Shown here: in pieces, positions 1 through 64,000 of the stretch
Layout of the letters: the number at the start of each line of letters is the position of its first letter
Position numbering within the stretch: position 1 is the first letter of the stretch
Assembly (NCBI RefSeq): GCF_001571145.1
Contig: NZ_BCTF01000006.1
Coordinates: 1-64,000, forward strand
Source of the DNA: Hydrogenophaga flava NBRC 102514
Lineage (GTDB): Bacteria; Pseudomonadota; Gammaproteobacteria; Burkholderiales; Burkholderiaceae_C
Length of the DNA stretch: 64,000 nt
Direction of reading: 5' to 3'
Position numbers and translations under genes: made by a program
Notes under the pieces: model-generated
What the model saw: the letters and a program-made list of their open reading frames with translations, nothing else
What the model was told of the DNA's origin: nothing
Databases searched by the model: none

Positions 1-245
1 GAGCCGTATTCGTAGATGCCTTCCATGCTGATGTGGCGGGCCTCGAAGGCGGCGGGGTTGAACATTTCCGACAGGAACTGCTCGCTGGCCTTGTCGCCGT
101 GCAGCACGCTGTTCTCGCCGCCCTCTTCGTAGTTGAGGACGAACTGCACGGCGACGCGGGCGCCGCCCGGCCAGCGGGCGTGGGGCACGTCGCGGCCGTA
201 GCCGATCAGGTCGCGCGGGTAGGGGGCGGTGCTGTCGTAGATCAT
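1..245 (-). CDS. puuE: Allantoinase PuuE, N-terminal part (cut by window edge)
   Basis: Only the first 81 codons are inside the window; the gene runs off the left edge. The start MIYDSTAPYPRDLIGYGRD and the following VAVQFVLNYEEGGENSVLHG are typical of the polysaccharide-deacetylase-fold allantoinase PuuE, which hydrolyses allantoin to allantoate in the cytoplasm and differs from amidohydrolase-type AllB. It lies 8 bases after the stop of a GntR regulator on the same strand, so both are probably one transcript started from the operator region near 950. The metal-binding and catalytic residues are outside the window, so activity cannot be judged here. Confidence 0.85.
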   Translation of the reverse strand, partial: MIYDSTAPYPRDLIGYGRDVPHARWPGGARVAVQFVLNYEEGGENSVLHGDKASEQFLSEMFNPAAFEARHISMEGIYEYG

Positions 246-253
246 GCGGGTGC

Positions 254-922
254 TCAGGAGGAAAGGGCCAGGGACAGGTCGTTGGTGGGCAGCTTGCGGT
301 CGAAGGTCAGGCCTTCCTCCACGTGCAGCAGGTGTTCGTTCATCAGGCGCACGGCCAGTTCTTCGTCCCTGGCGGCGAGCGCCTTGACGATGTCGGCGTG
401 CTCTTCGTTCGAGTGCTCGGCGGCGGCGGTGCTCTGGTACATCAGCGTGATCAGGGCGCAGCGCGAGATCAGGTCGCGCAGCAGCTCGGCCAGCACCTCG
501 TTGCCCATCAGCTCGGCCATGCGCACGTGGAAGTCGCCCAGCAGCTCGGTGCGACCGGGCACGTCCTGGTTGTTCACGGCCTGTTTCTCCTGGGCCACGT
601 GCTCGCGCAGCGCCTTGAGCTTGGCGGGGCTGACCTGACGCGCGAACGCGCGTGTCATCTCGACTTCCAGCATGCGCCGCACCGCGAACACCTGCTTGGC
701 CTCTTCCACCGACGGCGCGGCCACGAAGGCACCGCGCGCGGGTTCGAGCCGGATCAGGCGGTTCTGGGACAGCTGGAACAGGGCCTGGCGGACCAGGGTG
801 CGCGACACCCCGAAGTGGTCGGCCAGCTTCTGCTCGGCGAGCTTGGTGCCCGGATGAAGCCGGTGCTCGACGATGGCCCGGGTCAGCGATTCGACGATCT
901 GGCTGGTGCTGGACGTTTCCAT
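254..922 (-). CDS. GntR/FadR-family (FCD) regulator of purine catabolism
   Basis: A 222-residue protein with an N-terminal winged helix (about residues 8-70, including FGVSRTLVRQAL) and a C-terminal FCD ligand domain (about 85-210). The FCD metal-site pattern is present: an Asp and His in LLGDFHVRMAEL and later His residues in the EEHAD and NEHLLHVEE stretches. It is divergent from the 5-hydroxyisourate hydrolase gene and directly upstream of puuE. The 18-base palindrome at 947-964 lies 24 bases before its start, so autoregulation and control of uraH are likely. It is a paralog of the regulator at 5169-5921. The ligand is unknown; a ureide or urate is the natural guess from context. Confidence 0.9.
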   Translation of the reverse strand: METSSTSQIVESLTRAIVEHRLHPGTKLAEQKLADHFGVSRTLVRQALFQLSQNRLIRLEPARGAFVAAPSVEEAKQVFAVRRMLEVEMTRAFARQVSPAKLKALREHVAQEKQAVNNQDVPGRTELLGDFHVRMAELMGNEVLAELLRDLISRCALITLMYQSTAAAEHSNEEHADIVKALAARDEELAVRLMNEHLLHVEEGLTFDRKLPTNDLSLALSS

Positions 923-946
923 GAAGTCATCATATCCAGAAAAACA

Positions 947-964
947 AAAAGTGTATACACTTTT
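947..964. promoter_or_regulatory. Palindromic operator, TGTATACA core (site 1)
   Basis: AAAAGTGTATACACTTTT is a perfect 18-base palindrome in the gap between the divergent GntR regulator and uraH genes. Sixteen of these bases recur exactly at 5998-6013, and the core TGTATACA also at 2965-2972. FadR-type GntR proteins bind short palindromes of this kind, so this is the likely operator for one or both GntR proteins of the island. Confidence 0.7.
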
Positions 965-993
965 GGTCGACCGAACTTCATGAGGACTTCACC

Positions 994-1347
994 ATGGGCC
1001 TGAGCACCCACGTTCTGGACACGATGAATGGCTGCCCCGCGGCGGGCATGGCTGTCGAGCTCTACACCACCGACGGCGAGCAGGCCACGCTGGTCAAGCG
1101 CTTCACGCTGAACCACGACGGCCGCAACCCGGACGGGCCGCTGTACGACAACGCCAGCCTGAAGGTCGGCACCTACCGGCTGGTGTTCGATGTGAAGGGG
1201 TATTTCGCGGCGAAAGGAGCAGCGCTGCCCGAGCCCAACTTCCTGAACCGCGTGGCGCTGGACTTCGGCGTGGCCCACACCGACCAGCACTACCACGTGC
1301 CGCTGCTGGTCAGCCCCTGGAGCTACAGCACGTACAGAGGCAGCTGA
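994..1347 (+). CDS. uraH: 5-hydroxyisourate hydrolase (transthyretin-like)
   Basis: A 117-residue transthyretin-related protein, the normal size for the family. It hydrolyses 5-hydroxyisourate, the unstable product of urate hydroxylase, to OHCU in the cytoplasm. The N-terminal LSTHVLDTMNGCPAAGM and the C-terminal tetrapeptide YRGS are hallmark segments; the conserved His near the N-terminus, Arg in the central part and the His of the YHVPLLVSPWSYSTYRG stretch form the family active site. A GAGGA Shine-Dalgarno stands before the ATG. It is divergent from a GntR regulator with an operator between them, and works directly after PuuD (6153-7352). Confidence 0.95.
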   Translation: MGLSTHVLDTMNGCPAAGMAVELYTTDGEQATLVKRFTLNHDGRNPDGPLYDNASLKVGTYRLVFDVKGYFAAKGAALPEPNFLNRVALDFGVAHTDQHYHVPLLVSPWSYSTYRGS

Positions 1348-1359
1348 CGCTGCCGGGGG

Positions 1360-1881
1360 TCACCGGTTCCTCTGGCCTTCCGTGAGGGTGTCGAGCTGGA
1401 ACTGCCCGCTCTTGTCCCAGAGCCAGGTGTCGACGTAGTACACACGGCCCATGAGCACTGGCGCAGGGTAGGGTGCGGCTTCCTGGATGGCGCGCTCGAT
1501 CTCGGCCTTGGCGCCCGGATGGCTGGGCGGTCGCATCCAGTGCATGGTGACGATCCGGCCACGGTGGTCCAGCTCCAGCTGCATGGTGCCCACACCCTGC
1601 AGCAGCGGCGGCATCTTGCCCTTGAAGATGCGGTGGGCGTTTTTGCCGTAGATGTGTTGTGCGCCATCGCGGCGGTAGTCGCGCGGGGTGGCCGCGTGCG
1701 ACACGTAGGTGGGTGGCGGTTCGACGGCCACCGGCGCCTCCGGTGTCGGGACCATGGTTTCCAGCGCGGGCTCGGCCGGCGGCGGTGTGGGCACCGGCGA
1801 GGCGCAGGCGGCGAGCAGGGCGACCACGGCCAGGGAGGCCAGTCGGTCGGCGGCAATGAAACGGGCAGTTGGAGCGTGCAT
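1360..1881 (-). CDS. Predicted lipoprotein with TonB-like C-terminal domain
   Basis: A 173-residue protein. The N-terminus has a hydrophobic signal ending in the lipobox LAAC at about residues 23-26, followed by a Pro/Ala/Glu-rich linker (VPTPPPAEPALETM). The C-terminal half (MQLELDHRGRIVTMHWMRPP onward) has the alternating pattern of a TonB C-terminal-like fold. There is no transmembrane anchor of a true TonB and no ExbB/ExbD next to it, so I infer a membrane-anchored periplasmic lipoprotein of unknown role. The open frame continues upstream, but the ATG at 1881 is the only start giving a signal peptide. It is convergent with uraH (12-base gap) and divergent from xdhC. Confidence 0.7.
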   Translation of the reverse strand: MHAPTARFIAADRLASLAVVALLAACASPVPTPPPAEPALETMVPTPEAPVAVEPPPTYVSHAATPRDYRRDGAQHIYGKNAHRIFKGKMPPLLQGVGTMQLELDHRGRIVTMHWMRPPSHPGAKAEIERAIQEAAPYPAPVLMGRVYYVDTWLWDKSGQFQLDTLTEGQRNR

Positions 1882-2045
1882 GGATGTCTCTCGGAGTCTT
1901 CGTGATCGGCGAAGTCGCCGCCAGGCAGGGCGCCATAGGGCAGGGAGGATGCAGTTTATGGGTCTTTGCCCACTTGCCCAAGCAAGACCCCGGTGGATAC
2001 TGCCAGGCGGTCGCCGCATCGGCGTATATGGACGGATTTTTTGGC

Positions 2046-2867
2046 ATGCACGCCACACAGCACCCTGATCTGAACCCCCTGTTTGAACGCCTGGCGCGGG
2101 CACCGGCGGTGCTGGTATCCGTTTCGCGCACCCAGGGCTCGGTGCCGCGGGAGGCCGGCACCTGGATGGCCGTGTGGCCCGACGGGCAGGTGGGCACCAT
2201 CGGTGGCGGCCACCTGGAATGGGATGCGCTGAAGCAGGCCCGGGACGCGCTGGCGACCGGCGCGTCGGCGCCCTGGATGCTCCGGGTCGCGCTCGGCCCC
2301 AGTCTCGGCCAGTGCTGCGGCGGCGTGGTGGAACTGCGCTTCGAGCCGGTCTCGCAGGCCGAGGCTGGCGCCCTGCGGCAGCGGCTGGCGCAGGAGCTCG
2401 CGCCGGTCGCCCTGTTTGGCGGCGGGCACGTTGGTCAGGCCATCGTGCGGGCGCTGGCGCCGCTGCCGTTCGCGGTGCTCTGGGTCGACAGCCGCGACGG
2501 CGTGTTTCCCGACCACCTGCCAACCACGGTGCGTGCCGAACATTCCGAGCCGGTGCAGGACGCGGTGCGCGACCTGCCGCCGGGTGCGCTGGTGCTCATC
2601 ATGAGCTTCTCGCATACGGAAGACCTGGACATCGTCGCGGCCTGCCTGCAGCGGCGCCGGGTCGTGGGCGACCTGCCGTTTGTGGGCCTGATCGGCAGCA
2701 AGACCAAATGGGCCACCTTCCGGCGCCGGCTTCTGGAGCGGGGCTTCACGGACGCTGAGCTCGGGGGCATCACCTGCCCGATCGGACTGCCTGGCATCGG
2801 CGGCAAGGAGCCGGCGGTGATCGCGGCCTCAGTGGTTGCCCAGCTGCTGATCCAGCGCAGCGCCTGA
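2046..2867 (+). CDS. xdhC: Xanthine dehydrogenase accessory protein XdhC
   Basis: A 273-residue protein of normal family length. XdhC binds and sulfurates the molybdenum cofactor and hands it to xanthine dehydrogenase. The N-terminal XdhC/CoxI region has the conserved GGGHLEWDAL and the cysteine-containing LGPSLGQCCGGVVEL; a Rossmann-like C-terminal part has LFGGGHVGQAIVRALAPLP and ends with CPIGLPGIGGKEPAVIAASV. An in-frame ATG at 2028 would add six residues. The structural genes xdhA and xdhB are not in the window, which is unusual since xdhC usually follows them. It sits alone between a divergent lipoprotein gene and the racemase. Confidence 0.9.
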   Translation: MHATQHPDLNPLFERLARAPAVLVSVSRTQGSVPREAGTWMAVWPDGQVGTIGGGHLEWDALKQARDALATGASAPWMLRVALGPSLGQCCGGVVELRFEPVSQAEAGALRQRLAQELAPVALFGGGHVGQAIVRALAPLPFAVLWVDSRDGVFPDHLPTTVRAEHSEPVQDAVRDLPPGALVLIMSFSHTEDLDIVAACLQRRRVVGDLPFVGLIGSKTKWATFRRRLLERGFTDAELGGITCPIGLPGIGGKEPAVIAASVVAQLLIQRSA

Positions 2868-2913
2868 AGCAGCGCCACCGGTCGCCGCGCGGCCGGTTCT
2901 TCCCATCCATTGC

Positions 2914-2923
2914 GGGTAAACCC
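2914..2923. repeat. GGGTAAACCC motif (copy 1)
   Basis: GGGTAAACCC (arms GGGT and ACCC around two bases) lies 98 bases before the racemase gene and 40 bases before operator site 3. The same arms recur at 5970-5979, 17075-17084 and 63260-63269, each time in an intergenic region. Function unknown. Confidence 0.4.
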
Positions 2924-2962
2924 CAGTCATTTTGGTTGTGCGGCCTCTTGTTGTGTTCGATT

Positions 2963-2974
2963 TTTGTATACAAA
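2963..2974. promoter_or_regulatory. Palindromic operator, TGTATACA core (site 3)
   Basis: TTTGTATACAAA is a perfect 12-base palindrome 37 bases before the racemase start. Its central eight bases TGTATACA match sites 1 (947-964) and 2 (5998-6013); the next flanking bases differ (TT/AA here, AG/CT there), so it may be a weaker site or the site of the second GntR regulator. Confidence 0.6.
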
Positions 2975-3011
2975 CTATGTGTTCGAAATATGAATTCAAC
3001 CAGGAGATGCC

Positions 3012-3743
3012 ATGAAGCTGCGCGTGATCAACCCGAACACCACGCAGGCGATGACGGACACCATCGGCCAGGCCGCGCGCCGCGTGGCGGGGCCGGGCAC
3101 GCTGATCGTGGCCAGCCAGCCGGCCAGCGGTCCGGTGTCGATCGAGAGCCATTTCGACGAGGCGGTGGCCGCCATCGGGGTTGCCGAGGAGGTGCTGGCC
3201 GGCGAGCGTGAGGGCACCGACGCCTACGTGATCGCCTGTTTCGGCGACCCGGGGCTGTGGTCGGCCCGCGAGCTGACCCGGGCACCCGTGATCGGCATCG
3301 CCGAAGCGGCCTTCCACATGGCCGCCCTGATCGCCACCCGCTTTTCCGTGGTCACCACACTGGGCCGCACCTGCGTGATTGCCGAACACCTGCTGGCCCA
3401 GTACGGTTTCGAGCACCAGTGCCGCCGGGTGCGCGCCGCCGAGATTCCGGTGCTGGATCTGGAACACGACCCCGATGCGTCCCTGCGCAAGATCATCGAA
3501 GAGAGCCTGCGGGCCAAGGAAGAGGATGGGGTCGGCGCCATCGTCCTGGGTTGCGGCGGCATGGCCGACCTCACCGAAGAGATCTCGCGGGCTGTGGGCC
3601 TGCCCGTGGTCGAAGGCGTGACCGCGGCGGTCAAGCTGGCCGAATCACTGGTGCACCTGGGCCTGCACACCAGCAAGCACGGCGACCTGGACTTCCCCCG
3701 TCCCAAGGCCTTTGCGGGCCGTTTCAGTCACTTCAGCGCCTGA
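3012..3743 (+). CDS. Allantoin/hydantoin racemase (Asp/Glu racemase family)
   Basis: A 243-residue cofactor-independent racemase. The two catalytic cysteines are visible: Cys76 in VIACFGDPG and Cys181 in IVLGCGGMADL, numbering that matches the pair described for hydantoin racemases. Placed directly before an NCS1 permease and inside a ureide catabolic island, it most likely interconverts allantoin enantiomers so the stereoselective allantoinase can use both (HpxA-like role); hydantoin racemase is the alternative. The start is supported by AGGAGAT 6 bases before the ATG. Operator site 3 and a GGGTAAACCC motif lie upstream. The permease follows after 39 bases. Confidence 0.88.
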   Translation: MKLRVINPNTTQAMTDTIGQAARRVAGPGTLIVASQPASGPVSIESHFDEAVAAIGVAEEVLAGEREGTDAYVIACFGDPGLWSARELTRAPVIGIAEAAFHMAALIATRFSVVTTLGRTCVIAEHLLAQYGFEHQCRRVRAAEIPVLDLEHDPDASLRKIIEESLRAKEEDGVGAIVLGCGGMADLTEEISRAVGLPVVEGVTAAVKLAESLVHLGLHTSKHGDLDFPRPKAFAGRFSHFSA

Positions 3744-3782
3744 ACGGCGCATCCTGCTTCCCACCCACAAGGAGACAACACC

Positions 3783-5153
3783 ATGAGCGAAGCGCAAGAG
3801 AAAGCGGCCGGCGAAGAATCGCTGGCACCACAGGAAACCCGGATCATGGACCGCTGGTCCTACCTGCTGGCCTGGCTGGGTGGCTGTGTGTCCATCGGCA
3901 CCTTTGCCATGGGCTCCAGCCTGGTCGGCCAGCTGAACATGCTGCAGGCGGTGGGGGCCATTGCCATCGGCTGCTTCGTCATCGGTGTGGCGCTGGCCAT
4001 CAACGGCGCCGCGGGTCACAAGTACGGCATCCCCTTCATGGTGCAGGCGCGCACGGCCTTCGGCTTCTCGGGCACCCGCCTGCCCGGCCTGGTGCGCGCG
4101 GTGCCGGCGGTGGTGTGGTTCGGCTTCCAGAGCTGGATCGGTGCCGGCGCGCTGAACGCGGTGTCGGCCACGCTGCTGGGCTGGGACAACCTGGTGGCCT
4201 GGTTCGTCATCTTCCAGCTGCTGCAGATCGCGCTCTCGGTCTATGGCTTCAAGGGCATCAAGTGGCTGGAGAACGTGGGCAGCGTGTTCATCATTGCCTC
4301 GCTGGTCTACATGTTCTACGCCGTGATCACCAAGTTCGGCGGCGCCATCAACGAGCGCATCACCAGCATCGAGGGCACCTGGGGCATGCCGTTCTGGGGC
4401 GCGACGATGCTGTTCCTGGGCATCTACAGCACCATGATGCTCAACGTCAGCGACTACTCGCGCGAACTGCACAAGAATGTGCGGCCCGGTCCGCTGACCA
4501 CCATCTACGCCATGAGCATCCTGCCCGCCACCCTGTTCATGGGCCTGATCGGTCTGATGGTCTCCGGGGCCACCGGCACGGCCGATCCGATCAAGGTGTT
4601 CTCCAGCGCGGTCGACAACACGCCCCTGCTGGTCACCACGCTGTTGTTCATCGCCTTCGCCCAGGTCACCACCAACGTGCTGAACAACGTGGTGCCCCCG
4701 GCCTATGTGCTGATGGACCTGTTCCGCCTCTCGTTCCGCAAGTCGGCGGTGGTGGTCGGTCTGCTGGCCTTCTGCACCTTCCCGTGGGTGCTCGTGAAGG
4801 ACGAATCCGCCTCGGGCCTGCAGATGTTCGTGCAGACCTATTCCGCCTTCCTGGGACCGATCTTCGCGGTGCTGGTGGTGGACTACTACGTGCTGCGCGG
4901 CCGCCGCCTCGATCTGGCCAAGCTCTATGACGAGAACGGTCCGTACCGTGGCGTGAACTGGGCCGGCATGCTGGCCACGCTGGCCGGTGCGGCCGTGGCG
5001 CTGTCCTTCCCGTCCATCAGCTGGTACGCGAGCCTGTTGCCGGCCGGCGTGGTGTATTACCTGCTGATGAACCACTGGGCGCCGTGCCGCCGCTTCCTCG
5101 ACGGCGAGCCGACCGTGGCGGCCCCGATGACCGCCAGCCGCCGGAGGGCCTGA
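3783..5153 (+). CDS. NCS1 family permease, probably for allantoin/purines
   Basis: A 456-residue inner-membrane symporter of the nucleobase:cation symporter-1 family, with about 12 hydrophobic segments. TM1 begins after a hydrophilic 25-residue N-terminus (DRWSYLLAWLGGCVSIGTF); the conserved GIPFMVQARTAFGFSG and the NVSDYSRELHKN motif are seen. The family moves allantoin, cytosine, uracil, thiamine or hydantoins. The neighbouring racemase and urate genes favour allantoin or a related ureide, but specificity cannot be fixed from sequence alone. A strong AAGGAGA precedes the ATG. It follows the racemase in the same operon; the second GntR regulator gene begins 15 bases after its stop. Confidence 0.9.
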   Translation: MSEAQEKAAGEESLAPQETRIMDRWSYLLAWLGGCVSIGTFAMGSSLVGQLNMLQAVGAIAIGCFVIGVALAINGAAGHKYGIPFMVQARTAFGFSGTRLPGLVRAVPAVVWFGFQSWIGAGALNAVSATLLGWDNLVAWFVIFQLLQIALSVYGFKGIKWLENVGSVFIIASLVYMFYAVITKFGGAINERITSIEGTWGMPFWGATMLFLGIYSTMMLNVSDYSRELHKNVRPGPLTTIYAMSILPATLFMGLIGLMVSGATGTADPIKVFSSAVDNTPLLVTTLLFIAFAQVTTNVLNNVVPPAYVLMDLFRLSFRKSAVVVGLLAFCTFPWVLVKDESASGLQMFVQTYSAFLGPIFAVLVVDYYVLRGRRLDLAKLYDENGPYRGVNWAGMLATLAGAAVALSFPSISWYASLLPAGVVYYLLMNHWAPCRRFLDGEPTVAAPMTASRRRA

Positions 5154-5156
5154 GCC

Positions 5157-5162
5157 TAGAAT
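5157..5162 (+). promoter_or_regulatory. TAGAAT -10-like element, leaderless start
   Basis: TAGAAT ends exactly 6 bases before the ATG of the GntR gene at 5169, and no Shine-Dalgarno is present. This spacing would place the transcription start at or next to the A of the ATG, giving a leaderless mRNA. The same arrangement precedes 16083, 21951, 24803 and 57636. Confidence 0.45.
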
Positions 5163-5168
5163 CCGGGC

Positions 5169-5921
5169 ATGCCCAGAAAACGCAGCAGCCCGGTGAACGC
5201 CCGCGCACCACAGGTGGGGCCGGAGGACGCGCTGGACACGACCGAGCGCGGCCCCACGGTAGAGAGCATCGCGCAGGATGTCGCCGCCGCCATCGTGGAA
5301 AAGCGCATCCCGCCGGGCACCTGGCTGCGCGAAGAGGCCCTCGGCCGGGTTTACGGGGTGAGCCGGACCAAGGTGCGCGCCGCACTGCTCATGCTGGCCA
5401 AGGACAAGCTGGTCGAGACCATTCCCGACAAAGGCACCTACGTGTGCCAGCCGAGTGTGGAAGAGGCGCGAGAGGTGTTCTCGGCGCGCCGCCTCATCGA
5501 GGCGGAGATCGTGCGGCTGTTCGTGGCACGCGCCCGGCCAGCGGACTTCGAGCAGCTGCGCCAGCACATCCGCATGGAGCGTTCCGCGCTCAAGGGGCCC
5601 TCGCTCGGCGCCGTCCGGGAAGAGCTGCTCGGGGATTTCCACGTGGCACTGGCCGAGGCCGCCGGGCACCGCATCCTCACCGAGATCCTCACCGAGCTGG
5701 TGGCGCGCAGTTCCCTGATTGCCATGCTCTACCAGAGCAGCAACGACGCGCACTGCTCGACCGACGAACACGAGCAGTTTCTGCGCATCTGCGAGACCGG
5801 CCACGCGGACTCGGCGGTGGCCAACATGATGGACCACCTGCAGCGCCTGGAGGCCAGCCTTGACCTGGGACAGGTGCGGGCCAGCCGGCAGCTGGATCTG
5901 GTCAACGCGCTGATGATGTGA
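5169..5921 (+). CDS. Second GntR/FCD regulator of purine/ureide catabolism
   Basis: A 250-residue GntR regulator with a roughly 30-residue basic/polar N-terminal extension, winged helix at about residues 33-95 (GRVYGVSRTKVRAALLML) and FCD domain at 110-235. The FCD metal-ligand pattern (LLGDFHVALAEAAGH, later a DEHEQ stretch) parallels the paralog at 254-922, and both share the segment ending in MLYQS. It follows the permease gene by 15 bases but has its own -10-like TAGAAT. It is followed by operator site 2 and puuD. Two FCD paralogs in one island suggest separate sensing of an early (urate) and a late (allantoin) intermediate; that is inference. Confidence 0.88.
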   Translation: MPRKRSSPVNARAPQVGPEDALDTTERGPTVESIAQDVAAAIVEKRIPPGTWLREEALGRVYGVSRTKVRAALLMLAKDKLVETIPDKGTYVCQPSVEEAREVFSARRLIEAEIVRLFVARARPADFEQLRQHIRMERSALKGPSLGAVREELLGDFHVALAEAAGHRILTEILTELVARSSLIAMLYQSSNDAHCSTDEHEQFLRICETGHADSAVANMMDHLQRLEASLDLGQVRASRQLDLVNALMM

Positions 5922-5969
5922 CCCGGTCACGGGTGGCACGGCCCGTGCTTGCTGGCACGGCACCACCTC

Positions 5970-5979
5970 GGGTAAACCC
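5970..5979. repeat. GGGTAAACCC motif (copy 2)
   Basis: Identical to the motif at 2914-2923, here 19 bases before operator site 2 in the 231-base gap upstream of puuD. The same order (GGGTAAACCC, then a TGTATACA palindrome) is therefore seen before both the racemase and puuD genes. Confidence 0.4.
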
Positions 5980-5997
5980 CGGATCATCTGTCTCCAA

Positions 5998-6013
5998 AAA
6001 GTGTATACACTTT
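5998..6013. promoter_or_regulatory. Palindromic operator, TGTATACA core (site 2)
   Basis: AAAGTGTATACACTTT, a perfect 16-base palindrome identical to the centre of site 1, in the 231-base gap before puuD. The rest of this gap shows no further gene. The distance to the puuD ATG is about 140 bases, so a long 5' leader or a promoter further down is expected. Confidence 0.7.
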
Positions 6014-6152
6014 CTCCATCCGGTCGCAGCGGAGCGGGTGCCTGGGCCACACAGCCCGGGGCACTCAATTACGCGGCCCTCAGTCGACTCAGAGCGCCCG
6101 CGGTGGTGAGTCGCAAACCCTGACGGATTCACCGTCCTTGTGTTGAGGTGCC

Positions 6153-7352
6153 ATGGAAACCTATTTGCTCGACTGGGCCAATCTGCTGCTGCGCTGGCTG
6201 CACGTCATCGTCGCCATCGCCTGGATCGGCTCCTCCTTCTACTTCGTCTTCCTCGACAGCAGCCTCACGCCGCCCGAAGACGAGCAGCTGAAAAAAGACG
6301 GCGTGTCCGGTGAGTTGTGGGCGCTGCACGGCGGCGGCTTCTACCACCCGGTCAAGTTCAAGGCTGCGCCGCCCAAGCTCCCCGAGCACCTGCACTGGTT
6401 CTACTGGGAGAGCTATTCCACCTGGCTCTCGGGCTTTGCGCTGTTCCTGATCTCCTACCTCTGGAGCCCCAGCGTCTATCTGATCGACCCGCGGGTCATG
6501 GAATGGTCGCCCGCCGGCGCCATCGCCGCGGCGCTGGCCTTCCTGGTGGTGTTCTGGTTCGCCTATGACGCCATCTGCCGCACGCTGGGGCAGACGAAAA
6601 ACGGCGATGCCAAGGTGGGCGCGCTGGTGCTGGTGCTGGTGTGCGTGGCGGCCTACGCGGCCACGCAGATGTTCGCCGGCCGCGCTGCTTTCCTGCTGAT
6701 GGGTGCCATGCTCGCGACCTCGATGAGCGCCAACGTGTTCTTCTGGATCATCCCCGGCCAGCGCACCATGGTGGCCGACATGAAGGCCGGCCGCCCGGTG
6801 GACCCGATCCACGGCATCCGCGGCAAGCAGCGCAGCGTGCACAACACCTACTTCACGCTGCCGGTGCTGTTCGCCATGCTCAGCAACCACTACAGCTTCA
6901 CCTACGCACACCCGCAGAACTGGCTGATCCTCATCGGCATGATGTTCGCGGGCGCCGCCATCCGCCAGTTCTTCGTAATGCGCCACGGCTACAAGCTCGG
7001 CCGCAATCCGCACCCCTGGAAGTACGCGGCCGTGGGCGTGGTGGTGCTGCTGGGTCTCATCGTCTGGCTGCGGCCCGCGCCCGCTGTGCCCGCCACGGCA
7101 GTGCCCGCTACGGTGGGCTATGCCCAGCTGCAGCCCGTGGTCGCACAACGCTGCGTGATGTGCCACGGCGAGGCCCTGCAGAGCAAGGGTGTGCGCCTGG
7201 ACTCGGCGGACGAGCTGAAGAAGAACGCGCAGATGGTCTACCAGCAGGTGGTGGTGCAGAAGCTCATGCCGATGAACAACGCCACCGGCATCACCGAGGA
7301 CGAGAGAGCCCTGTTTGCCCGCTGGTTTGAAGCGGGTGCGCCCACGAACTGA
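6153..7352 (+). CDS. puuD: Membrane urate hydroxylase PuuD with cytochrome c domain
   Basis: A 399-residue protein. Residues 1-310 form a multi-spanning inner-membrane domain (starting [19 protein letters not shown]) with several conserved His residues; residues 323-399 form a periplasmic monohaem cytochrome c with the haem motif CVMCH at 334-338 and a likely axial Met in [10 protein letters not shown]. PuuD oxidises urate to 5-hydroxyisourate and passes electrons to the respiratory chain instead of making peroxide like soluble uricase. UraH (994-1347) uses its product. The ATG is preceded by GAGGTG. Operator site 2 is upstream. The length is normal for the family. Confidence 0.93.
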
Positions 7353-7399
7353 AACCGTCCTGCGCTACGCTCAGGGGTTTCCAACCAACGGGAGACCCC

Positions 7400-8506
<1,107 letters not shown>

Positions 8507-8513
8507 GCCCGCC

Positions 8514-9422
8514 ATGGCGCTGCCGCTGCTGAACGCCGACACCCGCGTGCGCGCGGGCGTGCTGGAGGTGGCCTGCCACATGGCCGGGCCGTCCGACGGC
8601 CCGACCGTGCTGCTGATGCACGGCTTCCCCTACGACATCCATTCGTACGTGGACGTGGCGCCGATGCTGGCCGCCGCCGGTTGCCGCGTGGTCGTGCCCT
8701 ACCTGCGCGGCTACGGCGGCACACGCTTCCTCGACGCGGCCACGCCGCGCTCGGGCGAGCAGGCGGTGCTGGGCGATGACCTGCGGGCCCTGCTCGATGC
8801 GCTCTCCATTGAGCGCGCCGTGCTGGCCGGCTACGACTGGGGCGGCCGCGCCGCTTGCGTGGTCGCGGCGCTGTGGCCCGAACGCTGCGCCGGCCTGGTC
8901 ACGGTCAACAGCTACAACCTGCAGAACATTGCCCGCGCGATGGTGCCGGACATGCCCGAGAACGAGCAGCGCCTCTGGTACCAGTACCTGTTCCACAGCG
9001 AACGCGGCCGCGCGGCGCTGACGCAGGACCGGCGCGCGCTGTGCCGCCGGCTTTGGGAACTCTGGTCGCCGACCTGGGCCTTCGACGACGCCACCTTCGA
9101 GCGCAGCGCCGCCGCCTTCGACCACCCCGACTTCGTGGACGTGGTCATCCACTCCTACCGCCACCGCTTCGGCCTGGTGCCGGGCGACCCGGCGGTGGCC
9201 GATGTCGAGTGCCGCATCGCCGCCCAGCCGGCCATCACCGTGCCCACCATCAGCCTGGACGGCACGGCCGACGGCGTGCGCCCCTGGGAGCCTGCCGCCG
9301 CCCAGGCCCACCGCTTCAGCGGTCCGCGCCAGCACCGCGTGCTGCCCGGCATCGGCCACAACCTGCCGCAGGAAGCGCCGCGCGCCTTTGCCGACGCGGT
9401 GCTCGAACTGGTCCGCCGCTGA
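8514..9422 (+). CDS. Alpha/beta hydrolase, epoxide-hydrolase/dehalogenase-like
   Basis: A 302-residue cytoplasmic alpha/beta hydrolase. The oxyanion HGFPYD motif and the nucleophile elbow GYDWGG carry Asp (residue 108) instead of Ser, as in epoxide hydrolases and haloalkane dehalogenases; the likely catalytic His is in PGIGHNLPQE near the C-terminus. It is packed between frmA (7 bases upstream) and fghA (22 bases downstream), so it is cotranscribed with formaldehyde oxidation genes. Its substrate is unknown. A role in releasing C1 aldehydes or clearing a related electrophile is inference only. Confidence 0.85.
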   Translation: MALPLLNADTRVRAGVLEVACHMAGPSDGPTVLLMHGFPYDIHSYVDVAPMLAAAGCRVVVPYLRGYGGTRFLDAATPRSGEQAVLGDDLRALLDALSIERAVLAGYDWGGRAACVVAALWPERCAGLVTVNSYNLQNIARAMVPDMPENEQRLWYQYLFHSERGRAALTQDRRALCRRLWELWSPTWAFDDATFERSAAAFDHPDFVDVVIHSYRHRFGLVPGDPAVADVECRIAAQPAITVPTISLDGTADGVRPWEPAAAQAHRFSGPRQHRVLPGIGHNLPQEAPRAFADAVLELVRR

Positions 9423-9444
9423 CCCCTTTCACCCACACGACACC

Positions 9445-10317
9445 ATGGCCCTCGAACGACTTGAACTGCTCAGCGAACACGGCTGCTTCGGCGGCGTGCA
9501 GCGCTTCTACAAACACTTCTCGGTCAACCAGATCGGCCTGCCGATGCGCTTCGCGCTGTTCCTGCCGCCGCAGGCGCAGGCTGGGCAGAAAGTGCCGCTG
9601 CTGACCTACCTGGCCGGCCTGACCTGCACCGAAGAAACCGCGACCATGAAGGCCGGCGCGCAGCGCCTGGCCGCGCAGCTGGGCCTGGCCCTGCTGTTCC
9701 CCGACACCAGCCCGCGCAACAGCGGCATCGACGGCGAGGACCACCACTGGGACTTCGGCGTCGGCGCCGGTTTCTACCTCGATGCCACCGAACACCCCTG
9801 GGCCGGCCACTGGCAGATGGAGAGCTACCTGCTGCAGGACCTCATCCCGGGCGTCGTGGCCGAGTTCGGTCTGGACGGCGACCGTCTGGGCATCACCGGC
9901 CACTCCATGGGCGGGCACGGTGCGCTCACGCTGGCGCTGCGGCACCCCGGCGTGTTCCGCAGTCTCTCGGCCTTCGCGCCCATCTGCGCGCCGACGAAGT
10001 GCCCCTGGGGCTACAAGGCGTTTCTGGGTTACCTGGGGCAGGACGAAGCGACTTGGCAAGCGCACGACGCCAGCCTGCTGATGGCCGCGCAGAAGGCGGC
10101 GCCGTATCCTGGCGGCATCCTCATCGACCAGGGCCTGACCGACAAATTCCTGTCCGAACAGCTCCACCCCGAAGCCTTCGAGACTGCCTGTGCCCAGGCG
10201 GGCCAGCCGCTCACGCTGCGCCGCCACGCCGGCTACGACCACGGCTACTACTTCATCAGCAGCTTCATCGACGACCACCTGCGCCACCACGCGCAGGCGC
10301 TGGCCGCCGCTGGCTGA
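9445..10317 (+). CDS. fghA: S-formylglutathione hydrolase
   Basis: A 290-residue esterase-D type hydrolase that splits S-formylglutathione to formate and glutathione, completing formaldehyde oxidation begun by FrmA. The catalytic Ser is in GHSMGGHGAL and the His in the GYDHGYYF stretch; the family segment YLAGLTCTEETATMKAGAQ is clear. The open frame extends further upstream, but the ATG at 9445 gives the typical family N-terminus (LELLSEHGCFGGVQRFYKH). Last gene of the frmA operon; it is convergent with the acyl-CoA synthetase gene. Confidence 0.95.
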   Translation: MALERLELLSEHGCFGGVQRFYKHFSVNQIGLPMRFALFLPPQAQAGQKVPLLTYLAGLTCTEETATMKAGAQRLAAQLGLALLFPDTSPRNSGIDGEDHHWDFGVGAGFYLDATEHPWAGHWQMESYLLQDLIPGVVAEFGLDGDRLGITGHSMGGHGALTLALRHPGVFRSLSAFAPICAPTKCPWGYKAFLGYLGQDEATWQAHDASLLMAAQKAAPYPGGILIDQGLTDKFLSEQLHPEAFETACAQAGQPLTLRRHAGYDHGYYFISSFIDDHLRHHAQALAAAG

Positions 10318-10322
10318 GCGCC

Positions 10323-10341
10323 AGCGGCGGCGCCACGCCGC

Positions 10342-10342
<1 letters not shown>
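10323..10342. terminator. Weak hairpin between convergent genes
   Basis: AGCGGCG and CGCCGCT form a 7-base stem around a 6-base loop in the 24-base gap between fghA and the acyl-CoA synthetase gene. There is no T-tract, so intrinsic termination is doubtful. Confidence 0.3.
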
Positions 10343-12030
<1,688 letters not shown>

Positions 12031-12146
12031 GCGCATCTCCAGGTGAACCCCGGAATCTACCGGGCCTGGCCGAAAGCCGGGCAGCGGGCTTTCCCGCGTG
12101 TTTTCTAGAGCTTGCGCTCCAGTTTTGCACGCAGCCCTGACCTGGA

Positions 12147-13097
12147 TCAAGCCGCCGGCAGGCGCGGGAGACAACGCTGGCAGACCTCGCGGGCCGTGGT
12201 CACGTAGCGCTGGCTGCGTTCCAGTCCACCGTCTTCGCCCAGTCGCGGCACGACCCAGCCGACATAGGTGGTGGCCCGCAGGGCCAGGAAGAGGTCGAGC
12301 GTATCCAGGTCCAGGGGGTGCACCGCCTGGTAACCCCGCAGCAGGGCGTCCCGCAGCGTCGGGTAGGTGGGCGACCCGATGAACTTGAGCAGGGTGGTGG
12401 CCATGTCGAAGACTCGGTAGCCCCAGCCGCCGTCGTCGAAGTCCAGCAGGCCGATGCGGTCGCCGTGCAGCAGCACGTTCTCGCGCACCAGGTCGGCGTG
12501 GACCAGGCCGAAATCGAGCCGGTCCTGCAGGCGCTGCAGCTCGCGCCGTGCCGCGGACCGGAAGTGCTCGAACAGCTGCCGGTCGTCGGCGGACAGGGCC
12601 GGGTGTTCCCAGAAACGGCCCCAGACCGGCGCCTCGCCCAGCAGGCCCTCGGCGTCCCAGCGCACGCGGGAGAAGCCCGCCGGCGGAACCCAGGCGTCCG
12701 ATGCCTCGTGCAGTCGTGCCATCTGCTGCCCCAGCGCATGGAACAGGTGGTCGATGTCGGGCGCGGGATCTTCCTGCAGCGCAGCGCCCAGGGTCTGTCC
12801 GGGCAGCCAGGTCAGCAGATCCACCTGGTGGCCGTCCACTTCTTCGAGCAAGTGGCCGCGCAGCGAGGGCACGGGCTTGGGCACCAGCAGGCCGGCCTGG
12901 GCCAGCGCCGCCATCCACTGCAGTTCGGATTCGAGTTCGATGCTGCGGCGGTAGCCGGGCCGCTTGATGCGCAGGGCGTAGTGCCCGGCTGAGGCGACGG
13001 TGACGCGGTAGACCTGGTTCTCGCGGCCCGCCACGAACCGCAGGCGCGCGTGACCGAGGCCCCAGGCGGCGGCCGCCTGCTGGGCAAGGTCTGTCAT
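12147..13097 (-). CDS. APH-family small-molecule kinase, candidate ethanolamine/amino-alcohol kinase
   Basis: A 316-residue aminoglycoside-phosphotransferase/choline-kinase fold protein. The catalytic loop LVHADLVRENVLLHG (HxD....N) and the metal-binding LLDFDDGGWG are intact. Its start overlaps the stop of the class III PLP enzyme gene by 4 bases, so the two are translationally coupled. The same pairing of APH-type kinase and class III PLP enzyme is known from hydroxylysine kinase with 5-phosphohydroxylysine phospho-lyase, and from ethanolamine phosphate phospho-lyase. I therefore infer that it phosphorylates an amino alcohol. The EutR-like regulator nearby favours ethanolamine. Homoserine kinase is less likely. 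Confidence 0.8.
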   Translation of the reverse strand: MTDLAQQAAAAWGLGHARLRFVAGRENQVYRVTVASAGHYALRIKRPGYRRSIELESELQWMAALAQAGLLVPKPVPSLRGHLLEEVDGHQVDLLTWLPGQTLGAALQEDPAPDIDHLFHALGQQMARLHEASDAWVPPAGFSRVRWDAEGLLGEAPVWGRFWEHPALSADDRQLFEHFRSAARRELQRLQDRLDFGLVHADLVRENVLLHGDRIGLLDFDDGGWGYRVFDMATTLLKFIGSPTYPTLRDALLRGYQAVHPLDLDTLDLFLALRATTYVGWVVPRLGEDGGLERSQRYVTTAREVCQRCLPRLPAA

Positions 13098-14392
13098 GGC
13101 GCCAGCCCGGCCAGCACCTCGTCCAGCGCCTGCATGAGCAGGCCCAGGTGCTTTTCCGAAAAGGTCATCGGCGGGCGGATCTTGAGGGTGTTCTTGTGTC
13201 GGCCCAGCCTGGACAGCAGGATGCCGCGCTCGCGCAGGGCGTTGACCACCTGGTCGGCCAGTTCCGCTGCGGGTGCGAGGGTGGTCCGGTCCTTCACGAA
13301 CTCGACGCCGAACACCATGCCGCTCTGGCGCACGTCGCCGATCACCGGGTACTTCGCGGACAGGCCGGTCAGCGCCTTCGCAGCGAGGGCACCGATCTTC
13401 GCGGCGTTGGCCTGCAGCTGGCGCTGATCGATCTCTTCCAGCACCGCCATCGCCGCGGCACAGGCCACGGGGTTGCCGCCGAAGGTGTTGAAGTAGCGGT
13501 AGGAACCACGGAAGCGCGCCATCACCTCGGGCCGCGTGACCAGACCCGCCACCGGGTAGCCGTTGCCCATGGGTTTGCCCATGGTCACCACATCGGGCGT
13601 CACGCCCTGCTTCTGGTGGGCCCAGAAGTGGCTACCGCTGCGCGCGAAGCCGGACTGCACCTCGTCGCAGATCAGGAAGCCGCCGGCCGCGCGCACCACC
13701 TGCTCGGTCGGCCGCAGCCAGCCGGGCGCCTGGGTCGGGAAGCCTTCGTTGAGGAACAGCGGGCACACGATCAGCGCCGCGAAGCCGATGCCCGAGCGCT
13801 CCAGTGCGTCGATCTGCTCCTGCACCTTGGCAGCAAACCTCAGCCCCTGGGGGTCATCGATGCGCAGGCTGTCGGGTGCCTCGACATGGCGCACGTACTG
13901 GCCCAGCCCGAAGCCGTGGGCCGGCGGGTTGCTGGTGGACAGCTGGCTGACCAGGCTGGTGTTGCCATGGTAGGTGGCGTCGGTGGCGATGACGCCCCGC
14001 TTGCCGGTCATGGCCTCGGCCATGCGCAGCGCGATGTCGTTGGCCTCGGAGCCGGTGCAGGTGAGCAGGGCGTTGGAGAGTTCGCCGCCGAAGGTGGCGG
14101 TCAGCTTCTCTGCATAGGTCACCAGGTTCTCGTGCAGGTAGCGGCTGTGCACGTTGAGCTGGCGGCTCTGCGAAGCGATGGCCTCCACCACCCGCGGGTT
14201 GCAGTGACCGACGTGCGGCACGTTGTTGTAGCAGTCGAGGTAGCGGCGGCCGTCCGCGTCCCAGAGCCACACGTCCTCGCCCTTCACGATGTGGACTGGC
14301 CGCTGGTAGAAGGTGGAGACGTTGGGCCCCAGCAGGGCCCGCCGCTTCTCGATGAGTTCGGTGTCGTTCATGCCGGGTGTGTGTTCAAGCAT
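13094..14392 (-). CDS. Class III PLP enzyme, candidate amino-alcohol-phosphate phospho-lyase
   Basis: A 432-residue fold-type I PLP enzyme. The PLP Lys is in TMGKPMGNGYPVAG, and LICDEVQSGFARSG carries the PLP-nitrogen Asp. The MGKPMGNG form and the N-terminal segment CYNNVPHVGHCNP are features I associate with the AGXT2L (phospho-lyase) branch and not with ordinary aminotransferases. Phospho-lyases convert O-phosphoethanolamine to acetaldehyde, ammonia and phosphate, or 5-phosphohydroxylysine to aminoadipate semialdehyde. Coupling to a kinase gene supports this reading. An in-frame ATG at 14371 (MNDTELIEKRR) may be the true start, as neither start has a clear Shine-Dalgarno. Confidence 0.82.
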   Translation of the reverse strand: MLEHTPGMNDTELIEKRRALLGPNVSTFYQRPVHIVKGEDVWLWDADGRRYLDCYNNVPHVGHCNPRVVEAIASQSRQLNVHSRYLHENLVTYAEKLTATFGGELSNALLTCTGSEANDIALRMAEAMTGKRGVIATDATYHGNTSLVSQLSTSNPPAHGFGLGQYVRHVEAPDSLRIDDPQGLRFAAKVQEQIDALERSGIGFAALIVCPLFLNEGFPTQAPGWLRPTEQVVRAAGGFLICDEVQSGFARSGSHFWAHQKQGVTPDVVTMGKPMGNGYPVAGLVTRPEVMARFRGSYRYFNTFGGNPVACAAAMAVLEEIDQRQLQANAAKIGALAAKALTGLSAKYPVIGDVRQSGMVFGVEFVKDRTTLAPAAELADQVVNALRERGILLSRLGRHKNTLKIRPPMTFSEKHLGLLMQALDEVLAGLAP

Positions 14393-14402
14393 CCCGGGCC
14401 TG

Positions 14403-15923
14403 TCAGGAGATCACGTCCTGGATCAGTTCCTTGTTCTCCTTGTGGCGGGCCATGGCGAAGAAGTAGCCCACCACCAGCACGCCAAAGGGCAGCAGTGCCA
14501 TGAACCAGCCCAGGCCGTTCATGGCCCAGGAGGTCGTGGTCGGGTCCAGGCCTTCGGCCACGGCACCGGTCAGCAGGCCGAAGCGCGCCAGCAGCAGGTA
14601 GAGCCCGACCGACAGCCCGACGGTGGCCAGCACCGGCGCGATCAGCGACTGGAAGAGGTTCGCGTCGCCCGGCACCCGGCGGAACCAGGCGATGACCGCC
14701 AGGCAGACCAGGATCTCGATCAGCAGGATGGAGACCACCGCCAGGCCGGAGAACCAGAAGAACATGTTGAGGATGGGGTCCAGATGGGCCAGGGCGAAGA
14801 GGGCGATCACGGCCAGCGTGATCACCGACACGGTGACCGAACCGGCCGACGGCGCGCCGCGGCTGTTCACGTTGGCCAGCGCGGCCGGCAGCGTGCCGCC
14901 GCGGCCCAGGGCGAACAGGTAGCGGGCGGCGGAGTTCTGGAATGCCAGCATGGCGGCGAACAGGCTGGAGAGCACCAGGCTCTTCATCATGGCCGACAGC
15001 CAGTCGCCCACGTACTGGCTCGCCAGTGTGAACAGCACGTTGGCGGGGTTGACCAGGGGCGCGCCGTCCACCGACGACAGCTCGACCACCCGGTCCATCA
15101 CCTTGCCCGAACCCAGGCCGGTCACGACCGCGAAGGTGGTGCTGGCGAACAGCACGGTGATGAAGAGCACGGCCACGTAGGTGGCCAGTGGCACCGTGCG
15201 CTTGGGGTTGATCGACTCCTCGCCGTAGATGGCGGTGGCCTCGAAGCCGACGAAGGACGCGAACGCGAACGCCAGTGCGATGCCCGCCGACCCGGCCAGC
15301 CCGCCGGCCAGGATGCTCGAGGGGCTGAAGGACGCCGCGAAGTTCCAGCCTTCGGGGCCGCCCTGGACGAGGATGGCCACCGTGGTGATCACCAGCACCA
15401 GCAGTTCCAGCCCCAGCAGCAGGCCCAGCACGTGTGCGCCCACGTCGACGCTGCGCAGCGACAGCCAGGTCACGGCGGCCCACGCCAGCAGCGACCACCC
15501 CCACCAGGGCAGGGCGCCGACCTGCTCGGCCATCAGCCCGCCGAAGAAGCCGAATATCGACAGGTGGATGGCCAGGTATGCCAGCAGGGAAACGAAGGCC
15601 GAACCCACGCCCAGGTGCAGGCCCATGCCGCGACCGATGTAGGCGAAGAACGCTCCGGAGTTGGTCACCTGGTGGCTCATGGCGGCGTAGCCCACGCTGA
15701 ACAGGAGCAGGGTCAGGCCGGCCAGCAGGTAGGCGCCGGGCGCGGCGGCGCCGTTGCCCAGCAGGATGGCGGCGGGCAGCGCGCCGGTCATGCCCACCAG
15801 CGGCGAGGCGGCGGCGACCACGAAGAAGACGATGCCGATCACGCCCAGGCGGCCGGATCGCAGGGACTGGTCGGCGCCCGGGGCGGGCCCGGACGATGAG
15901 AGTGAAGTGGAAGCGGTGTTCAT
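14403..15923 (-). CDS. APC-superfamily amino acid/amine permease
   Basis: A 506-residue inner-membrane transporter with about 12 hydrophobic segments. The first TM segment contains the APC signature (GIVFFVVAAASPLVGMTGAL) and a second conserved stretch is in SFVGFEATAIYGEESI. It lies 10 bases upstream of the phospho-lyase-like gene on the same strand, so it is very likely the uptake system of the amine used by the kinase/lyase pair. GAGGAA stands before the ATG. It is divergent from the EutR-like regulator across a 159-base gap. Substrate by context: ethanolamine or a related amino alcohol (inference). Confidence 0.87.
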   Translation of the reverse strand: MNTASTSLSSSGPAPGADQSLRSGRLGVIGIVFFVVAAASPLVGMTGALPAAILLGNGAAAPGAYLLAGLTLLLFSVGYAAMSHQVTNSGAFFAYIGRGMGLHLGVGSAFVSLLAYLAIHLSIFGFFGGLMAEQVGALPWWGWSLLAWAAVTWLSLRSVDVGAHVLGLLLGLELLVLVITTVAILVQGGPEGWNFAASFSPSSILAGGLAGSAGIALAFAFASFVGFEATAIYGEESINPKRTVPLATYVAVLFITVLFASTTFAVVTGLGSGKVMDRVVELSSVDGAPLVNPANVLFTLASQYVGDWLSAMMKSLVLSSLFAAMLAFQNSAARYLFALGRGGTLPAALANVNSRGAPSAGSVTVSVITLAVIALFALAHLDPILNMFFWFSGLAVVSILLIEILVCLAVIAWFRRVPGDANLFQSLIAPVLATVGLSVGLYLLLARFGLLTGAVAEGLDPTTTSWAMNGLGWFMALLPFGVLVVGYFFAMARHKENKELIQDVIS

Positions 15924-16069
15924 GGCTGTTCCTCGTCGTTGTGTCGGTGTATCCGTGCCGCCGGCCTTGGGTGCCAGGGTGGACGGGATGCTAGGGACGG
16001 GCCGCCGAACGGGTTATCAAAACTGCGCACGATGTGGTCCGGGTTTCTCCCAATCGGTCCCGCGGCTGC

Positions 16070-16075
16070 TACGCT
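16070..16075 (+). promoter_or_regulatory. TACGCT -10-like element, leaderless start
   Basis: TACGCT ends 7 bases before the ATG of the AraC-type regulator at 16083, with no Shine-Dalgarno between. It fits the same leaderless pattern as the sites before 5169, 21951, 24803 and 57636. Confidence 0.4.
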
Positions 16076-16082
16076 GCGCGCC

Positions 16083-17075
16083 ATGAGCGACCCCACCGAC
16101 GAGCCCCCCGAAGACGCGGAAGCGCCCGGCTGGGCCCAGTCCCTGCTGACCTTCGACATGGACGCCCATGCCGCGGCGCAGGGCGACTGGTCGCTGCATT
16201 ACGAGCAGCTCTCCAGCGGTCGTTTTCGCGGCGAGCTGTCTCTGGTGGAGCTGGTCGGCGTGCGCCTCACCGAAGAGAAAACCAGCCTGGCGCTGCGCCA
16301 GCGCGGGCGGCTGGGCGAGCAGGTCTATGGGTTCGCGATGTCGGTGGCACCGACCGGGGATGTGTACTTCGACGGCCGCAAGGTCCACCCCGACGCCATC
16401 CTCTGTGGCAGCGGGCGCGAGATCGATTTCGTCACGCCGGCGCAGCACCACCTGGTCGCGCTGACCGTGGAGCGCAGCCTGCTCAACCCGCTGTGGGAAC
16501 ACATGTACCAGAAGCCGCTGGCCAGCTGGCTGGAGCGGCAGATGGAGCTGCTGCCCACGCCCGAGAGCGCCGCCGCGCTGCGCAGCAAGCACCAGCAGGC
16601 GCTGAAGGAGGCGCTGGCCCTGGCGCAGCATTTCACCGAGCCGTCGGCGCTGAACCAGCTGCGCGACGACATCCTGATCGAGTGGATCGAGGCGCTGCCG
16701 CCGAGCGTGGACACCTCGGACCTGGATTCGCTGGCGCGGCGCAAGCGCATGGTGGACAAGGCCTGCGAGCTGATGATGGCCAACCCGGACGAGCCACCGT
16801 CGATCCTGGACGTGTGCAGCCGGGTGGGGGCGAGCCGGCGCAAGCTGAACTACTGTTTCCAGGACGTGCTGGGCACCTCACCGACGCAGTACCTGCGGGC
16901 GCTGCGGCTCAACGGGGTGCGGCGCGGGCTGCGCGAGGCAGGGGCGGGCGCGACGGTGCAGGACGTGGCGGCGCGCTGGGGCTTCTGGCACCTGGGGCAG
17001 TTTTCGCTGGACTACAAGAAGCACTTTTTCGAGCTGCCTTCGGAGACATTGGCTCGGGCTCGGAAGGGGCGCTAG
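16083..17075 (+). CDS. AraC-family regulator resembling EutR
   Basis: A 330-residue regulator with an N-terminal sensing region (about 1-215) and a C-terminal double helix-turn-helix (about 225-325). Segments GRFRGEL, SLALRQRG and above all WGFWHLGQFSLDYKKHF look very close to EutR, the ethanolamine-responsive activator of enteric eut operons, as I remember that sequence. The helix-turn-helix segment ILDVCSRVGASRRKLNYCF is intact. It is divergent from the permease/lyase/kinase operon and probably activates it. The open frame extends upstream to 15939; the ATG at 16083 is chosen for its start context and for matching the family N-terminus. Confidence 0.87.
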   Translation: MSDPTDEPPEDAEAPGWAQSLLTFDMDAHAAAQGDWSLHYEQLSSGRFRGELSLVELVGVRLTEEKTSLALRQRGRLGEQVYGFAMSVAPTGDVYFDGRKVHPDAILCGSGREIDFVTPAQHHLVALTVERSLLNPLWEHMYQKPLASWLERQMELLPTPESAAALRSKHQQALKEALALAQHFTEPSALNQLRDDILIEWIEALPPSVDTSDLDSLARRKRMVDKACELMMANPDEPPSILDVCSRVGASRRKLNYCFQDVLGTSPTQYLRALRLNGVRRGLREAGAGATVQDVAARWGFWHLGQFSLDYKKHFFELPSETLARARKGR

Positions 17076-17084
17076 GGTAAACCC
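17075..17084. repeat. GGGTAAACCC motif (copy 3)
   Basis: Starts on the last base of the AraC gene's stop codon and lies 62 bases before the aldehyde dehydrogenase start, as part of its likely promoter region. Same decamer as at 2914 and 5970. Confidence 0.4.
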
Positions 17085-17146
17085 GCAAGGCGGTTTTGCG
17101 CATTTCCGATCACGCATGAAGAGGGGCGGCCGGCACAGTGCTCGGC

Positions 17147-18607
17147 ATGAGTTCTTGCTATCCCACCCTCTCTTTGTACGTGGCCGGCCAGTGGTTGTCA
17201 GCGGCCTCGGGCGGTGAACGCCCCGTCGTCAATCCCGCCGATGAAAGTGTGCTCGCCACGCTGCCCCTGGCCGGCCCGGCCGAGCTGGCCGCCGCCGCCG
17301 AATCGGCCCAGCGCGGCTTCGAACAATGGCGCCGAGTGCGCCCGCACGACCGCTACGTGGTTCTGCGCCGCGCGGCCGAGCTGCTGCGCGAGCGCGCCGG
17401 CGAGATCGCCACCGTGCTCACGCTCGAACAGGGCAAGCCGCTGGCCGAGGCCAAGCGCGAGGTCACGCTGTCGGCCGACATCATCGATTTCCAGGCCGAG
17501 GAGGGCAAACGCCTGTACGGCCGCACCGTGGCGCCGCGCGTCGACGGCATCCTCTCGCACACCGTGCAGCGTGTGCCGGTCGGCCCGGTGGCCGCGTTCA
17601 CGCCCTGGAACTTCCCGGTCAACCTGCCCAGCCGCAAGCTCGGCAGCGCGCTAGCGGCGGGCTGCAGCGTGGTGCTCAAGCCGGCCGAAGAAACGCCGGG
17701 CAGCGCCATGCTGCTGGTGCGCTGCTTCCTGGACGCCGGCGTGCCGGCCGAGGCAATCCAGCTGGTCTGCGGCGACCCGGCGCAGGTCTCGTCCTTCCTG
17801 ATCGAGCGGACCGAGATCGCCAAGGTCTCGGTCACCGGTTCGGTCGCCGTGGGCAAGCTGCTGGGCGAGCATGCCGCGCGCCACGTCAAGCGCTTCACCG
17901 GCGAGCTGGGCGGCCACGCGCCGGTCATCGTGGCCGAGGACATGGCCGACGGCGCAGGTCTGGACTTCGTGCTCAAGCAGTCGGTCACCGCCAAGTACCG
18001 CAACGCCGGCCAGGTCTGCGCCTCGCCGATCCGCTTCTACGTGCCGCGCGCGCAGCTGGCGACGTTCAGCGAACGCTTCGCCGCCGCCGCGCAGAAGCTG
18101 CAGCTTGGCGCCGGCCTGGACGCCGCCACGCAGATGGGGCCGCTGGCACATGCGCGCCGCATCGAGGACATGGAGCGTTTCGTCGACGACGCTGTGGGCC
18201 AGGGCGCGCGCCTGCTCACCGGCGGCCACCGCGTGGCGCGGCCCGGCTTCTTCTTTGAACCCACCGTGTTCGCCGAGGCGCCGCTGAGCAGCCGCGTGAT
18301 GCAGCAGGAGCCCTTCGGCCCCATCGCGGTGATCCAGCCCTACGACACGCTGGACGCCGCCATCGAACAGGCCAACGCGCTGCCCTATGCGCTCGGCGCC
18401 TACGCCTTCACGCGCGACCTGCACTCCGCCCACCGCCTCGGCGAAGGCATCGCCGCCGGCATGGTCGGCATCAACCACTTCGGCGTCTCGCAGCCCGAGC
18501 TGCCGTTTGGCGGCCACAAGGAAAGCGGCCTCGGCCAGGAGCAGGGCGCCGAGGGCATCACCCATTACACCGAGGTCAAGACCGTGACCATCGGCCAACC
18601 GTTCTGA
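17147..18607 (+). CDS. NAD(P)-dependent aldehyde dehydrogenase (semialdehyde type)
   Basis: A 486-residue ALDH-superfamily enzyme oxidising an aldehyde to the acid. The general-base Glu is in FTGELGGHAPVIVAEDM and the catalytic Cys in NAGQVCASP; the cofactor region has FTPWNFPVNLPSRKLG and SVTGSVAVGKLLGE. Its closest type is succinate-semialdehyde dehydrogenase, but the GELGGHAP variant is not the usual LELGGNAP, so another aldehyde is possible. An in-frame GTG at 17138 is an alternative start. It heads an operon with an omega-aminotransferase (16-base gap), a Tm-1-like protein and a HAD hydrolase. It could also serve acetaldehyde from the neighbouring phospho-lyase. Confidence 0.9.
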   Translation: MSSCYPTLSLYVAGQWLSAASGGERPVVNPADESVLATLPLAGPAELAAAAESAQRGFEQWRRVRPHDRYVVLRRAAELLRERAGEIATVLTLEQGKPLAEAKREVTLSADIIDFQAEEGKRLYGRTVAPRVDGILSHTVQRVPVGPVAAFTPWNFPVNLPSRKLGSALAAGCSVVLKPAEETPGSAMLLVRCFLDAGVPAEAIQLVCGDPAQVSSFLIERTEIAKVSVTGSVAVGKLLGEHAARHVKRFTGELGGHAPVIVAEDMADGAGLDFVLKQSVTAKYRNAGQVCASPIRFYVPRAQLATFSERFAAAAQKLQLGAGLDAATQMGPLAHARRIEDMERFVDDAVGQGARLLTGGHRVARPGFFFEPTVFAEAPLSSRVMQQEPFGPIAVIQPYDTLDAAIEQANALPYALGAYAFTRDLHSAHRLGEGIAAGMVGINHFGVSQPELPFGGHKESGLGQEQGAEGITHYTEVKTVTIGQPF

Positions 18608-18623
18608 ACCCGGGAGCAAGCAC

Positions 18624-19988
18624 ATGAGCACGATCGAACAACTCAAGCAGGACAACGCCGAATTCCAGTGGCACCCGATGGCCCACCCGGCGGCCATGAA
18701 GAAGAGTAAGCCCGACATCGTCGCGCGCGGCGAAGGCTGCTGGATCTGGGACGTCGACGGCCACAAGATGCTCGACGGCGTGGGCGGCCTCTGGGCCAGC
18801 AACCTGGGCCACAGCGCCACGGCGGTGCGCGACGCCATCGTGGCCCAGCTCGACGAGCTGCCCTTCTACAACATCTTCCGCGGCACTTCGCACCCGCGCG
18901 CCATCGAACTCTCGGCCCAGCTGGTGAGGATGATGGAGCCCGACGGCGTGGCCAGCGTGATGTTCTCCAGCGGCGGCTCGGACGCGGTCGAGACCGCGCT
19001 CAAGCTGGCGCGCCAGTACCACAAGCTGCGCGGCGAAAAGGACCGCTTCAAGTTCATCAGCCTGCGCCAGGGCTACCACGGCGTGCACTTCGGCGGCATG
19101 AGCGTCAACGGCAACACCAACTTCCGCCGCGCCTACGAGCCGTTGCTGCCCGGGTGCTTCCACATCGACACGCCCTGGCTCTACCGCAACCCCTACACCA
19201 GCGACCCGCTGGAGCTGGGCGAGATCTGCGCCGAGCTGCTGGAGCGCGAGATCGTGTTCCAGGGGCCGGACACGGTGGCCGCCTTCATCGCAGAGCCGGT
19301 GCAGGGCGCGGGCGGCGTGATCGTGCCGCCGGCCAACTACTGGCCGCTGGTGCGCAAGATCTGCGACAAATACGGCGTGCTGCTGATCGCCGACGAGGTG
19401 GTGACCGGCTTCGGCCGCACCGGCCACCTGTTCGGCACCCGCCTGTGGGGCGTGAACGCCGACCTGTGGTGCCTGGCCAAGGGCATCAGCTCGGGCTATG
19501 TGCCGCTGGGCGCGACGGCGATTTCCAGCAAGGTCGCACAGGTGTTCAACGACGACAAGAGCGGCCAGGCCGCCGTGGGCCACGGCTACACCTACAGCGC
19601 CCACCCGGTGGCCGCTGCCGCCGCGCTGGCCACGCTGGCGCAGATCCAGGCGCTGGACGTGCCGGGCAACGCCGGCCGCGTCGGCGCGGTGATGCAGGAG
19701 CGCCTGCGCCAGCTGGAGAAGACCTGCAGCTTCGTCGGCAACGTGCGCGGCGTCGGCCTGATGCTGGGCATCGAGATGGTGGACGACAAGGCCACGCGCA
19801 CGCCCATGCCGCGCAGCAGCGACATCCCGGCCCGCGTCGCCAAGGAGGCCTACCTGCGCGGCCTGATGGTGCGCATCTCCGGCCCCAACCTGATCCTCTC
19901 GCCGCCGCTGGTGATCTCGCTCGACGAGGTGAACCACCTGTGCGACGTGCTCGAAGCGTCCTTCGCCGCCGTGGAGGCAACGCTGTGA
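18624..19988 (+). CDS. Class III (omega-amino acid/amine--pyruvate) aminotransferase
   Basis: A 454-residue PLP enzyme of the omega-aminotransferase group. The PLP Lys is in CLAKGISSGYVPLGA, the Asp in LLIADEVVTGFGRTG, and the N-terminal FQWHPMAHPAAM and GGLWASNLGHS are typical for amine or beta-alanine:pyruvate aminotransferases. It would turn an omega-amine into an aldehyde that the upstream ALDH then oxidises. GGGAGC stands before the ATG. Its stop overlaps the GTG start of the Tm-1-like gene by 4 bases. The exact substrate (beta-alanine, GABA, polyamine, taurine) cannot be told. Confidence 0.9.
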   Translation: MSTIEQLKQDNAEFQWHPMAHPAAMKKSKPDIVARGEGCWIWDVDGHKMLDGVGGLWASNLGHSATAVRDAIVAQLDELPFYNIFRGTSHPRAIELSAQLVRMMEPDGVASVMFSSGGSDAVETALKLARQYHKLRGEKDRFKFISLRQGYHGVHFGGMSVNGNTNFRRAYEPLLPGCFHIDTPWLYRNPYTSDPLELGEICAELLEREIVFQGPDTVAAFIAEPVQGAGGVIVPPANYWPLVRKICDKYGVLLIADEVVTGFGRTGHLFGTRLWGVNADLWCLAKGISSGYVPLGATAISSKVAQVFNDDKSGQAAVGHGYTYSAHPVAAAAALATLAQIQALDVPGNAGRVGAVMQERLRQLEKTCSFVGNVRGVGLMLGIEMVDDKATRTPMPRSSDIPARVAKEAYLRGLMVRISGPNLILSPPLVISLDEVNHLCDVLEASFAAVEATL

Positions 19989-21271
19989 GCCCGACCCAGG
20001 CGGGCCGAGCGCCGGTCATCCTGCTGATCGGCACCGTCGACACCAAAAGCGACGAAATGGCCTACCTGCGCCAGTCGGTCGAGCACCTTGGTGGCACCGC
20101 TTTGGTGATGGACGTGGGCGTGCTGGGCAAGGGCGGCTTCACACCCGACATTCTGAACACCGAGGTGGCGGCTGCGGCCGGCGTGACGCTGCAGCAGGTG
20201 ATGGACACCGGCGACGAGAACACCTCGATGAAGCTCATGGCCACTGGCGCTTCGCTGATCGCGACCCAGTGGTACGTCGAAGGCCGTTTCGACGGCCTGC
20301 TGGCCCTGGGCGGCACCATGGGCACCGACCTGGCGCTGGACGTGGCCAACGCGCTGCCGCTGGGCTGCCCGAAGGTGGTGCTGTCCACCATCGCCTACTC
20401 GCCGCTGATACCGCCCGACCGCATCCCGCCGGACCTGATCATGCGGCTGTGGGCCGGCGGCCTGTATGGGCTGAACCGCCTGTGCAAGGCGGCGCTGGGG
20501 CAGGCCGCGGGCGCGGTGGTCGGCGCCTGCCAGGCGCGCGCGGCCGAGGCCGATCCGCGCCCGGTGATCGGCATGACCTCGCTGGGCAGCAGCGCGCTCT
20601 CGTACATGAAGAAGCTCAAGCCGGCGCTGGAAGCGCGCGGCTACGAACTCGCCGTGTTCCACACCACCGGCATGGGCGGGCGCGCCTTCGAAGACCTGGC
20701 GCGGCGCGGCTACTTCGCCGCGGTGATGGACTTCAGCTTGCAGGAACTGGTCAACGACCTGGCCGGCAGCTGCGTGAGCGCCGGCAGCGAACGCCTGCTG
20801 GGCGCGGGGCGGGCGGGCGTGCCGCAGATCGTGGCGCCGGGCGCGACCGACATGGTCGACTTCGCCGCCTGGACGCGCTGCCCCGAGCCCTTCATCGGCC
20901 GCTCGGTGCACGAGCACAACCGCCTGATCGCCTCGGTCTGCATCGACCCCGAGATGCGCCGCCACGTGGCGCGCGCCATCGCCGACCGGCTGGATCAGGC
21001 CACCGGCCCGACCTGCCTGCTGCTGCCCATGGGCGGTGTCGAGCAGTGGGACCGGCCCGGCGAGCCGCTGCACGACCCCGAGGGGCTGAAGGCCTTCACA
21101 GACGAGATGGTCCACGTGGTCTCGCCGCAGACCGTGTTCCAGCCGGTGGACGCGCACATCAACGACGAAGCCTTTGTACAGGCCGCGCTGCGCGTGTTCG
21201 ACGGCTGGGTGGCCGCCGGGCTGGTGCCGCCGGGCGTGGTCGAGGTGTCAGATGAGAGGAAGGCGGCATGA
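19985..21271 (+). CDS. Tm-1-like ATP-binding protein (UPF0261)
   Basis: A 428-residue protein of the Tm-1-like/UPF0261 family, named after the tomato resistance protein Tm-1, whose N-terminal part it resembles. Segments ILLIGTVDTKSDEMAYLRQ, LGGTMGTDLALDVANALP and GMTSLGSSALSYMKKLKP are typical. The biochemical role in bacteria is not established. It starts with GTG inside the aminotransferase stop (4-base overlap) and ends in a 4-base ATGA overlap with the HAD gene, so all four genes of this operon are coupled, implying one pathway. The frame is open far upstream, but that part is a shadow of the aminotransferase. Confidence 0.88.
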   Translation: MSPTQAGRAPVILLIGTVDTKSDEMAYLRQSVEHLGGTALVMDVGVLGKGGFTPDILNTEVAAAAGVTLQQVMDTGDENTSMKLMATGASLIATQWYVEGRFDGLLALGGTMGTDLALDVANALPLGCPKVVLSTIAYSPLIPPDRIPPDLIMRLWAGGLYGLNRLCKAALGQAAGAVVGACQARAAEADPRPVIGMTSLGSSALSYMKKLKPALEARGYELAVFHTTGMGGRAFEDLARRGYFAAVMDFSLQELVNDLAGSCVSAGSERLLGAGRAGVPQIVAPGATDMVDFAAWTRCPEPFIGRSVHEHNRLIASVCIDPEMRRHVARAIADRLDQATGPTCLLLPMGGVEQWDRPGEPLHDPEGLKAFTDEMVHVVSPQTVFQPVDAHINDEAFVQAALRVFDGWVAAGLVPPGVVEVSDERKAA

Positions 21272-21921
21272 GCGCGCAGGCACTGGTCCTGGACTTCGGC
21301 GGCGTCATCAGCCGCATGCTGTTCGAGACGCATGAGCTTTCCGAACAGGCCTTGGGCCTGCCGCCTGGCACCCTGACCTGGAAAGGTCCGTTCGACCCGG
21401 CCACCGACCCGCTCTGGCAGGCCATGCAGGCGGACCAGCTCAGCGAGCGCGACTACTGGATGACCCGCACCCGCGAGGTCGGCCGCCTGCTCGGTGAAGA
21501 CTGGGACAGGATGGAAACCTTCGTGCAGCGCGCGCGGGGGGCCGACGTGGCGGCGGTGATCCGGCCCGAGGCGGTGTCGATCATCGCTGCAGCCAAAGCG
21601 GCCGGGAAAAAGCTGGCCATCCTCTCCAACGAGCTGGACCTGTTCTACGGCGCCGACTTCCGCAGCCGCCTGCCGCTGCTGCAGCTGTTCGACGTGACCG
21701 TGGACGCCACCTACACCGGCATCCTAAAACCCGATCCGCGCGCCTACGCGGCGGTGACCGAGGCGCTGGGCCTGCCGGCGCACGAGTGCGTGTTCGTGGA
21801 CGACCAGAAGCGCAACGCCGACGGCGGCGTGAAGGCGGGGATGCAGGTGGTGCACTTCGACGTGCTGCAGCCCGGAGCGTCGTTTGCGAAAGCCCGGTCG
21901 CTGCTGGGGCTGGCCGGCTGA
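21268..21921 (+). CDS. HAD-superfamily (subfamily IA) hydrolase
   Basis: A 217-residue haloacid-dehalogenase-like hydrolase. Motif I is LVLDFGGVISRM, in which the usual second Asp (DxD) is replaced by Gly (DFGG), as in many HAD-IA proteins of the epoxide-hydrolase N-terminal/YihX type; motif II lies in AILSNELD, motif III Lys in GILKPDPRAY, motif IV in CVFVDDQKRNADGG. It probably acts on a phosphorylated metabolite, but the missing second Asp makes phosphatase activity uncertain. It overlaps the Tm-1-like gene by 4 bases and is the last gene of the ALDH operon. Confidence 0.87.
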   Translation: MSAQALVLDFGGVISRMLFETHELSEQALGLPPGTLTWKGPFDPATDPLWQAMQADQLSERDYWMTRTREVGRLLGEDWDRMETFVQRARGADVAAVIRPEAVSIIAAAKAAGKKLAILSNELDLFYGADFRSRLPLLQLFDVTVDATYTGILKPDPRAYAAVTEALGLPAHECVFVDDQKRNADGGVKAGMQVVHFDVLQPGASFAKARSLLGLAG

Positions 21922-21938
21922 ACGCCACCGGCCGGCGC

Positions 21939-21944
21939 TATGCT
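21939..21944 (+). promoter_or_regulatory. TATGCT -10-like element, leaderless start
   Basis: TATGCT ends 6 bases before the ATG at 21951. It lies inside the 13-mer GGCGCTATGCTGA (21934-21946), which recurs base for base before the paralogous gene at 24803, also 4 bases from its ATG. No Shine-Dalgarno is present in either copy. Confidence 0.5.
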
Positions 21945-21950
21945 GACCGG

Positions 21951-22646
21951 ATGACCTCTTCCATCGAACTCATCGAATTCACCACCGGCGGCGACCCGGC
22001 CGCCCAGCCGGTGGCCAGCATCGTGGTGCTGCACGGCCTCGGGGCCGACGGCCGCGACTTCGTGCCCGTGGCCCAAGCCATGGACCTTTCGGCCATCGGC
22101 CCGGTGCGTTTCGTGTTCCCCAGCGCGCCGGTGCGGCCGGTGACGATCAACGGCGGCTACGAGATGCGCGCCTGGTACGACATCTTTTCCTTCGGCACAG
22201 ACCCGGCCGCGTCGCGCCAGGAGGACGAGGTGGGCCTGCGCGAGAGCCAGGCCATCGTGCAGCAGCTGGTTGAGCGGGAGGTGCAGCGCGGTGTGCCAGC
22301 GCACCGCGTGGTGCTGATGGGCTTCTCGCAGGGCTGCGCCATGACCCTGCTGGCCGGCCTGCGCGCACCGCAGCGGCTGGCGGGCCTGGTGGCGCTGTCG
22401 GGCTACCTGCCGCTGGCGGCGACCACGGCCGCGCAGGCCAGCGACGCGAACCGGGGCGTGCCGGTGTTCATGGCGCATGGCGATGCCGACGACATCGTAG
22501 TGCCGGCGCGCGGCGAGGCGGCGCGCGACGCGCTGGCGGCCCTGGGCTACCCGGTGGACTGGCGGTCCTATTCCATGGGGCACGAGGTCTGCATGGAAGA
22601 GATCGCCGACCTCAACGCCTGGCTGGTGCAACTGCTGGCGGTCTGA
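21951..22646 (+). CDS. Carboxylesterase/phospholipase family serine hydrolase (paralog 1)
   Basis: A 231-residue alpha/beta hydrolase of the carboxylesterase/lysophospholipase (acyl-protein thioesterase-like) family. VVLHGLGADGRDF forms the oxyanion region, GFSQGCAMTLL holds the nucleophilic Ser, HGDADDIVVP the Asp and SMGHEVCMEE the His. It is cytoplasmic, with no signal peptide. Substrates are short-chain esters or acyl thioesters. It is a paralog of 24803-25510, with a chemoreceptor gene between the two; both share the upstream 13-mer with the -10-like element. Confidence 0.9.
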   Translation: MTSSIELIEFTTGGDPAAQPVASIVVLHGLGADGRDFVPVAQAMDLSAIGPVRFVFPSAPVRPVTINGGYEMRAWYDIFSFGTDPAASRQEDEVGLRESQAIVQQLVEREVQRGVPAHRVVLMGFSQGCAMTLLAGLRAPQRLAGLVALSGYLPLAATTAAQASDANRGVPVFMAHGDADDIVVPARGEAARDALAALGYPVDWRSYSMGHEVCMEEIADLNAWLVQLLAV

Positions 22647-22687
22647 TCTGGCTCAAACAGCGTGTTTTTGGCGCCGCTGATCGGCGC

Positions 22688-22714
22688 TTCAGTATTCGCC
22701 GGTCTGTCCGATAG
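22688..22714 (+). promoter_or_regulatory. Possible sigma-28 (FliA) promoter of chemoreceptor gene
   Basis: TTCAGTAT, an 11-base spacer and TCCGATAG resemble the sigma-28 consensus (TAAAGTTT-N11-GCCGATAA). The -10 half is good, the -35 half poor. It lies 38 bases before the chemoreceptor ATG at 22753. Chemoreceptor genes are commonly in the flagellar regulon. Confidence 0.4.
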
Positions 22715-22752
22715 TGGCGATAGCCCGTTTGTCACCTTTCGGAAAAACCGCC

Positions 22753-24708
22753 ATGACCTCTGTTGCCCTGTCTTCCGTGTTTCGGCCAGGCGGCTGGTCC
22801 CTGACCGCCAAGCTGAGCCTGTCCGCTGTGCTGTTGTGTGTGCTTTGCGTTGGAACCACCAGCGCCGTCGTGGGTTTGCAGGCCAGCGACAGGGCCCGCC
22901 AGGCGGCCAGCGACCAGGCCCGTGTGGTGGCCGACCAGGTGGCGGCCCAGATCGGCGGCGAACTCGGTCGCAGCTTTTCCGCCGTGCTCGGCATGGCGGC
23001 CAGCATCGAAGGCATGAAGGCCGAGGGTCACCCGCCCAGCCGCGAGCAGCTCGATGACATGGCCCGCCAGGTGCTGACCCAGCGCAGCGAGTTCATTGGC
23101 ACCTACTCGATCTGGGAGCCGAATGCGCTGGACGGCCGGGACTCGGATTTCGTGAAGAAGGGCCCGGGCTACGACGAGACAGGGCGCTACATCGCCTACT
23201 GGAACCGCGGCAGCGGGCAGATCGCCGTCGAGCCGCTGCTGGACTACGAGAAGGAAGGGTCCAACGACTGGTACGCGATTCCTCGCAAGACGCGCAAGCC
23301 CGCCCTGATCGAGCCCTACGTCTACCCGGTCGCCGGCAAGGACGTGCTCATGACCACCATGGTCACCCCGGTGCTGGTGGGGGGCCAGTTTGTCGCTGCG
23401 GTCGGTTCCGACGTGCCGCTGTCGGATCTGTCCGCGCGGTTGAGCGCGCTGGAACCTGTGCCCGGTGGGCGGGTGTCACTGATCTCCAACGGGGGGCTGT
23501 ACGTGGCCGTGCACGACAAGGCACGCCTGGGTAAGCGGGCCGACGACCTGCCGCCCGAGGCGCTGGCGCGCATCGCCAAGGGCGAGTCCCATGTGTGGGA
23601 CGACGGCCAGGGCTGGATGCACCTGTACGCCCCCGTCACCGTGCAGCAGGGCACGGCGCCCTGGAGCGTGGTGGTCTCCTACCCGCTGGCCGTGGCCGCT
23701 GCTGCCGCCCAGCAGCAGCTCTATGGCGCCGTGGCCGCCGCGGCCGTGGCCTGCGTGCTGGCCGCGGTGCTCATGACGCTGCTGGTGCGCTCGCTGATGA
23801 AGCCGCTGCGCGAACTCGGGCGCACCATGGACGGGCTGGCCTCGGGCAGCACCGACCTGCGCGTCGAGCTGCCGGTGCGGGGGACCGACGAGCTGTCGGT
23901 GATTGCCCAGGGCTTCAACGGATTTGCGCGCAAGCTGCGCAACGCCTTCAGCGAAGTCGGCGACGTCTCGGGTGGCGTGGCCAACGCTTCCAGGGAAATC
24001 GCCACCGGCAACGCCGACCTCTCGGTTCGCACCGAACAGCAGGCTTCACACCTGCAGCAGAGCGCCAGCGCCATGCGCGAACTCACCGACGCCGTGGCCC
24101 ACAGCGCGGAGTCGTCCGACCACGCGGCCCAGCTGGCACGCGAGGCGGTGACCCAGGCGCACAACGGCCAGAACGTGATGCGCGAGACCCGCGACGCCAT
24201 GGACAAGATCAACGAGTCCAGCCGCCGCATCGCCGACATCACCGGCCTGATCGACTCGATCGCGTTCCAGACCAACATTCTGGCCCTGAACGCCGCCGTC
24301 GAGGCGGCACGGGCGGGCGACCAGGGGCGCGGTTTTGCCGTGGTGGCGGGTGAGGTGCGCACGCTGGCACAGCGCAGCGCCACCGCGGCCAAGGACATCC
24401 GCCAGCTCACCGTCGATTCGGTGGACCGCGTGGCTTCCGGCGCGGCGCTGATCCGCCAGGCCGAGGCCTCGCTGAACCACCTGGGTGACGCCGTGCAGCA
24501 GGTCGACCAGCTGCTGTCCGAGGTCAGCCAGGTGACCCGGGAGCAATCGGGCCGCATCCGGTCGGTGACCGACGCCATCGGCGAGATCGACCAGAACACC
24601 CAGCAGAACGCCGCCATCGTGGAGCAGGCGGCGGCTGCAGCCGATTCCCTGCAGCAGCAGTCGGCACGGCTGGTGCAGACCGTGCAGCAGTTCGTGGGGC
24701 AATCGTGA
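22753..24708 (+). CDS. Methyl-accepting chemotaxis protein, dCache sensor
   Basis: A 651-residue chemoreceptor. N-terminal TM helix (SLTAKLSLSAVLLCVLCVGT), a long periplasmic region of about 260 residues with dCache features (TYSIWEPNALDGRD and the WYAIPRKTRKPALIEPYVYP stretch), a second TM rich in Ala/Val, a HAMP domain (MKPLRELGRTMDGLASG) and the cytoplasmic signalling hairpin with the conserved tip IDSIAFQTNILALNAAVEAA. There is no C-terminal CheR/CheB tether pentapeptide. Cache domains of this type often bind amino acids or organic acids; the ligand is unknown. The ATG at 22753 is preferred over an upstream in-frame start because GGAAAA stands before it. Confidence 0.92.
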   Translation: MTSVALSSVFRPGGWSLTAKLSLSAVLLCVLCVGTTSAVVGLQASDRARQAASDQARVVADQVAAQIGGELGRSFSAVLGMAASIEGMKAEGHPPSREQLDDMARQVLTQRSEFIGTYSIWEPNALDGRDSDFVKKGPGYDETGRYIAYWNRGSGQIAVEPLLDYEKEGSNDWYAIPRKTRKPALIEPYVYPVAGKDVLMTTMVTPVLVGGQFVAAVGSDVPLSDLSARLSALEPVPGGRVSLISNGGLYVAVHDKARLGKRADDLPPEALARIAKGESHVWDDGQGWMHLYAPVTVQQGTAPWSVVVSYPLAVAAAAAQQQLYGAVAAAAVACVLAAVLMTLLVRSLMKPLRELGRTMDGLASGSTDLRVELPVRGTDELSVIAQGFNGFARKLRNAFSEVGDVSGGVANASREIATGNADLSVRTEQQASHLQQSASAMRELTDAVAHSAESSDHAAQLAREAVTQAHNGQNVMRETRDAMDKINESSRRIADITGLIDSIAFQTNILALNAAVEAARAGDQGRGFAVVAGEVRTLAQRSATAAKDIRQLTVDSVDRVASGAALIRQAEASLNHLGDAVQQVDQLLSEVSQVTREQSGRIRSVTDAIGEIDQNTQQNAAIVEQAAAAADSLQQQSARLVQTVQQFVGQS

Positions 24709-24790
24709 TGGCTATTTGTTACTGATCAATTCAACTGCAACCAACCGGCGCCAGCGCGCCAGCGACCTGTAACAAGGCCATGGCTGGCGC

Positions 24791-24796
24791 TATGCT
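24791..24796 (+). promoter_or_regulatory. TATGCT -10-like element, leaderless start
   Basis: TATGCT ends 6 bases before the ATG at 24803, inside the 13-mer GGCGCTATGCTGA (24786-24798) shared with the upstream paralog (21934-21946). Confidence 0.5.
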
Positions 24797-24802
24797 GATG
24801 TC

Positions 24803-25510
24803 ATGAGCACCCGACGGAAGATCCAGCTGCGCGAAACCGTGACCGGCGACGACCCGTCGGCGGTGCCGTCCGCCACTCTGATCGTCCTGCACGGTCTGGG
24901 GGCCGACGGGCAAGACTTTGCGCCGCTGGTGACCGAGCTGGACCTGTCGTCCGCCGGGCCGGTGCGCTTCGTGTTCCCCAACGCCCCTCTGCGCCCCGTG
25001 AGCATCGGCGACGGTGAACCCATGCGCGCCTGGTACGACCCGCGCCCGGTGGCCGCCGAGACCGGTGCCGTGTCGACGCAGGACGAAGAGGGGCTGCGCG
25101 CGTCCTGCGAGATCGTGCAGGCGCTGATCGACCGCGAGGCGGCGCGCGGCGTGCCACCCGGCCACGTGGTGCTGCTGGGCTTCTCGCAGGGTGCGGTGAT
25201 GACGCTGATGGCGGGCCTGCGGGCCCCCCAGCGGCTGGCCGGTCTGGTGGTGCTCTCCGGCTACCTGCCGCTGTCGATTGCGACCGAGGCCGAGGCCAGC
25301 CCCGCCAACCGCGACGTGCCGATCTTCATGGCCCACGGCCGGCAGGACCCTGTGGTGCTGCCCCAGCGCGCCGAGTCTTCGCGCGACAAGCTGCTGCGCA
25401 TGGGCTACGACATCGCCTGGCACGACTACCCGATGGGCCACGAGGTCTGCCCGCAGGAGATGCGCGACCTCAACGGCTGGCTGTCGGTGCTGCTCGCACC
25501 CTGGCAGTGA
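24803..25510 (+). CDS. Carboxylesterase/phospholipase family serine hydrolase (paralog 2)
   Basis: A 235-residue alpha/beta hydrolase, clearly paralogous to 21951-22646: both share LHGLGADG, GPVRFVFP, MRAWYD, GFSQG, AGLRAPQRLAGLV, LSGYLPL and MGHEVC. The catalytic Ser is in LGFSQGAVMTLM, the Asp in HGRQDPVVLP and the His in PMGHEVCPQE. There is no signal peptide. It probably hydrolyses short acyl esters or thioesters. The copy is separated from its sibling by the chemoreceptor gene, and the upstream 13-mer was kept along with the gene, which suggests a duplication that included the promoter. Confidence 0.9.
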   Translation: MSTRRKIQLRETVTGDDPSAVPSATLIVLHGLGADGQDFAPLVTELDLSSAGPVRFVFPNAPLRPVSIGDGEPMRAWYDPRPVAAETGAVSTQDEEGLRASCEIVQALIDREAARGVPPGHVVLLGFSQGAVMTLMAGLRAPQRLAGLVVLSGYLPLSIATEAEASPANRDVPIFMAHGRQDPVVLPQRAESSRDKLLRMGYDIAWHDYPMGHEVCPQEMRDLNGWLSVLLAPWQ

Positions 25511-25578
25511 GCGCAGCGGCGCGCCGCGTTCGCCAGGTTGATGGTCAGGCGGCTGTACCGATCCAGGTTCTTCAGGTG

Positions 25579-27159
25579 TCACCGCTCTGCGACGTAGTGC
25601 GACATGTGCGCACTCTCCCCGGGTGCCAGAAACCCCCGCACTTCCGCTTCGAGCGTGTGGTCGGCCACGGTGGCGCGGGCGCGCTGGTGCAGGTAGTCGG
25701 CCCACGAGGCGACGATGAAACGCTCCACATAGCGCGAGGGTTCGCCCAGGTCCTTGTAGACGCGCCAGAAGGTGGCACCGTCGCGGCGGCGCGGCGCCTT
25801 CATGCGGCTGATGGTGTCCAGGAAGGCCTTGTCCTCGCCGGCCCGGATGCGGTAGCCCACTTCCACGGCCACCGGGCCGGCCTCCGGGTTGGGTTCGGCC
25901 TCGACAAACAGCTCGTCCCAAGGGGTGCCCTGTGTCACTTCGTGCGCTTCGCCCACGCGCAGCGGGAACGGGCGCGCCAGCAGCAGGCCCGCGGCCATCA
26001 GGCCCCCTGCGGCCACCAGGGCGGTCGTGAGGCCGGTGATGTCGGACAGCGCACCCCAGAACGCCGAGCCGATGGCGAACGCACCGAGCGAGGCCACGAT
26101 GTGCAGCGCCACGGCGCGTGAACGAACCCAGGCCGGTGCACTGGCTTGCGTGGCGGTGTTGAAAGTGGACATGGCCGCCATCCAGGCCGCACCGCCCACG
26201 GCCATGGCGGCGTACACCAGCAGCGGTACCCGCACCCAGGCGGCCAGCAGCATGACGGTGGCGAACGCCACGCAGGCCACGGCGATGATGGCTTCGAGCC
26301 CGAAGCGGTTGCGCAGGCGACCGATCACCAGGCCCGAGGCCACCGCGCCGGTGCCCATGCAGCCCATCAGCAGGCCGAAACCCTGCGCGCCTGTGCCGAG
26401 CTGGCGCTGCGCGATCACCGGCAGCAGTGCCCACAGGGCCGAGCCGGCGGCGCTGTAGGCCATCACGCGCACCAGTTGCGCCAGGATGAGTCGCGAGTGC
26501 CAGGCGAAACGCAGACCGCTCAGCGTGCCGCCCCACAGGCGCTCGGCCGGCAGGCGCGAGGGTGGGTGGGCCTTGGGCGGCCAGCGGCGGATCGATTCCC
26601 ACATCACCCCTGTGGTGAACACCGTCACCACGAACACCCAGCCGGCACCGAGCATCGCAAACAGCAGGCCGGCCAGCGTGGGACCGATGGCGCGCGCCGC
26701 GTTGTAGGCGATACCGATGGCCGTGATCGCCTGCGGCCATTCGTCGCGCGGCACCGGGTCGATCACCGACGAGTTCCAGGCCGGGGTCAGCACGGCCGTG
26801 CAGCAGCCGCACACGAACACCAGGAACAGCACCGAAGCCGGCCCGCCCCAGCCGCCAAGCACCAGCAGGGCCAGCAGCACGCAGGCCACCACCTGCGCGA
26901 TCAGCGCGCCCGAGATCAGGCGGCGGCGGTCGGTGGTGTCGGCCAGTACCCCGGCTGGCAGCGCCAGCAGGAACATGGGCAGGAAGACGGCGGTCTGCAC
27001 CAGTGCCGCCAGGAAGGACGAGCCGGTCAGCTCGACCATGAGCCAGGCCGCTGCCATGGTCTGCATGCCGCTGCCGATGAAGAAGACTGCGCCACACAGC
27101 CAGAGCCCGCGAAAAGCGGGTTGTCGCAGGGGGCTCCAGATGGAGTGGGAGGGGGTCAT
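25579..27159 (-). CDS. MFS transporter with extra C-terminal ABM-like domain
   Basis: A 526-residue protein. Residues 1-405 form a 12-TM major facilitator domain of the EntS/MFS_3 type (start region LRQPAFRGLWLCGAVFFIG, motif GVLADTTDRRRLISGAL). Residues about 410-526 form a soluble cytoplasmic tail (VEVGYRIRAGEDKAFLDTI, GATFWRVYKDLGEPSRYVE) resembling the antibiotic-biosynthesis-monooxygenase dimeric alpha/beta barrel. The family exports siderophores, drugs or metabolites; the substrate here is unknown. The open frame extends upstream to 27414, but the ATG at 27159 matches the family start. It is convergent with the esterase at 24803-25510. Confidence 0.86.
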   Translation of the reverse strand: MTPSHSIWSPLRQPAFRGLWLCGAVFFIGSGMQTMAAAWLMVELTGSSFLAALVQTAVFLPMFLLALPAGVLADTTDRRRLISGALIAQVVACVLLALLVLGGWGGPASVLFLVFVCGCCTAVLTPAWNSSVIDPVPRDEWPQAITAIGIAYNAARAIGPTLAGLLFAMLGAGWVFVVTVFTTGVMWESIRRWPPKAHPPSRLPAERLWGGTLSGLRFAWHSRLILAQLVRVMAYSAAGSALWALLPVIAQRQLGTGAQGFGLLMGCMGTGAVASGLVIGRLRNRFGLEAIIAVACVAFATVMLLAAWVRVPLLVYAAMAVGGAAWMAAMSTFNTATQASAPAWVRSRAVALHIVASLGAFAIGSAFWGALSDITGLTTALVAAGGLMAAGLLLARPFPLRVGEAHEVTQGTPWDELFVEAEPNPEAGPVAVEVGYRIRAGEDKAFLDTISRMKAPRRRDGATFWRVYKDLGEPSRYVERFIVASWADYLHQRARATVADHTLEAEVRGFLAPGESAHMSHYVAER

Positions 27160-27182
27160 CGGGCCATTGTCCCCGCAGGGGC

Positions 27183-28637
27183 TCAGGTCCGTCGAGCGGC
27201 CTCGGCCAAGACCCTGGCCAGGCGGTTGTGCCGCTCCACCAGAGGCCCCAGGTCGACGGTCGCCAGCCGGCCTTCCCGCACCACCACATTGCCGTTGACC
27301 ACCGTGTACGCCGCCTGCGGGCTGGCGCAGAGCAGCAGGCTGGCCACCGGGTCGTGCACGGCGCCGCCGGCAAAGCCCAGGGTGCGCAGGTCGAACAGCG
27401 CCAGGTCGGCGCACATGCCCGGCGCCAGGTGGCCGATGTCTTTGCGGCCCAGCACCTGCGCGCCGCCGCGGGTGGCAAGGTGCAGCGCGTCGCGTGCGGT
27501 CATCTCGGCCGGGCCCAGGTCGCAGCCGAAGAAGGTCTTGCCGTCGCGGCTCTCGGGGGCTGAGAGCGCGCGGCCCACCCGCGCCAGCAGCAGCGCCTGC
27601 CGCGCCTCGTTCACCATGTGCGCGCCGTCGTTGCTAGCGCTGCCGTCCACGCCCAGACCCACCGGCACGCCCGCGTTGAGTATGCGGCGGATGGGGGCGA
27701 TGCCGCTGGCCAGGCGCATGTTGCTGCAGGGGCAGTGCGCCACGCCGGTGCGTGTGGCCGCGAACAGCGAGATGCCCTCGTCGTCGAGCTTGACGCAGTG
27801 CGCGTGCCAGACGTCGTCGCCCAGCCAGCCCAGCTCCTGCGCGTACTGCGCCGGGGTCTTGTTGAACTTCTCGCGGCTGTAGGCGATGTCGTGGTCGTTC
27901 TCGGCCAGGTGGGTGTGCAGGCGCACCCCCAGGCGCTTGAAGCTGCGCGCGAGCGCGGCGCTCTGTGTCATCAGCGCGGGGCTGACGGAGAACGGCGAAC
28001 ACGGCGCCAGCGCCACCTGCACCATCGCGCCGTGATCGGCGCTGTGCCAGGTCTCGATCAGGCGCTGGCTGTCTTTCAGGATGGCGTCCTCTTTTTCCAC
28101 CACGCGGTCGGGCGGCAGGCCACCTTGCGACTGGCCCACGCTCATGCTGCCGCGGCTGGCGACGAAGCGCATGCCGATCTGCTGCGCCGCTTCGATGCTG
28201 TCTTCCAGCCGCACCCCATTGGGATAGATGTAGAGGTGGTCGCTGCTGGTGGTGCAGCCGCTCATCAGCAGCTCGGCCATGGCCACCTGGGTCGAGACCT
28301 GCACCATCTCGGGCGTGAGCCCGGCCCAGATTGGGTAGAGCCCGCGCAGCCACGAAAACAGCTCGGCGTCCTGCACGCCGGGGATGGCGCGCGTGAGCGA
28401 CTGGTACATGTGGTGGTGGGTGTTCACCAGGCCGGGCGTGACCAGGTGACCGCACGCGTCGATGGTCTCGCCAGCCGATTCGCGCAGCGCGCGCGGCAGT
28501 TCGGCCGTGGGGCCGATCCACTCGATGACGTTGTCGCGCACAAACAGCGAAGCGTCCTTCAGCTCACGCCCTTTCGAAGGGGCGGCATGGTCGAAGGTGG
28601 CGATGCAGGCGGCGTTGTGGATCAGCAGGGAGTTCAT
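27183..28637 (-). CDS. 8-oxoguanine deaminase (amidohydrolase superfamily)
   Basis: A 484-residue metal-dependent deaminase. The metal-ligand stretch [43 protein letters not shown] and the catalytic Asp in [13 protein letters not shown] are all present; the [13 protein letters not shown] form is typical of bacterial 8-oxoguanine deaminases rather than GuaD. It converts 8-oxoguanine to urate, which PuuD can use, so it ties oxidised-guanine salvage to the purine island. A LysR gene lies 1 base upstream on the same strand, so the two form an operon. Other nucleobase deaminases of the same cog7014-like group cannot be fully excluded. Confidence 0.88.
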
Positions 28638-28638
28638 G

Positions 28639-29544
28639 TCACTTCAACCAGTAGTTCGGTTTGGAGAAAGTCTTCTTCAGGTGCTCAATGAAAAAGCGCA
28701 CCTTGGCCGGCAGGTGGCGCTGCTGCGGGTACACGGCCAGGATGTCGTAGGCGGGCAGGGCGAACTCGTCGAGCACGGTCACCAGCTCGCCGCGCTGCAG
28801 CTGGGCCTGGATCTCCCAGGTGCTGCGCCAGCCCAGGCCCAGGCCCTCGCTGACCCAGCGGTGCAGCAGCTCGCCGTCGTTGCAGTCCAGGTTCCCCTCG
28901 GCACGCACTGTCACGGTCTTGCCGTCCTGCTGGAAGTACCAGCCGCGCTGCTGGCCGCCCTGCAGGTTGAAGGCCAGGCAGTTGTGCTGCGCCAGGTCGT
29001 CCAGCGTTTGCGGCTTGCCGTGTTTGCGGAAGTAGGCCGGCGTGCCACACACCACGCGCTGGTTGGTGGCCAGCTTGATCGCGACGAAGTTCGGGTCGAT
29101 GGCGCCGCCGATGCGGATGCCCATGTCGTAGCCCTCGCGCACCAGGTCCACCACGCGGTCGGTCAGATTGAACGAGAGCTTGACCGCAGGGTGGGCCTTG
29201 AGGAAAGCGCTGGCGTGCGGCGCCACGTGCAGCCGCCCGAAGGCCGCGGGCGCGGACACGATGAGGTGGCCGCTGGCCTGGTGCTTCTGCGCCGCCACGC
29301 TGGCCTCGGCCTGGGCCCACTGCGCCAGCAGCGGGCGGCATTCGTCCAGGAAGCGCGCGCCCGCGTCGGTCAGCACCAGTCGCCGGGTGGAACGGTGCAT
29401 CAGCTGCGTGCCCAGGCGCCTCTCCAGCGCATCGATGCGCCGGCCCATCATCACCGGGGTGATGCCGGCGTGCAGCGCGGCCGAGGCAAGGCTGCCGTGC
29501 TCCATCACCTGCACGAAGGCTTCGATTTCCTTGTAGCGGTCCAT
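28639..29544 (-). CDS. LysR-family regulator
   Basis: A 301-residue LysR-type regulator: winged helix at residues 1-60 ([20 protein letters not shown], then [14 protein letters not shown]) and a periplasmic-binding-fold effector domain at 90-295. It belongs to the common CrgA/DmlR-type LysR group. It is divergent from the gcl operon across 123 bases and is cotranscribed with the 8-oxoguanine deaminase gene, so it may control both the glyoxylate genes and its own operon. The effector is unknown; glyoxylate or a ureide would fit. Confidence 0.9.
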
Positions 29545-29569
29545 GGGCTCATGTTAGCGGCGCGATTGC

Positions 29570-29582
29570 ATACCGCAAGTAT
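29570..29582. promoter_or_regulatory. Possible LysR-type binding site
   Basis: ATACCGCAAGTAT is an ATAC-N5-GTAT inverted repeat in the gap between the divergent LysR gene and gcl. This dyad type and position fit a LysR recognition site, though the spacing is shorter than the common ATAC-N7-GTAT. Confidence 0.4.
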
Positions 29583-29667
29583 CGAATCACCTGACCGGCG
29601 GTGGCATTCACAAGAGCGTATGACCTCCATAGCATCGAACCCAGTTCACAACCCACTGGAGACAGGC

Positions 29668-31455
<1,788 letters not shown>

Positions 31456-31478
31456 GCACAACAACAAAGGAACACCAC

Positions 31479-32276
31479 ATGCCGCAATTTGCTGCCAACC
31501 TCTCCATGCTCTGGAACGAGCTGCCCTTCCTCGACCGATTCGACGCCGCGGCGAAGGCCGGTTTCAGGGCCGTGGAGTTCCTGTTTCCCTACGACTTCCA
31601 GGCCGAGGACATCGCCGAGCGCCTGCAGCGCAACCGGCTGCAACTGGTGTTGCACAACCTGCCGCCGGGCGACTGGGCCGCGGGCGAACGCGGCATGGCC
31701 TGCATTCCCGGCCGCGAAGACGAGTTCCGCGCCGGCGTGGCCAAGGCCGCCGCCTACGCGCCGGTGATCGGTGTGCAGCGCTGGCACTGCATGGCCGGCC
31801 TGATGCCCGCGGGCGTGAGCGAGGCGCAGGCGCGCGCCACCTGGGTGGGCAACGTGCGCTACGCGGCTGCCGAAGCGAAGAAGCTGGGGCTGCCGCTGCT
31901 GGTCGAACCCATCAACAGCTTCGACATGCCGGGTTACTTCGTCAACCGCCCGCGCCAGGCCATCGCGCTGATGGACGAGGTCGGTGCGGACAACGTCTTC
32001 CTGCAGTACGACATCTACCACGCGCAGCGCATGGAAGGTGAGCTGAGCAACACCATCAAAGACCTGCTGCCGCGCATCGCCCACATGCAGCTGGCCGACA
32101 CGCCCGGTCGCCACGAGCCTGGGACCGGTGAGATCCACCACCGCAACGTCTTCGACCACATCGACGCGCTGGGCTACAGCGGCTGGATCGGCTGTGAGTA
32201 CAAGCCGAAAGACGGCACGCCGGGCGGCACGGACCGCGGCCTGGGCTGGATCGCGGCCCACCAGCAGACGCTCTGA
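31479..32276 (+). CDS. hyi: Hydroxypyruvate isomerase
   Basis: A 265-residue TIM-barrel enzyme of the xylose-isomerase-like superfamily, normal size. It interconverts hydroxypyruvate and tartronate semialdehyde. Start segment QFAANLSMLWNELPFLDRFD, the metal Glu in LLVEPINSFDMPGYF, and DIYHAQRMEGEL with GCEYKPKDGTPGGT are typical of Hyi. It lies 23 bases after gcl with AAAGGAAC before the ATG. It allows hydroxypyruvate to enter the glycerate pathway. Confidence 0.95.
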   Translation: MPQFAANLSMLWNELPFLDRFDAAAKAGFRAVEFLFPYDFQAEDIAERLQRNRLQLVLHNLPPGDWAAGERGMACIPGREDEFRAGVAKAAAYAPVIGVQRWHCMAGLMPAGVSEAQARATWVGNVRYAAAEAKKLGLPLLVEPINSFDMPGYFVNRPRQAIALMDEVGADNVFLQYDIYHAQRMEGELSNTIKDLLPRIAHMQLADTPGRHEPGTGEIHHRNVFDHIDALGYSGWIGCEYKPKDGTPGGTDRGLGWIAAHQQTL

Positions 32277-32302
32277 ACTGAGCCTTCAAGGAGACAAGAC
32301 AC

Positions 32303-33211
32303 ATGACCAAGAGCGGAACCAAAGTCGGCTTCATCGGCCTGGGCATCATGGGCACGCCCATGGCGCTGAACCTGATCAAGGCGGGGCACATGCTGTTCGT
32401 GTCCAGCCGCAGCAAGATCCCGGCCGAGCTGGCCGAGGCGGGCGCCACGGTCTGCACCAACGCCACCGAGGTGGCCAAGCGCGCCGACGTGGTCATCACC
32501 ATGGTGCCGGACACGCCGCATGTGCAGGACGTGCTGTTCGGCGAAACCGGCGTGGCCAAAGGACTGTCGGCCGGCAAGGTGGTGGTGGACATGAGCTCCA
32601 TCAGCCCGATGGCGACCAAGCAGTTCGCGCAGCAGATCAACGCGCTGGGCTGCGACTACCTCGATGCGCCGGTCAGCGGTGGCGAGGTGGGTGCCAAAGC
32701 GGGCAGCCTGACCATCATGGTCGGCGGCCCTGAAGCGGCCTTCGAGCGCGTCAAGCCGCTGTTCGAGGCCATGGGCAAAAACATCACCCTGGTCGGAGGC
32801 AACGGCGACGGGCAGACCACCAAGGTGGCCAACCAGATCATCGTGGCGCTGAACATCGAAGCCGTGGCCGAGGCCCTGCTGTTCGCCAGCAAGGCCGGCG
32901 CCGACCCTGCCAAGGTGCGCCAGGCGCTGATGGGCGGCTTCGCGGCCAGCCGCATCCTGGAGGTGCACGGCGAGCGCATGGTCAAGCGCACCTTCAACCC
33001 GGGCTTTCGCATCGAGCTGCACCAGAAGGACCTCAACCTCGCGCTGCAGGGCGCGAAGGAGCTGGGCGTGAGCCTGCCGAACACCGCCAGCGCGGCGCAG
33101 CTGATGCAGAGCTGTGCGGCGCATGGCCTCGCTGGTCTCGACCACTCCGCTTTGTGCCGTTCGCTCGAACTCATGGCAAACCACGAGATCGCCCCAGCGC
33201 CGACCGCCTGA
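32303..33211 (+). CDS. glxR: Tartronate semialdehyde reductase (2-hydroxy-3-oxopropionate reductase)
   Basis: A 302-residue beta-hydroxyacid dehydrogenase that reduces tartronate semialdehyde to D-glycerate with NAD(P)H. The Rossmann motif is VGFIGLGIMGTPMALNLIKA, the substrate-binding segment DAPVSGGEVGAKAGSLTIMV, and the catalytic Lys in TTKVANQIIVALN. AAGGAGAC stands before the ATG, 26 bases after hyi. It acts between Gcl and glycerate kinase in the same operon. Confidence 0.95.
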   Translation: MTKSGTKVGFIGLGIMGTPMALNLIKAGHMLFVSSRSKIPAELAEAGATVCTNATEVAKRADVVITMVPDTPHVQDVLFGETGVAKGLSAGKVVVDMSSISPMATKQFAQQINALGCDYLDAPVSGGEVGAKAGSLTIMVGGPEAAFERVKPLFEAMGKNITLVGGNGDGQTTKVANQIIVALNIEAVAEALLFASKAGADPAKVRQALMGGFAASRILEVHGERMVKRTFNPGFRIELHQKDLNLALQGAKELGVSLPNTASAAQLMQSCAAHGLAGLDHSALCRSLELMANHEIAPAPTA

Positions 33212-33234
33212 TGCACCGCTAGACTGCGGCGACG

Positions 33235-34554
33235 ATGACCAAGCCCAACGTGAACGATCCCCGCGCCCTGCTGCGCCACCTGTACGACGTGGCGGTGCAG
33301 CGCGCGCTGCCCTTGCACAACACGGCCGCGCACCTGCCGGCGCTGCCCAAGGGCCGCACGCTTGTGCTGGGGGCTGGCAAGGCGGGTGGGGCGATGGCGC
33401 AGGCGGTCGAGGCCCTGTGGCCAGCCGGCGCGCCGCTGTCGGGCCTGGTGGTCACGCGCTACGGCCACACGCCGCCGCGTCCTGCGGGTCTGGCGCAGCG
33501 CATCGAGGTGGTGGAGGCGGCGCACCCGGTGCCGGATGCGGCGGGTCTTGAGGCCGCGCAGCGCATCCTGGCCCTCACCCAGGGCCTGACCGCAGACGAC
33601 TTGGTGCTGTGCCTGATCTCCGGCGGCGGCTCGTCGCTGCTGACCCTGCCCTGCGAAGGCCTGACGCTGCAAGACAAGCAGCGCATCAACCGGCAGCTGC
33701 TGGAGAGCGGCGCCCACATCGGCGAAATGAATGCTGTGCGCAAGCACCTCTCGCGCATCAAGGGCGGGCGCCTGGCCGCGGCCTGCGCACCGGCGCGGGT
33801 CGTTACGCTGACCATCAGCGATGTGCCCGGCGACGACGTGAGCGTGATCGCCAGCGGGCCGACCGTGGCCGACGCGACGACCTGCGCCGAGGCGCTGGAC
33901 ATCCTGCGCCGCTACGGCATCGACGTGCCGCCCGCGGTGCAAGCACAGCTGGAAAACGGCGCGCTTGAAACCCCCAAGCCCGGCGACCCGCGGCTGGCGC
34001 GTAGCGAGACCCACCTCATCGCCACGCCGCAGCAGAGCCTGGACGCCGCGGCCGAAGCCGCCCGCGCGCTGGGCCTGCGCGCTTATGTGCTGAGCGACGA
34101 GATTGAGGGTGAGTCGCGCGAGGTCGGCAAGGTGCACGGGGCGCTGGCGCGCTCCACCGCGCTGGGCCGCAGCAGCTTCGAAGCACCCTGCGTGATCCTT
34201 AGCGGCGGCGAGACCACGGTGACGGTGCGCCCGCGCGCCGAATGCCAGCCCAAAGGGCGGGGCGGCCGGGCCGGCGAGTTCTGCATGGGCCTGGCGCAGG
34301 CGCTGGGCGGGCAGGCGGATGTGTGGGCGCTGGCGGCGGACACCGACGGCATCGACGGCGTGGAGGACAACGCCGGCGCGCTGGTTGCGCCCGACACGCT
34401 GGCGCGCGCGGCGGCGCAGGGCCTGAAGCTGGCCGACCACCTGGCGCGCAACGACGCGGTTGGTTTCTTCGAACCCCTGGGCGATCTGGTGGTCACCGGC
34501 CCCACGCACACCAACGTCAACGACTTCCGCGCGCTGCTCGTGACCCGGCCGTAG
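33235..34554 (+). CDS. ttuD: Glycerate 2-kinase (MOFRL family)
   Basis: A 439-residue class II glycerate kinase forming 2-phosphoglycerate from glycerate and ATP. The N-terminal DUF4147 domain has LVLGAGKAGGAMAQAVE and LCLISGGGSSLLTLP; the C-terminal MOFRL domain has LSGGETTVTV and the ADTDGIDGVEDNAGALV stretch. The usual name in this gene order is ttuD or gckA. Last gene of the gcl operon. It has no Shine-Dalgarno; TAGACT lies 9 bases before the ATG, so it may also have its own leaderless transcript. Confidence 0.94.
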   Translation: MTKPNVNDPRALLRHLYDVAVQRALPLHNTAAHLPALPKGRTLVLGAGKAGGAMAQAVEALWPAGAPLSGLVVTRYGHTPPRPAGLAQRIEVVEAAHPVPDAAGLEAAQRILALTQGLTADDLVLCLISGGGSSLLTLPCEGLTLQDKQRINRQLLESGAHIGEMNAVRKHLSRIKGGRLAAACAPARVVTLTISDVPGDDVSVIASGPTVADATTCAEALDILRRYGIDVPPAVQAQLENGALETPKPGDPRLARSETHLIATPQQSLDAAAEAARALGLRAYVLSDEIEGESREVGKVHGALARSTALGRSSFEAPCVILSGGETTVTVRPRAECQPKGRGGRAGEFCMGLAQALGGQADVWALAADTDGIDGVEDNAGALVAPDTLARAAAQGLKLADHLARNDAVGFFEPLGDLVVTGPTHTNVNDFRALLVTRP

Positions 34555-34560
34555 TCCATG

Positions 34561-34614
34561 CATGCACGTTTGTGCATGTTGTTATTCTTGTTTGTGCACG
34601 ATATGATGCGTGCA
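34561..34614. promoter_or_regulatory. Two GTGCA palindromes, likely DeoR autoregulatory operators
   Basis: CATGCAC-GTTT-GTGCATG at 34561-34578 is a perfect 7-base-arm inverted repeat; TGCACG-N8-CGTGCA at 34595-34614 is a second one that runs into the start codon of the DeoR gene. The repeated GTTTGTGCA unit and the location point to autoregulation by the DeoR-type protein. Confidence 0.6.
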
Positions 34615-35390
34615 TGAACACGGACATCCCCCTGGCGCGCCGCGACCAGATTGCTGCGCGACTGGCCCAGGGCCAGTCTGTGGTGGCCGCCACGCTGGCG
34701 GACGAATTCCAGGTCTCGGAAGACGCGATCCGCCGCGACCTGCGCGCGCTGGCCAGCGAGGGCCTGTGCCGCCGCGTCTATGGCGGCGCGCTGCCGCCGC
34801 TGCCCGGCGCCACCCCGATGGCGGTGCGCATGGACGAGCGGCGCGAGCGCAAGGCCGCGCTGGCGCGGGCGGCGGTGGCCATCATCGAACCCGGTGAGTT
34901 CCTGTTCCTGGACAGCAGCAGCACCAACCTCGCGCTGGCGCAGTGCCTGCCGTCCGAATACGCCCTCACCGTGGCCACCAATTCGGTGGACATCGCCGCT
35001 GCGCTGCTGCGCCGGCAGGACGTGCACCTGATCATGGTCGGCGGTGCGGTGGACCCGTTGGTGGGTGGCTGCATCGACGCCACCGCCGTGCTGGCAGTGG
35101 GGCAGATGAACATCCAGCGCTGCTTTCTGGGCACCTGCGGCGTGCTGGTGGACACGGGCATCTGCACGGTGGATGCGGCCGACGCCGCCTTCAAGCGCGC
35201 GCTGCGCGTCGCCAGCCAGCGCTGCGTGGCGATGGCCACCAACGACAAGCTCGGCCTGCTGCTGCCGCACCGCGTCACCCCCACCCGCGAGATCGACCAC
35301 CTCGTGGTCGAACACGACGCCGACTTCGCCTTCCTGAAGGCGCTGGCGAAGCAGGGCACGCAGGTGCTCAAGGCAGACCGGCCGGAGTGA
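34614..35390 (+). CDS. DeoR/GlpR-family regulator
   Basis: A 258-residue DeoR regulator: N-terminal helix-turn-helix (residues 8-60, LADEFQVSEDAIRRDLRAL) and a C-terminal sugar-phosphate-sensing domain of the phosphosugar-isomerase fold (FLDSSSTNLALAQCLP, VGGAVDPLVGG, MATNDKLGLLLPHRV). The effector is probably a phosphorylated sugar or sugar acid. It follows the glycerate kinase gene by 59 bases, and two palindromes precede it. The MFS gene starts 8 bases after its stop, so this regulator and the transporter are likely cotranscribed. Confidence 0.91.
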   Translation: MNTDIPLARRDQIAARLAQGQSVVAATLADEFQVSEDAIRRDLRALASEGLCRRVYGGALPPLPGATPMAVRMDERRERKAALARAAVAIIEPGEFLFLDSSSTNLALAQCLPSEYALTVATNSVDIAAALLRRQDVHLIMVGGAVDPLVGGCIDATAVLAVGQMNIQRCFLGTCGVLVDTGICTVDAADAAFKRALRVASQRCVAMATNDKLGLLLPHRVTPTREIDHLVVEHDADFAFLKALAKQGTQVLKADRPE

Positions 35391-35397
35391 TGCATTC

Positions 35398-36555
35398 ATG
35401 ACCACCGCTGTGTTGACGGAGCGTGCCGATCGGCCCGCCACCCGCCTGGCCACGCGCCTGGCGTTTCTCGTCGCCGGTTTCGGGCTGGCCTGCTGGGCGC
35501 CGCTGGTGCCGTTTGCCAAGCAGCGCCTGGGGGTGGGCGATGGCGTCCTGGGCGCCTTGCTGCTGTGCCTGGGCATCGGTTCGGTGGTGGCGATGCTCTG
35601 GGCCGGCTGGTTCAGTGCGCGCCATGGCAGCCGGCCGGTGGTGATCGCAGGCGGTCTGGGCGTGGCCCTGCTGCTGCCGCTGCTCGCGCTGGCGGACGCG
35701 CCGCTGACGCTCGGCCTGGCCCTGATGCTGTTCGGCGCCGCGCTCGGCTCGCTGGACGTGGCGATGAACGTGCACGCCCTGGCGGTCGAGCGCGACGCTG
35801 GCCGGCCGCTGATGTCCGGCTTTCATGCGCTGTTCAGCGTGGGCGGTCTGCTGGGCGCGGCCTTCATGACCGCGCTGCTGTCGGCGGGCTGGTCGCCCCT
35901 GGCGGGCACGCTGCTGGGCTCGGGGCTGATGCTGGCCGCGATGGCTCTGGTGGCGCCGCGCCTGCTGCGCGCCACGCCCGCCGCCGAAGCCCCGGCGCTG
36001 GTCTGGCCGCGCGGACCGGTGCTGCTGCTGGCGCTGCTGGCGGGCGTGTGCTTTCTCGTTGAAGGCGCGGTGCTCGACTGGAGCGCGCTGCTGCTGACCG
36101 AAGGCGGTCTGCTGGCCGCGGCGCAAGGGGGCCTGGGCTTCATGGTGTTTTCGGTGGCCATGACCGCGGGGCGCTTCGGCGGCGACGCGCTGTGCACCCG
36201 CCTGGGCGACCGGGTGGTGCTGACGGCCGGCGGTCTGCTGGCGGTGGGTGGCTTTGTCCTGGTGCTGCTGGCGGGGTCGGCGGGGCTGGCGATGGCGGGC
36301 TTCTTCTGCATCGGGCTGGGCGCCTCCAACCTGGTGCCGGTGCTATTCCGGCGCGCCGGGGACCAGACCGTGATGGCGCCGGGTCTGGCGATCGCGGCCA
36401 TCTCGACCACCGGGTACGCCGGCGTGCTGCTGGGCCCGGCCGCCATCGGCTTCGTGTCCCATCTGGTGGGCCTGCCCATCGCCTTCGCCCTGTTGGCGGT
36501 CCTGCTCGCCCTGCTGCCCCTGTTGGCCCACCGCGTGGTGGCGCGCCCTGCCTGA
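35398..36555 (+). CDS. MFS transporter
   Basis: A 385-residue major facilitator with about 12 TM segments (TM1 region TRLAFLVAGFGLACWAPLVP; LGSLDVAMNVHALAVERDAG in the N-terminal half is typical of the YbjJ-like MFS group). Substrate unknown; sugars or drugs are both possible for this group. It lies 8 bases after the DeoR gene and 10 bases before the VOC gene, so it is part of a small DeoR-controlled operon. Its run of Leu/Ala in the last TM ends the protein with a short basic tail. Confidence 0.87.
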   Translation: MTTAVLTERADRPATRLATRLAFLVAGFGLACWAPLVPFAKQRLGVGDGVLGALLLCLGIGSVVAMLWAGWFSARHGSRPVVIAGGLGVALLLPLLALADAPLTLGLALMLFGAALGSLDVAMNVHALAVERDAGRPLMSGFHALFSVGGLLGAAFMTALLSAGWSPLAGTLLGSGLMLAAMALVAPRLLRATPAAEAPALVWPRGPVLLLALLAGVCFLVEGAVLDWSALLLTEGGLLAAAQGGLGFMVFSVAMTAGRFGGDALCTRLGDRVVLTAGGLLAVGGFVLVLLAGSAGLAMAGFFCIGLGASNLVPVLFRRAGDQTVMAPGLAIAAISTTGYAGVLLGPAAIGFVSHLVGLPIAFALLAVLLALLPLLAHRVVARPA

Positions 36556-36565
36556 AGGACTCTCC

Positions 36566-36946
36566 ATGAAACTGGCCCACATCGCCCTCTGGACGCGCGA
36601 CCTCGACGCCGCCGCCACGTTCTGGCAGACCTATTTCGGCGCCAACGTCGGCGAGCCCTACCGCAGCCAGCGCCGGCCCGGCTTTGTCTCCCGCTTTGCT
36701 GCGCTGCCCGGCGGCGTGCAGATCGAGCTGATGACCGGTCCCTGGATCGAGGCCTTCCCCGACGCCGAGCGCCCGGGCTGGGACCACGTGGCCCTTTCGC
36801 TGGGCAGCGCCGAGGCGGTCGATGCCCTAGCGGCGCGCTGCCGCCAAGACGGCTGTCTCGTCTCGGGGCCGCGCACCACGGGCGACGGCTTCTATGAAGC
36901 GGTGCTGGCCATGCCCGATGGCACGCGGATCGAAGTCACGGCCTGA
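36566..36946 (+). CDS. VOC (glyoxalase/bleomycin-resistance) family protein
   Basis: A 126-residue single VOC domain. LAHIALWTRDLDAAATFWQT gives the first metal His, IELMTGP the first Glu, WDHVALSLGS the second His and GTRIEVTA the last Glu, so all four metal ligands of the glyoxalase I fold appear present. It may be a lactoylglutathione lyase-like enzyme or a dioxygenase-fold protein with another substrate. It follows the MFS gene by 10 bases in the same operon. There is no signal peptide. Confidence 0.86.
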   Translation: MKLAHIALWTRDLDAAATFWQTYFGANVGEPYRSQRRPGFVSRFAALPGGVQIELMTGPWIEAFPDAERPGWDHVALSLGSAEAVDALAARCRQDGCLVSGPRTTGDGFYEAVLAMPDGTRIEVTA

Positions 36947-37075
36947 ACCCTCGTCGCCGCACGCACAGGGTCTCCCTGGCAGGACCTTGCCTCCGGACAA
37001 ATGGGCGTTGTCCGCGGTGCTGTTTCAGGCTTACCGCCACCCGTGGGCCTTTGAGAATGCATCCGCAGCATCCGC

Positions 37076-37102
37076 TCAAGTGCGGGTGCCAGGCGCCGAT
37101 GT
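37076..37102 (+). promoter_or_regulatory. Sigma-28 (FliA) type promoter of chemoreceptor gene
   Basis: TCAAGTGC, an exact 11-base spacer and GCCGATGT fit the flagellar sigma-28 consensus (TAAAGTTT-N11-GCCGATAA) in both halves. The start codon of the chemoreceptor lies 63 bases further. The 219-base gap 36947-37165 shows no gene besides this promoter. Confidence 0.6.
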
Positions 37103-37165
37103 ACAGAGACCCGACGCCCTGCGAACGGGTGTGCCTACAACCCAGATGTCCCGGAGACGACCCCA

Positions 37166-38710
37166 ATGAAAACTGCGCGGAAATGGTCGGTGATCAACAG
37201 GCTGTACGCCGTTTTTGCACTGACTGGCCTCTTGATCGCAGGACTGCTTGTCATGGGCTACAGCTTGCAGCTGCGCCATCAGAGCACCCTGGATTCGGTG
37301 ATCGATGTGGAGTACAGCCGCATGCGGCAGGTCTCCGAGTGGCAGCTGGTGGCCACAGGAACGACCGTACGGATCGTGGCGATCAACCGGGGTTCCGACC
37401 CTGGTCTGGCGTCTTTGTTCGGTCCCGAGATCGGGCCCCGCATCGAGATCATCGACAAGCACCTGGCCGATATCAAGAAGTGGGCCACGGAGCCGGAACA
37501 ACTTCAGGTTGTTGGCAAGATCGATGCGACCGGACCGCTGATCATGGCGGCGCTCGGAAAAATGGCCAAGAGCCGCGAAGCTGGCGATGCGGACGCAGCA
37601 CTCAAGACCTTCGAGCAGGAGTTCATGCCCCAGGTCGAGGCCTATCACAAGAGCGTCGACGAGTTCGCGGCGCTGCAGGCCAAACGGCTGAATGCCTCCA
37701 TTCGTGAGCAGCAGGCCCGCGAGCAGACGCTCTTCTGGACAGGCAATGTGGTCGTGCTGGTTCTTGTGGTCCTGGCTGGTGTGCTCATGGTGCGTCTGGC
37801 GCAGCACATCAAGGCGCGCCTGCGGGAGTCTGTCGAGCAGGCCCATGCGGTCGCCGCGGGCGACCTCACGGTGCGATCCCGCTACCGTGGTGGCGACGAG
37901 TTCGGCGTGCTGATGCAGTCCATGGACGCGATGGCGGAGGGACTGGGCTCGGTGGTTCGCAACGTGCGCCAGGGCAGCGACCAGATTACGGGCGCATCCA
38001 GCGAAATCGCCCAAGGCAACCAGGACCTTTCAGAACGCACCGAGCGCCAGGCCAGCCATCTGCAGCAGACCTCCGGAACCATGGAGCAGCTCACCGATGC
38101 CGTGCGCCACACCGCCGACAACGCGCGTGAGGCATCCAGGCTGGCGACCGATGCCAGCGAAATCGCCCACCGCGGCGGCGAGGTGGTGGGGCGCGTGGTG
38201 GAGACCATGACGCAGATCCAGCAGTCGTCCGGGCGCATTGGAGAAATCACCGGCGTGATCGACAGCATCTCGTTCCAGACCAACATCCTGGCGCTCAATG
38301 CCGCTGTGGAAGCGGCGCGTGCGGGCGAACAGGGCCGTGGTTTTGCCGTGGTGGCGGCGGAGGTCCGCACCCTGGCCCAACGCTCCGCTTCGGCGGCCAG
38401 GGAGATCAAGGAGCTGATTGCCGACTCTTCCGACAAGGTGCGCGCGGGCGGAGAGCAGGTGAACGCAGCAGGGCAGACCATGTTCGAGCTGGTCTCTTCC
38501 GTGAAGAAGGTCACGGGCCTGATCGAAGACATCAGCCGGTCGGCCGAGGAACAGCGCAACGGCATTTCGGAAGTCAGCCGGTCCGTGGCCGAAATCGACC
38601 AGTCCACGCAACAGAACGCCGCGTTGGTCGAGCAGGCGGCGGCCGCGGCGGGGGCGATGAGGGAACAGGCGCGCCATCTCGACCAGGTGGTCAAGACCTT
38701 CCGGATCTGA
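37166..38710 (+). CDS. Methyl-accepting chemotaxis protein, four-helix-bundle sensor
   Basis: A 514-residue chemoreceptor: TM1 at about 13-33 (LTGLLIAGLLVMGYS), a periplasmic region of about 155 residues with the helical content of a 4HB_MCP sensor, TM2 at about 188-210 (VVVLVLVVLAGVLMVRLAQH), HAMP (ESVEQAHAVAAGDLTVRS) and the signalling hairpin with the tip IDSISFQTNILALNAAVEAA. It lacks a C-terminal CheR-binding pentapeptide. CCGGAGAC precedes the ATG, and a sigma-28 promoter lies upstream. Ligand unknown; 4HB sensors commonly detect amino acids or small organic acids. Confidence 0.92.
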   Translation: MKTARKWSVINRLYAVFALTGLLIAGLLVMGYSLQLRHQSTLDSVIDVEYSRMRQVSEWQLVATGTTVRIVAINRGSDPGLASLFGPEIGPRIEIIDKHLADIKKWATEPEQLQVVGKIDATGPLIMAALGKMAKSREAGDADAALKTFEQEFMPQVEAYHKSVDEFAALQAKRLNASIREQQAREQTLFWTGNVVVLVLVVLAGVLMVRLAQHIKARLRESVEQAHAVAAGDLTVRSRYRGGDEFGVLMQSMDAMAEGLGSVVRNVRQGSDQITGASSEIAQGNQDLSERTERQASHLQQTSGTMEQLTDAVRHTADNAREASRLATDASEIAHRGGEVVGRVVETMTQIQQSSGRIGEITGVIDSISFQTNILALNAAVEAARAGEQGRGFAVVAAEVRTLAQRSASAAREIKELIADSSDKVRAGGEQVNAAGQTMFELVSSVKKVTGLIEDISRSAEEQRNGISEVSRSVAEIDQSTQQNAALVEQAAAAAGAMREQARHLDQVVKTFRI

Positions 38711-38835
38711 GCGGTGTTGTCGGTGCTGCCCGAAGCCGACAGCTGATCCACAGGCCGACCGTTTTGGCTCGGCGGGGCCGGTTACAAACCTGGTCGGCGA
38801 ATCGTTTCTAATTACGCCCTGCCGCTGGCGACCCC

Positions 38836-38864
38836 GCCGGCGCAGCGCCGGCCCCTCGCGGGCC
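38836..38864. repeat. Stacked GC-rich inverted repeats before the DUF3348 operon
   Basis: GCCGGCG-CAG-CGCCGGC (38836-38852) is followed by GGCCC-CTCGC-GGGCC (38850-38864). Both could fold as hairpins; no T-tract follows. They lie 62 bases before the DUF3348 start in the 215-base gap 38711-38925, which holds no other feature I can name. Confidence 0.4.
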
Positions 38865-38925
38865 GGCAACACCCCCTTCAGAATCGATTCACCACCGGCG
38901 CCCTCCGGGGCGCTGCGGACCCGTT

Positions 38926-39645
38926 TTGCGCAGTTCCTTCCACCACGCTGCTCCTTCTGCCCTGGCGCGCCAGCTTGCGCGAGCGCTGCCCGCGGGCGCG
39001 TCGCCCGACGCGCCGCGGCAGGACGTGGCCGAGCGCCTGGGTGGGTGGCTCAACGTGGCCGAGACCATCCAGCTGCACGCCGCACAGGCGGCGATCGAGG
39101 CGGCCGGTGCGGCGGCCGCCCGCCGCCCGCCCCGCACCGGGCCGGCGGCACTGCACGCCACGCTGAGTGCCGAGCTCGACCGTGTGCGCGCCGTGCTGAC
39201 CCGCTCCATCACCACCGCGCCGGCCCACAAGCCCGATCCGAACGACCTCGACACCGAGTTCGCGCTGTTCCACCAGCGGCTGGGCGACCAGCAGCGCCGC
39301 ATGGAGATGAGCATCGACGCGCTGCGCGAGCACGTGCGCCAGCAGCTGGCCCAGTCCACGCCGGCCATGGCGCAGCTGGCCGCCACCGACGCCGTGATGG
39401 ACGGCTTCTTCGGTGGGCGTGAGCAGCGCCTGCTGTCCACCCTGCCGGCCTTTCTGAAAGCGCGCTTTGCGGCGCTGCGCCGCGAAGCGGCCCAGGCCCG
39501 TGAATCCGACGCGCCCGACACACCCGACGACCTGCGCTGGCTGCAGACCTTCGCGGCCGAGTTCGAGCAGACCCTGCTCGCCGAACTCGACCTGCGCCTG
39601 CAGCCCGTGACCGGCCTGATCGAAGCCCTTGCCCATGAGCACTGA
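38926..39645 (+). CDS. DUF3348 family protein
   Basis: A 239-residue soluble protein. The N-terminal ALARQLARALPAG, then DVAERLGGWLNVAETIQLHA, matches the DUF3348 family as I know it from Burkholderiales; the C-terminal half is alpha-helical. There is no signal peptide or TM segment, so it is cytoplasmic. The start is taken at TTG 38926 because no ATG or GTG fits the family N-terminus; this is the least certain start in the cluster. It overlaps the DUF802 gene by 11 bases and is the first of four coupled genes. Function unknown; presumed partner of the motor-like membrane complex. Confidence 0.8.
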   Translation: MRSSFHHAAPSALARQLARALPAGASPDAPRQDVAERLGGWLNVAETIQLHAAQAAIEAAGAAAARRPPRTGPAALHATLSAELDRVRAVLTRSITTAPAHKPDPNDLDTEFALFHQRLGDQQRRMEMSIDALREHVRQQLAQSTPAMAQLAATDAVMDGFFGGREQRLLSTLPAFLKARFAALRREAAQARESDAPDTPDDLRWLQTFAAEFEQTLLAELDLRLQPVTGLIEALAHEH

Positions 39646-41920
39646 AACCTCCACTTCCCGTCCTTACCGCGCACTGTCGTTTTTGGCCTTCATCGTGGGC
39701 CTGGCCGCCGTCGCCTGGGTGGCCAGCGGCTTCGTCGGCAGCAGCGCCTTCGCGCTGGGCATGACGCTGCTGATCGGCGCCGTCTACCTGGGCGGCGCCT
39801 GGGAGCTGCGCCGCTTCGGCCAGACCACCGCCGCACTGCACACGGCCATGGCCGGCGTGCCGCAGCCCCTGGCCCAGCTGGCCGACTGGCTGCCCAGCGT
39901 GCCCGCGCCGCTGCGCCACGCGGTGCGCCAGCGCATCGAAGGCGAACGCAGCGCCTTTCCGGGCCTGGCGCTCACGCCCTACCTGATCGGCCTGCTGGTC
40001 ATGCTGGGCATGCTCGGCACCTTCCTGGGCATGGTGGTCACCTTCAAGGGCGCCGTGTTCGCGCTCGAAGGCTCGGCCGATCTGAACGCCATCCGCGCTG
40101 CGCTGGCCGCGCCCATCAAGGGCCTGGGCCTGTCCTTCGGCACCTCGGTGGCGGGTGTCGCCACCTCGGCCATGCTCGGCCTCATGGCGACGCTGGCGCG
40201 GCGCGAGCGCGCCCAGGCCCAGCGCACGCTGGACGCACTGGCCGCCACCACGCTGCGCCCCTTCTCGGCCGCGCACCAGCGCCAGCAGAGTTTTGAGGCC
40301 CTGCAGCGCCAGGCCGAGGCCCTGCCCGCGGCCGCGCAGCACCTGCAGACGCTCATCGAGCAGGTCGAGCGCCGCAGCCAGCAGCTGGACGAGGCCCTGC
40401 TGGCCCGCCAGGCCGAGTTCCAGCGCGAAGCCGCTGCTGCCTACACCGGGCTGGCGAAGTCGGTGGAACAGTCGCTGCGCGAGAGTCTGGCCGCCAGCGC
40501 CCGCGCCGCCACCGACAGCCTGCAGCCCGTGGTGCAGCAGGCCATGGCCGGCATCGCCGCCGAGTCCAGCCGCCTGCACGAGGGCGTGAACGCCGCGGTA
40601 CAGGCCCAGCTCGAAGGCCTGTCGGCCCGCTTCAGCGCCACCACCGCCACGGTGGCCGACACCTGGACCCGTGCGCTGGACCGGCACGAGCAGGGCAGCC
40701 AGCAGCTGCTGCAAGGCCTGGGCGAGTCGCTCACCGCCTTCAACAGCGGCTTCGACCAGCGCGCCGGCCAACTGCTGGCCAGCGTGCAGGCTGCACAGAC
40801 TGAGGCCCAGACCCTGCGCGCCCAGGCCGAACAGCAGCAACAGGCTGCGCTCACCGGGGCGCTGGAGCGCATGGCGCAGGACCTGCGCCACCAGTGGCAG
40901 CAGGCCGGCGACCAGACACTCGCGCAGCAGCGCGCCTTGCTGCAGGCGCTGCAAGACACCGCCACCCGCCTCACGCAGCACAGCAGCGAGCAGACCGACC
41001 GCAGCCTGGACGGTGTGGCCCGCCTCATCGCGCAGACCGAGGCCCTGGTGCAAGCGCGCACCGCCAGCGAAGCCGCGTGGACCCAGCAGCACGCCCAGCG
41101 CATGGACGAGCTGGCCGCGCTGTGGCGCAGCGAACTGGCTGCCCTGCACGAGGCCGAGCTGCAGCGCCAGCAGGCCCGGTCCGAACAGCAGGGCCAGGCC
41201 TTCAGCGCCCTTTCGCGGCAGTTGCAGACCCTGCGCGACGAGGAGGCCGCGCGCGGCGATGCCGCCGTGCAGCGCCTGGCCGATCTGCAGGCCGCGCTGG
41301 CGACCCAGCTCGCCACCCTGGGCACGGCGCTGGAAGCACCCATGGCCCGCCTGATGCAGACCGCGTCCGAAGCGCCCAAGGCCGCGGCCGAGGTGATCGG
41401 CCAGCTGCGCGAGCAGATGAGCCGCCTGGCCGAACGCGACAACGCCACGCTGGGCGAGCGCGCCGAGCTGGTGGGCCAGATCGGCACCCTGCTGCAGCAG
41501 GTGCAGCAGACCACGGGCGAGCAGCGCGCCGCCATCGAACACCTGGTCGGATCGGCCACCGGCGTGCTCGACCGCGTGGGCCAGCAGTTCGCCGACACCG
41601 TGGGTGCGCAGGCCGGCCGCGCCGAGGCCATGGCCGAACAGGCCGCCACCAGTGCGGCCCAGCTGGTCAGCCTGGGCGAGGCCTTCCAGCAGGGCACGCA
41701 GCAGTTGGCCGCCAGCCACGAGCAGCTGGTGCAGAACCTGCAGAAGGTCGAGAGCGCCATCGGCCAGTCGCTGGCGCGCAGCGACGAGCAGCTCGCCTAC
41801 TACGTGGCGCAGGCGCGCGAGGTCATCGACCTCTCCATCAGCGCGCAGCAGGGCATCGTGGAAGACCTGCGCAAGCTGCGCGGGCCGGTCGCCAAGGCCG
41901 CTGCAGGGGCCCTTGCATGA
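39635..41920 (+). CDS. DUF802 protein: ExbB/MotA-like membrane base with long helical tail
   Basis: A 761-residue protein. TM segments lie at about 14-34 and 38-57, then, after a loop, at about 112-135 (LIGLLVMLGMLGTFLGMVV) and 160-185 (LGLSFGTSVAGVATSAMLGL); the GMLGTFLGM and GTSVAGVATS patterns are those of the proton-channel helices of the MotA/TolQ/ExbB superfamily. From about residue 200 to the end it is an almost uninterrupted Ala/Gln/Glu-rich coiled-coil tail of some 560 residues. This layout resembles ZorA of the Zorya defence system. It overlaps the DUF3348 gene by 11 bases and the MotB-like gene by 4. Function unknown. Confidence 0.85.
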   Translation: MSTETSTSRPYRALSFLAFIVGLAAVAWVASGFVGSSAFALGMTLLIGAVYLGGAWELRRFGQTTAALHTAMAGVPQPLAQLADWLPSVPAPLRHAVRQRIEGERSAFPGLALTPYLIGLLVMLGMLGTFLGMVVTFKGAVFALEGSADLNAIRAALAAPIKGLGLSFGTSVAGVATSAMLGLMATLARRERAQAQRTLDALAATTLRPFSAAHQRQQSFEALQRQAEALPAAAQHLQTLIEQVERRSQQLDEALLARQAEFQREAAAAYTGLAKSVEQSLRESLAASARAATDSLQPVVQQAMAGIAAESSRLHEGVNAAVQAQLEGLSARFSATTATVADTWTRALDRHEQGSQQLLQGLGESLTAFNSGFDQRAGQLLASVQAAQTEAQTLRAQAEQQQQAALTGALERMAQDLRHQWQQAGDQTLAQQRALLQALQDTATRLTQHSSEQTDRSLDGVARLIAQTEALVQARTASEAAWTQQHAQRMDELAALWRSELAALHEAELQRQQARSEQQGQAFSALSRQLQTLRDEEAARGDAAVQRLADLQAALATQLATLGTALEAPMARLMQTASEAPKAAAEVIGQLREQMSRLAERDNATLGERAELVGQIGTLLQQVQQTTGEQRAAIEHLVGSATGVLDRVGQQFADTVGAQAGRAEAMAEQAATSAAQLVSLGEAFQQGTQQLAASHEQLVQNLQKVESAIGQSLARSDEQLAYYVAQAREVIDLSISAQQGIVEDLRKLRGPVAKAAAGALA

Positions 41921-42612
41921 GTGCCTTCCACGACACCGCCGAGGAGCACCTGGCCGACGGCGACGACAGCGCCGAAATGACGGCGCCGGTCTGGGCCGTG
42001 TTCGGCGACCTCATGGCCGGTCTGGTTGGCGCTTTCGTGCTGGTCTTCATCGGCGTGCTGCTCACCCAGGTGGATCTGGTCAACAGCCTGCAGAGCGAGA
42101 TCGCCAAGCGCCAGCAGGAAGAGGCCCGCCGCATGGCGCTGGAAAAGGCGCTGGCCGTGCCGCTGGCCAGCGGCCGCGTCACGCTCAACAACGGCCGCAT
42201 CGGCATCAGCGGCAGCGTGCTGTTCGACTTCAACTCCGACCAGCTGCGCCCCGAAGGCGAACAGCTGCTCAAGGCCCTGGTGCCGCCGCTGCAGGTCTAT
42301 CTTGGCGAGCGCGACGAGATGCTCATGGTCAGTGGCTTCACCGACAACAAGACCGTGGTCAAGGGGCCCAGCCAGCGCTACGAAGACAACCTCGAACTAT
42401 CGGCCCAGCGTGCGCTCACCGTCACGCGGGCGCTGATCACCAGCGGCATGCCGCGCTCGCGCGTGTTTGCCGCCGCCTTCGGCGCCGAACAGCCCGTGGC
42501 CAGCAACGCCGACGAACAGGGCCGGGCGCTCAACCGCCGCGTGGAAATGGCGCCGGTGCCGCGCGCCAGCGCCGCCGCGGGAGACGCCGGAACACCGGCC
42601 GTCCGACCCTGA
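41917..42612 (+). CDS. MotB/ZorB-like protein with OmpA peptidoglycan-binding domain
   Basis: A 231-residue protein: cytoplasmic N-terminus, one TM helix (about 28-50, DLMAGLVGAFVLVFIGVLL), a short linker, and a C-terminal OmpA-like domain (about 85-215, SGSVLFDFNSDQLRPEGEQL, then RALNRRVEM). Asp31 opens the TM helix at the place of the MotB proton-binding aspartate (Asp32 in E. coli MotB), so it can form an ion-driven stator with the DUF802 protein, anchored to peptidoglycan. Its ATG overlaps the DUF802 stop. Flagellar MotB itself is unlikely because motA is absent and the partner is DUF802. Confidence 0.9.
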   Translation: MSAFHDTAEEHLADGDDSAEMTAPVWAVFGDLMAGLVGAFVLVFIGVLLTQVDLVNSLQSEIAKRQQEEARRMALEKALAVPLASGRVTLNNGRIGISGSVLFDFNSDQLRPEGEQLLKALVPPLQVYLGERDEMLMVSGFTDNKTVVKGPSQRYEDNLELSAQRALTVTRALITSGMPRSRVFAAAFGAEQPVASNADEQGRALNRRVEMAPVPRASAAAGDAGTPAVRP

Positions 42613-42614
42613 CG

Positions 42615-43019
42615 ATGAAGCCGTCTGCCCTGCGACCCGCGCCCCTGGCCGAGCTCAATGCCCACATCGAGCGCGCGTCGGCCGCCGCGCGCGACGGGGT
42701 GGTCGGCGGCGGTGGCCCCTGGCCCGAACTGCGCAGCGCGCAGCGCTTTCGCGAAACCTGGGAGCGCATCGGCGCCGAGGTGCAGGTGCAGCGTGCGCTG
42801 GACCGCGCCCCGCCCAACGCCGGCCCGCTCAACCCCCAGCGCCTGATGCTGGAGACCCTGGCCCGCATGGGCGATCTTTCACCGCACTACCTGCGCCGTT
42901 TCCTGACCCATACCGAGACCCTGCTCTGGCTGGAGCAGGCGCATGGCTTGCTCCGGTCGCCCACGGCGGGCAAGGGCGGGGCGGGCAAGCCGGCGAAAGC
43001 CGGCCGCAAGAAGGCCTGA
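42615..43019 (+). CDS. DUF2894 family protein
   Basis: A 134-residue soluble protein. LNPQRLMLETLARMGDLSPH and the following YLRRFLTHTETLLWLEQAHG are the family core; the C-terminus is a basic Gly/Lys tail (GKGGAGKPAKAGRKK). It seems short for the family, whose members usually have a longer N-terminal part. It starts 2 bases after the MotB-like stop, so it is the fourth gene of the DUF3348-DUF802-MotB unit. The basic tail could bind nucleic acid or acidic lipid; that is inference. Function unknown. Confidence 0.82.
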   Translation: MKPSALRPAPLAELNAHIERASAAARDGVVGGGGPWPELRSAQRFRETWERIGAEVQVQRALDRAPPNAGPLNPQRLMLETLARMGDLSPHYLRRFLTHTETLLWLEQAHGLLRSPTAGKGGAGKPAKAGRKKA

Positions 43020-43037
43020 GCACCGCGCCCCAAGGCT

Positions 43038-44045
43038 TCAGGTCGGGGCTGGCTGTGCCGTGGTGGCGGCTGCACCACCGAGACATCCGATGCCCGCCAG
43101 CGTGGCCTCAATAGCGGAGTCCAGAGGCGTGTGCGGTTCGTGGCCCAGAAAGGCCACCAGGCGGCTGTTGTCCATGCGCACTTCCTGCTGCCAGAGGTAC
43201 CTCATTTCGAGCAGTTCCCTGAGCGTCGCCACGAACGGGGACAGCAGACGCACCATCCACCAGGAAAACGCCTTGAGCCGGGGTTCTTCAAGGCCGTGGC
43301 GGGTCATCACGCGCTGGATGGCCCGGCCGAACCCGAGGCCGTCGGCATCCCAGTGGCCTGCCATGTGGAAGCTGGCGAACGCCGGCAGCTCGTGGCGCCG
43401 CCGGGCCAGTTCGACCATCGTGCGGGCCACGTCCGGCAGGAACGCGAACTGATGCCCCACGCCGGCACGGCCGGGCAGTTGCACCGTCCGTGCCACCGAA
43501 CCCGGCTTGACCATGCCTTGCGTGAACCAGCTGTTGCCGCAGCGCGGCCCGAAAAAGTCGCCGGCGCGCACGACGATCACCCGGATGTCGCCCGCCTCGG
43601 CGGCCGTGGCCAGGCGCCGCTCCAGCTCCACGCGGATCGCCCCTTTTCGGGTGACCGGGCGCTGCGGCGAGCGCTCGTCCAGAACAGGGAAGGCATCCGG
43701 CCCGTAGTTGTAGACCGTGCCCGGCAACACGACATTGGCGCGATGCGCACGGGCTGCCGCAATCGTGTTGTCGATCATCGGCAGCACCAGCTCGGACCAG
43801 CGGCGGTAGCCCGGCGGGTTGACGGCGTGCACGATCAGTGCACAACCACGCGCGGCGGCCGACACAGCGGCGGCATCGAGTGCGTCGCCGCTGATCCATT
43901 CGATGCCGCCCGGGTTCGCGGCGGTCGCTGCGGGACCTCGCCTGAGGCCACGGACGCGCCAGCCTGTGTCCAGCAGTTGGCGAGCCACCTCGCCGCCGAT
44001 GCCTCCGGTGGCGCCCAGCACCAGTGCGGTGGGTTGTTCCTTCAT
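43038..44045 (-). CDS. NAD(P)-binding epimerase/dehydratase (extended SDR)
   Basis: A 335-residue Rossmann-fold protein. The nucleotide-binding motif is LVLGATGGIGGEVARQLL near the N-terminus; an NAD-dependent epimerase pattern follows (LPGTVYNYGPDAFP, FHMAGHW). The usual YxxxK pair is not obvious, so it may be an atypical SDR (NmrA-like or reductase). The open frame runs upstream to 44123, but the ATG at 44045 has GGAGAG before it and starts directly at the Rossmann fold. It is divergent from a LysR gene, probably its regulator. The substrate is unknown. Confidence 0.85.
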   Translation of the reverse strand: MKEQPTALVLGATGGIGGEVARQLLDTGWRVRGLRRGPAATAANPGGIEWISGDALDAAAVSAAARGCALIVHAVNPPGYRRWSELVLPMIDNTIAAARAHRANVVLPGTVYNYGPDAFPVLDERSPQRPVTRKGAIRVELERRLATAAEAGDIRVIVVRAGDFFGPRCGNSWFTQGMVKPGSVARTVQLPGRAGVGHQFAFLPDVARTMVELARRRHELPAFASFHMAGHWDADGLGFGRAIQRVMTRHGLEEPRLKAFSWWMVRLLSPFVATLRELLEMRYLWQQEVRMDNSRLVAFLGHEPHTPLDSAIEATLAGIGCLGGAAATTAQPAPT

Positions 44046-44128
44046 CTTCACTCTCCAGTGGGTTGCGATGAAGGGCATTGTTGGATGCGCCATGTAAAAA
44101 GAAAATTGTCTAAAGGAGAACACCAGCT

Positions 44129-44142
44129 ATACATTTGTGTAT
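44129..44142. promoter_or_regulatory. ATACA-N4-TGTAT palindrome over the LysR start
   Basis: ATACATTTGTGTAT is a 14-base inverted repeat whose last two bases are the first two of the LysR start codon (44141). Position and symmetry suggest an autoregulatory LysR site that also faces the divergent epimerase gene. Confidence 0.45.
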
Positions 44143-45067
44143 GACAACATCCATCGGCTGGGAGCTCTATCGCTCGTTTCTCGCGGTGCTGCAGGAGGGC
44201 TCCCTTTCTGGCGCGGCGCGTGCGCTGGGGCTCACACAACCCACCATCGGCCGCCACATCACCTCGCTCGAAGAGCACCTGGGTGTTGCGCTTTTCACGC
44301 GCTCCCAGGCCGGGCTCCTGCCCACCGAGGCCGCAGCTGCCCTGCGCGCCGACGCCGAGGCCATGCAGACCGCCGCGGCGGCGCTGGAGCGCACGGCGGG
44401 CGGACTGGGCACAGACGTGCAGGGGGCCGTCCGCATTTCGGCGAGCGAGGTGGTCGGTGCCGAGGTGTTGCCGCCCATCCTGGCCGAACTGCGGGCGCTT
44501 CACCCGAAGCTCCAGCTGGAACTTGTGCTCAGCAACCGGTTGCAGGACGTGGTGCGGCGCGAGGTCGACATCGCGGTGCGCATGACGCCACCCCAGCAGG
44601 AGGTGTTGCTGGCCACACGCGTCGGTGACGTGCCGCTCGGGCTGCACGCGCACCGCGTCTACCTCGACCGGCACGGGGTGCCGGGCAGCCTAGCCGATCT
44701 GAAACAGCACGCCCTGATCGGGTTCGATCAGGAGACGCCGTTCCTGCGGTCGGCGCGCGCCGGCCTGTCGCTCTGGTCGCGCGAGCACTTTGCGCTTCGC
44801 TGCGACAGCGACCTGGCCCAGCTGGCCCTGCTGCGCAGCGGTGCGGGCATCGGCATCTGTCAGCTGGCGCTGGCCCAGCGCCAGCCCGACCTGGTCAGGC
44901 TGCTGCCCGACGCGTTCTCGTTCTCACTGACCAGTTGGGTCGTGATGCACGAGGGCTTGAAGAGCAACCCGCGCTGCAGGGCCGTGTTCGACGGACTGGT
45001 CGCGGGGCTGCGGCGGTATGTGCACCACGGCGCGGCACCAGGCCATGAGCAGCCTTCGCCGTCCTGA
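44141..45067 (+). CDS. LysR-family regulator
   Basis: A 308-residue LysR-type regulator: helix-turn-helix at residues 5-65 (EGSLSGAARALGLTQPTIG) and an effector domain at 90-295. It is divergent from the epimerase gene with 95 bases between the two ATGs, the classical LysR arrangement. AAAGGAGAA lies about 20 bases before the ATG, too far for an ideal Shine-Dalgarno. The true start could be leaderless or alternative (TTG 44135). Effector unknown. Confidence 0.9.
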   Translation: MTTSIGWELYRSFLAVLQEGSLSGAARALGLTQPTIGRHITSLEEHLGVALFTRSQAGLLPTEAAAALRADAEAMQTAAAALERTAGGLGTDVQGAVRISASEVVGAEVLPPILAELRALHPKLQLELVLSNRLQDVVRREVDIAVRMTPPQQEVLLATRVGDVPLGLHAHRVYLDRHGVPGSLADLKQHALIGFDQETPFLRSARAGLSLWSREHFALRCDSDLAQLALLRSGAGIGICQLALAQRQPDLVRLLPDAFSFSLTSWVVMHEGLKSNPRCRAVFDGLVAGLRRYVHHGAAPGHEQPSPS

Positions 45068-45110
45068 AGCCGTTGGTGCGGGGTGCGCGTGGCCAGTACC
45101 ATCGCCCCCC

Positions 45111-45590
45111 ATGACCGAAGACACCCAGGACCCCATCCACGAAGACCGCGTGTGGAGCGACGAGCGCTGGACGGCGCGCGTGATCAAGAACGAAGACGAC
45201 GACGGCTGGGCCGTGGCCATGTTCCTCGAAGGGCAGACCGAGCCCGCGCTGGTCGGCCCCTGGACCATGGGGCGCGACAAGAAGAACCCCAAGCCACTGG
45301 ATGTGAATGCCTTCAACACGCTGGTGAAGACGGCCAGCGAGTTCATCCGCCGCTCCGAACAGCAGCGCCACGCCGAGCTGAACAAGAGCGTGAATGTGAC
45401 GGTGGACGGGCGGCGCCTGCGCGTGGCGCTGGCCATCGTGCCCGACGAAGGAGGCGCGACCGCCACGCTGCGAGCGACCGACGAATATGGAGAGGAACTG
45501 GCCTGCGTTCCGGTGCCACCGACCTTCCGGCTGAACGTGGCCAGTGCCGAGGCCTGGGTGTTGTCCGGTTACGAAAAACCACGCCGATGA
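45111..45590 (+). CDS. Conserved hypothetical protein
   Basis: A 159-residue acidic soluble protein without signal peptide, TM segment or motif that I recognise. The N-terminal half (EDRVWSDERWTARVIKNEDD, then GWAVAMFLEGQTEPALVGPW) looks like a small beta-rich domain; the C-terminal half has VNVTVDGRRLRVALAIVPDE. It follows the LysR gene on the same strand. TACCAT lies 8 bases before the ATG and there is no Shine-Dalgarno, so it may be leaderless. Coding is supported by GC-rich third positions and clean ends, not by a known function. Confidence 0.7.
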   Translation: MTEDTQDPIHEDRVWSDERWTARVIKNEDDDGWAVAMFLEGQTEPALVGPWTMGRDKKNPKPLDVNAFNTLVKTASEFIRRSEQQRHAELNKSVNVTVDGRRLRVALAIVPDEGGATATLRATDEYGEELACVPVPPTFRLNVASAEAWVLSGYEKPRR

Positions 45591-45618
45591 GCGCTGGCCG
45601 GGTCCGCTCTGCGCCAGA

Positions 45619-46656
45619 ATGCGCGCCTCGTCCCATTTGCCGAGCCACTTGAACCCTCCCGATCCCACCTCCGTCTGGCCCGAACCGCCGTCCATCGTGG
45701 CCGCGCGCTCGGAGATTGCCTTGCGCCTGTCGTGGATGACGTCGGTGCTGGGCCTGGGGCTGTTCGCGGTGGACCGCTTCATCGGCACACCGGTCACGGC
45801 CGACAGCATGATGACGCTGGTGCTGGCGTTCATGGGGGCGCTGGCCTGGTTGCTGTTGAAGATCCGCCGCTACAACAGCGTGGCCTGGCTGCTGGTGGTC
45901 TTCCTGTTCGGGATGGCGACGGCGTCGACCTGGTTCTTCGGTTCGGTGCGCACGATCAACATCGTGCTGATCCTGATGGGGCAGGTCGCGGCGGGCATCT
46001 TCCTGAGCCGGCGCGGGCTGCTCTGGACCACCGCGGCCGCGGTGGCGCTGCTCGGTCTGCTGACCTGGGCCGACGCCGCCAGCCTGCTGGCCGGAGAACC
46101 GCGCTTTGCCGTGAGCTGGCGCAACTGGCTGTCGCAGAGCGCGAGCCTGGTGGGGGTGGCCGCGATGATGTCCCTCAACCGCACGCAGGTGCGCCTGGCG
46201 CAGGAGCTGCACCTTCGGGAAGCCACGCAGCGCCTGCAGACCCAGCTGGACCGCGACCTGGGGCAGAGCCGGTTCTCGCGCCTGTTCCGGGCCAGCCCCA
46301 CGCCCATCTTCGTGCAGTCCATGCGCAATGGCGCCATCCTGGATGCGAACCTGGCGTTTGAAAGCGTGCTGGGCTACACCCGCAAAGAGGTGCTGAGCCG
46401 GCGCGACGGGTTCCTCTGGCTGCACGACGAAGCCTATGCGGCGTTCTCGCAGGATCGCCGGGCCCGCCAACGCACGGGGTGGCACACCATCACCGGCATC
46501 GGACGCAATGGTCAGCAGGTCCCTCTGCAGATCTGCAGCGAGCGCGACGACGATGCGGACGATGGCTTGCGCATCACGGTGTTGCGCGTGCCCGGTCACA
46601 CGACCAGCGCGATGCCGACGGTGTACGCACCACTGGAAGGAGGCCAGGGTGCTTGA
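45619..46656 (+). CDS. Membrane PAS-domain protein without output domain (tandem copy 1)
   Basis: A 345-residue protein with about six TM segments in residues 35-200 (LVLAFMGALAWLLLKI, VAWLLVVFLFGMATA, IVLILMGQVAAGIFL), a short helical linker (LREATQRLQTQLDRDLG) and one C-terminal PAS domain (FRASPTPIFVQSMRNGAILD onward). No kinase, GGDEF, EAL or methyl-accepting domain follows. The start is uncertain: ATG 45619 is used, but a TTG at 45649 is possible. It overlaps its paralog (46649-47623) by 8 bases. The pair may be a sensory membrane complex acting on a partner elsewhere. Confidence 0.75.
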   Translation: MRASSHLPSHLNPPDPTSVWPEPPSIVAARSEIALRLSWMTSVLGLGLFAVDRFIGTPVTADSMMTLVLAFMGALAWLLLKIRRYNSVAWLLVVFLFGMATASTWFFGSVRTINIVLILMGQVAAGIFLSRRGLLWTTAAAVALLGLLTWADAASLLAGEPRFAVSWRNWLSQSASLVGVAAMMSLNRTQVRLAQELHLREATQRLQTQLDRDLGQSRFSRLFRASPTPIFVQSMRNGAILDANLAFESVLGYTRKEVLSRRDGFLWLHDEAYAAFSQDRRARQRTGWHTITGIGRNGQQVPLQICSERDDDADDGLRITVLRVPGHTTSAMPTVYAPLEGGQGA

Positions 46657-47623
46657 CTCCCTGCCGCTCGAGGATCCTTCCGAGATCGAACGCAGCCAGC
46701 ATCGGCACCACAACCGCAGCCTGCGCTGGGTGCAGTTGTGCGTGGCGCTGCTGCTGGCGGGCATGGCCCTGGCGGACCACCTGCTGGCGCCACCCGGCGA
46801 ATCCCTGGCGCACATTTCCTGGTCGATGGCGGGTGTGGCGCTGCTGTCCTACCTGCTGCTGCGATCGCACCGGCGCCGCTGGGAGAGCCCGCTGGTGGTC
46901 ACTGGCATTCTGATGGTGGCGGCCTGGTCGGTGTACAGCTTCGGCTCGGTGCGGGCGGCGTCCGGGTTCGCATTCCAGGCTGCAGTGGTCATGGCCGGCA
47001 CCTACCTGAGCCTGCGCGCGCTGCTGGCCACCACGGTGGCCAGCGTGGCCATCCTGGGCGGGCTGACCTGGGCCGAGACGGGCGGGTACCTGCCACCGGC
47101 GAACATGGAGGCCGACCTGCGCTACTGGCTCACGGGCAGCGCCATCCTGCTGCTGATAGGCTTTCAGCTGCACCAGACACGGCGGTCGACCGACGAGGTC
47201 TACCGGCGGCGGCTGAGCCAGATGGAGGACCGCTTGCGGCTGGAACACGAGCGCGACCGTTCCCTGCGCCGCTTCCGGCGCATCTTCCAGCTCAACCCCA
47301 CGGCCCTGGTGGTGCAGGCGGCCAACACGCAGGCCGTGGTGGAGGTCAACCCTGCGTTCGAGCGCTGCCTCGGATATCCGGGCGCCCAGGTGGAGGGGCT
47401 GCGCGCGGACACCTTTTGGGCTGATGCGCAGCAGTGGCAGGAGCACCGCCGGGTACTGTTTGAAAAAGGCCACACTGGGTGGCAGCAGGCCTGGTGGCGC
47501 CATGCCGACGGCCATTCGGTCGATGTGATGGTGTGCAGCGAGCTGAATGAAGACCCCGGCGGCCTGCTGATTCTGACCACGGTGGTGGACGAAAGCAGCG
47601 CACATGACATTCCGGGCGCATAA
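46649..47623 (+). CDS. Membrane PAS-domain protein without output domain (tandem copy 2)
   Basis: A 324-residue paralog of the preceding gene: about six TM segments at 27-190 (WVQLCVALLLAGMALAD, SMAGVALLSYLLLRS, ILMVAAWSVYSFGSVR), a charged helix (RRLSQMEDRLRLEHERDRSL) and a PAS domain (FQLNPTALVVQAANTQAVVE). GTG start, 4 bases after GGAGGCCAG, overlapping the upstream stop by 8 bases, so the two are translationally coupled. It too lacks any effector domain. Shared FGSVR and TWA motifs show a local duplication. Function unknown. Confidence 0.78.
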   Translation: MLDSLPLEDPSEIERSQHRHHNRSLRWVQLCVALLLAGMALADHLLAPPGESLAHISWSMAGVALLSYLLLRSHRRRWESPLVVTGILMVAAWSVYSFGSVRAASGFAFQAAVVMAGTYLSLRALLATTVASVAILGGLTWAETGGYLPPANMEADLRYWLTGSAILLLIGFQLHQTRRSTDEVYRRRLSQMEDRLRLEHERDRSLRRFRRIFQLNPTALVVQAANTQAVVEVNPAFERCLGYPGAQVEGLRADTFWADAQQWQEHRRVLFEKGHTGWQQAWWRHADGHSVDVMVCSELNEDPGGLLILTTVVDESSAHDIPGA

Positions 47624-47757
47624 TCTCCCCCGCGCGGGCATTTGGTCCGTGCAATTCAAGTGATCGGTCAGTTTCGCGTGCCACGGTGCACTTTCGGGTT
47701 TGTTGTGCTTTCGGGACCCCATCGCTTTTTGTGTATCCGCTTTCTTAGGAGTCCTCC

Positions 47758-48117
47758 ATGGGCAACAAACTTTACGTCGGCAACCTGCCGTATTCCGTGC
47801 GCGACGAAGACCTGCAACAGGCCTTCAGCGAATTCGGCTCTGTCAGCAGCGCCAAGGTCATGATGGAGCGCGACACCGGCCGTTCCAAGGGTTTCGGCTT
47901 TGTCGAAATGGGCAGCGATGCCGAGGCGCAAGCCGCCATCAATGGCATGAACGGCCAGTCCCTGGGTGGCCGCAGCGTCACCGTGAACGAAGCCCGTCCG
48001 ATGGAAGCCCGTCCCCCCCGCACCGGCGGCTTCGGCGGCGGTGACCGTTCGGGCGGCGGCGGCTACGGCGGTGGCAACCGCTCCGGTGGCGGCGGCTACG
48101 GCCGCGGCGGCTACTGA
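47758..48117 (+). CDS. Glycine-rich RRM RNA-binding protein
   Basis: A 119-residue protein: one RNA-recognition motif at residues 1-82, with RNP2 LYVGNLPY and RNP1 KGFGFVEM, then a Gly/Arg/Ser/Tyr-rich tail made of repeated SGGGGYGG units. Such proteins bind RNA and are often cold-inducible in betaproteobacteria and cyanobacteria. It has its own transcription unit: a 134-base leader region upstream (47624-47757), a strong AGGAG before the ATG, and an intrinsic terminator at 48161-48194. The long leader could carry temperature or translational control; I see no defined structure. Confidence 0.93.
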   Translation: MGNKLYVGNLPYSVRDEDLQQAFSEFGSVSSAKVMMERDTGRSKGFGFVEMGSDAEAQAAINGMNGQSLGGRSVTVNEARPMEARPPRTGGFGGGDRSGGGGYGGGNRSGGGGYGRGGY

Positions 48118-48160
48118 GCCCTGCAGATCTGCTGAACCGGCTTCGCGCCGGGTCCAGTGA

Positions 48161-48194
48161 AAAAGCCCCGGAGCTTCGGCCACGGGGCTTTTTT
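48161..48194 (+). terminator. Rho-independent terminator of the RRM gene
   Basis: AAAAGCCCCG and CGGGGCTTTTTT form a perfect stem around GAGCTTCGGCCA, with a T-run following; flanking A-run makes it work on both strands, so it can also end the ABC operon transcribed from the other side. Confidence 0.9.
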
Positions 48195-48237
48195 CATGGG
48201 CGGCTGCCGGGGCTGGCAGCCGTACTGGATTGGAGTT

Positions 48238-49008
48238 TCAGCGGCGGATGCGCCGGCCCGTCTTGAACACCCACCAGACCACGCTCAGGCAGGCGGCCAT
48301 GAAGACCAGCGTCATGCCGGTGCTGATGGCGATGTGCACGTCGGCCTGGCCGTAGAAGGCCCAGCGCAGTCCGCTGATGAGGTAGACCACCGGATTGAAT
48401 AGCGAGACGGTCTGCCAGGGTTCGGGCAGCATGTTGATGCTGTAGAACGCACCGCCGAGGAACGTGAGTGGCGTGATCACCAGCAGCGGGATCACCTGCA
48501 GCTTCTGGAAGCTGTCGGCCCACAGGCCGATGATGAAGCCGAACAGGCAGAACGAGACCACCGTCAGCAGCAGGAAACCGACCATCCACACCGGGTGGGC
48601 GATGTGGTAGGGCACGAAGAAGCGCGCGGTGAGCAGGATCAGCGTGCCCAGCAGCAGGCTCTTGCTGGCGGCCGCGCCCACGTAGCCCAGCAGCACCTCG
48701 ACCCAGTTCACCGGCGCGCTCAGCAACTCGTAGATGGTGCCCGACCACTTGGGCATGTAGATGCCGAAAGAGGCGTTGGAGATGCTCTCGGACAGCAGCG
48801 AGAGCATGAGCAGGCCGGGGATGATGTAGGCGCCGTAGTCCACACCGCCGATGTCGCCCATGCGCGATCCGATGGCCGTGCCGAAGACGATGAAGTAGAG
48901 CGAGGTGGTGAGCACCGGCGCGATGATGCTCTGCGCCCAGGTGCGGAAGGCGCGGTTCATCTCGAACATGTAGATGGCGCGCACGGCGTGGATGTTCAGA
49001 CCCGTCAT
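48238..49008 (-). CDS. yadH: ABC-2 type exporter permease
   Basis: A 256-residue inner-membrane protein with six TM segments, typical of YadH/NodJ-like ABC-2 permeases. The conserved [20 protein letters not shown] start and [19 protein letters not shown] before TM5 are diagnostic. It pairs with the ATPase at 49011-49973, whose stop lies 2 bases upstream of this gene's start, to form a two-subunit export pump. The substrate of YadGH-type pumps is not established. Normal length. Confidence 0.9.
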
Positions 49009-49010
49009 GC

Positions 49011-49973
<963 letters not shown>

Positions 49974-50006
49974 CCCGCCATTGTGGCCGGGGTGGCGCCC
50001 GCCTGC

Positions 50007-50885
50007 TCAGCGGCGCGCGTTGTCCCCAATGCCCTGGGCGAATCGCTGCAGCAGTTCCTCTGGCAGGTCGTGGCCCATGCCAGGGATGAAGTCGGCTGTG
50101 GCGTTGGCGATGCGCTGTGCCAGGTCCTCGCCGCAGGCCACGGGCACCAGCGGGTCGTCCACACCATGGATCACCAGGGTCGGCGCCTGGATGTGGGGCA
50201 GCAGGGCCGAGCGGTCGCCGTCGGCCACCACGGCCAGCAGCTGCCGGGCCGAGCCCGACGGGTGCCAGGCGCGCTGCACCGACTCCAGCGCCCGCGCCCG
50301 CAGGGCCTGGTAGTCGCTCGGGAAGACGGGGCTGCCGATGAGATACATCACCTGGATGATCCAGTCCACGGCGGCGTCGGCGCCCGGCTTCATGGGCCGC
50401 GACATGAGCGCGCGCCGCACACGCCACGAGGGCTGGGGCAGGCGGCGCGAGCCGCTGGTGGTCATCATCAGCGTGAGGCTGGCGACGCGCTCGGGCGCCA
50501 TGGCCGCCAGGTGCTGGGCGATCATGCCGCCCATCGACGCGCCGCACACGTGGGCCTGTTCGATGTCGAGGGCGTCGAGCACGCCCAGCGCGTCGCGCGC
50601 CATGTCGGCCAGCGAGTAGGGGCTGTGCACCGGCAGGTGCATCGCGTGGCGCAGCGCGGCCAGCGCCATGTTGGGCACACCGGCGGCGTCGAAGCCCTGG
50701 CTCAGGCCGATGTCGCGGTTGTCGAAGCGAACCACGCGAAAGCCCTGCTGCACCAGCATCTGCACCATGGCCTGCGGCCAGGCGATGAGCTGCATGCCCA
50801 GGCCCATGATGAGCAGCACCACCGGGCCATCGGCAGGCCCCTGGTCGTCGACCTCGATGCGGATGCCGTTGGCTTCGATCTTCAT
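50007..50885 (-). CDS. Alpha/beta hydrolase
   Basis: A 292-residue hydrolase. VVLLIMGLGMQLIAWP is the oxyanion region, CGASMGGMIAQHLA the nucleophile elbow with Ser, HGVDDPLVPV the Asp and GMGHDLPEELL the His. The MGLG and ASMGGM forms are typical of the aclacinomycin-methylesterase/BioH-like group found in many betaproteobacteria. The open frame extends to 51611 only as a shadow; the ATG at 50885 fits the fold. It lies 2 bases downstream of another hydrolase gene on the same strand. Substrate unknown. Confidence 0.88.
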   Translation of the reverse strand: MKIEANGIRIEVDDQGPADGPVVLLIMGLGMQLIAWPQAMVQMLVQQGFRVVRFDNRDIGLSQGFDAAGVPNMALAALRHAMHLPVHSPYSLADMARDALGVLDALDIEQAHVCGASMGGMIAQHLAAMAPERVASLTLMMTTSGSRRLPQPSWRVRRALMSRPMKPGADAAVDWIIQVMYLIGSPVFPSDYQALRARALESVQRAWHPSGSARQLLAVVADGDRSALLPHIQAPTLVIHGVDDPLVPVACGEDLAQRIANATADFIPGMGHDLPEELLQRFAQGIGDNARR

Positions 50886-50887
50886 GC

Positions 50888-51724
50888 TCAGTACCAGCGG
50901 GTCAGCGCTTCGGGCTGGTGCGCCACCCCGAAGAACCAGCGCCGTGCACCTTGCACATCGAAGCGCTTCCAGTGGTCGGGGTCCTGGCGCAGGCGGTCGG
51001 CAATGGCGTACATCGCCATCGGGTTCATGCCCATGCCGATGTGGCTGGCGTGCACCTCGATGTTCTCGGTGTGGGCGTGGCGCACGGGGTTGATGCTGCA
51101 CTGCCAGGCCACCACGCCGTCGGTCTTGCTGTAGATCGAGGTGGTGGGCACCGGTGGCGGCCTGCGCACCTGGGCCAGCAGTTCCTCGTCGTGCGGGTGC
51201 TGGCCGCTGACCAGCTGGTAGAAGCGCCAGGCGTTGGTGGCCTTCGGGTGACCGGTGAAGGGCGTGCCCAGGGTGATCACGCAGCGCACGAGCTCGGGCA
51301 GCTCCTTGGCCATCTCGCGCGCGTAGATGCCGCCCAGGCTCCAGCCGATCAGGCTGATCTTGCCCCGGTGTTTTTTGTGCAGCGCCTCGATGCGCGCGCG
51401 GCAGCCTACGAGCACGCCGTCGCGCGGACCGAGGTTGAAGCCCTGCTCCCAGCCGTAGGCGGTGTAGCCGTGCTGTTTCAGGAACCGGCGCAGCGCCAGC
51501 GTGCTCATGTCGTTGGCGCCCAGGCCCGGGAACACCAGCACGGCGTGGCCGTCGCCCGAAGGCATGCGGGAGAGCCAGGGCGAGACGGCCGCCAGGGCCA
51601 TGGCCTCCCACGGCGCGCGCGCCTCCAGCATCATCAGCCAGAGGCCGGGCGGCACGGTGTGCAGCCTGGCCTCGGTGTCTTGATCCGGTGGTGGGGTGGT
51701 CTGGCGGCGGGGGCGGGGACTCAT
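50888..51724 (-). CDS. Lipase-like alpha/beta hydrolase
   Basis: A 278-residue hydrolase. VLVFPGLGANDMSTLALRRF is the oxyanion region, LIGWSLGGIYAREMAKELPE the nucleophile elbow and SHIGMGMNPMAMYAIADRL the likely His region; TLGTPFTG is a lipase-like segment. It has no clear signal peptide. It resembles PGAP1/lipase class 2-like proteins. It precedes the hydrolase at 50007 in a two-gene operon and lies beside a wax-ester-synthase-type acyltransferase, so a role in neutral or membrane lipid turnover is plausible (inference). Confidence 0.85.
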   Translation of the reverse strand: MSPRPRRQTTPPPDQDTEARLHTVPPGLWLMMLEARAPWEAMALAAVSPWLSRMPSGDGHAVLVFPGLGANDMSTLALRRFLKQHGYTAYGWEQGFNLGPRDGVLVGCRARIEALHKKHRGKISLIGWSLGGIYAREMAKELPELVRCVITLGTPFTGHPKATNAWRFYQLVSGQHPHDEELLAQVRRPPPVPTTSIYSKTDGVVAWQCSINPVRHAHTENIEVHASHIGMGMNPMAMYAIADRLRQDPDHWKRFDVQGARRWFFGVAHQPEALTRWY

Positions 51725-51757
51725 GCGTGCGCGGAATCTGGGGGGCAGCAGGCCATG

Positions 51758-53293
51758 TTAGCCAGCGCGTACCCTTTTCTTTGGTGCGGCAGCCCTAGAG
51801 GCGGGTCGCTTGCGGGACACAGGTGGGGGTTTCAGTGCGGCATCTGGCACGGTCACGCCTACCGGCAGCGCCCGCAGTTCCTGCATCGCCGCATCCACCG
51901 CCCGCGTCAGTTCCTTCACGTCTGGCAGCGCCGAGGCGTCGGCCATCAGCCCGAAGTCCATCGCGGCGTCGAAGCTCTGCACCGTGATATTGAGCGCCAG
52001 GCCATGCACCACGATGCTGGTCGGGTGGTTCGACCGCACGCGGGCGCCGGCCAGGTACAGCGGCACCTGCGGGCCGGGCACGTTGGAGATGACCACGTTC
52101 GCCACCTGCGGCAGGCGCTCGGCGGCTTTGGCCTTGCCGTAGAGCGAGGCCGCGGCCTCGATCAGCCAGGGCACGCCGATGGAGGGGAAATCGGTGGGCA
52201 GGATGCTCTTCATGCGGCCCATGGTCGACTTCATCGCCCCGGTGGCCGCGCGGATGTGCGCCAGCCGCTTCGCGGGGTCGGCCAGATGGGTGCCCAGGCT
52301 GACCAGGCTCATCGAGGCCTGGTTGTCGGGGCGCGTGTCGCCGGCCTCGCGCAGCGAGATCGGCACCGCGGCCACCAGGCTCTTGCGCGGCAGCGCGCCG
52401 CGCTGCTGCAGGTAGGCGCGCAGCGCGGACGAACAGAGCATGAGCACCCCGTCGTTGAGCGTGGCCCCATGCGCGCGCGCCAGGGCCTTGAGTTCGGCCA
52501 GCGGCACACTGGCCGCGGCGAAGGCGCGTGCAGGGGTGACGGTGGCGTTCATCGGGGTGGCTGGCGCCAGGGTGACATTGCCCGAGCCCTGGCCCAGCAG
52601 GTTCTTCACGCTGAGCACGCTGCGGGCCGTGCCGGCGACGGTGCCCAGCGTGGCCGGCAGCTCGCGCACGATGCGCGCCACCTGCAGCGCCTCGTGGCTC
52701 AGCGCGCCGCGCAGCATCTCGACCATGTCGAGCCGGAAGGTCCTGGTGCGCCGGGAAGGGCGGATCTCGATGTCGCGTGGCTCGGGGGTCAGGTCGAACA
52801 GCACATTGGCCAGCGCCACCGCGGCCTGGCCGTCGACCGCGGCGTGGTGCAGCTGGGTGACGAGGCCCACCTGCTTGCGCCCCGCGGCGCTGCGCGGCAG
52901 GCCCTCGATCACTTGCATCTTCCACAGCGGCCGGTGGCGGTCCAGCAGCACCGGGTGCAGCAACGAGACCTGCTCCTCCATCAGCGTGCGCGCGTCGGCG
53001 CGCGACGCGCTGCCACGCGGCAGCTTGATCTCGACGATTTGCTCGCTGAGGTCGGGCTCCGCGTCGACCCAGGCCGGGTTGGCCAGGTTCAGCGGCATCC
53101 ACCACAGGCGCCGGCGCAGCACCGGTGCTGCGGGCAGGCGGGCCGCGATGTGCCGCCGCAGGTCGTTCACATACCGCCCGCGGTGGCCGGCCGGCAGTTC
53201 CAGCAGGTGCATGGCGCCGACGTGCATCGGCATCTCCGGCGTTTCCAAGTAGAGGAAGGTGGCGTCCAGGCCGGAGAGTTGTCGCATGCCCAT
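51758..53293 (-). CDS. WS/DGAT-type O-acyltransferase
   Basis: A 511-residue enzyme of the wax ester synthase/diacylglycerol acyltransferase family. The catalytic HHxxxDG motif is in QLHHAAVDGQAAVALA; N-terminal LSGLDATFLYLETPEMPMHV and the later ANVVISNVPGPQVPLYLAG are family signatures. It joins acyl-CoA to a fatty alcohol or diacylglycerol to form storage lipid. The C-terminal tail (about 35 residues, Pro/Arg/Lys rich) looks disordered. An upstream extension to 53377 lacks conservation; ATG 53293 is chosen. It is divergent from the radical SAM gene. Confidence 0.9.
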   Translation of the reverse strand: MGMRQLSGLDATFLYLETPEMPMHVGAMHLLELPAGHRGRYVNDLRRHIAARLPAAPVLRRRLWWMPLNLANPAWVDAEPDLSEQIVEIKLPRGSASRADARTLMEEQVSLLHPVLLDRHRPLWKMQVIEGLPRSAAGRKQVGLVTQLHHAAVDGQAAVALANVLFDLTPEPRDIEIRPSRRTRTFRLDMVEMLRGALSHEALQVARIVRELPATLGTVAGTARSVLSVKNLLGQGSGNVTLAPATPMNATVTPARAFAAASVPLAELKALARAHGATLNDGVLMLCSSALRAYLQQRGALPRKSLVAAVPISLREAGDTRPDNQASMSLVSLGTHLADPAKRLAHIRAATGAMKSTMGRMKSILPTDFPSIGVPWLIEAAASLYGKAKAAERLPQVANVVISNVPGPQVPLYLAGARVRSNHPTSIVVHGLALNITVQSFDAAMDFGLMADASALPDVKELTRAVDAAMQELRALPVGVTVPDAALKPPPVSRKRPASRAAAPKKRVRAG

Positions 53294-53380
53294 GGCGTGT
53301 CCCGGTGAGTGTGGCTGTCGCTGGCCATTGTGGGCCGTTGTCTCGGCGCGGGAAACCGATGCCTGTCTCTTGCGCAATAA

Positions 53381-53396
53381 CTGTATTTATGTACAG
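53381..53396. promoter_or_regulatory. LexA (SOS) box
   Basis: CTGTATTTATGTACAG fits the gammaproteobacterial/betaproteobacterial LexA box CTGT-N8-ACAG exactly. It ends 23 bases before the radical SAM ATG at 53420, so it is placed to repress that gene; the divergent acyltransferase gene starts 88 bases on the other side. Confidence 0.8.
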
Positions 53397-53419
53397 TATC
53401 GAACTCGATCCCACCCGCC

Positions 53420-54514
53420 ATGAACGACGTCCACATTCCCCTGAGTGCCCTCAAGGGCCGCGGCGTGGCCCACCGCCAGCCGCACCGCTTCGAGCGCGAC
53501 CAGCGCGCCGCCTTCGACGACGGCTGGAACACGCTGGACGAGCAACTGGCCGAAGGCGAAGAGGCCGCCGCACCCGCCACCGAGGTCACGTTTGAAGAGG
53601 CGCGCAGCGCGATCACCACCAACGACTCGCCCGACATCGGCTTCCGGCTCGGCCTCAACCCCTACCGCGGCTGCGAACACGGCTGCGTCTACTGCTACGC
53701 GCGGCCCACACACAGCTACCTCAACCTATCGCCAGGTCTCGACTTCGAAACGAAGATCGTCGCCAAGCGCAACATCGCCGAGCTGCTGCGGCGCGAGCTG
53801 CTGGCGCCGCGCTACCAGCCCGATCTGCTGGTGGTGGGCACGGTGACCGACGCCTACCAGCCGGTGGAGCGCGAGCTGCGGCTCACGCGCGCGGTGCTGG
53901 AGGTGCTGAGTGCGGCGCAGCACCCGGTGGGCATGGTGACCAAGGGCAGCGGGGTGGAGCGCGACCTGGACCTGCTGGCGCCCATGGGGCAGGCCGGTCT
54001 GGCGGCCGTGTACGTGACGGTCACGACGCTCGATGCGAAGCTTGCCCGCGTGCTGGAGCCGCGCGCCGCCGCGCCGCACCGGCGGCTGCGCACCATCCGC
54101 ACCCTGGCCGAGGCGGGCGTGCCCACCGGCGTGAGCGTCTCGCCGCAGATCCCTTTCCTCAACGACGACATGGAGCGGGTGCTGGAGGCGGCGTACGAGG
54201 CTGGCGCTCGGCGCGCCTTCTACCAGGTGCTGCGCCTGCCCTGGGAGCTCTCGCCCATGTTCCGCCAGTGGCTGGACCTGCACTACCCCGACCGGGCCGA
54301 GCGTGTGATGGCGCGGGTGCAGGACCTGCGGGGCGGCAAGGACTACGACGCCGATTTCGCCACGCGCATGAAGGGCCAGGGCATCTGGGCCGACCTGATC
54401 CGCCAGCGCTTCGTCAAGACCTGCGACCGTCTGGGCTTCAACCGGGAGCGCGAGCGGCTCGACCTGAGCCGATTCCGGCCCGCCGCGCTGCGCGGGCAGG
54501 GGGATATGTTCTAG
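53420..54514 (+). CDS. PA0069/Rv2578c-family radical SAM protein
   Basis: A 364-residue radical SAM enzyme. The [4Fe-4S] motif is GCEHGCVYCYARPTHSYL (CxxxCxxC), preceded by FRLGLNPYRGC. It belongs to the SplB-like group known as PA0069 in Pseudomonas; as I recall, PA0069 is part of the LexA regulon there. The perfect LexA box upstream gives the same picture here, so DNA-damage induction is likely. The related spore photoproduct lyase repairs a thymine photoproduct, but the reaction of this group is not established. The gene ends in a 4-base convergent overlap with the DUF1653 gene. Confidence 0.92.
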   Translation: MNDVHIPLSALKGRGVAHRQPHRFERDQRAAFDDGWNTLDEQLAEGEEAAAPATEVTFEEARSAITTNDSPDIGFRLGLNPYRGCEHGCVYCYARPTHSYLNLSPGLDFETKIVAKRNIAELLRRELLAPRYQPDLLVVGTVTDAYQPVERELRLTRAVLEVLSAAQHPVGMVTKGSGVERDLDLLAPMGQAGLAAVYVTVTTLDAKLARVLEPRAAAPHRRLRTIRTLAEAGVPTGVSVSPQIPFLNDDMERVLEAAYEAGARRAFYQVLRLPWELSPMFRQWLDLHYPDRAERVMARVQDLRGGKDYDADFATRMKGQGIWADLIRQRFVKTCDRLGFNRERERLDLSRFRPAALRGQGDMF

Positions 54515-54981
54515 GCCCTGAGCAGTTCCATGGCGTCGACGCGCCAGTGGTGCAGCGCTTCGTAAAAACCTTCCCACACACAACCGTTGCAGCCGCGCCC
54601 ACAGCAGCTGTCGGGCTCGGGCGGCGGCGGGCGCAGCACCGCGTCCAGGTCGATGCCGCGTTCCCGCTGCGCGCGGCCGCGCAGGTGGGCGATCAGGGCG
54701 CGGGCGGTGGCCAGGTTGCCCAGCGGCAGCAGGCCCGGGTCGTGCGGCGTGAAGCGCGGCTGTTCCTTGCCCTCGAACACACCGTGTTCGGCGAACATGG
54801 CCGCTGGCCGCACCCAGAGCCCGAAGCCGCCGTAGAGCGCACGGTACAGCGTCATGCCCTGCAAGGTTTCGCTGCAGCGCACGGTGTCGATCACGTCGTA
54901 CCAGCCGCCCTTGTAGTGGCGGTACAGGCCGGGCGGGGTGGCGTTCAGCGGTGGCAGGTCGTGGTCGGTCGGTGCGGTCAT
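54511..54981 (-). CDS. DUF1653 plus oxidoreductase-like domain protein
   Basis: A 156-residue fusion. Residues about 15-85 form a DUF1653 domain (GLYRHYKGGWYDVIDTVRCS, then ALYGGFGLWVRP); residues about 115-150 are an oxidoreductase-like domain (PEPDSCCGRGCNGCVWEGFY) with five cysteines that can bind a metal or participate in redox chemistry. The two domains are normally seen in separate small proteins. The stop overlaps the radical SAM stop by 4 bases in convergent orientation. Function unknown. Confidence 0.82.
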   Translation of the reverse strand: MTAPTDHDLPPLNATPPGLYRHYKGGWYDVIDTVRCSETLQGMTLYRALYGGFGLWVRPAAMFAEHGVFEGKEQPRFTPHDPGLLPLGNLATARALIAHLRGRAQRERGIDLDAVLRPPPPEPDSCCGRGCNGCVWEGFYEALHHWRVDAMELLRA

Positions 54982-55005
54982 GCAGAAACAGGAAACGGAA
55001 GACGC

Positions 55006-55662
55006 TCAGTCGTTGGCCATCAGCCGGCCCATGCGGTGGGCCAGTTCCACCGCCGAGGCCACGCCGAGTTTTTCGAAGATGTTGGCGCGGTGGAATTCCA
55101 CCGTGCGCTGGGCGATGCCCAGGTGATCGGCGATGTTCTTGTTGTAGTGGCCAGCCAGCAGCTCGTCGAGCACCTCGCGCTCGCGCGCGCTCAGCGCGGC
55201 CAGGGCCTGCTGGAAGCGCAGCTTCTCCCGCGCCTCGGTTTGCAGGCGCACTGCGGCCTGGCAGGCGGCCTCTACCTTGTCCACCAGCTGGTTGTTCTGG
55301 AACGGTTTTTCCAGGAAGTCCCAGGCGCCGTTCTTGACCGCGGCCACCGCCATGCCCACGTCGCCGTGGCCGGTGAGGAAGAGCACCGGCCAGGGCCAGC
55401 GGGCGGCCTTGAGCTGTTCGAAGGTGGCCAGGCCCGAGAGCGGCTCCATGCGGATGTCCAGCAGCACCACGCTGCAGGCACGGGCCAGTTCACCCAGCTC
55501 GCCGCGCTGCAGCGCTTGCACGAAGGCGTCGCCGCCGGTCCACACGCGCGTGGGCAGGCCGCGCGAATCGAGCAGCCAGGCCAGGCCGTCGCGGAAGTCC
55601 GCGTCGTCGTCCACGATGTGGACCGGCGGGTTCGGAGGGGTCAGGGGTTCAGGGGCAGCCAC
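55006..55662 (-). CDS. dctR: FixJ/DctR-like response regulator
   Basis: A 218-residue response regulator. The receiver domain (residues 12-125) has acidic DDDADF, the phospho-Asp in VVLLDIRMEPLSG, Thr in LFLTGHGD and Lys in FLEKPFQ; the C-terminal LuxR-type helix-turn-helix (150-215) has SAREREVLDELLAGHYNKNI. No ATG is available; GTG 55662 is the best start, overlapping the sensor kinase gene by 22 bases. With the kinase it forms a DctS/DctR-type pair, in this order as in Rhodobacter capsulatus. It probably activates dctA and the TRAP binding protein gene. Confidence 0.87.
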   Translation of the reverse strand: MAAPEPLTPPNPPVHIVDDDADFRDGLAWLLDSRGLPTRVWTGGDAFVQALQRGELGELARACSVVLLDIRMEPLSGLATFEQLKAARWPWPVLFLTGHGDVGMAVAAVKNGAWDFLEKPFQNNQLVDKVEAACQAAVRLQTEAREKLRFQQALAALSAREREVLDELLAGHYNKNIADHLGIAQRTVEFHRANIFEKLGVASAVELAHRMGRLMAND

Positions 55663-57614
55663 AGCGTGAATTGTGCGCCGAGCAGGTCGGGGCAGTCGCT
55701 CAGGTCGATGTGGCCGTGGTGCGCTTCGGCGATGGAGCGGCAGATGGCCAGGCCCATGCCCATGCCGCCGGGCTTGTGGCTGGCGAAGGCGTCGAACACG
55801 GTGGCGCGCTGCTCGGGCGGCACGCCGGGGCCGCTGTCGCACACGCGCAGACCGACCTGACCGTCGCCGGTCACCAGGCCCACGCGCACGGTGGGCGGGG
55901 TGCGGCCGCTGCGCGCGGCCCACTCGCCGGCGTTGAGCACCAGGTTGTGCAGCGCGTTTTCCAGCAGCAGCGCGTCGGCCGGCACGGTGGGGCCGTCGCC
56001 CCCGGGCAGGGCCAGCTCCAGCCGAACGCCCTCGGGCAGCGGCACGGCCTGGGCCACGCGCGCGGTCCAGGGCGCCAGGGCCAGCGGCAGGCGCACGGTT
56101 TCCTGGCGCCGGGCCAGGGCGTTCACGCGCTGGATCACGCGGCCGGCCTTGTCGGCCATGCGCTCCATGCGCTCGACCACCGGCACGATCTCTTCGAGCG
56201 TGATGCGCTGCTCGCGCACCCGGTTGAGCAGGCCGATGGCGAAGCTGCTGAGCGCGCCCAGCGGCTGGTTGAGCTCGTGTGCCAGGGTGGACGCCACCTC
56301 GCCCATGGCCACCAGGCGGCCCGAGGCTTCCAGCTGTTCCTGCTGGCGCGCGGCCAGGCGCTCGATGCGGCGGCGCTCGGTCACGTCCAGCACCGAGCCG
56401 ACCCAGCCCACCACCTCGCCACTGGCCAGGCGCAGCGGCGCGCTGTGCGCCAGCACGTCCAGCCGCTGGCCATCGCGGTGCTGCAGCTGCAGGGCCAGGG
56501 CCTCGGGGGCTTGCGCAGCACGCTGCACCTGTTCGAACTCGTCGCCCTGGTCGACGAGCCAGTAGGGGAGTGGTCCGGTGTGTGCCATCAGCTCGGCCGG
56601 CGTCCAGCCCACCAGGCGGGCGAAGGCCGGGTTCACGTGCAGCAGGCGGCCCTGGGTGTCCCAGGCGCGCAGGCCCAGCGTCACCGAGCGTTCCATGGCG
56701 GTGCGCAGCGCCAGCTGGGTCTGCAGCCGCGCCTCGGCGCGCTGGCGGCGCGCGCTGTCGCGCCACAGGGCCAGCAGCGCCAGCAGCATGCCCAGCAGAC
56801 ACAGCAGGGCCACGGCGAAGAAGGCGCGCGGCGCCAGCGGTGGTGTGCTGTCGGTCGGCGCGACCCGCAGGCGCAGCTGGGCGCCCGGCAGCTGGATGGG
56901 GGCGGTGAAGTGCAGGCCTTCGTCGGGCGCGGCCGTGCTGTTCTCGTCGGCCAGCGCGACGTTGTGGTCCTGCAGGAACCAGGCGGGCAGCACGTCGGCC
57001 AGCAGGCGCGTCAGCGGCACCGCGGCCACGGCGTCGCCGGTGAAGCGGCCCTGTTCAAAGTGCGGCACGGCCAGCCAGAGCCAGGCGCCGCCACCGTCGG
57101 CCGTGGCGAAGGGGCCGGCGTAGGCCGGGCGCTGCAGGCCGCGTGTGGTGTCCAGCATGGTGGTCAGTGCGGCGACCTGTCCGGGATCTTGCGCCGCGGC
57201 CTGCAGTTCGGCAGGCCAGGCGCTGCGCCCGCCCGGCGGCGCGGCCGGCACCCAGCCGTGGAAGGCGATGCGGCCGGGGCTTTGCCACCAGGGGCCGTGG
57301 CGCGCGGCCACCGCCTGGTCGTCGCCGCCATTCTGGTGGGCCTGGGCCAGCGCGGCCAGATCGGTTTCGAGGCGGCGGAAGTGGAAGCGCAGGGTCTGGT
57401 CCAGCCACTCGGCGTCTGCGGTGCGGCGGCGGTCGGCCTCGCGCGCTTCCTCGCTGCGCAGGAACAGCCACAGCGCCAGTGCCGACGCGGCCACCAGCAG
57501 CAGCAGCGCCACCAGCCAGCCCATGGCGCGGCGCGTCAGGGCGGCGGTCTGGCGCGTGTCCAGATCGAGCGAGTCGAGGTCGGCTGCGGGCCGGGTGGGT
57601 GGGTCGGAGGACAT
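55641..57614 (-). CDS. dctS: DctS-like membrane sensor histidine kinase
   Basis: A 657-residue sensor kinase: TM1 at about 30-52 (AMGWLVALLLLVAASALALW), a periplasmic sensing region of about 215 residues, TM2 at about 270-290 (FFAVALLCLLGMLLALLAL), a PAS domain (RLLHVNPAFARLVGWTPAEL), a HisKA domain with phospho-His in LAHELNQPLGALSSFA, and an HATPase domain (ENALHNLVLNAGEW, MGMGLAICRSIAEAHHG). It is like DctS/DctB C4-dicarboxylate sensors. It is divergent from the TRAP binding protein gene with only 21 bases between the ATGs. Ligand likely succinate, malate or a related acid (inference). Confidence 0.9.
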   Translation of the reverse strand: MSSDPPTRPAADLDSLDLDTRQTAALTRRAMGWLVALLLLVAASALALWLFLRSEEAREADRRRTADAEWLDQTLRFHFRRLETDLAALAQAHQNGGDDQAVAARHGPWWQSPGRIAFHGWVPAAPPGGRSAWPAELQAAAQDPGQVAALTTMLDTTRGLQRPAYAGPFATADGGGAWLWLAVPHFEQGRFTGDAVAAVPLTRLLADVLPAWFLQDHNVALADENSTAAPDEGLHFTAPIQLPGAQLRLRVAPTDSTPPLAPRAFFAVALLCLLGMLLALLALWRDSARRQRAEARLQTQLALRTAMERSVTLGLRAWDTQGRLLHVNPAFARLVGWTPAELMAHTGPLPYWLVDQGDEFEQVQRAAQAPEALALQLQHRDGQRLDVLAHSAPLRLASGEVVGWVGSVLDVTERRRIERLAARQQEQLEASGRLVAMGEVASTLAHELNQPLGALSSFAIGLLNRVREQRITLEEIVPVVERMERMADKAGRVIQRVNALARRQETVRLPLALAPWTARVAQAVPLPEGVRLELALPGGDGPTVPADALLLENALHNLVLNAGEWAARSGRTPPTVRVGLVTGDGQVGLRVCDSGPGVPPEQRATVFDAFASHKPGGMGMGLAICRSIAEAHHGHIDLSDCPDLLGAQFTLWLPLNP

Positions 57615-57622
57615 GGGCCCGC

Positions 57623-57629
57623 TAGCATA
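57623..57629. promoter_or_regulatory. Overlapping divergent -10-like elements
   Basis: TAGCAT (57623-57628, plus strand) ends 7 bases before the TRAP-binding-protein ATG. TATGCT (57624-57629, minus strand) ends 9 bases before the kinase ATG. The 21-base gap has no other space for promoters, so both genes may start as leaderless transcripts from one bidirectional element. Confidence 0.45.
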
Positions 57630-57635
57630 GCCAGC

Positions 57636-58673
57636 ATGTCCGTCGAACGCCCGTCGCCGCCCATCCTTCCCGTGCCGCGTTTGCGCCGCCGGGCGCTGCT
57701 GGGCGCGGTCAGTGCCCTGGTGGGCGGCCCGGCGCTGGGGGGCGCGCCGCCGGTGCTGCTGCGCTTCTCGCACGTGGTGGCGCCCGACACGCCCAAGGGC
57801 CAGATGGCGCTGCGTTTCCAGGCCCTGGTGCACCAGCGCGGGGGAGGGCGCATCCGCGTCGAGCTGCACCCGGACTCCCAGCTCTGGGGCGATGACGACG
57901 AGATGGAGGCGCTGCGACTGGGCGCGGTGGAGATGCTGGCGCCCTCGCTGTCGAAGTTCGGCATGGCGGGCGTGCCCGAGTTCGAGGTGTTCGACCTGCC
58001 CTACCTCTTCGCCGACCTGGCCCAGGTGCGGCGTGTGACGCAGGGGGCTGTGGGGCGCGGGCTGCTGGAGCGGCTGGCGCGCCAGCAGATGCGGGGGCTG
58101 GGCTTCCTGGACAACGGCTTCAAGCAGATGAGCGCCCGGCGCGCGCTGCGCACCCCCGCCGACTACCGCGGCCTGCGCGTGCGGGTGCAGGCCTCGCAGG
58201 TGCTGGGCGAGCAGATGCGAGCCCTGGGCGCACAGCCGGTGGTGCTGCCGTTTGGCGAAACCCAGCGGGCGCTGGCCAGCGGCGTGGTGGATGCGGCGGA
58301 GAACCCGCCGAGCAACTTCCTGACCCAGGGCCTGGCCGCGCTGCAGCCGCACCTGACCCTGACGCAGCACGGTTACCTGGGTTACGCGGTGGTGACGCAC
58401 CCGCGCTTCTGGGCCAGCCTGTCGCGGGCCGACCGGGCGCTGGTGGACGAGGCGCTGGCCGAGGCACTGGCCCACGGCAACCGGCTGGCCGAGGCGCTGG
58501 ACCGCCAGGCCCTGGCGAGCCTGCGCCAGACCCCTGGCCTGCAGGTGCATGCGCTGGAACCCGCCGAGCGCGAGGCCCTGCGCCGCCACCTGCGGCCGGT
58601 GGCCGACGGTTTCGGGCGCAGCGTCGGCGCGGGGTTGCTGCGCGACGTGCAGCGCGCCATCCAGACGGGCTGA
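57636..58673 (+). CDS. dctP: TRAP transporter solute-binding protein (DctP family)
   Basis: A 345-residue periplasmic binding protein. A basic N-terminus (VPRLRRRALLGAVSALVGG) gives a signal, twin-arginine-like (RRR before the hydrophobic run). LRFSHVVAPDTPKGQMALRF, MLAPSLSKFGMAGVPEFEVF, FDLPYLFADLAQVRRVTQG and the ligand-binding region with GVVDAAENPPSNFLTQGL are typical of C4-dicarboxylate DctP. No dctQ or dctM is found in the window; dctA follows instead. It may feed a remote TRAP permease or act as a coreceptor of the divergent DctS kinase. The frame is open far upstream as a shadow. Confidence 0.9.
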   Translation: MSVERPSPPILPVPRLRRRALLGAVSALVGGPALGGAPPVLLRFSHVVAPDTPKGQMALRFQALVHQRGGGRIRVELHPDSQLWGDDDEMEALRLGAVEMLAPSLSKFGMAGVPEFEVFDLPYLFADLAQVRRVTQGAVGRGLLERLARQQMRGLGFLDNGFKQMSARRALRTPADYRGLRVRVQASQVLGEQMRALGAQPVVLPFGETQRALASGVVDAAENPPSNFLTQGLAALQPHLTLTQHGYLGYAVVTHPRFWASLSRADRALVDEALAEALAHGNRLAEALDRQALASLRQTPGLQVHALEPAEREALRRHLRPVADGFGRSVGAGLLRDVQRAIQTG

Positions 58674-58684
58674 TCCGCGCAGTA

Positions 58685-58696
58685 CGTAGTTCTACG
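58685..58696. promoter_or_regulatory. Palindrome before dctA, candidate DctR site
   Basis: CGTAG-TT-CTACG is a perfect 5-base-arm palindrome, flanked by AGT on the left and ACT on the right, 83 bases before the dctA ATG. It is the only clear dyad in this 105-base gap and is well placed for activation by the LuxR-type response regulator. Confidence 0.45.
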
Positions 58697-58778
58697 ACTG
58701 TTGAACACCACAGTTGGCGCGCGGCGGGGGGCTGCGTATCGTCCCGCATCCCCCAAAACAGCCCTCAGGAGACACGCC

Positions 58779-60128
58779 ATGGCTGCAACCGCCGAGCGCA
58801 AGCCGCTCTACAAATCCCTCTACGTCCAGGTCCTGGCCGCCGTCACCATCGGCGTGCTGCTGGGCCACTTCTACCCGGCGCTGGGTGAGCAGATGAAGCC
58901 GCTGGGCGATGCCTTCATCAAGCTCATCAAGATGATCATCGCGCCCATCATCTTCTGCACCGTGGTGGTGGGCATCGCCGGCATGGAGGACATGAAGAAG
59001 GTCGGCAAGACCGGGGGCCTGGCCCTGCTGTATTTCGAGGTGGTGTCCACGCTGGCGCTGGTCATCGGCCTGCTGGTGGTCAACTTCGTGCAGCCCGGCA
59101 GCGGCATGCACGTGGATGCCGCCACGCTGGACACCAAGGCGATCGCCGCCTACACCGAGCCCGGCAAGATGAAGGGCACGGTCGACTTCCTGATGGGCGT
59201 GATCCCGACCTCGGTGGTGGACGCCTTCGCCAAGGGCGACATCCTGCAGGTGCTGCTGTTCTCGGTGCTGTTCGGCTTCGCGCTGCACAAGTTCGGCGGC
59301 CGCGGCACCCTGGTGTTCGACTTCATCGAGAAGTCGTCCCACGTGCTGTTCGACATCGTCGGCATCATCATGAAGGTGGCCCCCATCGGTGCCTTCGGCG
59401 CCATGGCCTTCACCATCGGCAAGTACGGCATCGACTCGCTGTTCTCGCTGGGCAAGCTCATGGGCACCTTCTACCTGACCTGCCTGATCTTCGTGTTCGG
59501 CGTGCTGGGCCTGATCGCGCGCCTGCACGGCTTCTCCATCGTCCGGTTCATCAAGTACATCAAGGAAGAGCTGCTGATCGTGCTGGGCACATCGTCGAGC
59601 GAATCGGTGCTGCCGCGCATGATGGAGAAGATGGAGAACCTGGGCGCCCGCAAGTCGGTGGTCGGCCTGGTGATCCCCACCGGCTACTCGTTCAACCTCG
59701 ACGGCACCTCGATCTACCTGACCATGGCCGCGGTGTTCATCGCCCAGGCCACCGACACACCCATGACGCTGGTGCAGCAGCTGACCCTGCTGGCCGTGCT
59801 GCTGTTGACCTCCAAGGGCGCGGCGGGCATCACCGGCAGCGGCTTCATCGTGCTGGCGGCCACGCTCTCGGCCGTGGGCGGCGTGCCCGTGGCCGGCCTG
59901 GCGCTGATCCTGGGCATCGACCGCTTCATGAGCGAAGCCCGCGCCCTGACCAACCTGGTCGGCAACGGTGTGGCCACGCTGGTGGTGGCCAAGTGGACCG
60001 GCGACCTGGACATGCAGCGCCTGAACGAAGGCCTGGCGCACCCGAGCGCGCAGGAAGCCGACGAGCCCGAGGCCATCCTCGACCAGCAGGTGGCGCACAT
60101 GGCGGTGAGCGCTGACGCGCCGCGCTGA
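58779..60128 (+). CDS. dctA: C4-dicarboxylate:cation symporter DctA
   Basis: A 449-residue inner-membrane carrier of the DAACS family for succinate, fumarate, malate and sometimes orotate. [20 protein letters not shown] at the start, [19 protein letters not shown], the serine-rich [13 protein letters not shown] re-entrant loop and the [20 protein letters not shown] motif are all intact. The open frame starts at 58701, but the ATG at 58779 has CAGGAG before it and matches DctA N-termini. A palindrome upstream and the divergent dctSR genes suggest regulated expression. A hairpin follows the stop. Confidence 0.96.
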
Positions 60129-60138
60129 GCGGGGTCAT

Positions 60139-60156
60139 GCCGGGCGACCACCCGGC
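60139..60156 (+). terminator. Hairpin after dctA
   Basis: GCCGGG-CGACCA-CCCGGC, extended by GGGG/CCCC further out, lies 10 bases after the dctA stop. No T-run follows, so it may act as an mRNA-stabilising hairpin or Rho-type end. Confidence 0.4.
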
Positions 60157-60228
60157 CCCATGTGCTTTGCGTCACACTAGCGCGGCAGTCGGTGACTGTT
60201 CCGTTCCAATCTGACGAGGAGGCGTGCC

Positions 60229-60288
60229 ATGCACATGGCGATGGTGGTGGTTGTGGCAACTCTGGCGGGCTGGACCCATGGCGGCTGA
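60229..60288 (+). other. Possible 19-residue leader peptide before the antiporter
   Basis: ATG at 60229 follows a very strong GAGGAGG by 6 bases and opens the frame MHMAMVVVVATLAGWTHGG, which ends at a TGA (60286-60288) 11 bases inside the antiporter gene. The antiporter ATG at 60278 has no Shine-Dalgarno of its own. The short frame could couple translation; alternatively it is the true antiporter N-terminus, shifted. Confidence 0.35.
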
Positions 60289-62060
60289 AGCCAGTTCGGG
60301 CAGCCTGATCCAGGTGGTGAGCCTGCTGGGCGCGGCGGTGGTGGCCGTGCCCCTGTTCAAGCGCCTGGGCCTGGGCTCGGTGCTGGGTTACCTGGCCGCG
60401 GGCCTGGCCATCGGTCCGTTCGGCGCCGGCCTGTTCAACGATCCGCAGAGCATCCTGCACACCGCCGAGCTCGGTGTGGTGATGTTCCTGTTCGTGATCG
60501 GACTGGAGATGCGGCCCTCGCACCTGTGGAACCTGCGCCGAGCGATCTTCGGCCTGGGCAGCCTGCAGGTGGTGGTGTGCGGCGCGCTGCTCACGCTGGT
60601 GGGGGTGGCGTTCGGCTTCTCGTGGCCGGTGTCCTTCGTCAGCGCCATGGGCTTCGTGCTGACCTCCACCGCCATCGTGATGCAGCTGCTGGGTGAACGC
60701 GGTGATCTGGCGGCACCGCGCGGTCAGAAGATCGTGGCCATCCTGCTGTTCGAAGACCTGCTGATCGTGCCGCTGCTGGCGCTGGTGGCCTTCATGGCAC
60801 CCCCTGTTGCCGGTGAGGTGGTGGCCTCGTCAGGTGCGCGCTGGACGGCGGTGGGCATGGCCCTGGCCGCCATCGGCGCGCTGGTGGCGGCCGGCCTGTG
60901 GCTGCTCAACCCGATGTTCCGTGTGCTTGCCAACGCCAAGGCGCGCGAGGTCATGACCGCCGCCGCGCTGCTGGTGGTGCTGGGCGCGGCGCTGCTCATG
61001 CAGCTGGGGGGGGCTGTCCATGGCCATGGGCGCTTTCCTGGCCGGTGTGCTGCTGTCGGAGTCCACCTTCCGGCACCAGCTGGAAGCCGACATCGAACCC
61101 TTCCGCGGCCTGCTGTTGGGGCTGTTCTTCCTGGGCGTGGGCATGTCGCTCGATCTGGCGGCGGTGGCGAGCAACTGGCCGCTCATCGTCTCGGGCGTGC
61201 TGGCGCTGATGGTGGTCAAGGCGCTGTGCATCTACGGCGTGGCGCGTCTGGCCAGAAGCTCGCACATCGACGCACTGGACCGTGCCGTGCTGATGGCCCA
61301 GGGCGGCGAATTCGCCTTCGTGCTGTTCGCGGCGGCGCTGGCCTCGCGGGTGATCGATCCCGTGGTCAACGCCAACATGACCGCCATCGTGGTGCTGTCC
61401 ATGGCGCTCACGCCGCTGACCGTGCTGATTCACAAGCGCTTCGCGCGCCAGGCCGAGGTGTCGATGGACGGCGTGGAAGCGGTGGGCGAGCGCACCGCCA
61501 CCGTGCTCATCGTCGGTTTCGGCCGTGTCGGCCAGATCGCCAGCCAGGGCGTGCTGGCGCGCGGTGCCTCGCTGACCATCATCGACAACGACACCCAGGT
61601 GATCCGCGACGCGGAGTCCTATGGATTCAAGGTCTACTACGGTGACGGCAGCCGCCCGGACGTGCTGCATGCGGCCGGCGCGCACGCCGCCAGCGCGGTT
61701 CTGGTGTGCATCGACGACCGCGCCGCCGCCACCCACATTGCCGAGATCGCCAAGCACGCCTGCCCGCAGGCGCGTGTGCTGGTGCGCGCCTTCGACCGCG
61801 AGCATGCGGTCGAGCTGTCCAGGGCGGGTGCCGACTTCTTCGTGCGCGAGACGTTCGAGTCGGCCCTGCTGCTGGGCCGAGAGGCGGTGATCGCCACCGG
61901 TGCGAGTGCGGAAGAGGCCGACGAGGTCATGGCCGAGGTGCGCCGCCGCGACGCCAGCCGCTTCGACCTGGAGCTGGCCGGCGGCCTGTTCGCCGGCCGG
62001 GCCCTGGTGCTGGGCAACATGGCGAACAAGGACGCCGCCCATGGCGGCGTCACAGGCTGA
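60278..62060 (+). pseudogene. kefB: Kef-type K+/H+ antiporter, frameshifted in a G8 tract
   Basis: A monovalent cation:proton antiporter-2 family gene split by one extra base. Frame 1 (60278 onward: SSGSLIQVVSLLGAAVVAVP, VMFLFVIGLEMRPSHLW) runs to a run of eight G at 61006-61013; the remaining TM part and the TrkA-N domain (VLIVGFGRVGQIASQGVLAR, DNDTQVIRDAESYG) continue in another frame to the stop at 62060. Removing one G restores a 593-residue protein of normal KefB/KefC length with LMQLGGLSMAMGAFLAGVLL across the join. No C-terminal KefF partner is nearby. Sequencing error, phase variation or recent inactivation are all possible. Confidence 0.85.
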
Positions 62061-62077
62061 CGGCTGAGCCGTCAGCC
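62055..62077. terminator. Bidirectional terminator hairpin
   Basis: GGCTGACGGC-TGA-GCCGTCAGCC is a perfect 10-base stem with a 3-base loop in the 22-base gap between the convergent antiporter and TRAP-binding-protein genes, overlapping the antiporter stop codon. T-richness beyond it is weak (TTGGTT). Confidence 0.65.
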
Positions 62078-62082
62078 TTGGT

Positions 62083-63165
62083 TCAGAGCTTCAGGCCTGC
62101 GATGTAGCTGTCGTAGCGCCACTCGGAGAACTTGCTCCACAGCACCTGGTCGCGCTGGAAGGCGCGCATGTCCTGGTGGATCTTCTTGAACTCGGGCGCC
62201 TTGGCCTCGTGCTCGGCGAACACCTCCATCGACGCCTTGTAGCCTGCGTCCATGATGGACTTGTCGAAGGCGCGCAGCTTGGTGCCGGCGGCCACCAGGC
62301 GGCGCAGGGCGGCCGGGTTCTGGGCGTCGTACTTGGCGGTCATGTCGCGCGCGGCCACGGCACCGGCTGCGCGCACGATGGCCTTGTTCTCGGCCGACAG
62401 CGCATCGAACGCCTTCTTGTTGATGAAGAACTCCAGCTCGGCGCCGCCTTCCCACCAGCCGGGGTAGTAGTAGTGCTTGGCGACCTTGTGGAAGCCGAGC
62501 TTTTCATCATCGAACGGACCGACGAACTCGGTGGCGTCCAGCGTGCCCTTCTCCAGCGCCTGGTAGACCTCGCCCGCGGGCATGTTCTGCGCCACCACGC
62601 CCAGCTTGGTCATGGCCTCGCCGAACAGGCCGCCGCCCATGCGCATCTTCAGGCCCTTGAGGTCGGCCGCCGACTTGATCTCCTTGCGGTACCAGCCGCC
62701 CATCTGGGTGCCGGTGTTGCCCGCGCTCATGGAGGCGATGTTGTACTGGGCGTAGAACTCGTCCATCAGCTTGCGGCCGTTGCCGTGTTCCATCCAGGCG
62801 TCCATGTGGCGGGCGGTCAGGCCGAAGGGCACCGCGCAGCCGAAGGCGAAGATGGGGTTCTTGCCGGTGAAGTAGTACGAGGCGGTCTGGGCCATCTCGA
62901 TGGTGCTGTTCTGCAGCGCATCGACCACGCCGAACGGCGGCACCAGCTCGCCCGCGGCGTGCACCGACACCTCGAACTTGCCACCCGACAGGGCCTTGAC
63001 GGTTTCCGAGAACTTCTCGGCCGAACCGTAGATGGTCGGCAGCGATTTGGGGAAGCTCGACGCGAGGCGCCAGCGCACGGCGGCCTGGGCGTGCACGGCG
63101 GGGGCTGCGCCAGCGGCGAGCACACCTGCGATGCCGGCGTTTTTGATCAGGGAACGACGATCCAT
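62083..63165 (-). CDS. TRAP transporter solute-binding protein, TakP-like
   Basis: A 360-residue periplasmic binding protein. The signal MDRRSLIKNAGIAGVLAAG has a twin-arginine-like start and ends near AVHAQ. RLASSFPKSLPTIYGSAEKF, GWYRKEIKSAADLKGLKMRM and the YYYPGWWEGGAELEFFINKK motif are typical of TakP-like proteins that bind 2-oxo acids (pyruvate, 2-oxobutyrate) through a bridging cation. No TRAP membrane subunits are encoded within the window. AGAAAACC precedes the ATG on this strand. It is convergent with the antiporter gene. Substrate assignment is by family. Confidence 0.9.
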   Translation of the reverse strand: MDRRSLIKNAGIAGVLAAGAAPAVHAQAAVRWRLASSFPKSLPTIYGSAEKFSETVKALSGGKFEVSVHAAGELVPPFGVVDALQNSTIEMAQTASYYFTGKNPIFAFGCAVPFGLTARHMDAWMEHGNGRKLMDEFYAQYNIASMSAGNTGTQMGGWYRKEIKSAADLKGLKMRMGGGLFGEAMTKLGVVAQNMPAGEVYQALEKGTLDATEFVGPFDDEKLGFHKVAKHYYYPGWWEGGAELEFFINKKAFDALSAENKAIVRAAGAVAARDMTAKYDAQNPAALRRLVAAGTKLRAFDKSIMDAGYKASMEVFAEHEAKAPEFKKIHQDMRAFQRDQVLWSKFSEWRYDSYIAGLKL

Positions 63166-63259
63166 GGTTTTCTCCGGGATGAAAAATGCCGGTGCCCCGG
63201 GGCGTCGGGCGCCCCGGTCGCCCGGCGGTTGGCAAACCGGTGAACCTTACCAGAGACGA

Positions 63260-63269
63260 GGGTTAACCC
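63260..63269. repeat. GGGTTAACCC motif (copy 4)
   Basis: A perfect palindrome (AGGGTTAACCCT when extended to 63259-63270) 3 bases after the ThiE-like stop and 94 bases before the TRAP-binding-protein start. Same GGGT/ACCC arms as at 2914, 5970 and 17075, with TA in the centre instead of AA. Confidence 0.4.
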
Positions 63270-63272
63270 TTA

Positions 63273-64000
63273 TCACCTACCGGACGCAGACATGGGTCGG
63301 GGCAGCGAGGGATGCGGCAGGGCCGGCACCGGGTGTCGTTGTGTGGCGGCACGTCCCTCGGCCCAGGCGCTGCGCCAGGCCGGCAGGGTCTGCGACGGGT
63401 CCTCGCCGAGGCCCCGCACCACGCAGCCGCCGGCCGCGCCCGCGGCGGCCACCGCCTGCAGCTGTGCCGGCTCCAAGACGCCACCGATGCCCACCACCGG
63501 CGCAGGCGCCATGTGGGCCCACCAGGCCAGGTTGTCCAGGCCCTGGGGCCGCCAGGGCATGTCCTTGGTGGTGGTGGGCCAGACCGGGCCGCAGGCGATC
63601 AGGTCGGGCTGCAGCGCGGCGGCGCGGCACAGCTCCCAGAGGCTGTGCGAGCTCAGGCCCAGTTGCACACCGGCCTCGCGTGCCGCCTGCAGCGCGGCGC
63701 GGTCGCTGGCCGTCAGGGCCAGCAGGTCTTCCTGCCCCAGGTGCAGGGCGCGGGCGCCGGCCTGCAGCGCGGTCTGCCAGTGGTCGTTGACCACCAGCGT
63801 GATGCCGGCCGCGTCCGCCGCGCGCTGGCTGCGGACGATGGCGGCGTGCAGCTGCGCGACCCAGGTGCCGTCGTCCAGGCCCGCCGGGCGTTTCATGCGC
63901 AACTGGATCGTGTCCACCGTGGGCGTGGCGCTCAGCACCGACTCCACGCGCTCGGCGCTGTCGACGATGGCGTAGACACCGGGGTCGCGGCTGCGCGCTT
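63273..64000 (-). CDS. thiE: Thiamine-phosphate synthase (ThiE), start beyond window
   Basis: The gene enters from the right edge; the visible part is about 242 codons. GVYAIVDSAERVESVLSATP, VDTIQLRMKRPAGL, LVVNDHWQTALQAGARALHL, GLSSHSLWELCRAA, CGPVWPTTTKDMPW and PVVGIGGVLEPAQLQAVAAA follow the ThiE pattern: pyrophosphate-binding residues in the IQLRMK and GPVWPTTTK stretches, and the phosphate-binding glycines in VGIGGV. It joins HMP-pyrophosphate with thiazole phosphate to thiamine phosphate in the cytoplasm. The missing N-terminal part may contain an HMP kinase domain or just the ThiE start; this cannot be told here. Confidence 0.88.
   Translation of the reverse strand, partial: ARSRDPGVYAIVDSAERVESVLSATPTVDTIQLRMKRPAGLDDGTWVAQLHAAIVRSQRAADAAGITLVVNDHWQTALQAGARALHLGQEDLLALTASDRAALQAAREAGVQLGLSSHSLWELCRAAALQPDLIACGPVWPTTTKDMPWRPQGLDNLAWWAHMAPAPVVGIGGVLEPAQLQAVAAAGAAGGCVVRGLGEDPSQTLPAWRSAWAEGRAATQRHPVPALPHPSLPRPMSASGR

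Follow-up and report, generated by a model that had tools for sequence, protein, structure and literature searches.

The window analysed here, a 64,000-nucleotide stretch of Hydrogenophaga flava DNA whose host falls close to H. pseudoflava, carries four adjacent genes between positions 38926 and 43019, with the following features:

38926–39645, forward strand: DUF3348 gene, 239 aa from a TTG codon that may not be the true start, Pfam PF11828 7.8e-51
39635–41920, forward strand: ZorA3 gene (MotA/ExbB/TolQ-like), 761 aa, PADLOC ZorA3 9.6e-246
39659–40618, forward strand: ZorA head and proximal tail, conserved and nearly fixed in length, motifs LGMLGTF and FGTS
40619–41338, forward strand: ZorA tail spacer, elastic, beginning with a DUF802 stretch (40619–40777)
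41339–41878, forward strand: ZorA tail tip, conserved, motif RSDEQLAYYVAQARE at 41777–41821
41917–42612, forward strand: ZorB3 gene (MotB/OmpA-like), 231 aa, PADLOC ZorB3 2.7e-102
42007–42009, forward strand: codon of Asp31, the putative ion-carrying residue in the one membrane helix of ZorB3
42220–42537, forward strand: peptidoglycan-binding OmpA domain of ZorB3, Pfam OmpA 1.1e-17
42615–43019, forward strand: DUF2894 gene, 134 aa, Pfam PF11445 1.3e-27

A sequence-only reading of this DNA had described four overlapping genes. Indeed, all four are present on the forward strand and each has a Pfam match, but only the first three overlap (DUF3348/ZorA3 by 11 and ZorA3/ZorB3 by 4 bases), while ZorB3 and the DUF2894 gene lie 2 bases apart. 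In the survey of gene order that this reading had proposed, the order of the four genes and their shared strand were kept in 99 of 100 loci of relatives. The single exception, L042, is without ZorB and DUF2894. The same order was found in 20 of 20 loci fetched later. All loci of both sets were located via DUF3348, so that copies lacking this gene would escape. Because order and strand are kept in both sets, the four-gene set does not reflect chance.

The four proteins are matched by the PADLOC profiles ZorG3 (DUF3348 protein, 1e-56), ZorA3, ZorB3 and ZorF3 (DUF2894 protein, 1.3e-35). The definition of Zorya type III dates from 2021 and adds the genes DUF3348 and DUF2894 to ZorAB; a Stenotrophomonas copy reduced phage plating in E. 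coli (PMC8565338). Of note, DUF3348 is named ZorF in paper texts and ZorG3 in PADLOC-DB, and DUF2894 is named ZorG and ZorF3, respectively. All three marks of type III are found in the window, i.e. a ZorA3 with a long cytoplasmic tail, a ZorB3 with the Asp residue and an OmpA domain, and DUF3348 and DUF2894 flanking ZorAB. Judged by profiles and gene order, the four genes are almost certainly a type III Zorya locus: all components agree in profile, order and strand, and gene content is identical to that of the published type. The layout had been compared with ZorA-ZorB combined with other partners, which is borne out by the ZorA3 and ZorB3 matches and their DUF3348 and DUF2894 flanks. The further proposal of a candidate new machine without described function has to be abandoned, as the PADLOC profiles and the 2021 paper rule out an undescribed system and the set, according to the available part of that paper, lowers phage plating. 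The same part makes no mention of tail elasticity, phase lock or near-universality in one genus; what goes beyond it here are the elastic phase-locked tail, the near-universality in Hydrogenophaga and partners without sign of a nuclease.

With Zorya type I (ZorABCD; 8VVN, Shewanella ANA-3) the locus shares the ion-carrying Asp of ZorB, the channel motifs of ZorA and a long ZorA tail. However, no match to ZorC or ZorD was found, either within the four genes or among the 10 scanned neighbours, and the type III partners match other profiles. The likeness to type II (ZorABE; 8VVI) consists in the NCBIfam model ZorA_2, which weakly matches in 43 of 67 Hydrogenophaga genomes (the ZorA3 gene in the four cases compared, G000, G014, G048 and G053) but reaches its cut-off in 0 of 67; the ZorE HNH nickase was not found on the four genes or among the 10 neighbours. 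A flagellar MotAB stator likewise comprises a MotA-like channel, a MotB-like helix and an OmpA domain, but here the ZorA tail is very long and the best matches in the defence library are ZorA3 and ZorB3. No MotA family was detected on ZorA, and MotB models score far under their cut-offs on ZorB. The statement that no flagellar, Tol or TonB gene lies nearby holds for the 10 neighbours scanned, among which are two chemoreceptor genes.

The head and proximal tail of ZorA have a median length of 320 residues (79-sequence alignment). The channel motif LGM/LLGTF is present in 98 of 100 loci and a strict FGTSVAG-type pattern in 62 of 100, its F and S being invariant in a 31-sequence alignment. When a profile of 31 ZorA heads was compared with 177,635 distinct PDB sequences, the best match was type I ZorA (8VVN_C), albeit a weak one (E 0.016), and the match of ZorA_2 to the window's ZorA (1.8e-6) fell below the model cut-off. 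Both comparisons address the suspected channel fold at the level of sequence. DUF802, under which name the ExbB/MotA-like channel protein had been introduced, does not represent the channel domain, since the Pfam match (3.1e-16) is confined to the 53 residues with which the tail spacer begins (residues 329–381). Asp31 of ZorB aligns with the ion-carrying Asp24 of the solved type I ZorB (8VVN_B), named critical in the structure paper, and is kept in 99 of 99 relatives. Given this conservation and the solved structures of type I relatives, ZorA and ZorB are very probably an ion-driven motor anchored to peptidoglycan via ZorB, in agreement with the stator-type pair predicted earlier.

Between motor and C-terminal tip, the ZorA tail measures 331 to 840 residues in 118 loci, with 67 distinct lengths. 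The spacer spans 58–412 residues in Hydrogenophaga and 91–531 in other genera, and differs in length in 26 of 39 Hydrogenophaga pairs whose RpoB is less than 2% different. The tip has a length of 174–186 residues in 74 of 79 sequences; its motif RSDEQLAYYVAQARE (two positions with one alternative each) occurs in 79 of 100 loci, and SDEQL/M in 92 of 100, there 37–74 residues before the C-terminus. Recent internal duplication was rejected as the source of spacer growth, as no repeat of at least 30 residues at 40% identity was found in 79 ZorA proteins.

Head-to-tip lengths are phase-locked at 3.64 residues, both in Hydrogenophaga (39 loci, 24 distinct lengths, R 0.897) and in other genera (59 loci, 37 distinct, R 0.632), distinct lengths not being phylogenetically independent; 0 of 2000 jittered sets matched either value. 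Periods of 3.5 (heptad), 3.6 and 11/3 (hendecad) were rejected, with R values of 0.12, 0.11 and 0.22 on 58 distinct lengths, and spacer lengths were not locked to exact multiples of 7 or 11. No phase lock was observed for the control lengths of DUF3348 (38 distinct), DUF2894 (23) and ZorB (only 7). In the 20 later loci, for which the period of 3.64 was fixed beforehand, R was 0.667, as high a value being obtained in 24 of 5000 jittered sets, and the phase was −0.08 turn versus −0.10 and −0.01 in the earlier sets; with a free period, 354 of 2000 jittered sets did equally well. Fourteen of these later loci belong to other families; with 6 distinct lengths, they peaked at 3.85, and their R of 0.545 at 3.64 was equalled by 896 of 5000 jittered sets. 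Type I tails, encoded in only 4 of 369 genomes, were too few for comparison. The hydrophobic pattern of the spacer, a separate property of the same proteins, peaks at 3.64 too, with much power also at 3.667, and its period varies along the rod (3.72 proximal, 3.64 spacer, 3.58 tip). As tail length is phase-locked to helix turns, the tail is probably a single uninterrupted coiled rod that links motor and tip. The lock shows a continuous coil but does not demonstrate rotation, because any coiled coil requires in-phase indels for folding.

The AlphaFold2 model of the DUF3348 protein (mean pLDDT 85) has nine helices and no strands and matched no PDB fold at E ≤ 0.001, the only similarities being to generic helical bundles; this predicted all-helical protein is likely an adaptor. 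The DUF2894 protein is small and basic with a Lys/Ala/Pro-rich tail. Its median pI is 10.6, its last 25 residues carry a positive charge in 96 of 99 relatives, and it is predicted to be a likely DNA-binding protein. Co-divergence, expressed as partial correlation, was 0.46 for the known contact between ZorA head and ZorB and 0.50 for DUF3348 and DUF2894. DUF3348 correlated at 0.26 with the ZorA tip versus 0.08 with the head, a difference that is not significant (95% interval −0.07 to 0.40).

No convincing defence gene was detected among the 10 neighbour proteins scanned; matches of an ABC ATPase to PADLOC mad3 (1.7e-33) and of a chemoreceptor to JetC (9e-4) are read as cross-matches. In Hydrogenophaga, Zorya III occupies one locus per genome, often close to one glycerate kinase gene, a site not found in 40 loci of other genera. 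No neighbouring gene cluster was common to more than 4 of these 40 loci and hence nothing points to a fifth gene. Nor does the locus keep a fixed address in every genus: at least two common flanking genes were seen in 231 of 780 Hydrogenophaga pairs; the corresponding counts were 10/15, 7/10 and 6/6 pairs in three other genera, 6/15 and 1/10 in two more and 0/7 in the last five. Zorya III was found in 0 of 50,697 phage records and on no conjugative plasmid, and HsdR of a sister species was found on 725 plasmids, 436 of them conjugative. Since a type I ZorA query also retrieved only 1 plasmid of 72,556, plasmid rarity is not special to type III and the plasmid argument is weaker than apparent. 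The location in a defence island that the sequence-only reading had wished to see checked did not emerge: there is no evident island in Hydrogenophaga, and a mobile one is not supported.

Taken together, these data are compatible with a model to which we give an even chance as a whole. ZorA would surround ZorB in the inner membrane and form an ion-driven motor that ZorB anchors to peptidoglycan, and the long ZorA tail would be a continuous coiled rod joining motor and tip. DUF3348 and DUF2894 would bind each other, sit at the ZorA tip and hold or block phage DNA through the basic DUF2894 tail, so that the DNA is seized uncut. The trigger may be phage damage to the envelope, as in the model published for types I and II. 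Support for the motor part is good, and we infer the capture of DNA. That the two partners pair at the tip and hold DNA without cutting is, taken by itself, somewhat short of an even chance: pairing and tip position are suggested by co-divergence, of which the tip part is not significant, and holding without cutting by the charge of DUF2894 together with our searches, in which neither a nuclease family or fold nor conserved catalytic residues turned up. A more specific version remains tentative and is rather doubtful, namely a nuclease-free rotary motor, resident and nearly core in whole genera, in which a ZorA pentamer serves as an elastic-length, phase-locked shaft and turns a DUF3348-DUF2894 gripper that winds or jams phage DNA.

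Alternatively, the activated tail could gather a DNA cutter, be it an unrecognised nuclease in DUF3348 or DUF2894 or a host nuclease, which could supply the cutting. Type II ZorE is a nickase, and the available part of PMC11890865 proposes sensing and nuclease recruitment in all subtypes. In addition, DUF2894 retains a few acids and histidines in 46 close relatives, and a divergent active site could remain unseen in its weak AlphaFold2 model (pLDDT 65). However, Pfam, NCBIfam and PADLOC profiles detected no nuclease or helicase family on the four proteins, positions kept in at least 90% of 100 aligned rows include no acid or histidine in DUF2894 and three acids but no histidine in DUF3348, and the helical DUF3348 model and the lack of any sign of a fifth gene likewise speak against recruitment, which we regard as unlikely. 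A pure ion leak, in which DUF3348 and DUF2894 are regulators gating ZorAB and opening on infection depolarises the cell (abortive infection), would agree with the conserved channel residues, with the lack of an effector domain on the four proteins and with the regulator role proposed in the available part of PMC8565338. Yet it leaves a tail of this length, in helical phase and with a conserved tip, unexplained; the available part of PMC11890865 reports no depolarisation, for types I and II only. We consider such a leak quite improbable.

The locus could also encode a resident envelope machine that acts on the cell wall or envelope DNA in uninfected cells, phage resistance being an overexpression side effect. 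Zorya III is indeed present in 39 of 44 good Hydrogenophaga genomes versus 41 of 44 for rpoB, its divergence tracks rpoB within the genus (Mantel r 0.648, 0 of 5000 permutations), and the single locus per genome, the lack of convincing defence genes among the 10 neighbours and the absence from phage records and conjugative plasmids point in the same direction. This is countered by the plaque reduction reported in PMC8565338, by a patchy distribution across the family (133 of 388 good genomes and 46 of 126 genera), by four gains or losses along the genus tree, some of them within carrier clades, and by Zorya proteins that are about six times more different than RpoB (0.301 versus 0.048); plasmid rarity, as shared with type I ZorA, is no special mark. 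Moreover, Hydrogenophaga does not form a single clade in the Zorya tree (AU p 0.034), and exchange of Zorya III between some genera seems to have taken place. Clean vertical descent is not supported, given this tree and the absence of the glycerate kinase site from the 40 loci of other genera. A resident machine of this kind has a slim chance.

Zorya clearly exemplifies the use of a flagellar-type motor in immunity. The natural type III variants, with their 67 tail lengths, hold one helical phase and turn the question of what the tail does into a comparison of in-phase with out-of-phase tails. A type III system without recognisable nuclease also puts to the test the proposal that every Zorya type recruits one. 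Finally, the near-core status in Hydrogenophaga indicates that a profile-based defence label can mark resident genes, which affects counts of mobile defence islands.

The four genes seen in the window are real and contiguous, all lie on the + strand, and the family names given to them were borne out by Pfam.

38926-39645, + strand: DUF3348 gene (Pfam; PADLOC-DB ZorG3, 1e-56)
39635-41920, + strand: ZorA-like gene (Pfam; PADLOC-DB ZorA3, 9.6e-246)
41917-42612, + strand: ZorB-like gene (Pfam; PADLOC-DB ZorB3, 2.7e-102)
42615-43019, + strand: DUF2894 gene (Pfam; PADLOC-DB ZorF3, 1.3e-35)

The sequence-only reading knew of no described function for this set. This point has to be withdrawn, since the PADLOC-DB profiles identify Zorya type III, which according to the accessible text of PMC8565338 was already defined from 6,401 loci. 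The four genes are thus almost certainly a typical member of a known system. The labels ZorF and ZorG are swapped between sources: the papers, in their accessible text, use ZorF for DUF3348 and ZorG for DUF2894, whereas PADLOC-DB names them ZorG3 and ZorF3, respectively. Close kin identified by protein and DNA belong to Hydrogenophaga, H. pseudoflava being nearest. In E. coli BL21-AI, Zorya III of Stenotrophomonas nitritireducens made at least one of the phages tested plate less well (PMC8565338, accessible text). For types I and II, the accessible text of PMC11890865 describes solved ZorAB structures, which are 5:2 motors, and reports a role for ion flow, for peptidoglycan binding and for the ZorA tail, and no depolarisation. 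Type III is named there in the introduction and the distribution survey, and no experiment on it is reported in this text; the accessible parts of PMC12505986 and PMC9148166 hold nothing further on type III.

Judged from sequence, ZorA and ZorB of type III likely form a motor. A PDB search with ZorB residues 9-78 up to E 5 returned only two matches, ZorB of 8VVN (E 0.0035) and of 8QYD (E 0.5). In the alignment with type I ZorB of 8VVN, Asp31 of the window protein falls onto Asp24, the residue called critical in the structure paper (PMC11890865, accessible text). The Asp is kept in 99/99 relatives, and a simple OmpA-type peptidoglycan motif was present in 95/99 ZorB. In ZorA, the motif LGM/LLGTF was found in 98/100 loci and a strict FGTSVAG-type pattern in 62/100, with F and S invariant among 31 aligned heads. 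The profile of these 31 heads matched type I ZorA (8VVN_C) best in the PDB, albeit weakly (E 0.016).

Part lengths of ZorA were obtained from 79/81 aligned sequences, two having been left out for want of a usable head match. Median head length is 320 residues, with 11/79 deviating by more than 5 residues, and the tip measures 174-186 residues in 74/79, the five outliers (more than 6 residues off) including the truncated protein of locus L042. This locus (G052:C12:101500-121000) carries DUF3348 and a truncated ZorA but lacks both ZorB and DUF2894, the single such case in 100 loci. The spacer between head and tip ranges from 58 to 412 residues within Hydrogenophaga and from 91 to 531 in other genera. 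It changes fast: lengths differ in 26/39 Hydrogenophaga pairs with RpoB less than 2% different.

Tail length was taken as the distance between the FGTS and SDEQ motifs, located with two small profiles in 98/100 loci. The lengths, 360 to 840, are locked to 3.64 residues. Phase was assessed on distinct lengths, so that copies count once, although distinct lengths are still not phylogenetically independent: R was 0.897 in Hydrogenophaga (24 lengths, Rayleigh p 4e-9), 0.632 in other genera (37 lengths, p 4e-7) and 0.695 for both pooled (58 lengths, p 7e-13). None of 2000 jittered control sets reached the observed R. By the same test, no phase lock was detected for the lengths of DUF3348, DUF2894 or ZorB, the last having only 7 distinct lengths. 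In twenty later-fetched loci (12 distinct lengths), of which 14 lie outside the family, R was 0.667 at 3.64 and the phase was unchanged; jittered sets were as high in 24/5000 cases with the period fixed at 3.64 and in 354/2000 with the period free. The 14 extra-family loci alone peaked at 3.85, their 6 distinct lengths being too few to decide. All 118 loci together comprise 67 distinct lengths, 331 to 840 (R 0.680). As a separate measure, the hydrophobic pattern of the spacer also peaked at 3.64, with low power at 3.5 or 3.6 and much at 3.667; the period was 3.72 in the proximal part and 3.58 in the tip. In the simplest reading, which we consider quite probable, the ZorA tail would run from the membrane to its tip as a single coiled rod, nearly straight and without breaks. 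The lack of one uniform hydrophobic period along the tail slightly weakens this reading.

DUF3348 was modelled as all-helical (pLDDT 85), with no convincing relative in the PDB, and DUF2894 as helical at low confidence. DUF2894 is strongly basic (median pI 10.6), its last 25 residues being positive in 96/99. Among positions kept in at least 90% of 100 aligned rows, histidine occurs in neither protein, and acids occur only in DUF3348, where there are three; within 46 close relatives, some acids and histidines of DUF2894 are kept. Lacking a conserved histidine and having few or no conserved acids, neither protein looks like a nuclease. The two proteins co-diverge with a partial correlation of 0.50, as compared to 0.46 for the known contact of ZorA head and ZorB; the excess of DUF3348-tip (0.26) over DUF3348-head (0.08) was not significant (77/79 sequences). 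Our reasoned bet is that a putative DUF3348-DUF2894 head would grip DNA without cutting it.

Within Hydrogenophaga, Zorya III is near-core: DUF3348 was found in 50/67 genomes and 39/44 good ones, with a single locus each (in genome G042 split into two pieces on two contigs). The same method detected rpoB in 53/67 and 41/44, respectively. HsdR was present in 42/67 and 30/44 (at most 5 matches per genome), and Cas1 in 7/67 and 5/44, mostly as weak matches. Family-wide, DUF3348 is patchy (133/388 good genomes, 46/126 genera), and in the phylum-wide search 23/397 exceeded the cut-off, every one in the same class. On the RpoB tree, the six Zorya-less genomes with rpoB require four changes; some sit inside groups of carriers, a pattern suggestive of loss. 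Zorya distances track RpoB distances within Hydrogenophaga (r 0.648, 33 genomes, 0/5000), and the link is weak outside (r 0.283, 30 genomes, 3/5000). The Hydrogenophaga copies are not one clade, and locus L103, from another genus of the family (G135), has its nearest relative, L045 (G043), inside Hydrogenophaga, likely reflecting transfer between genera. Plasmids carry the system in 27/72,556 cases, all large replicons (0.37-3.5 Mb), none typed conjugative. It was found in 0/50,697 phage records, nor did two peptide patterns detect it in viral contigs.

The commonest upstream neighbour in Hydrogenophaga is a glycerate kinase gene (MOFRL family; window 33235-34554), which lies upstream on the same strand, at most 9 genes away, in 25/41 Hydrogenophaga loci versus 0/40 from other genera, counts that include loci cut by contig ends. 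It is also present in 10/11 Zorya-less genomes searched (of 17 without the system), and none of nine such kinase sites inspected holds Zorya genes. In G022, G036, G045 and G017, the next gene of the window's downstream flank starts about 100 bases or less from the kinase; in G033, G009 and G060 the distance to such a gene is 0.5 to about 3 kb, the stretch between being unannotated, and the other two sites stop at contig ends. Only some of the same-genus pairs share flanks. The gene run at 31452-34554, which ends with this glycerate kinase gene and has xylose-isomerase-like, hydroxyisobutyrate/tartronate-reductase-like and MOFRL families, likely serves glyoxylate metabolism. Two methyl-accepting chemotaxis receptors are encoded at 22714-24708 and 37166-38710, the latter directly upstream of the Zorya locus, a place where it is rare in relatives. 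An ABC transporter pair lies downstream (48238-49973). When 10 neighbour proteins were scanned against PADLOC, a chemoreceptor matched JetC (9e-4) and the ABC ATPase mad3 (1.7e-33) plus further ATPase models; all of these are probably cross-matches of large families.

Among the literature matches listed, with most subscription journals outside coverage, no title dealt with a tail phase lock, nuclease absence or near-core residence. As far as the accessible literature shows, three aspects thus appear new: the evolutionary sign that the type III tail may form a rod without breaks, phase-locked yet free in length and ending in a conserved tip, the two special type III proteins without any nuclease sign, and the near-core residence of Zorya III in one genus, Hydrogenophaga.
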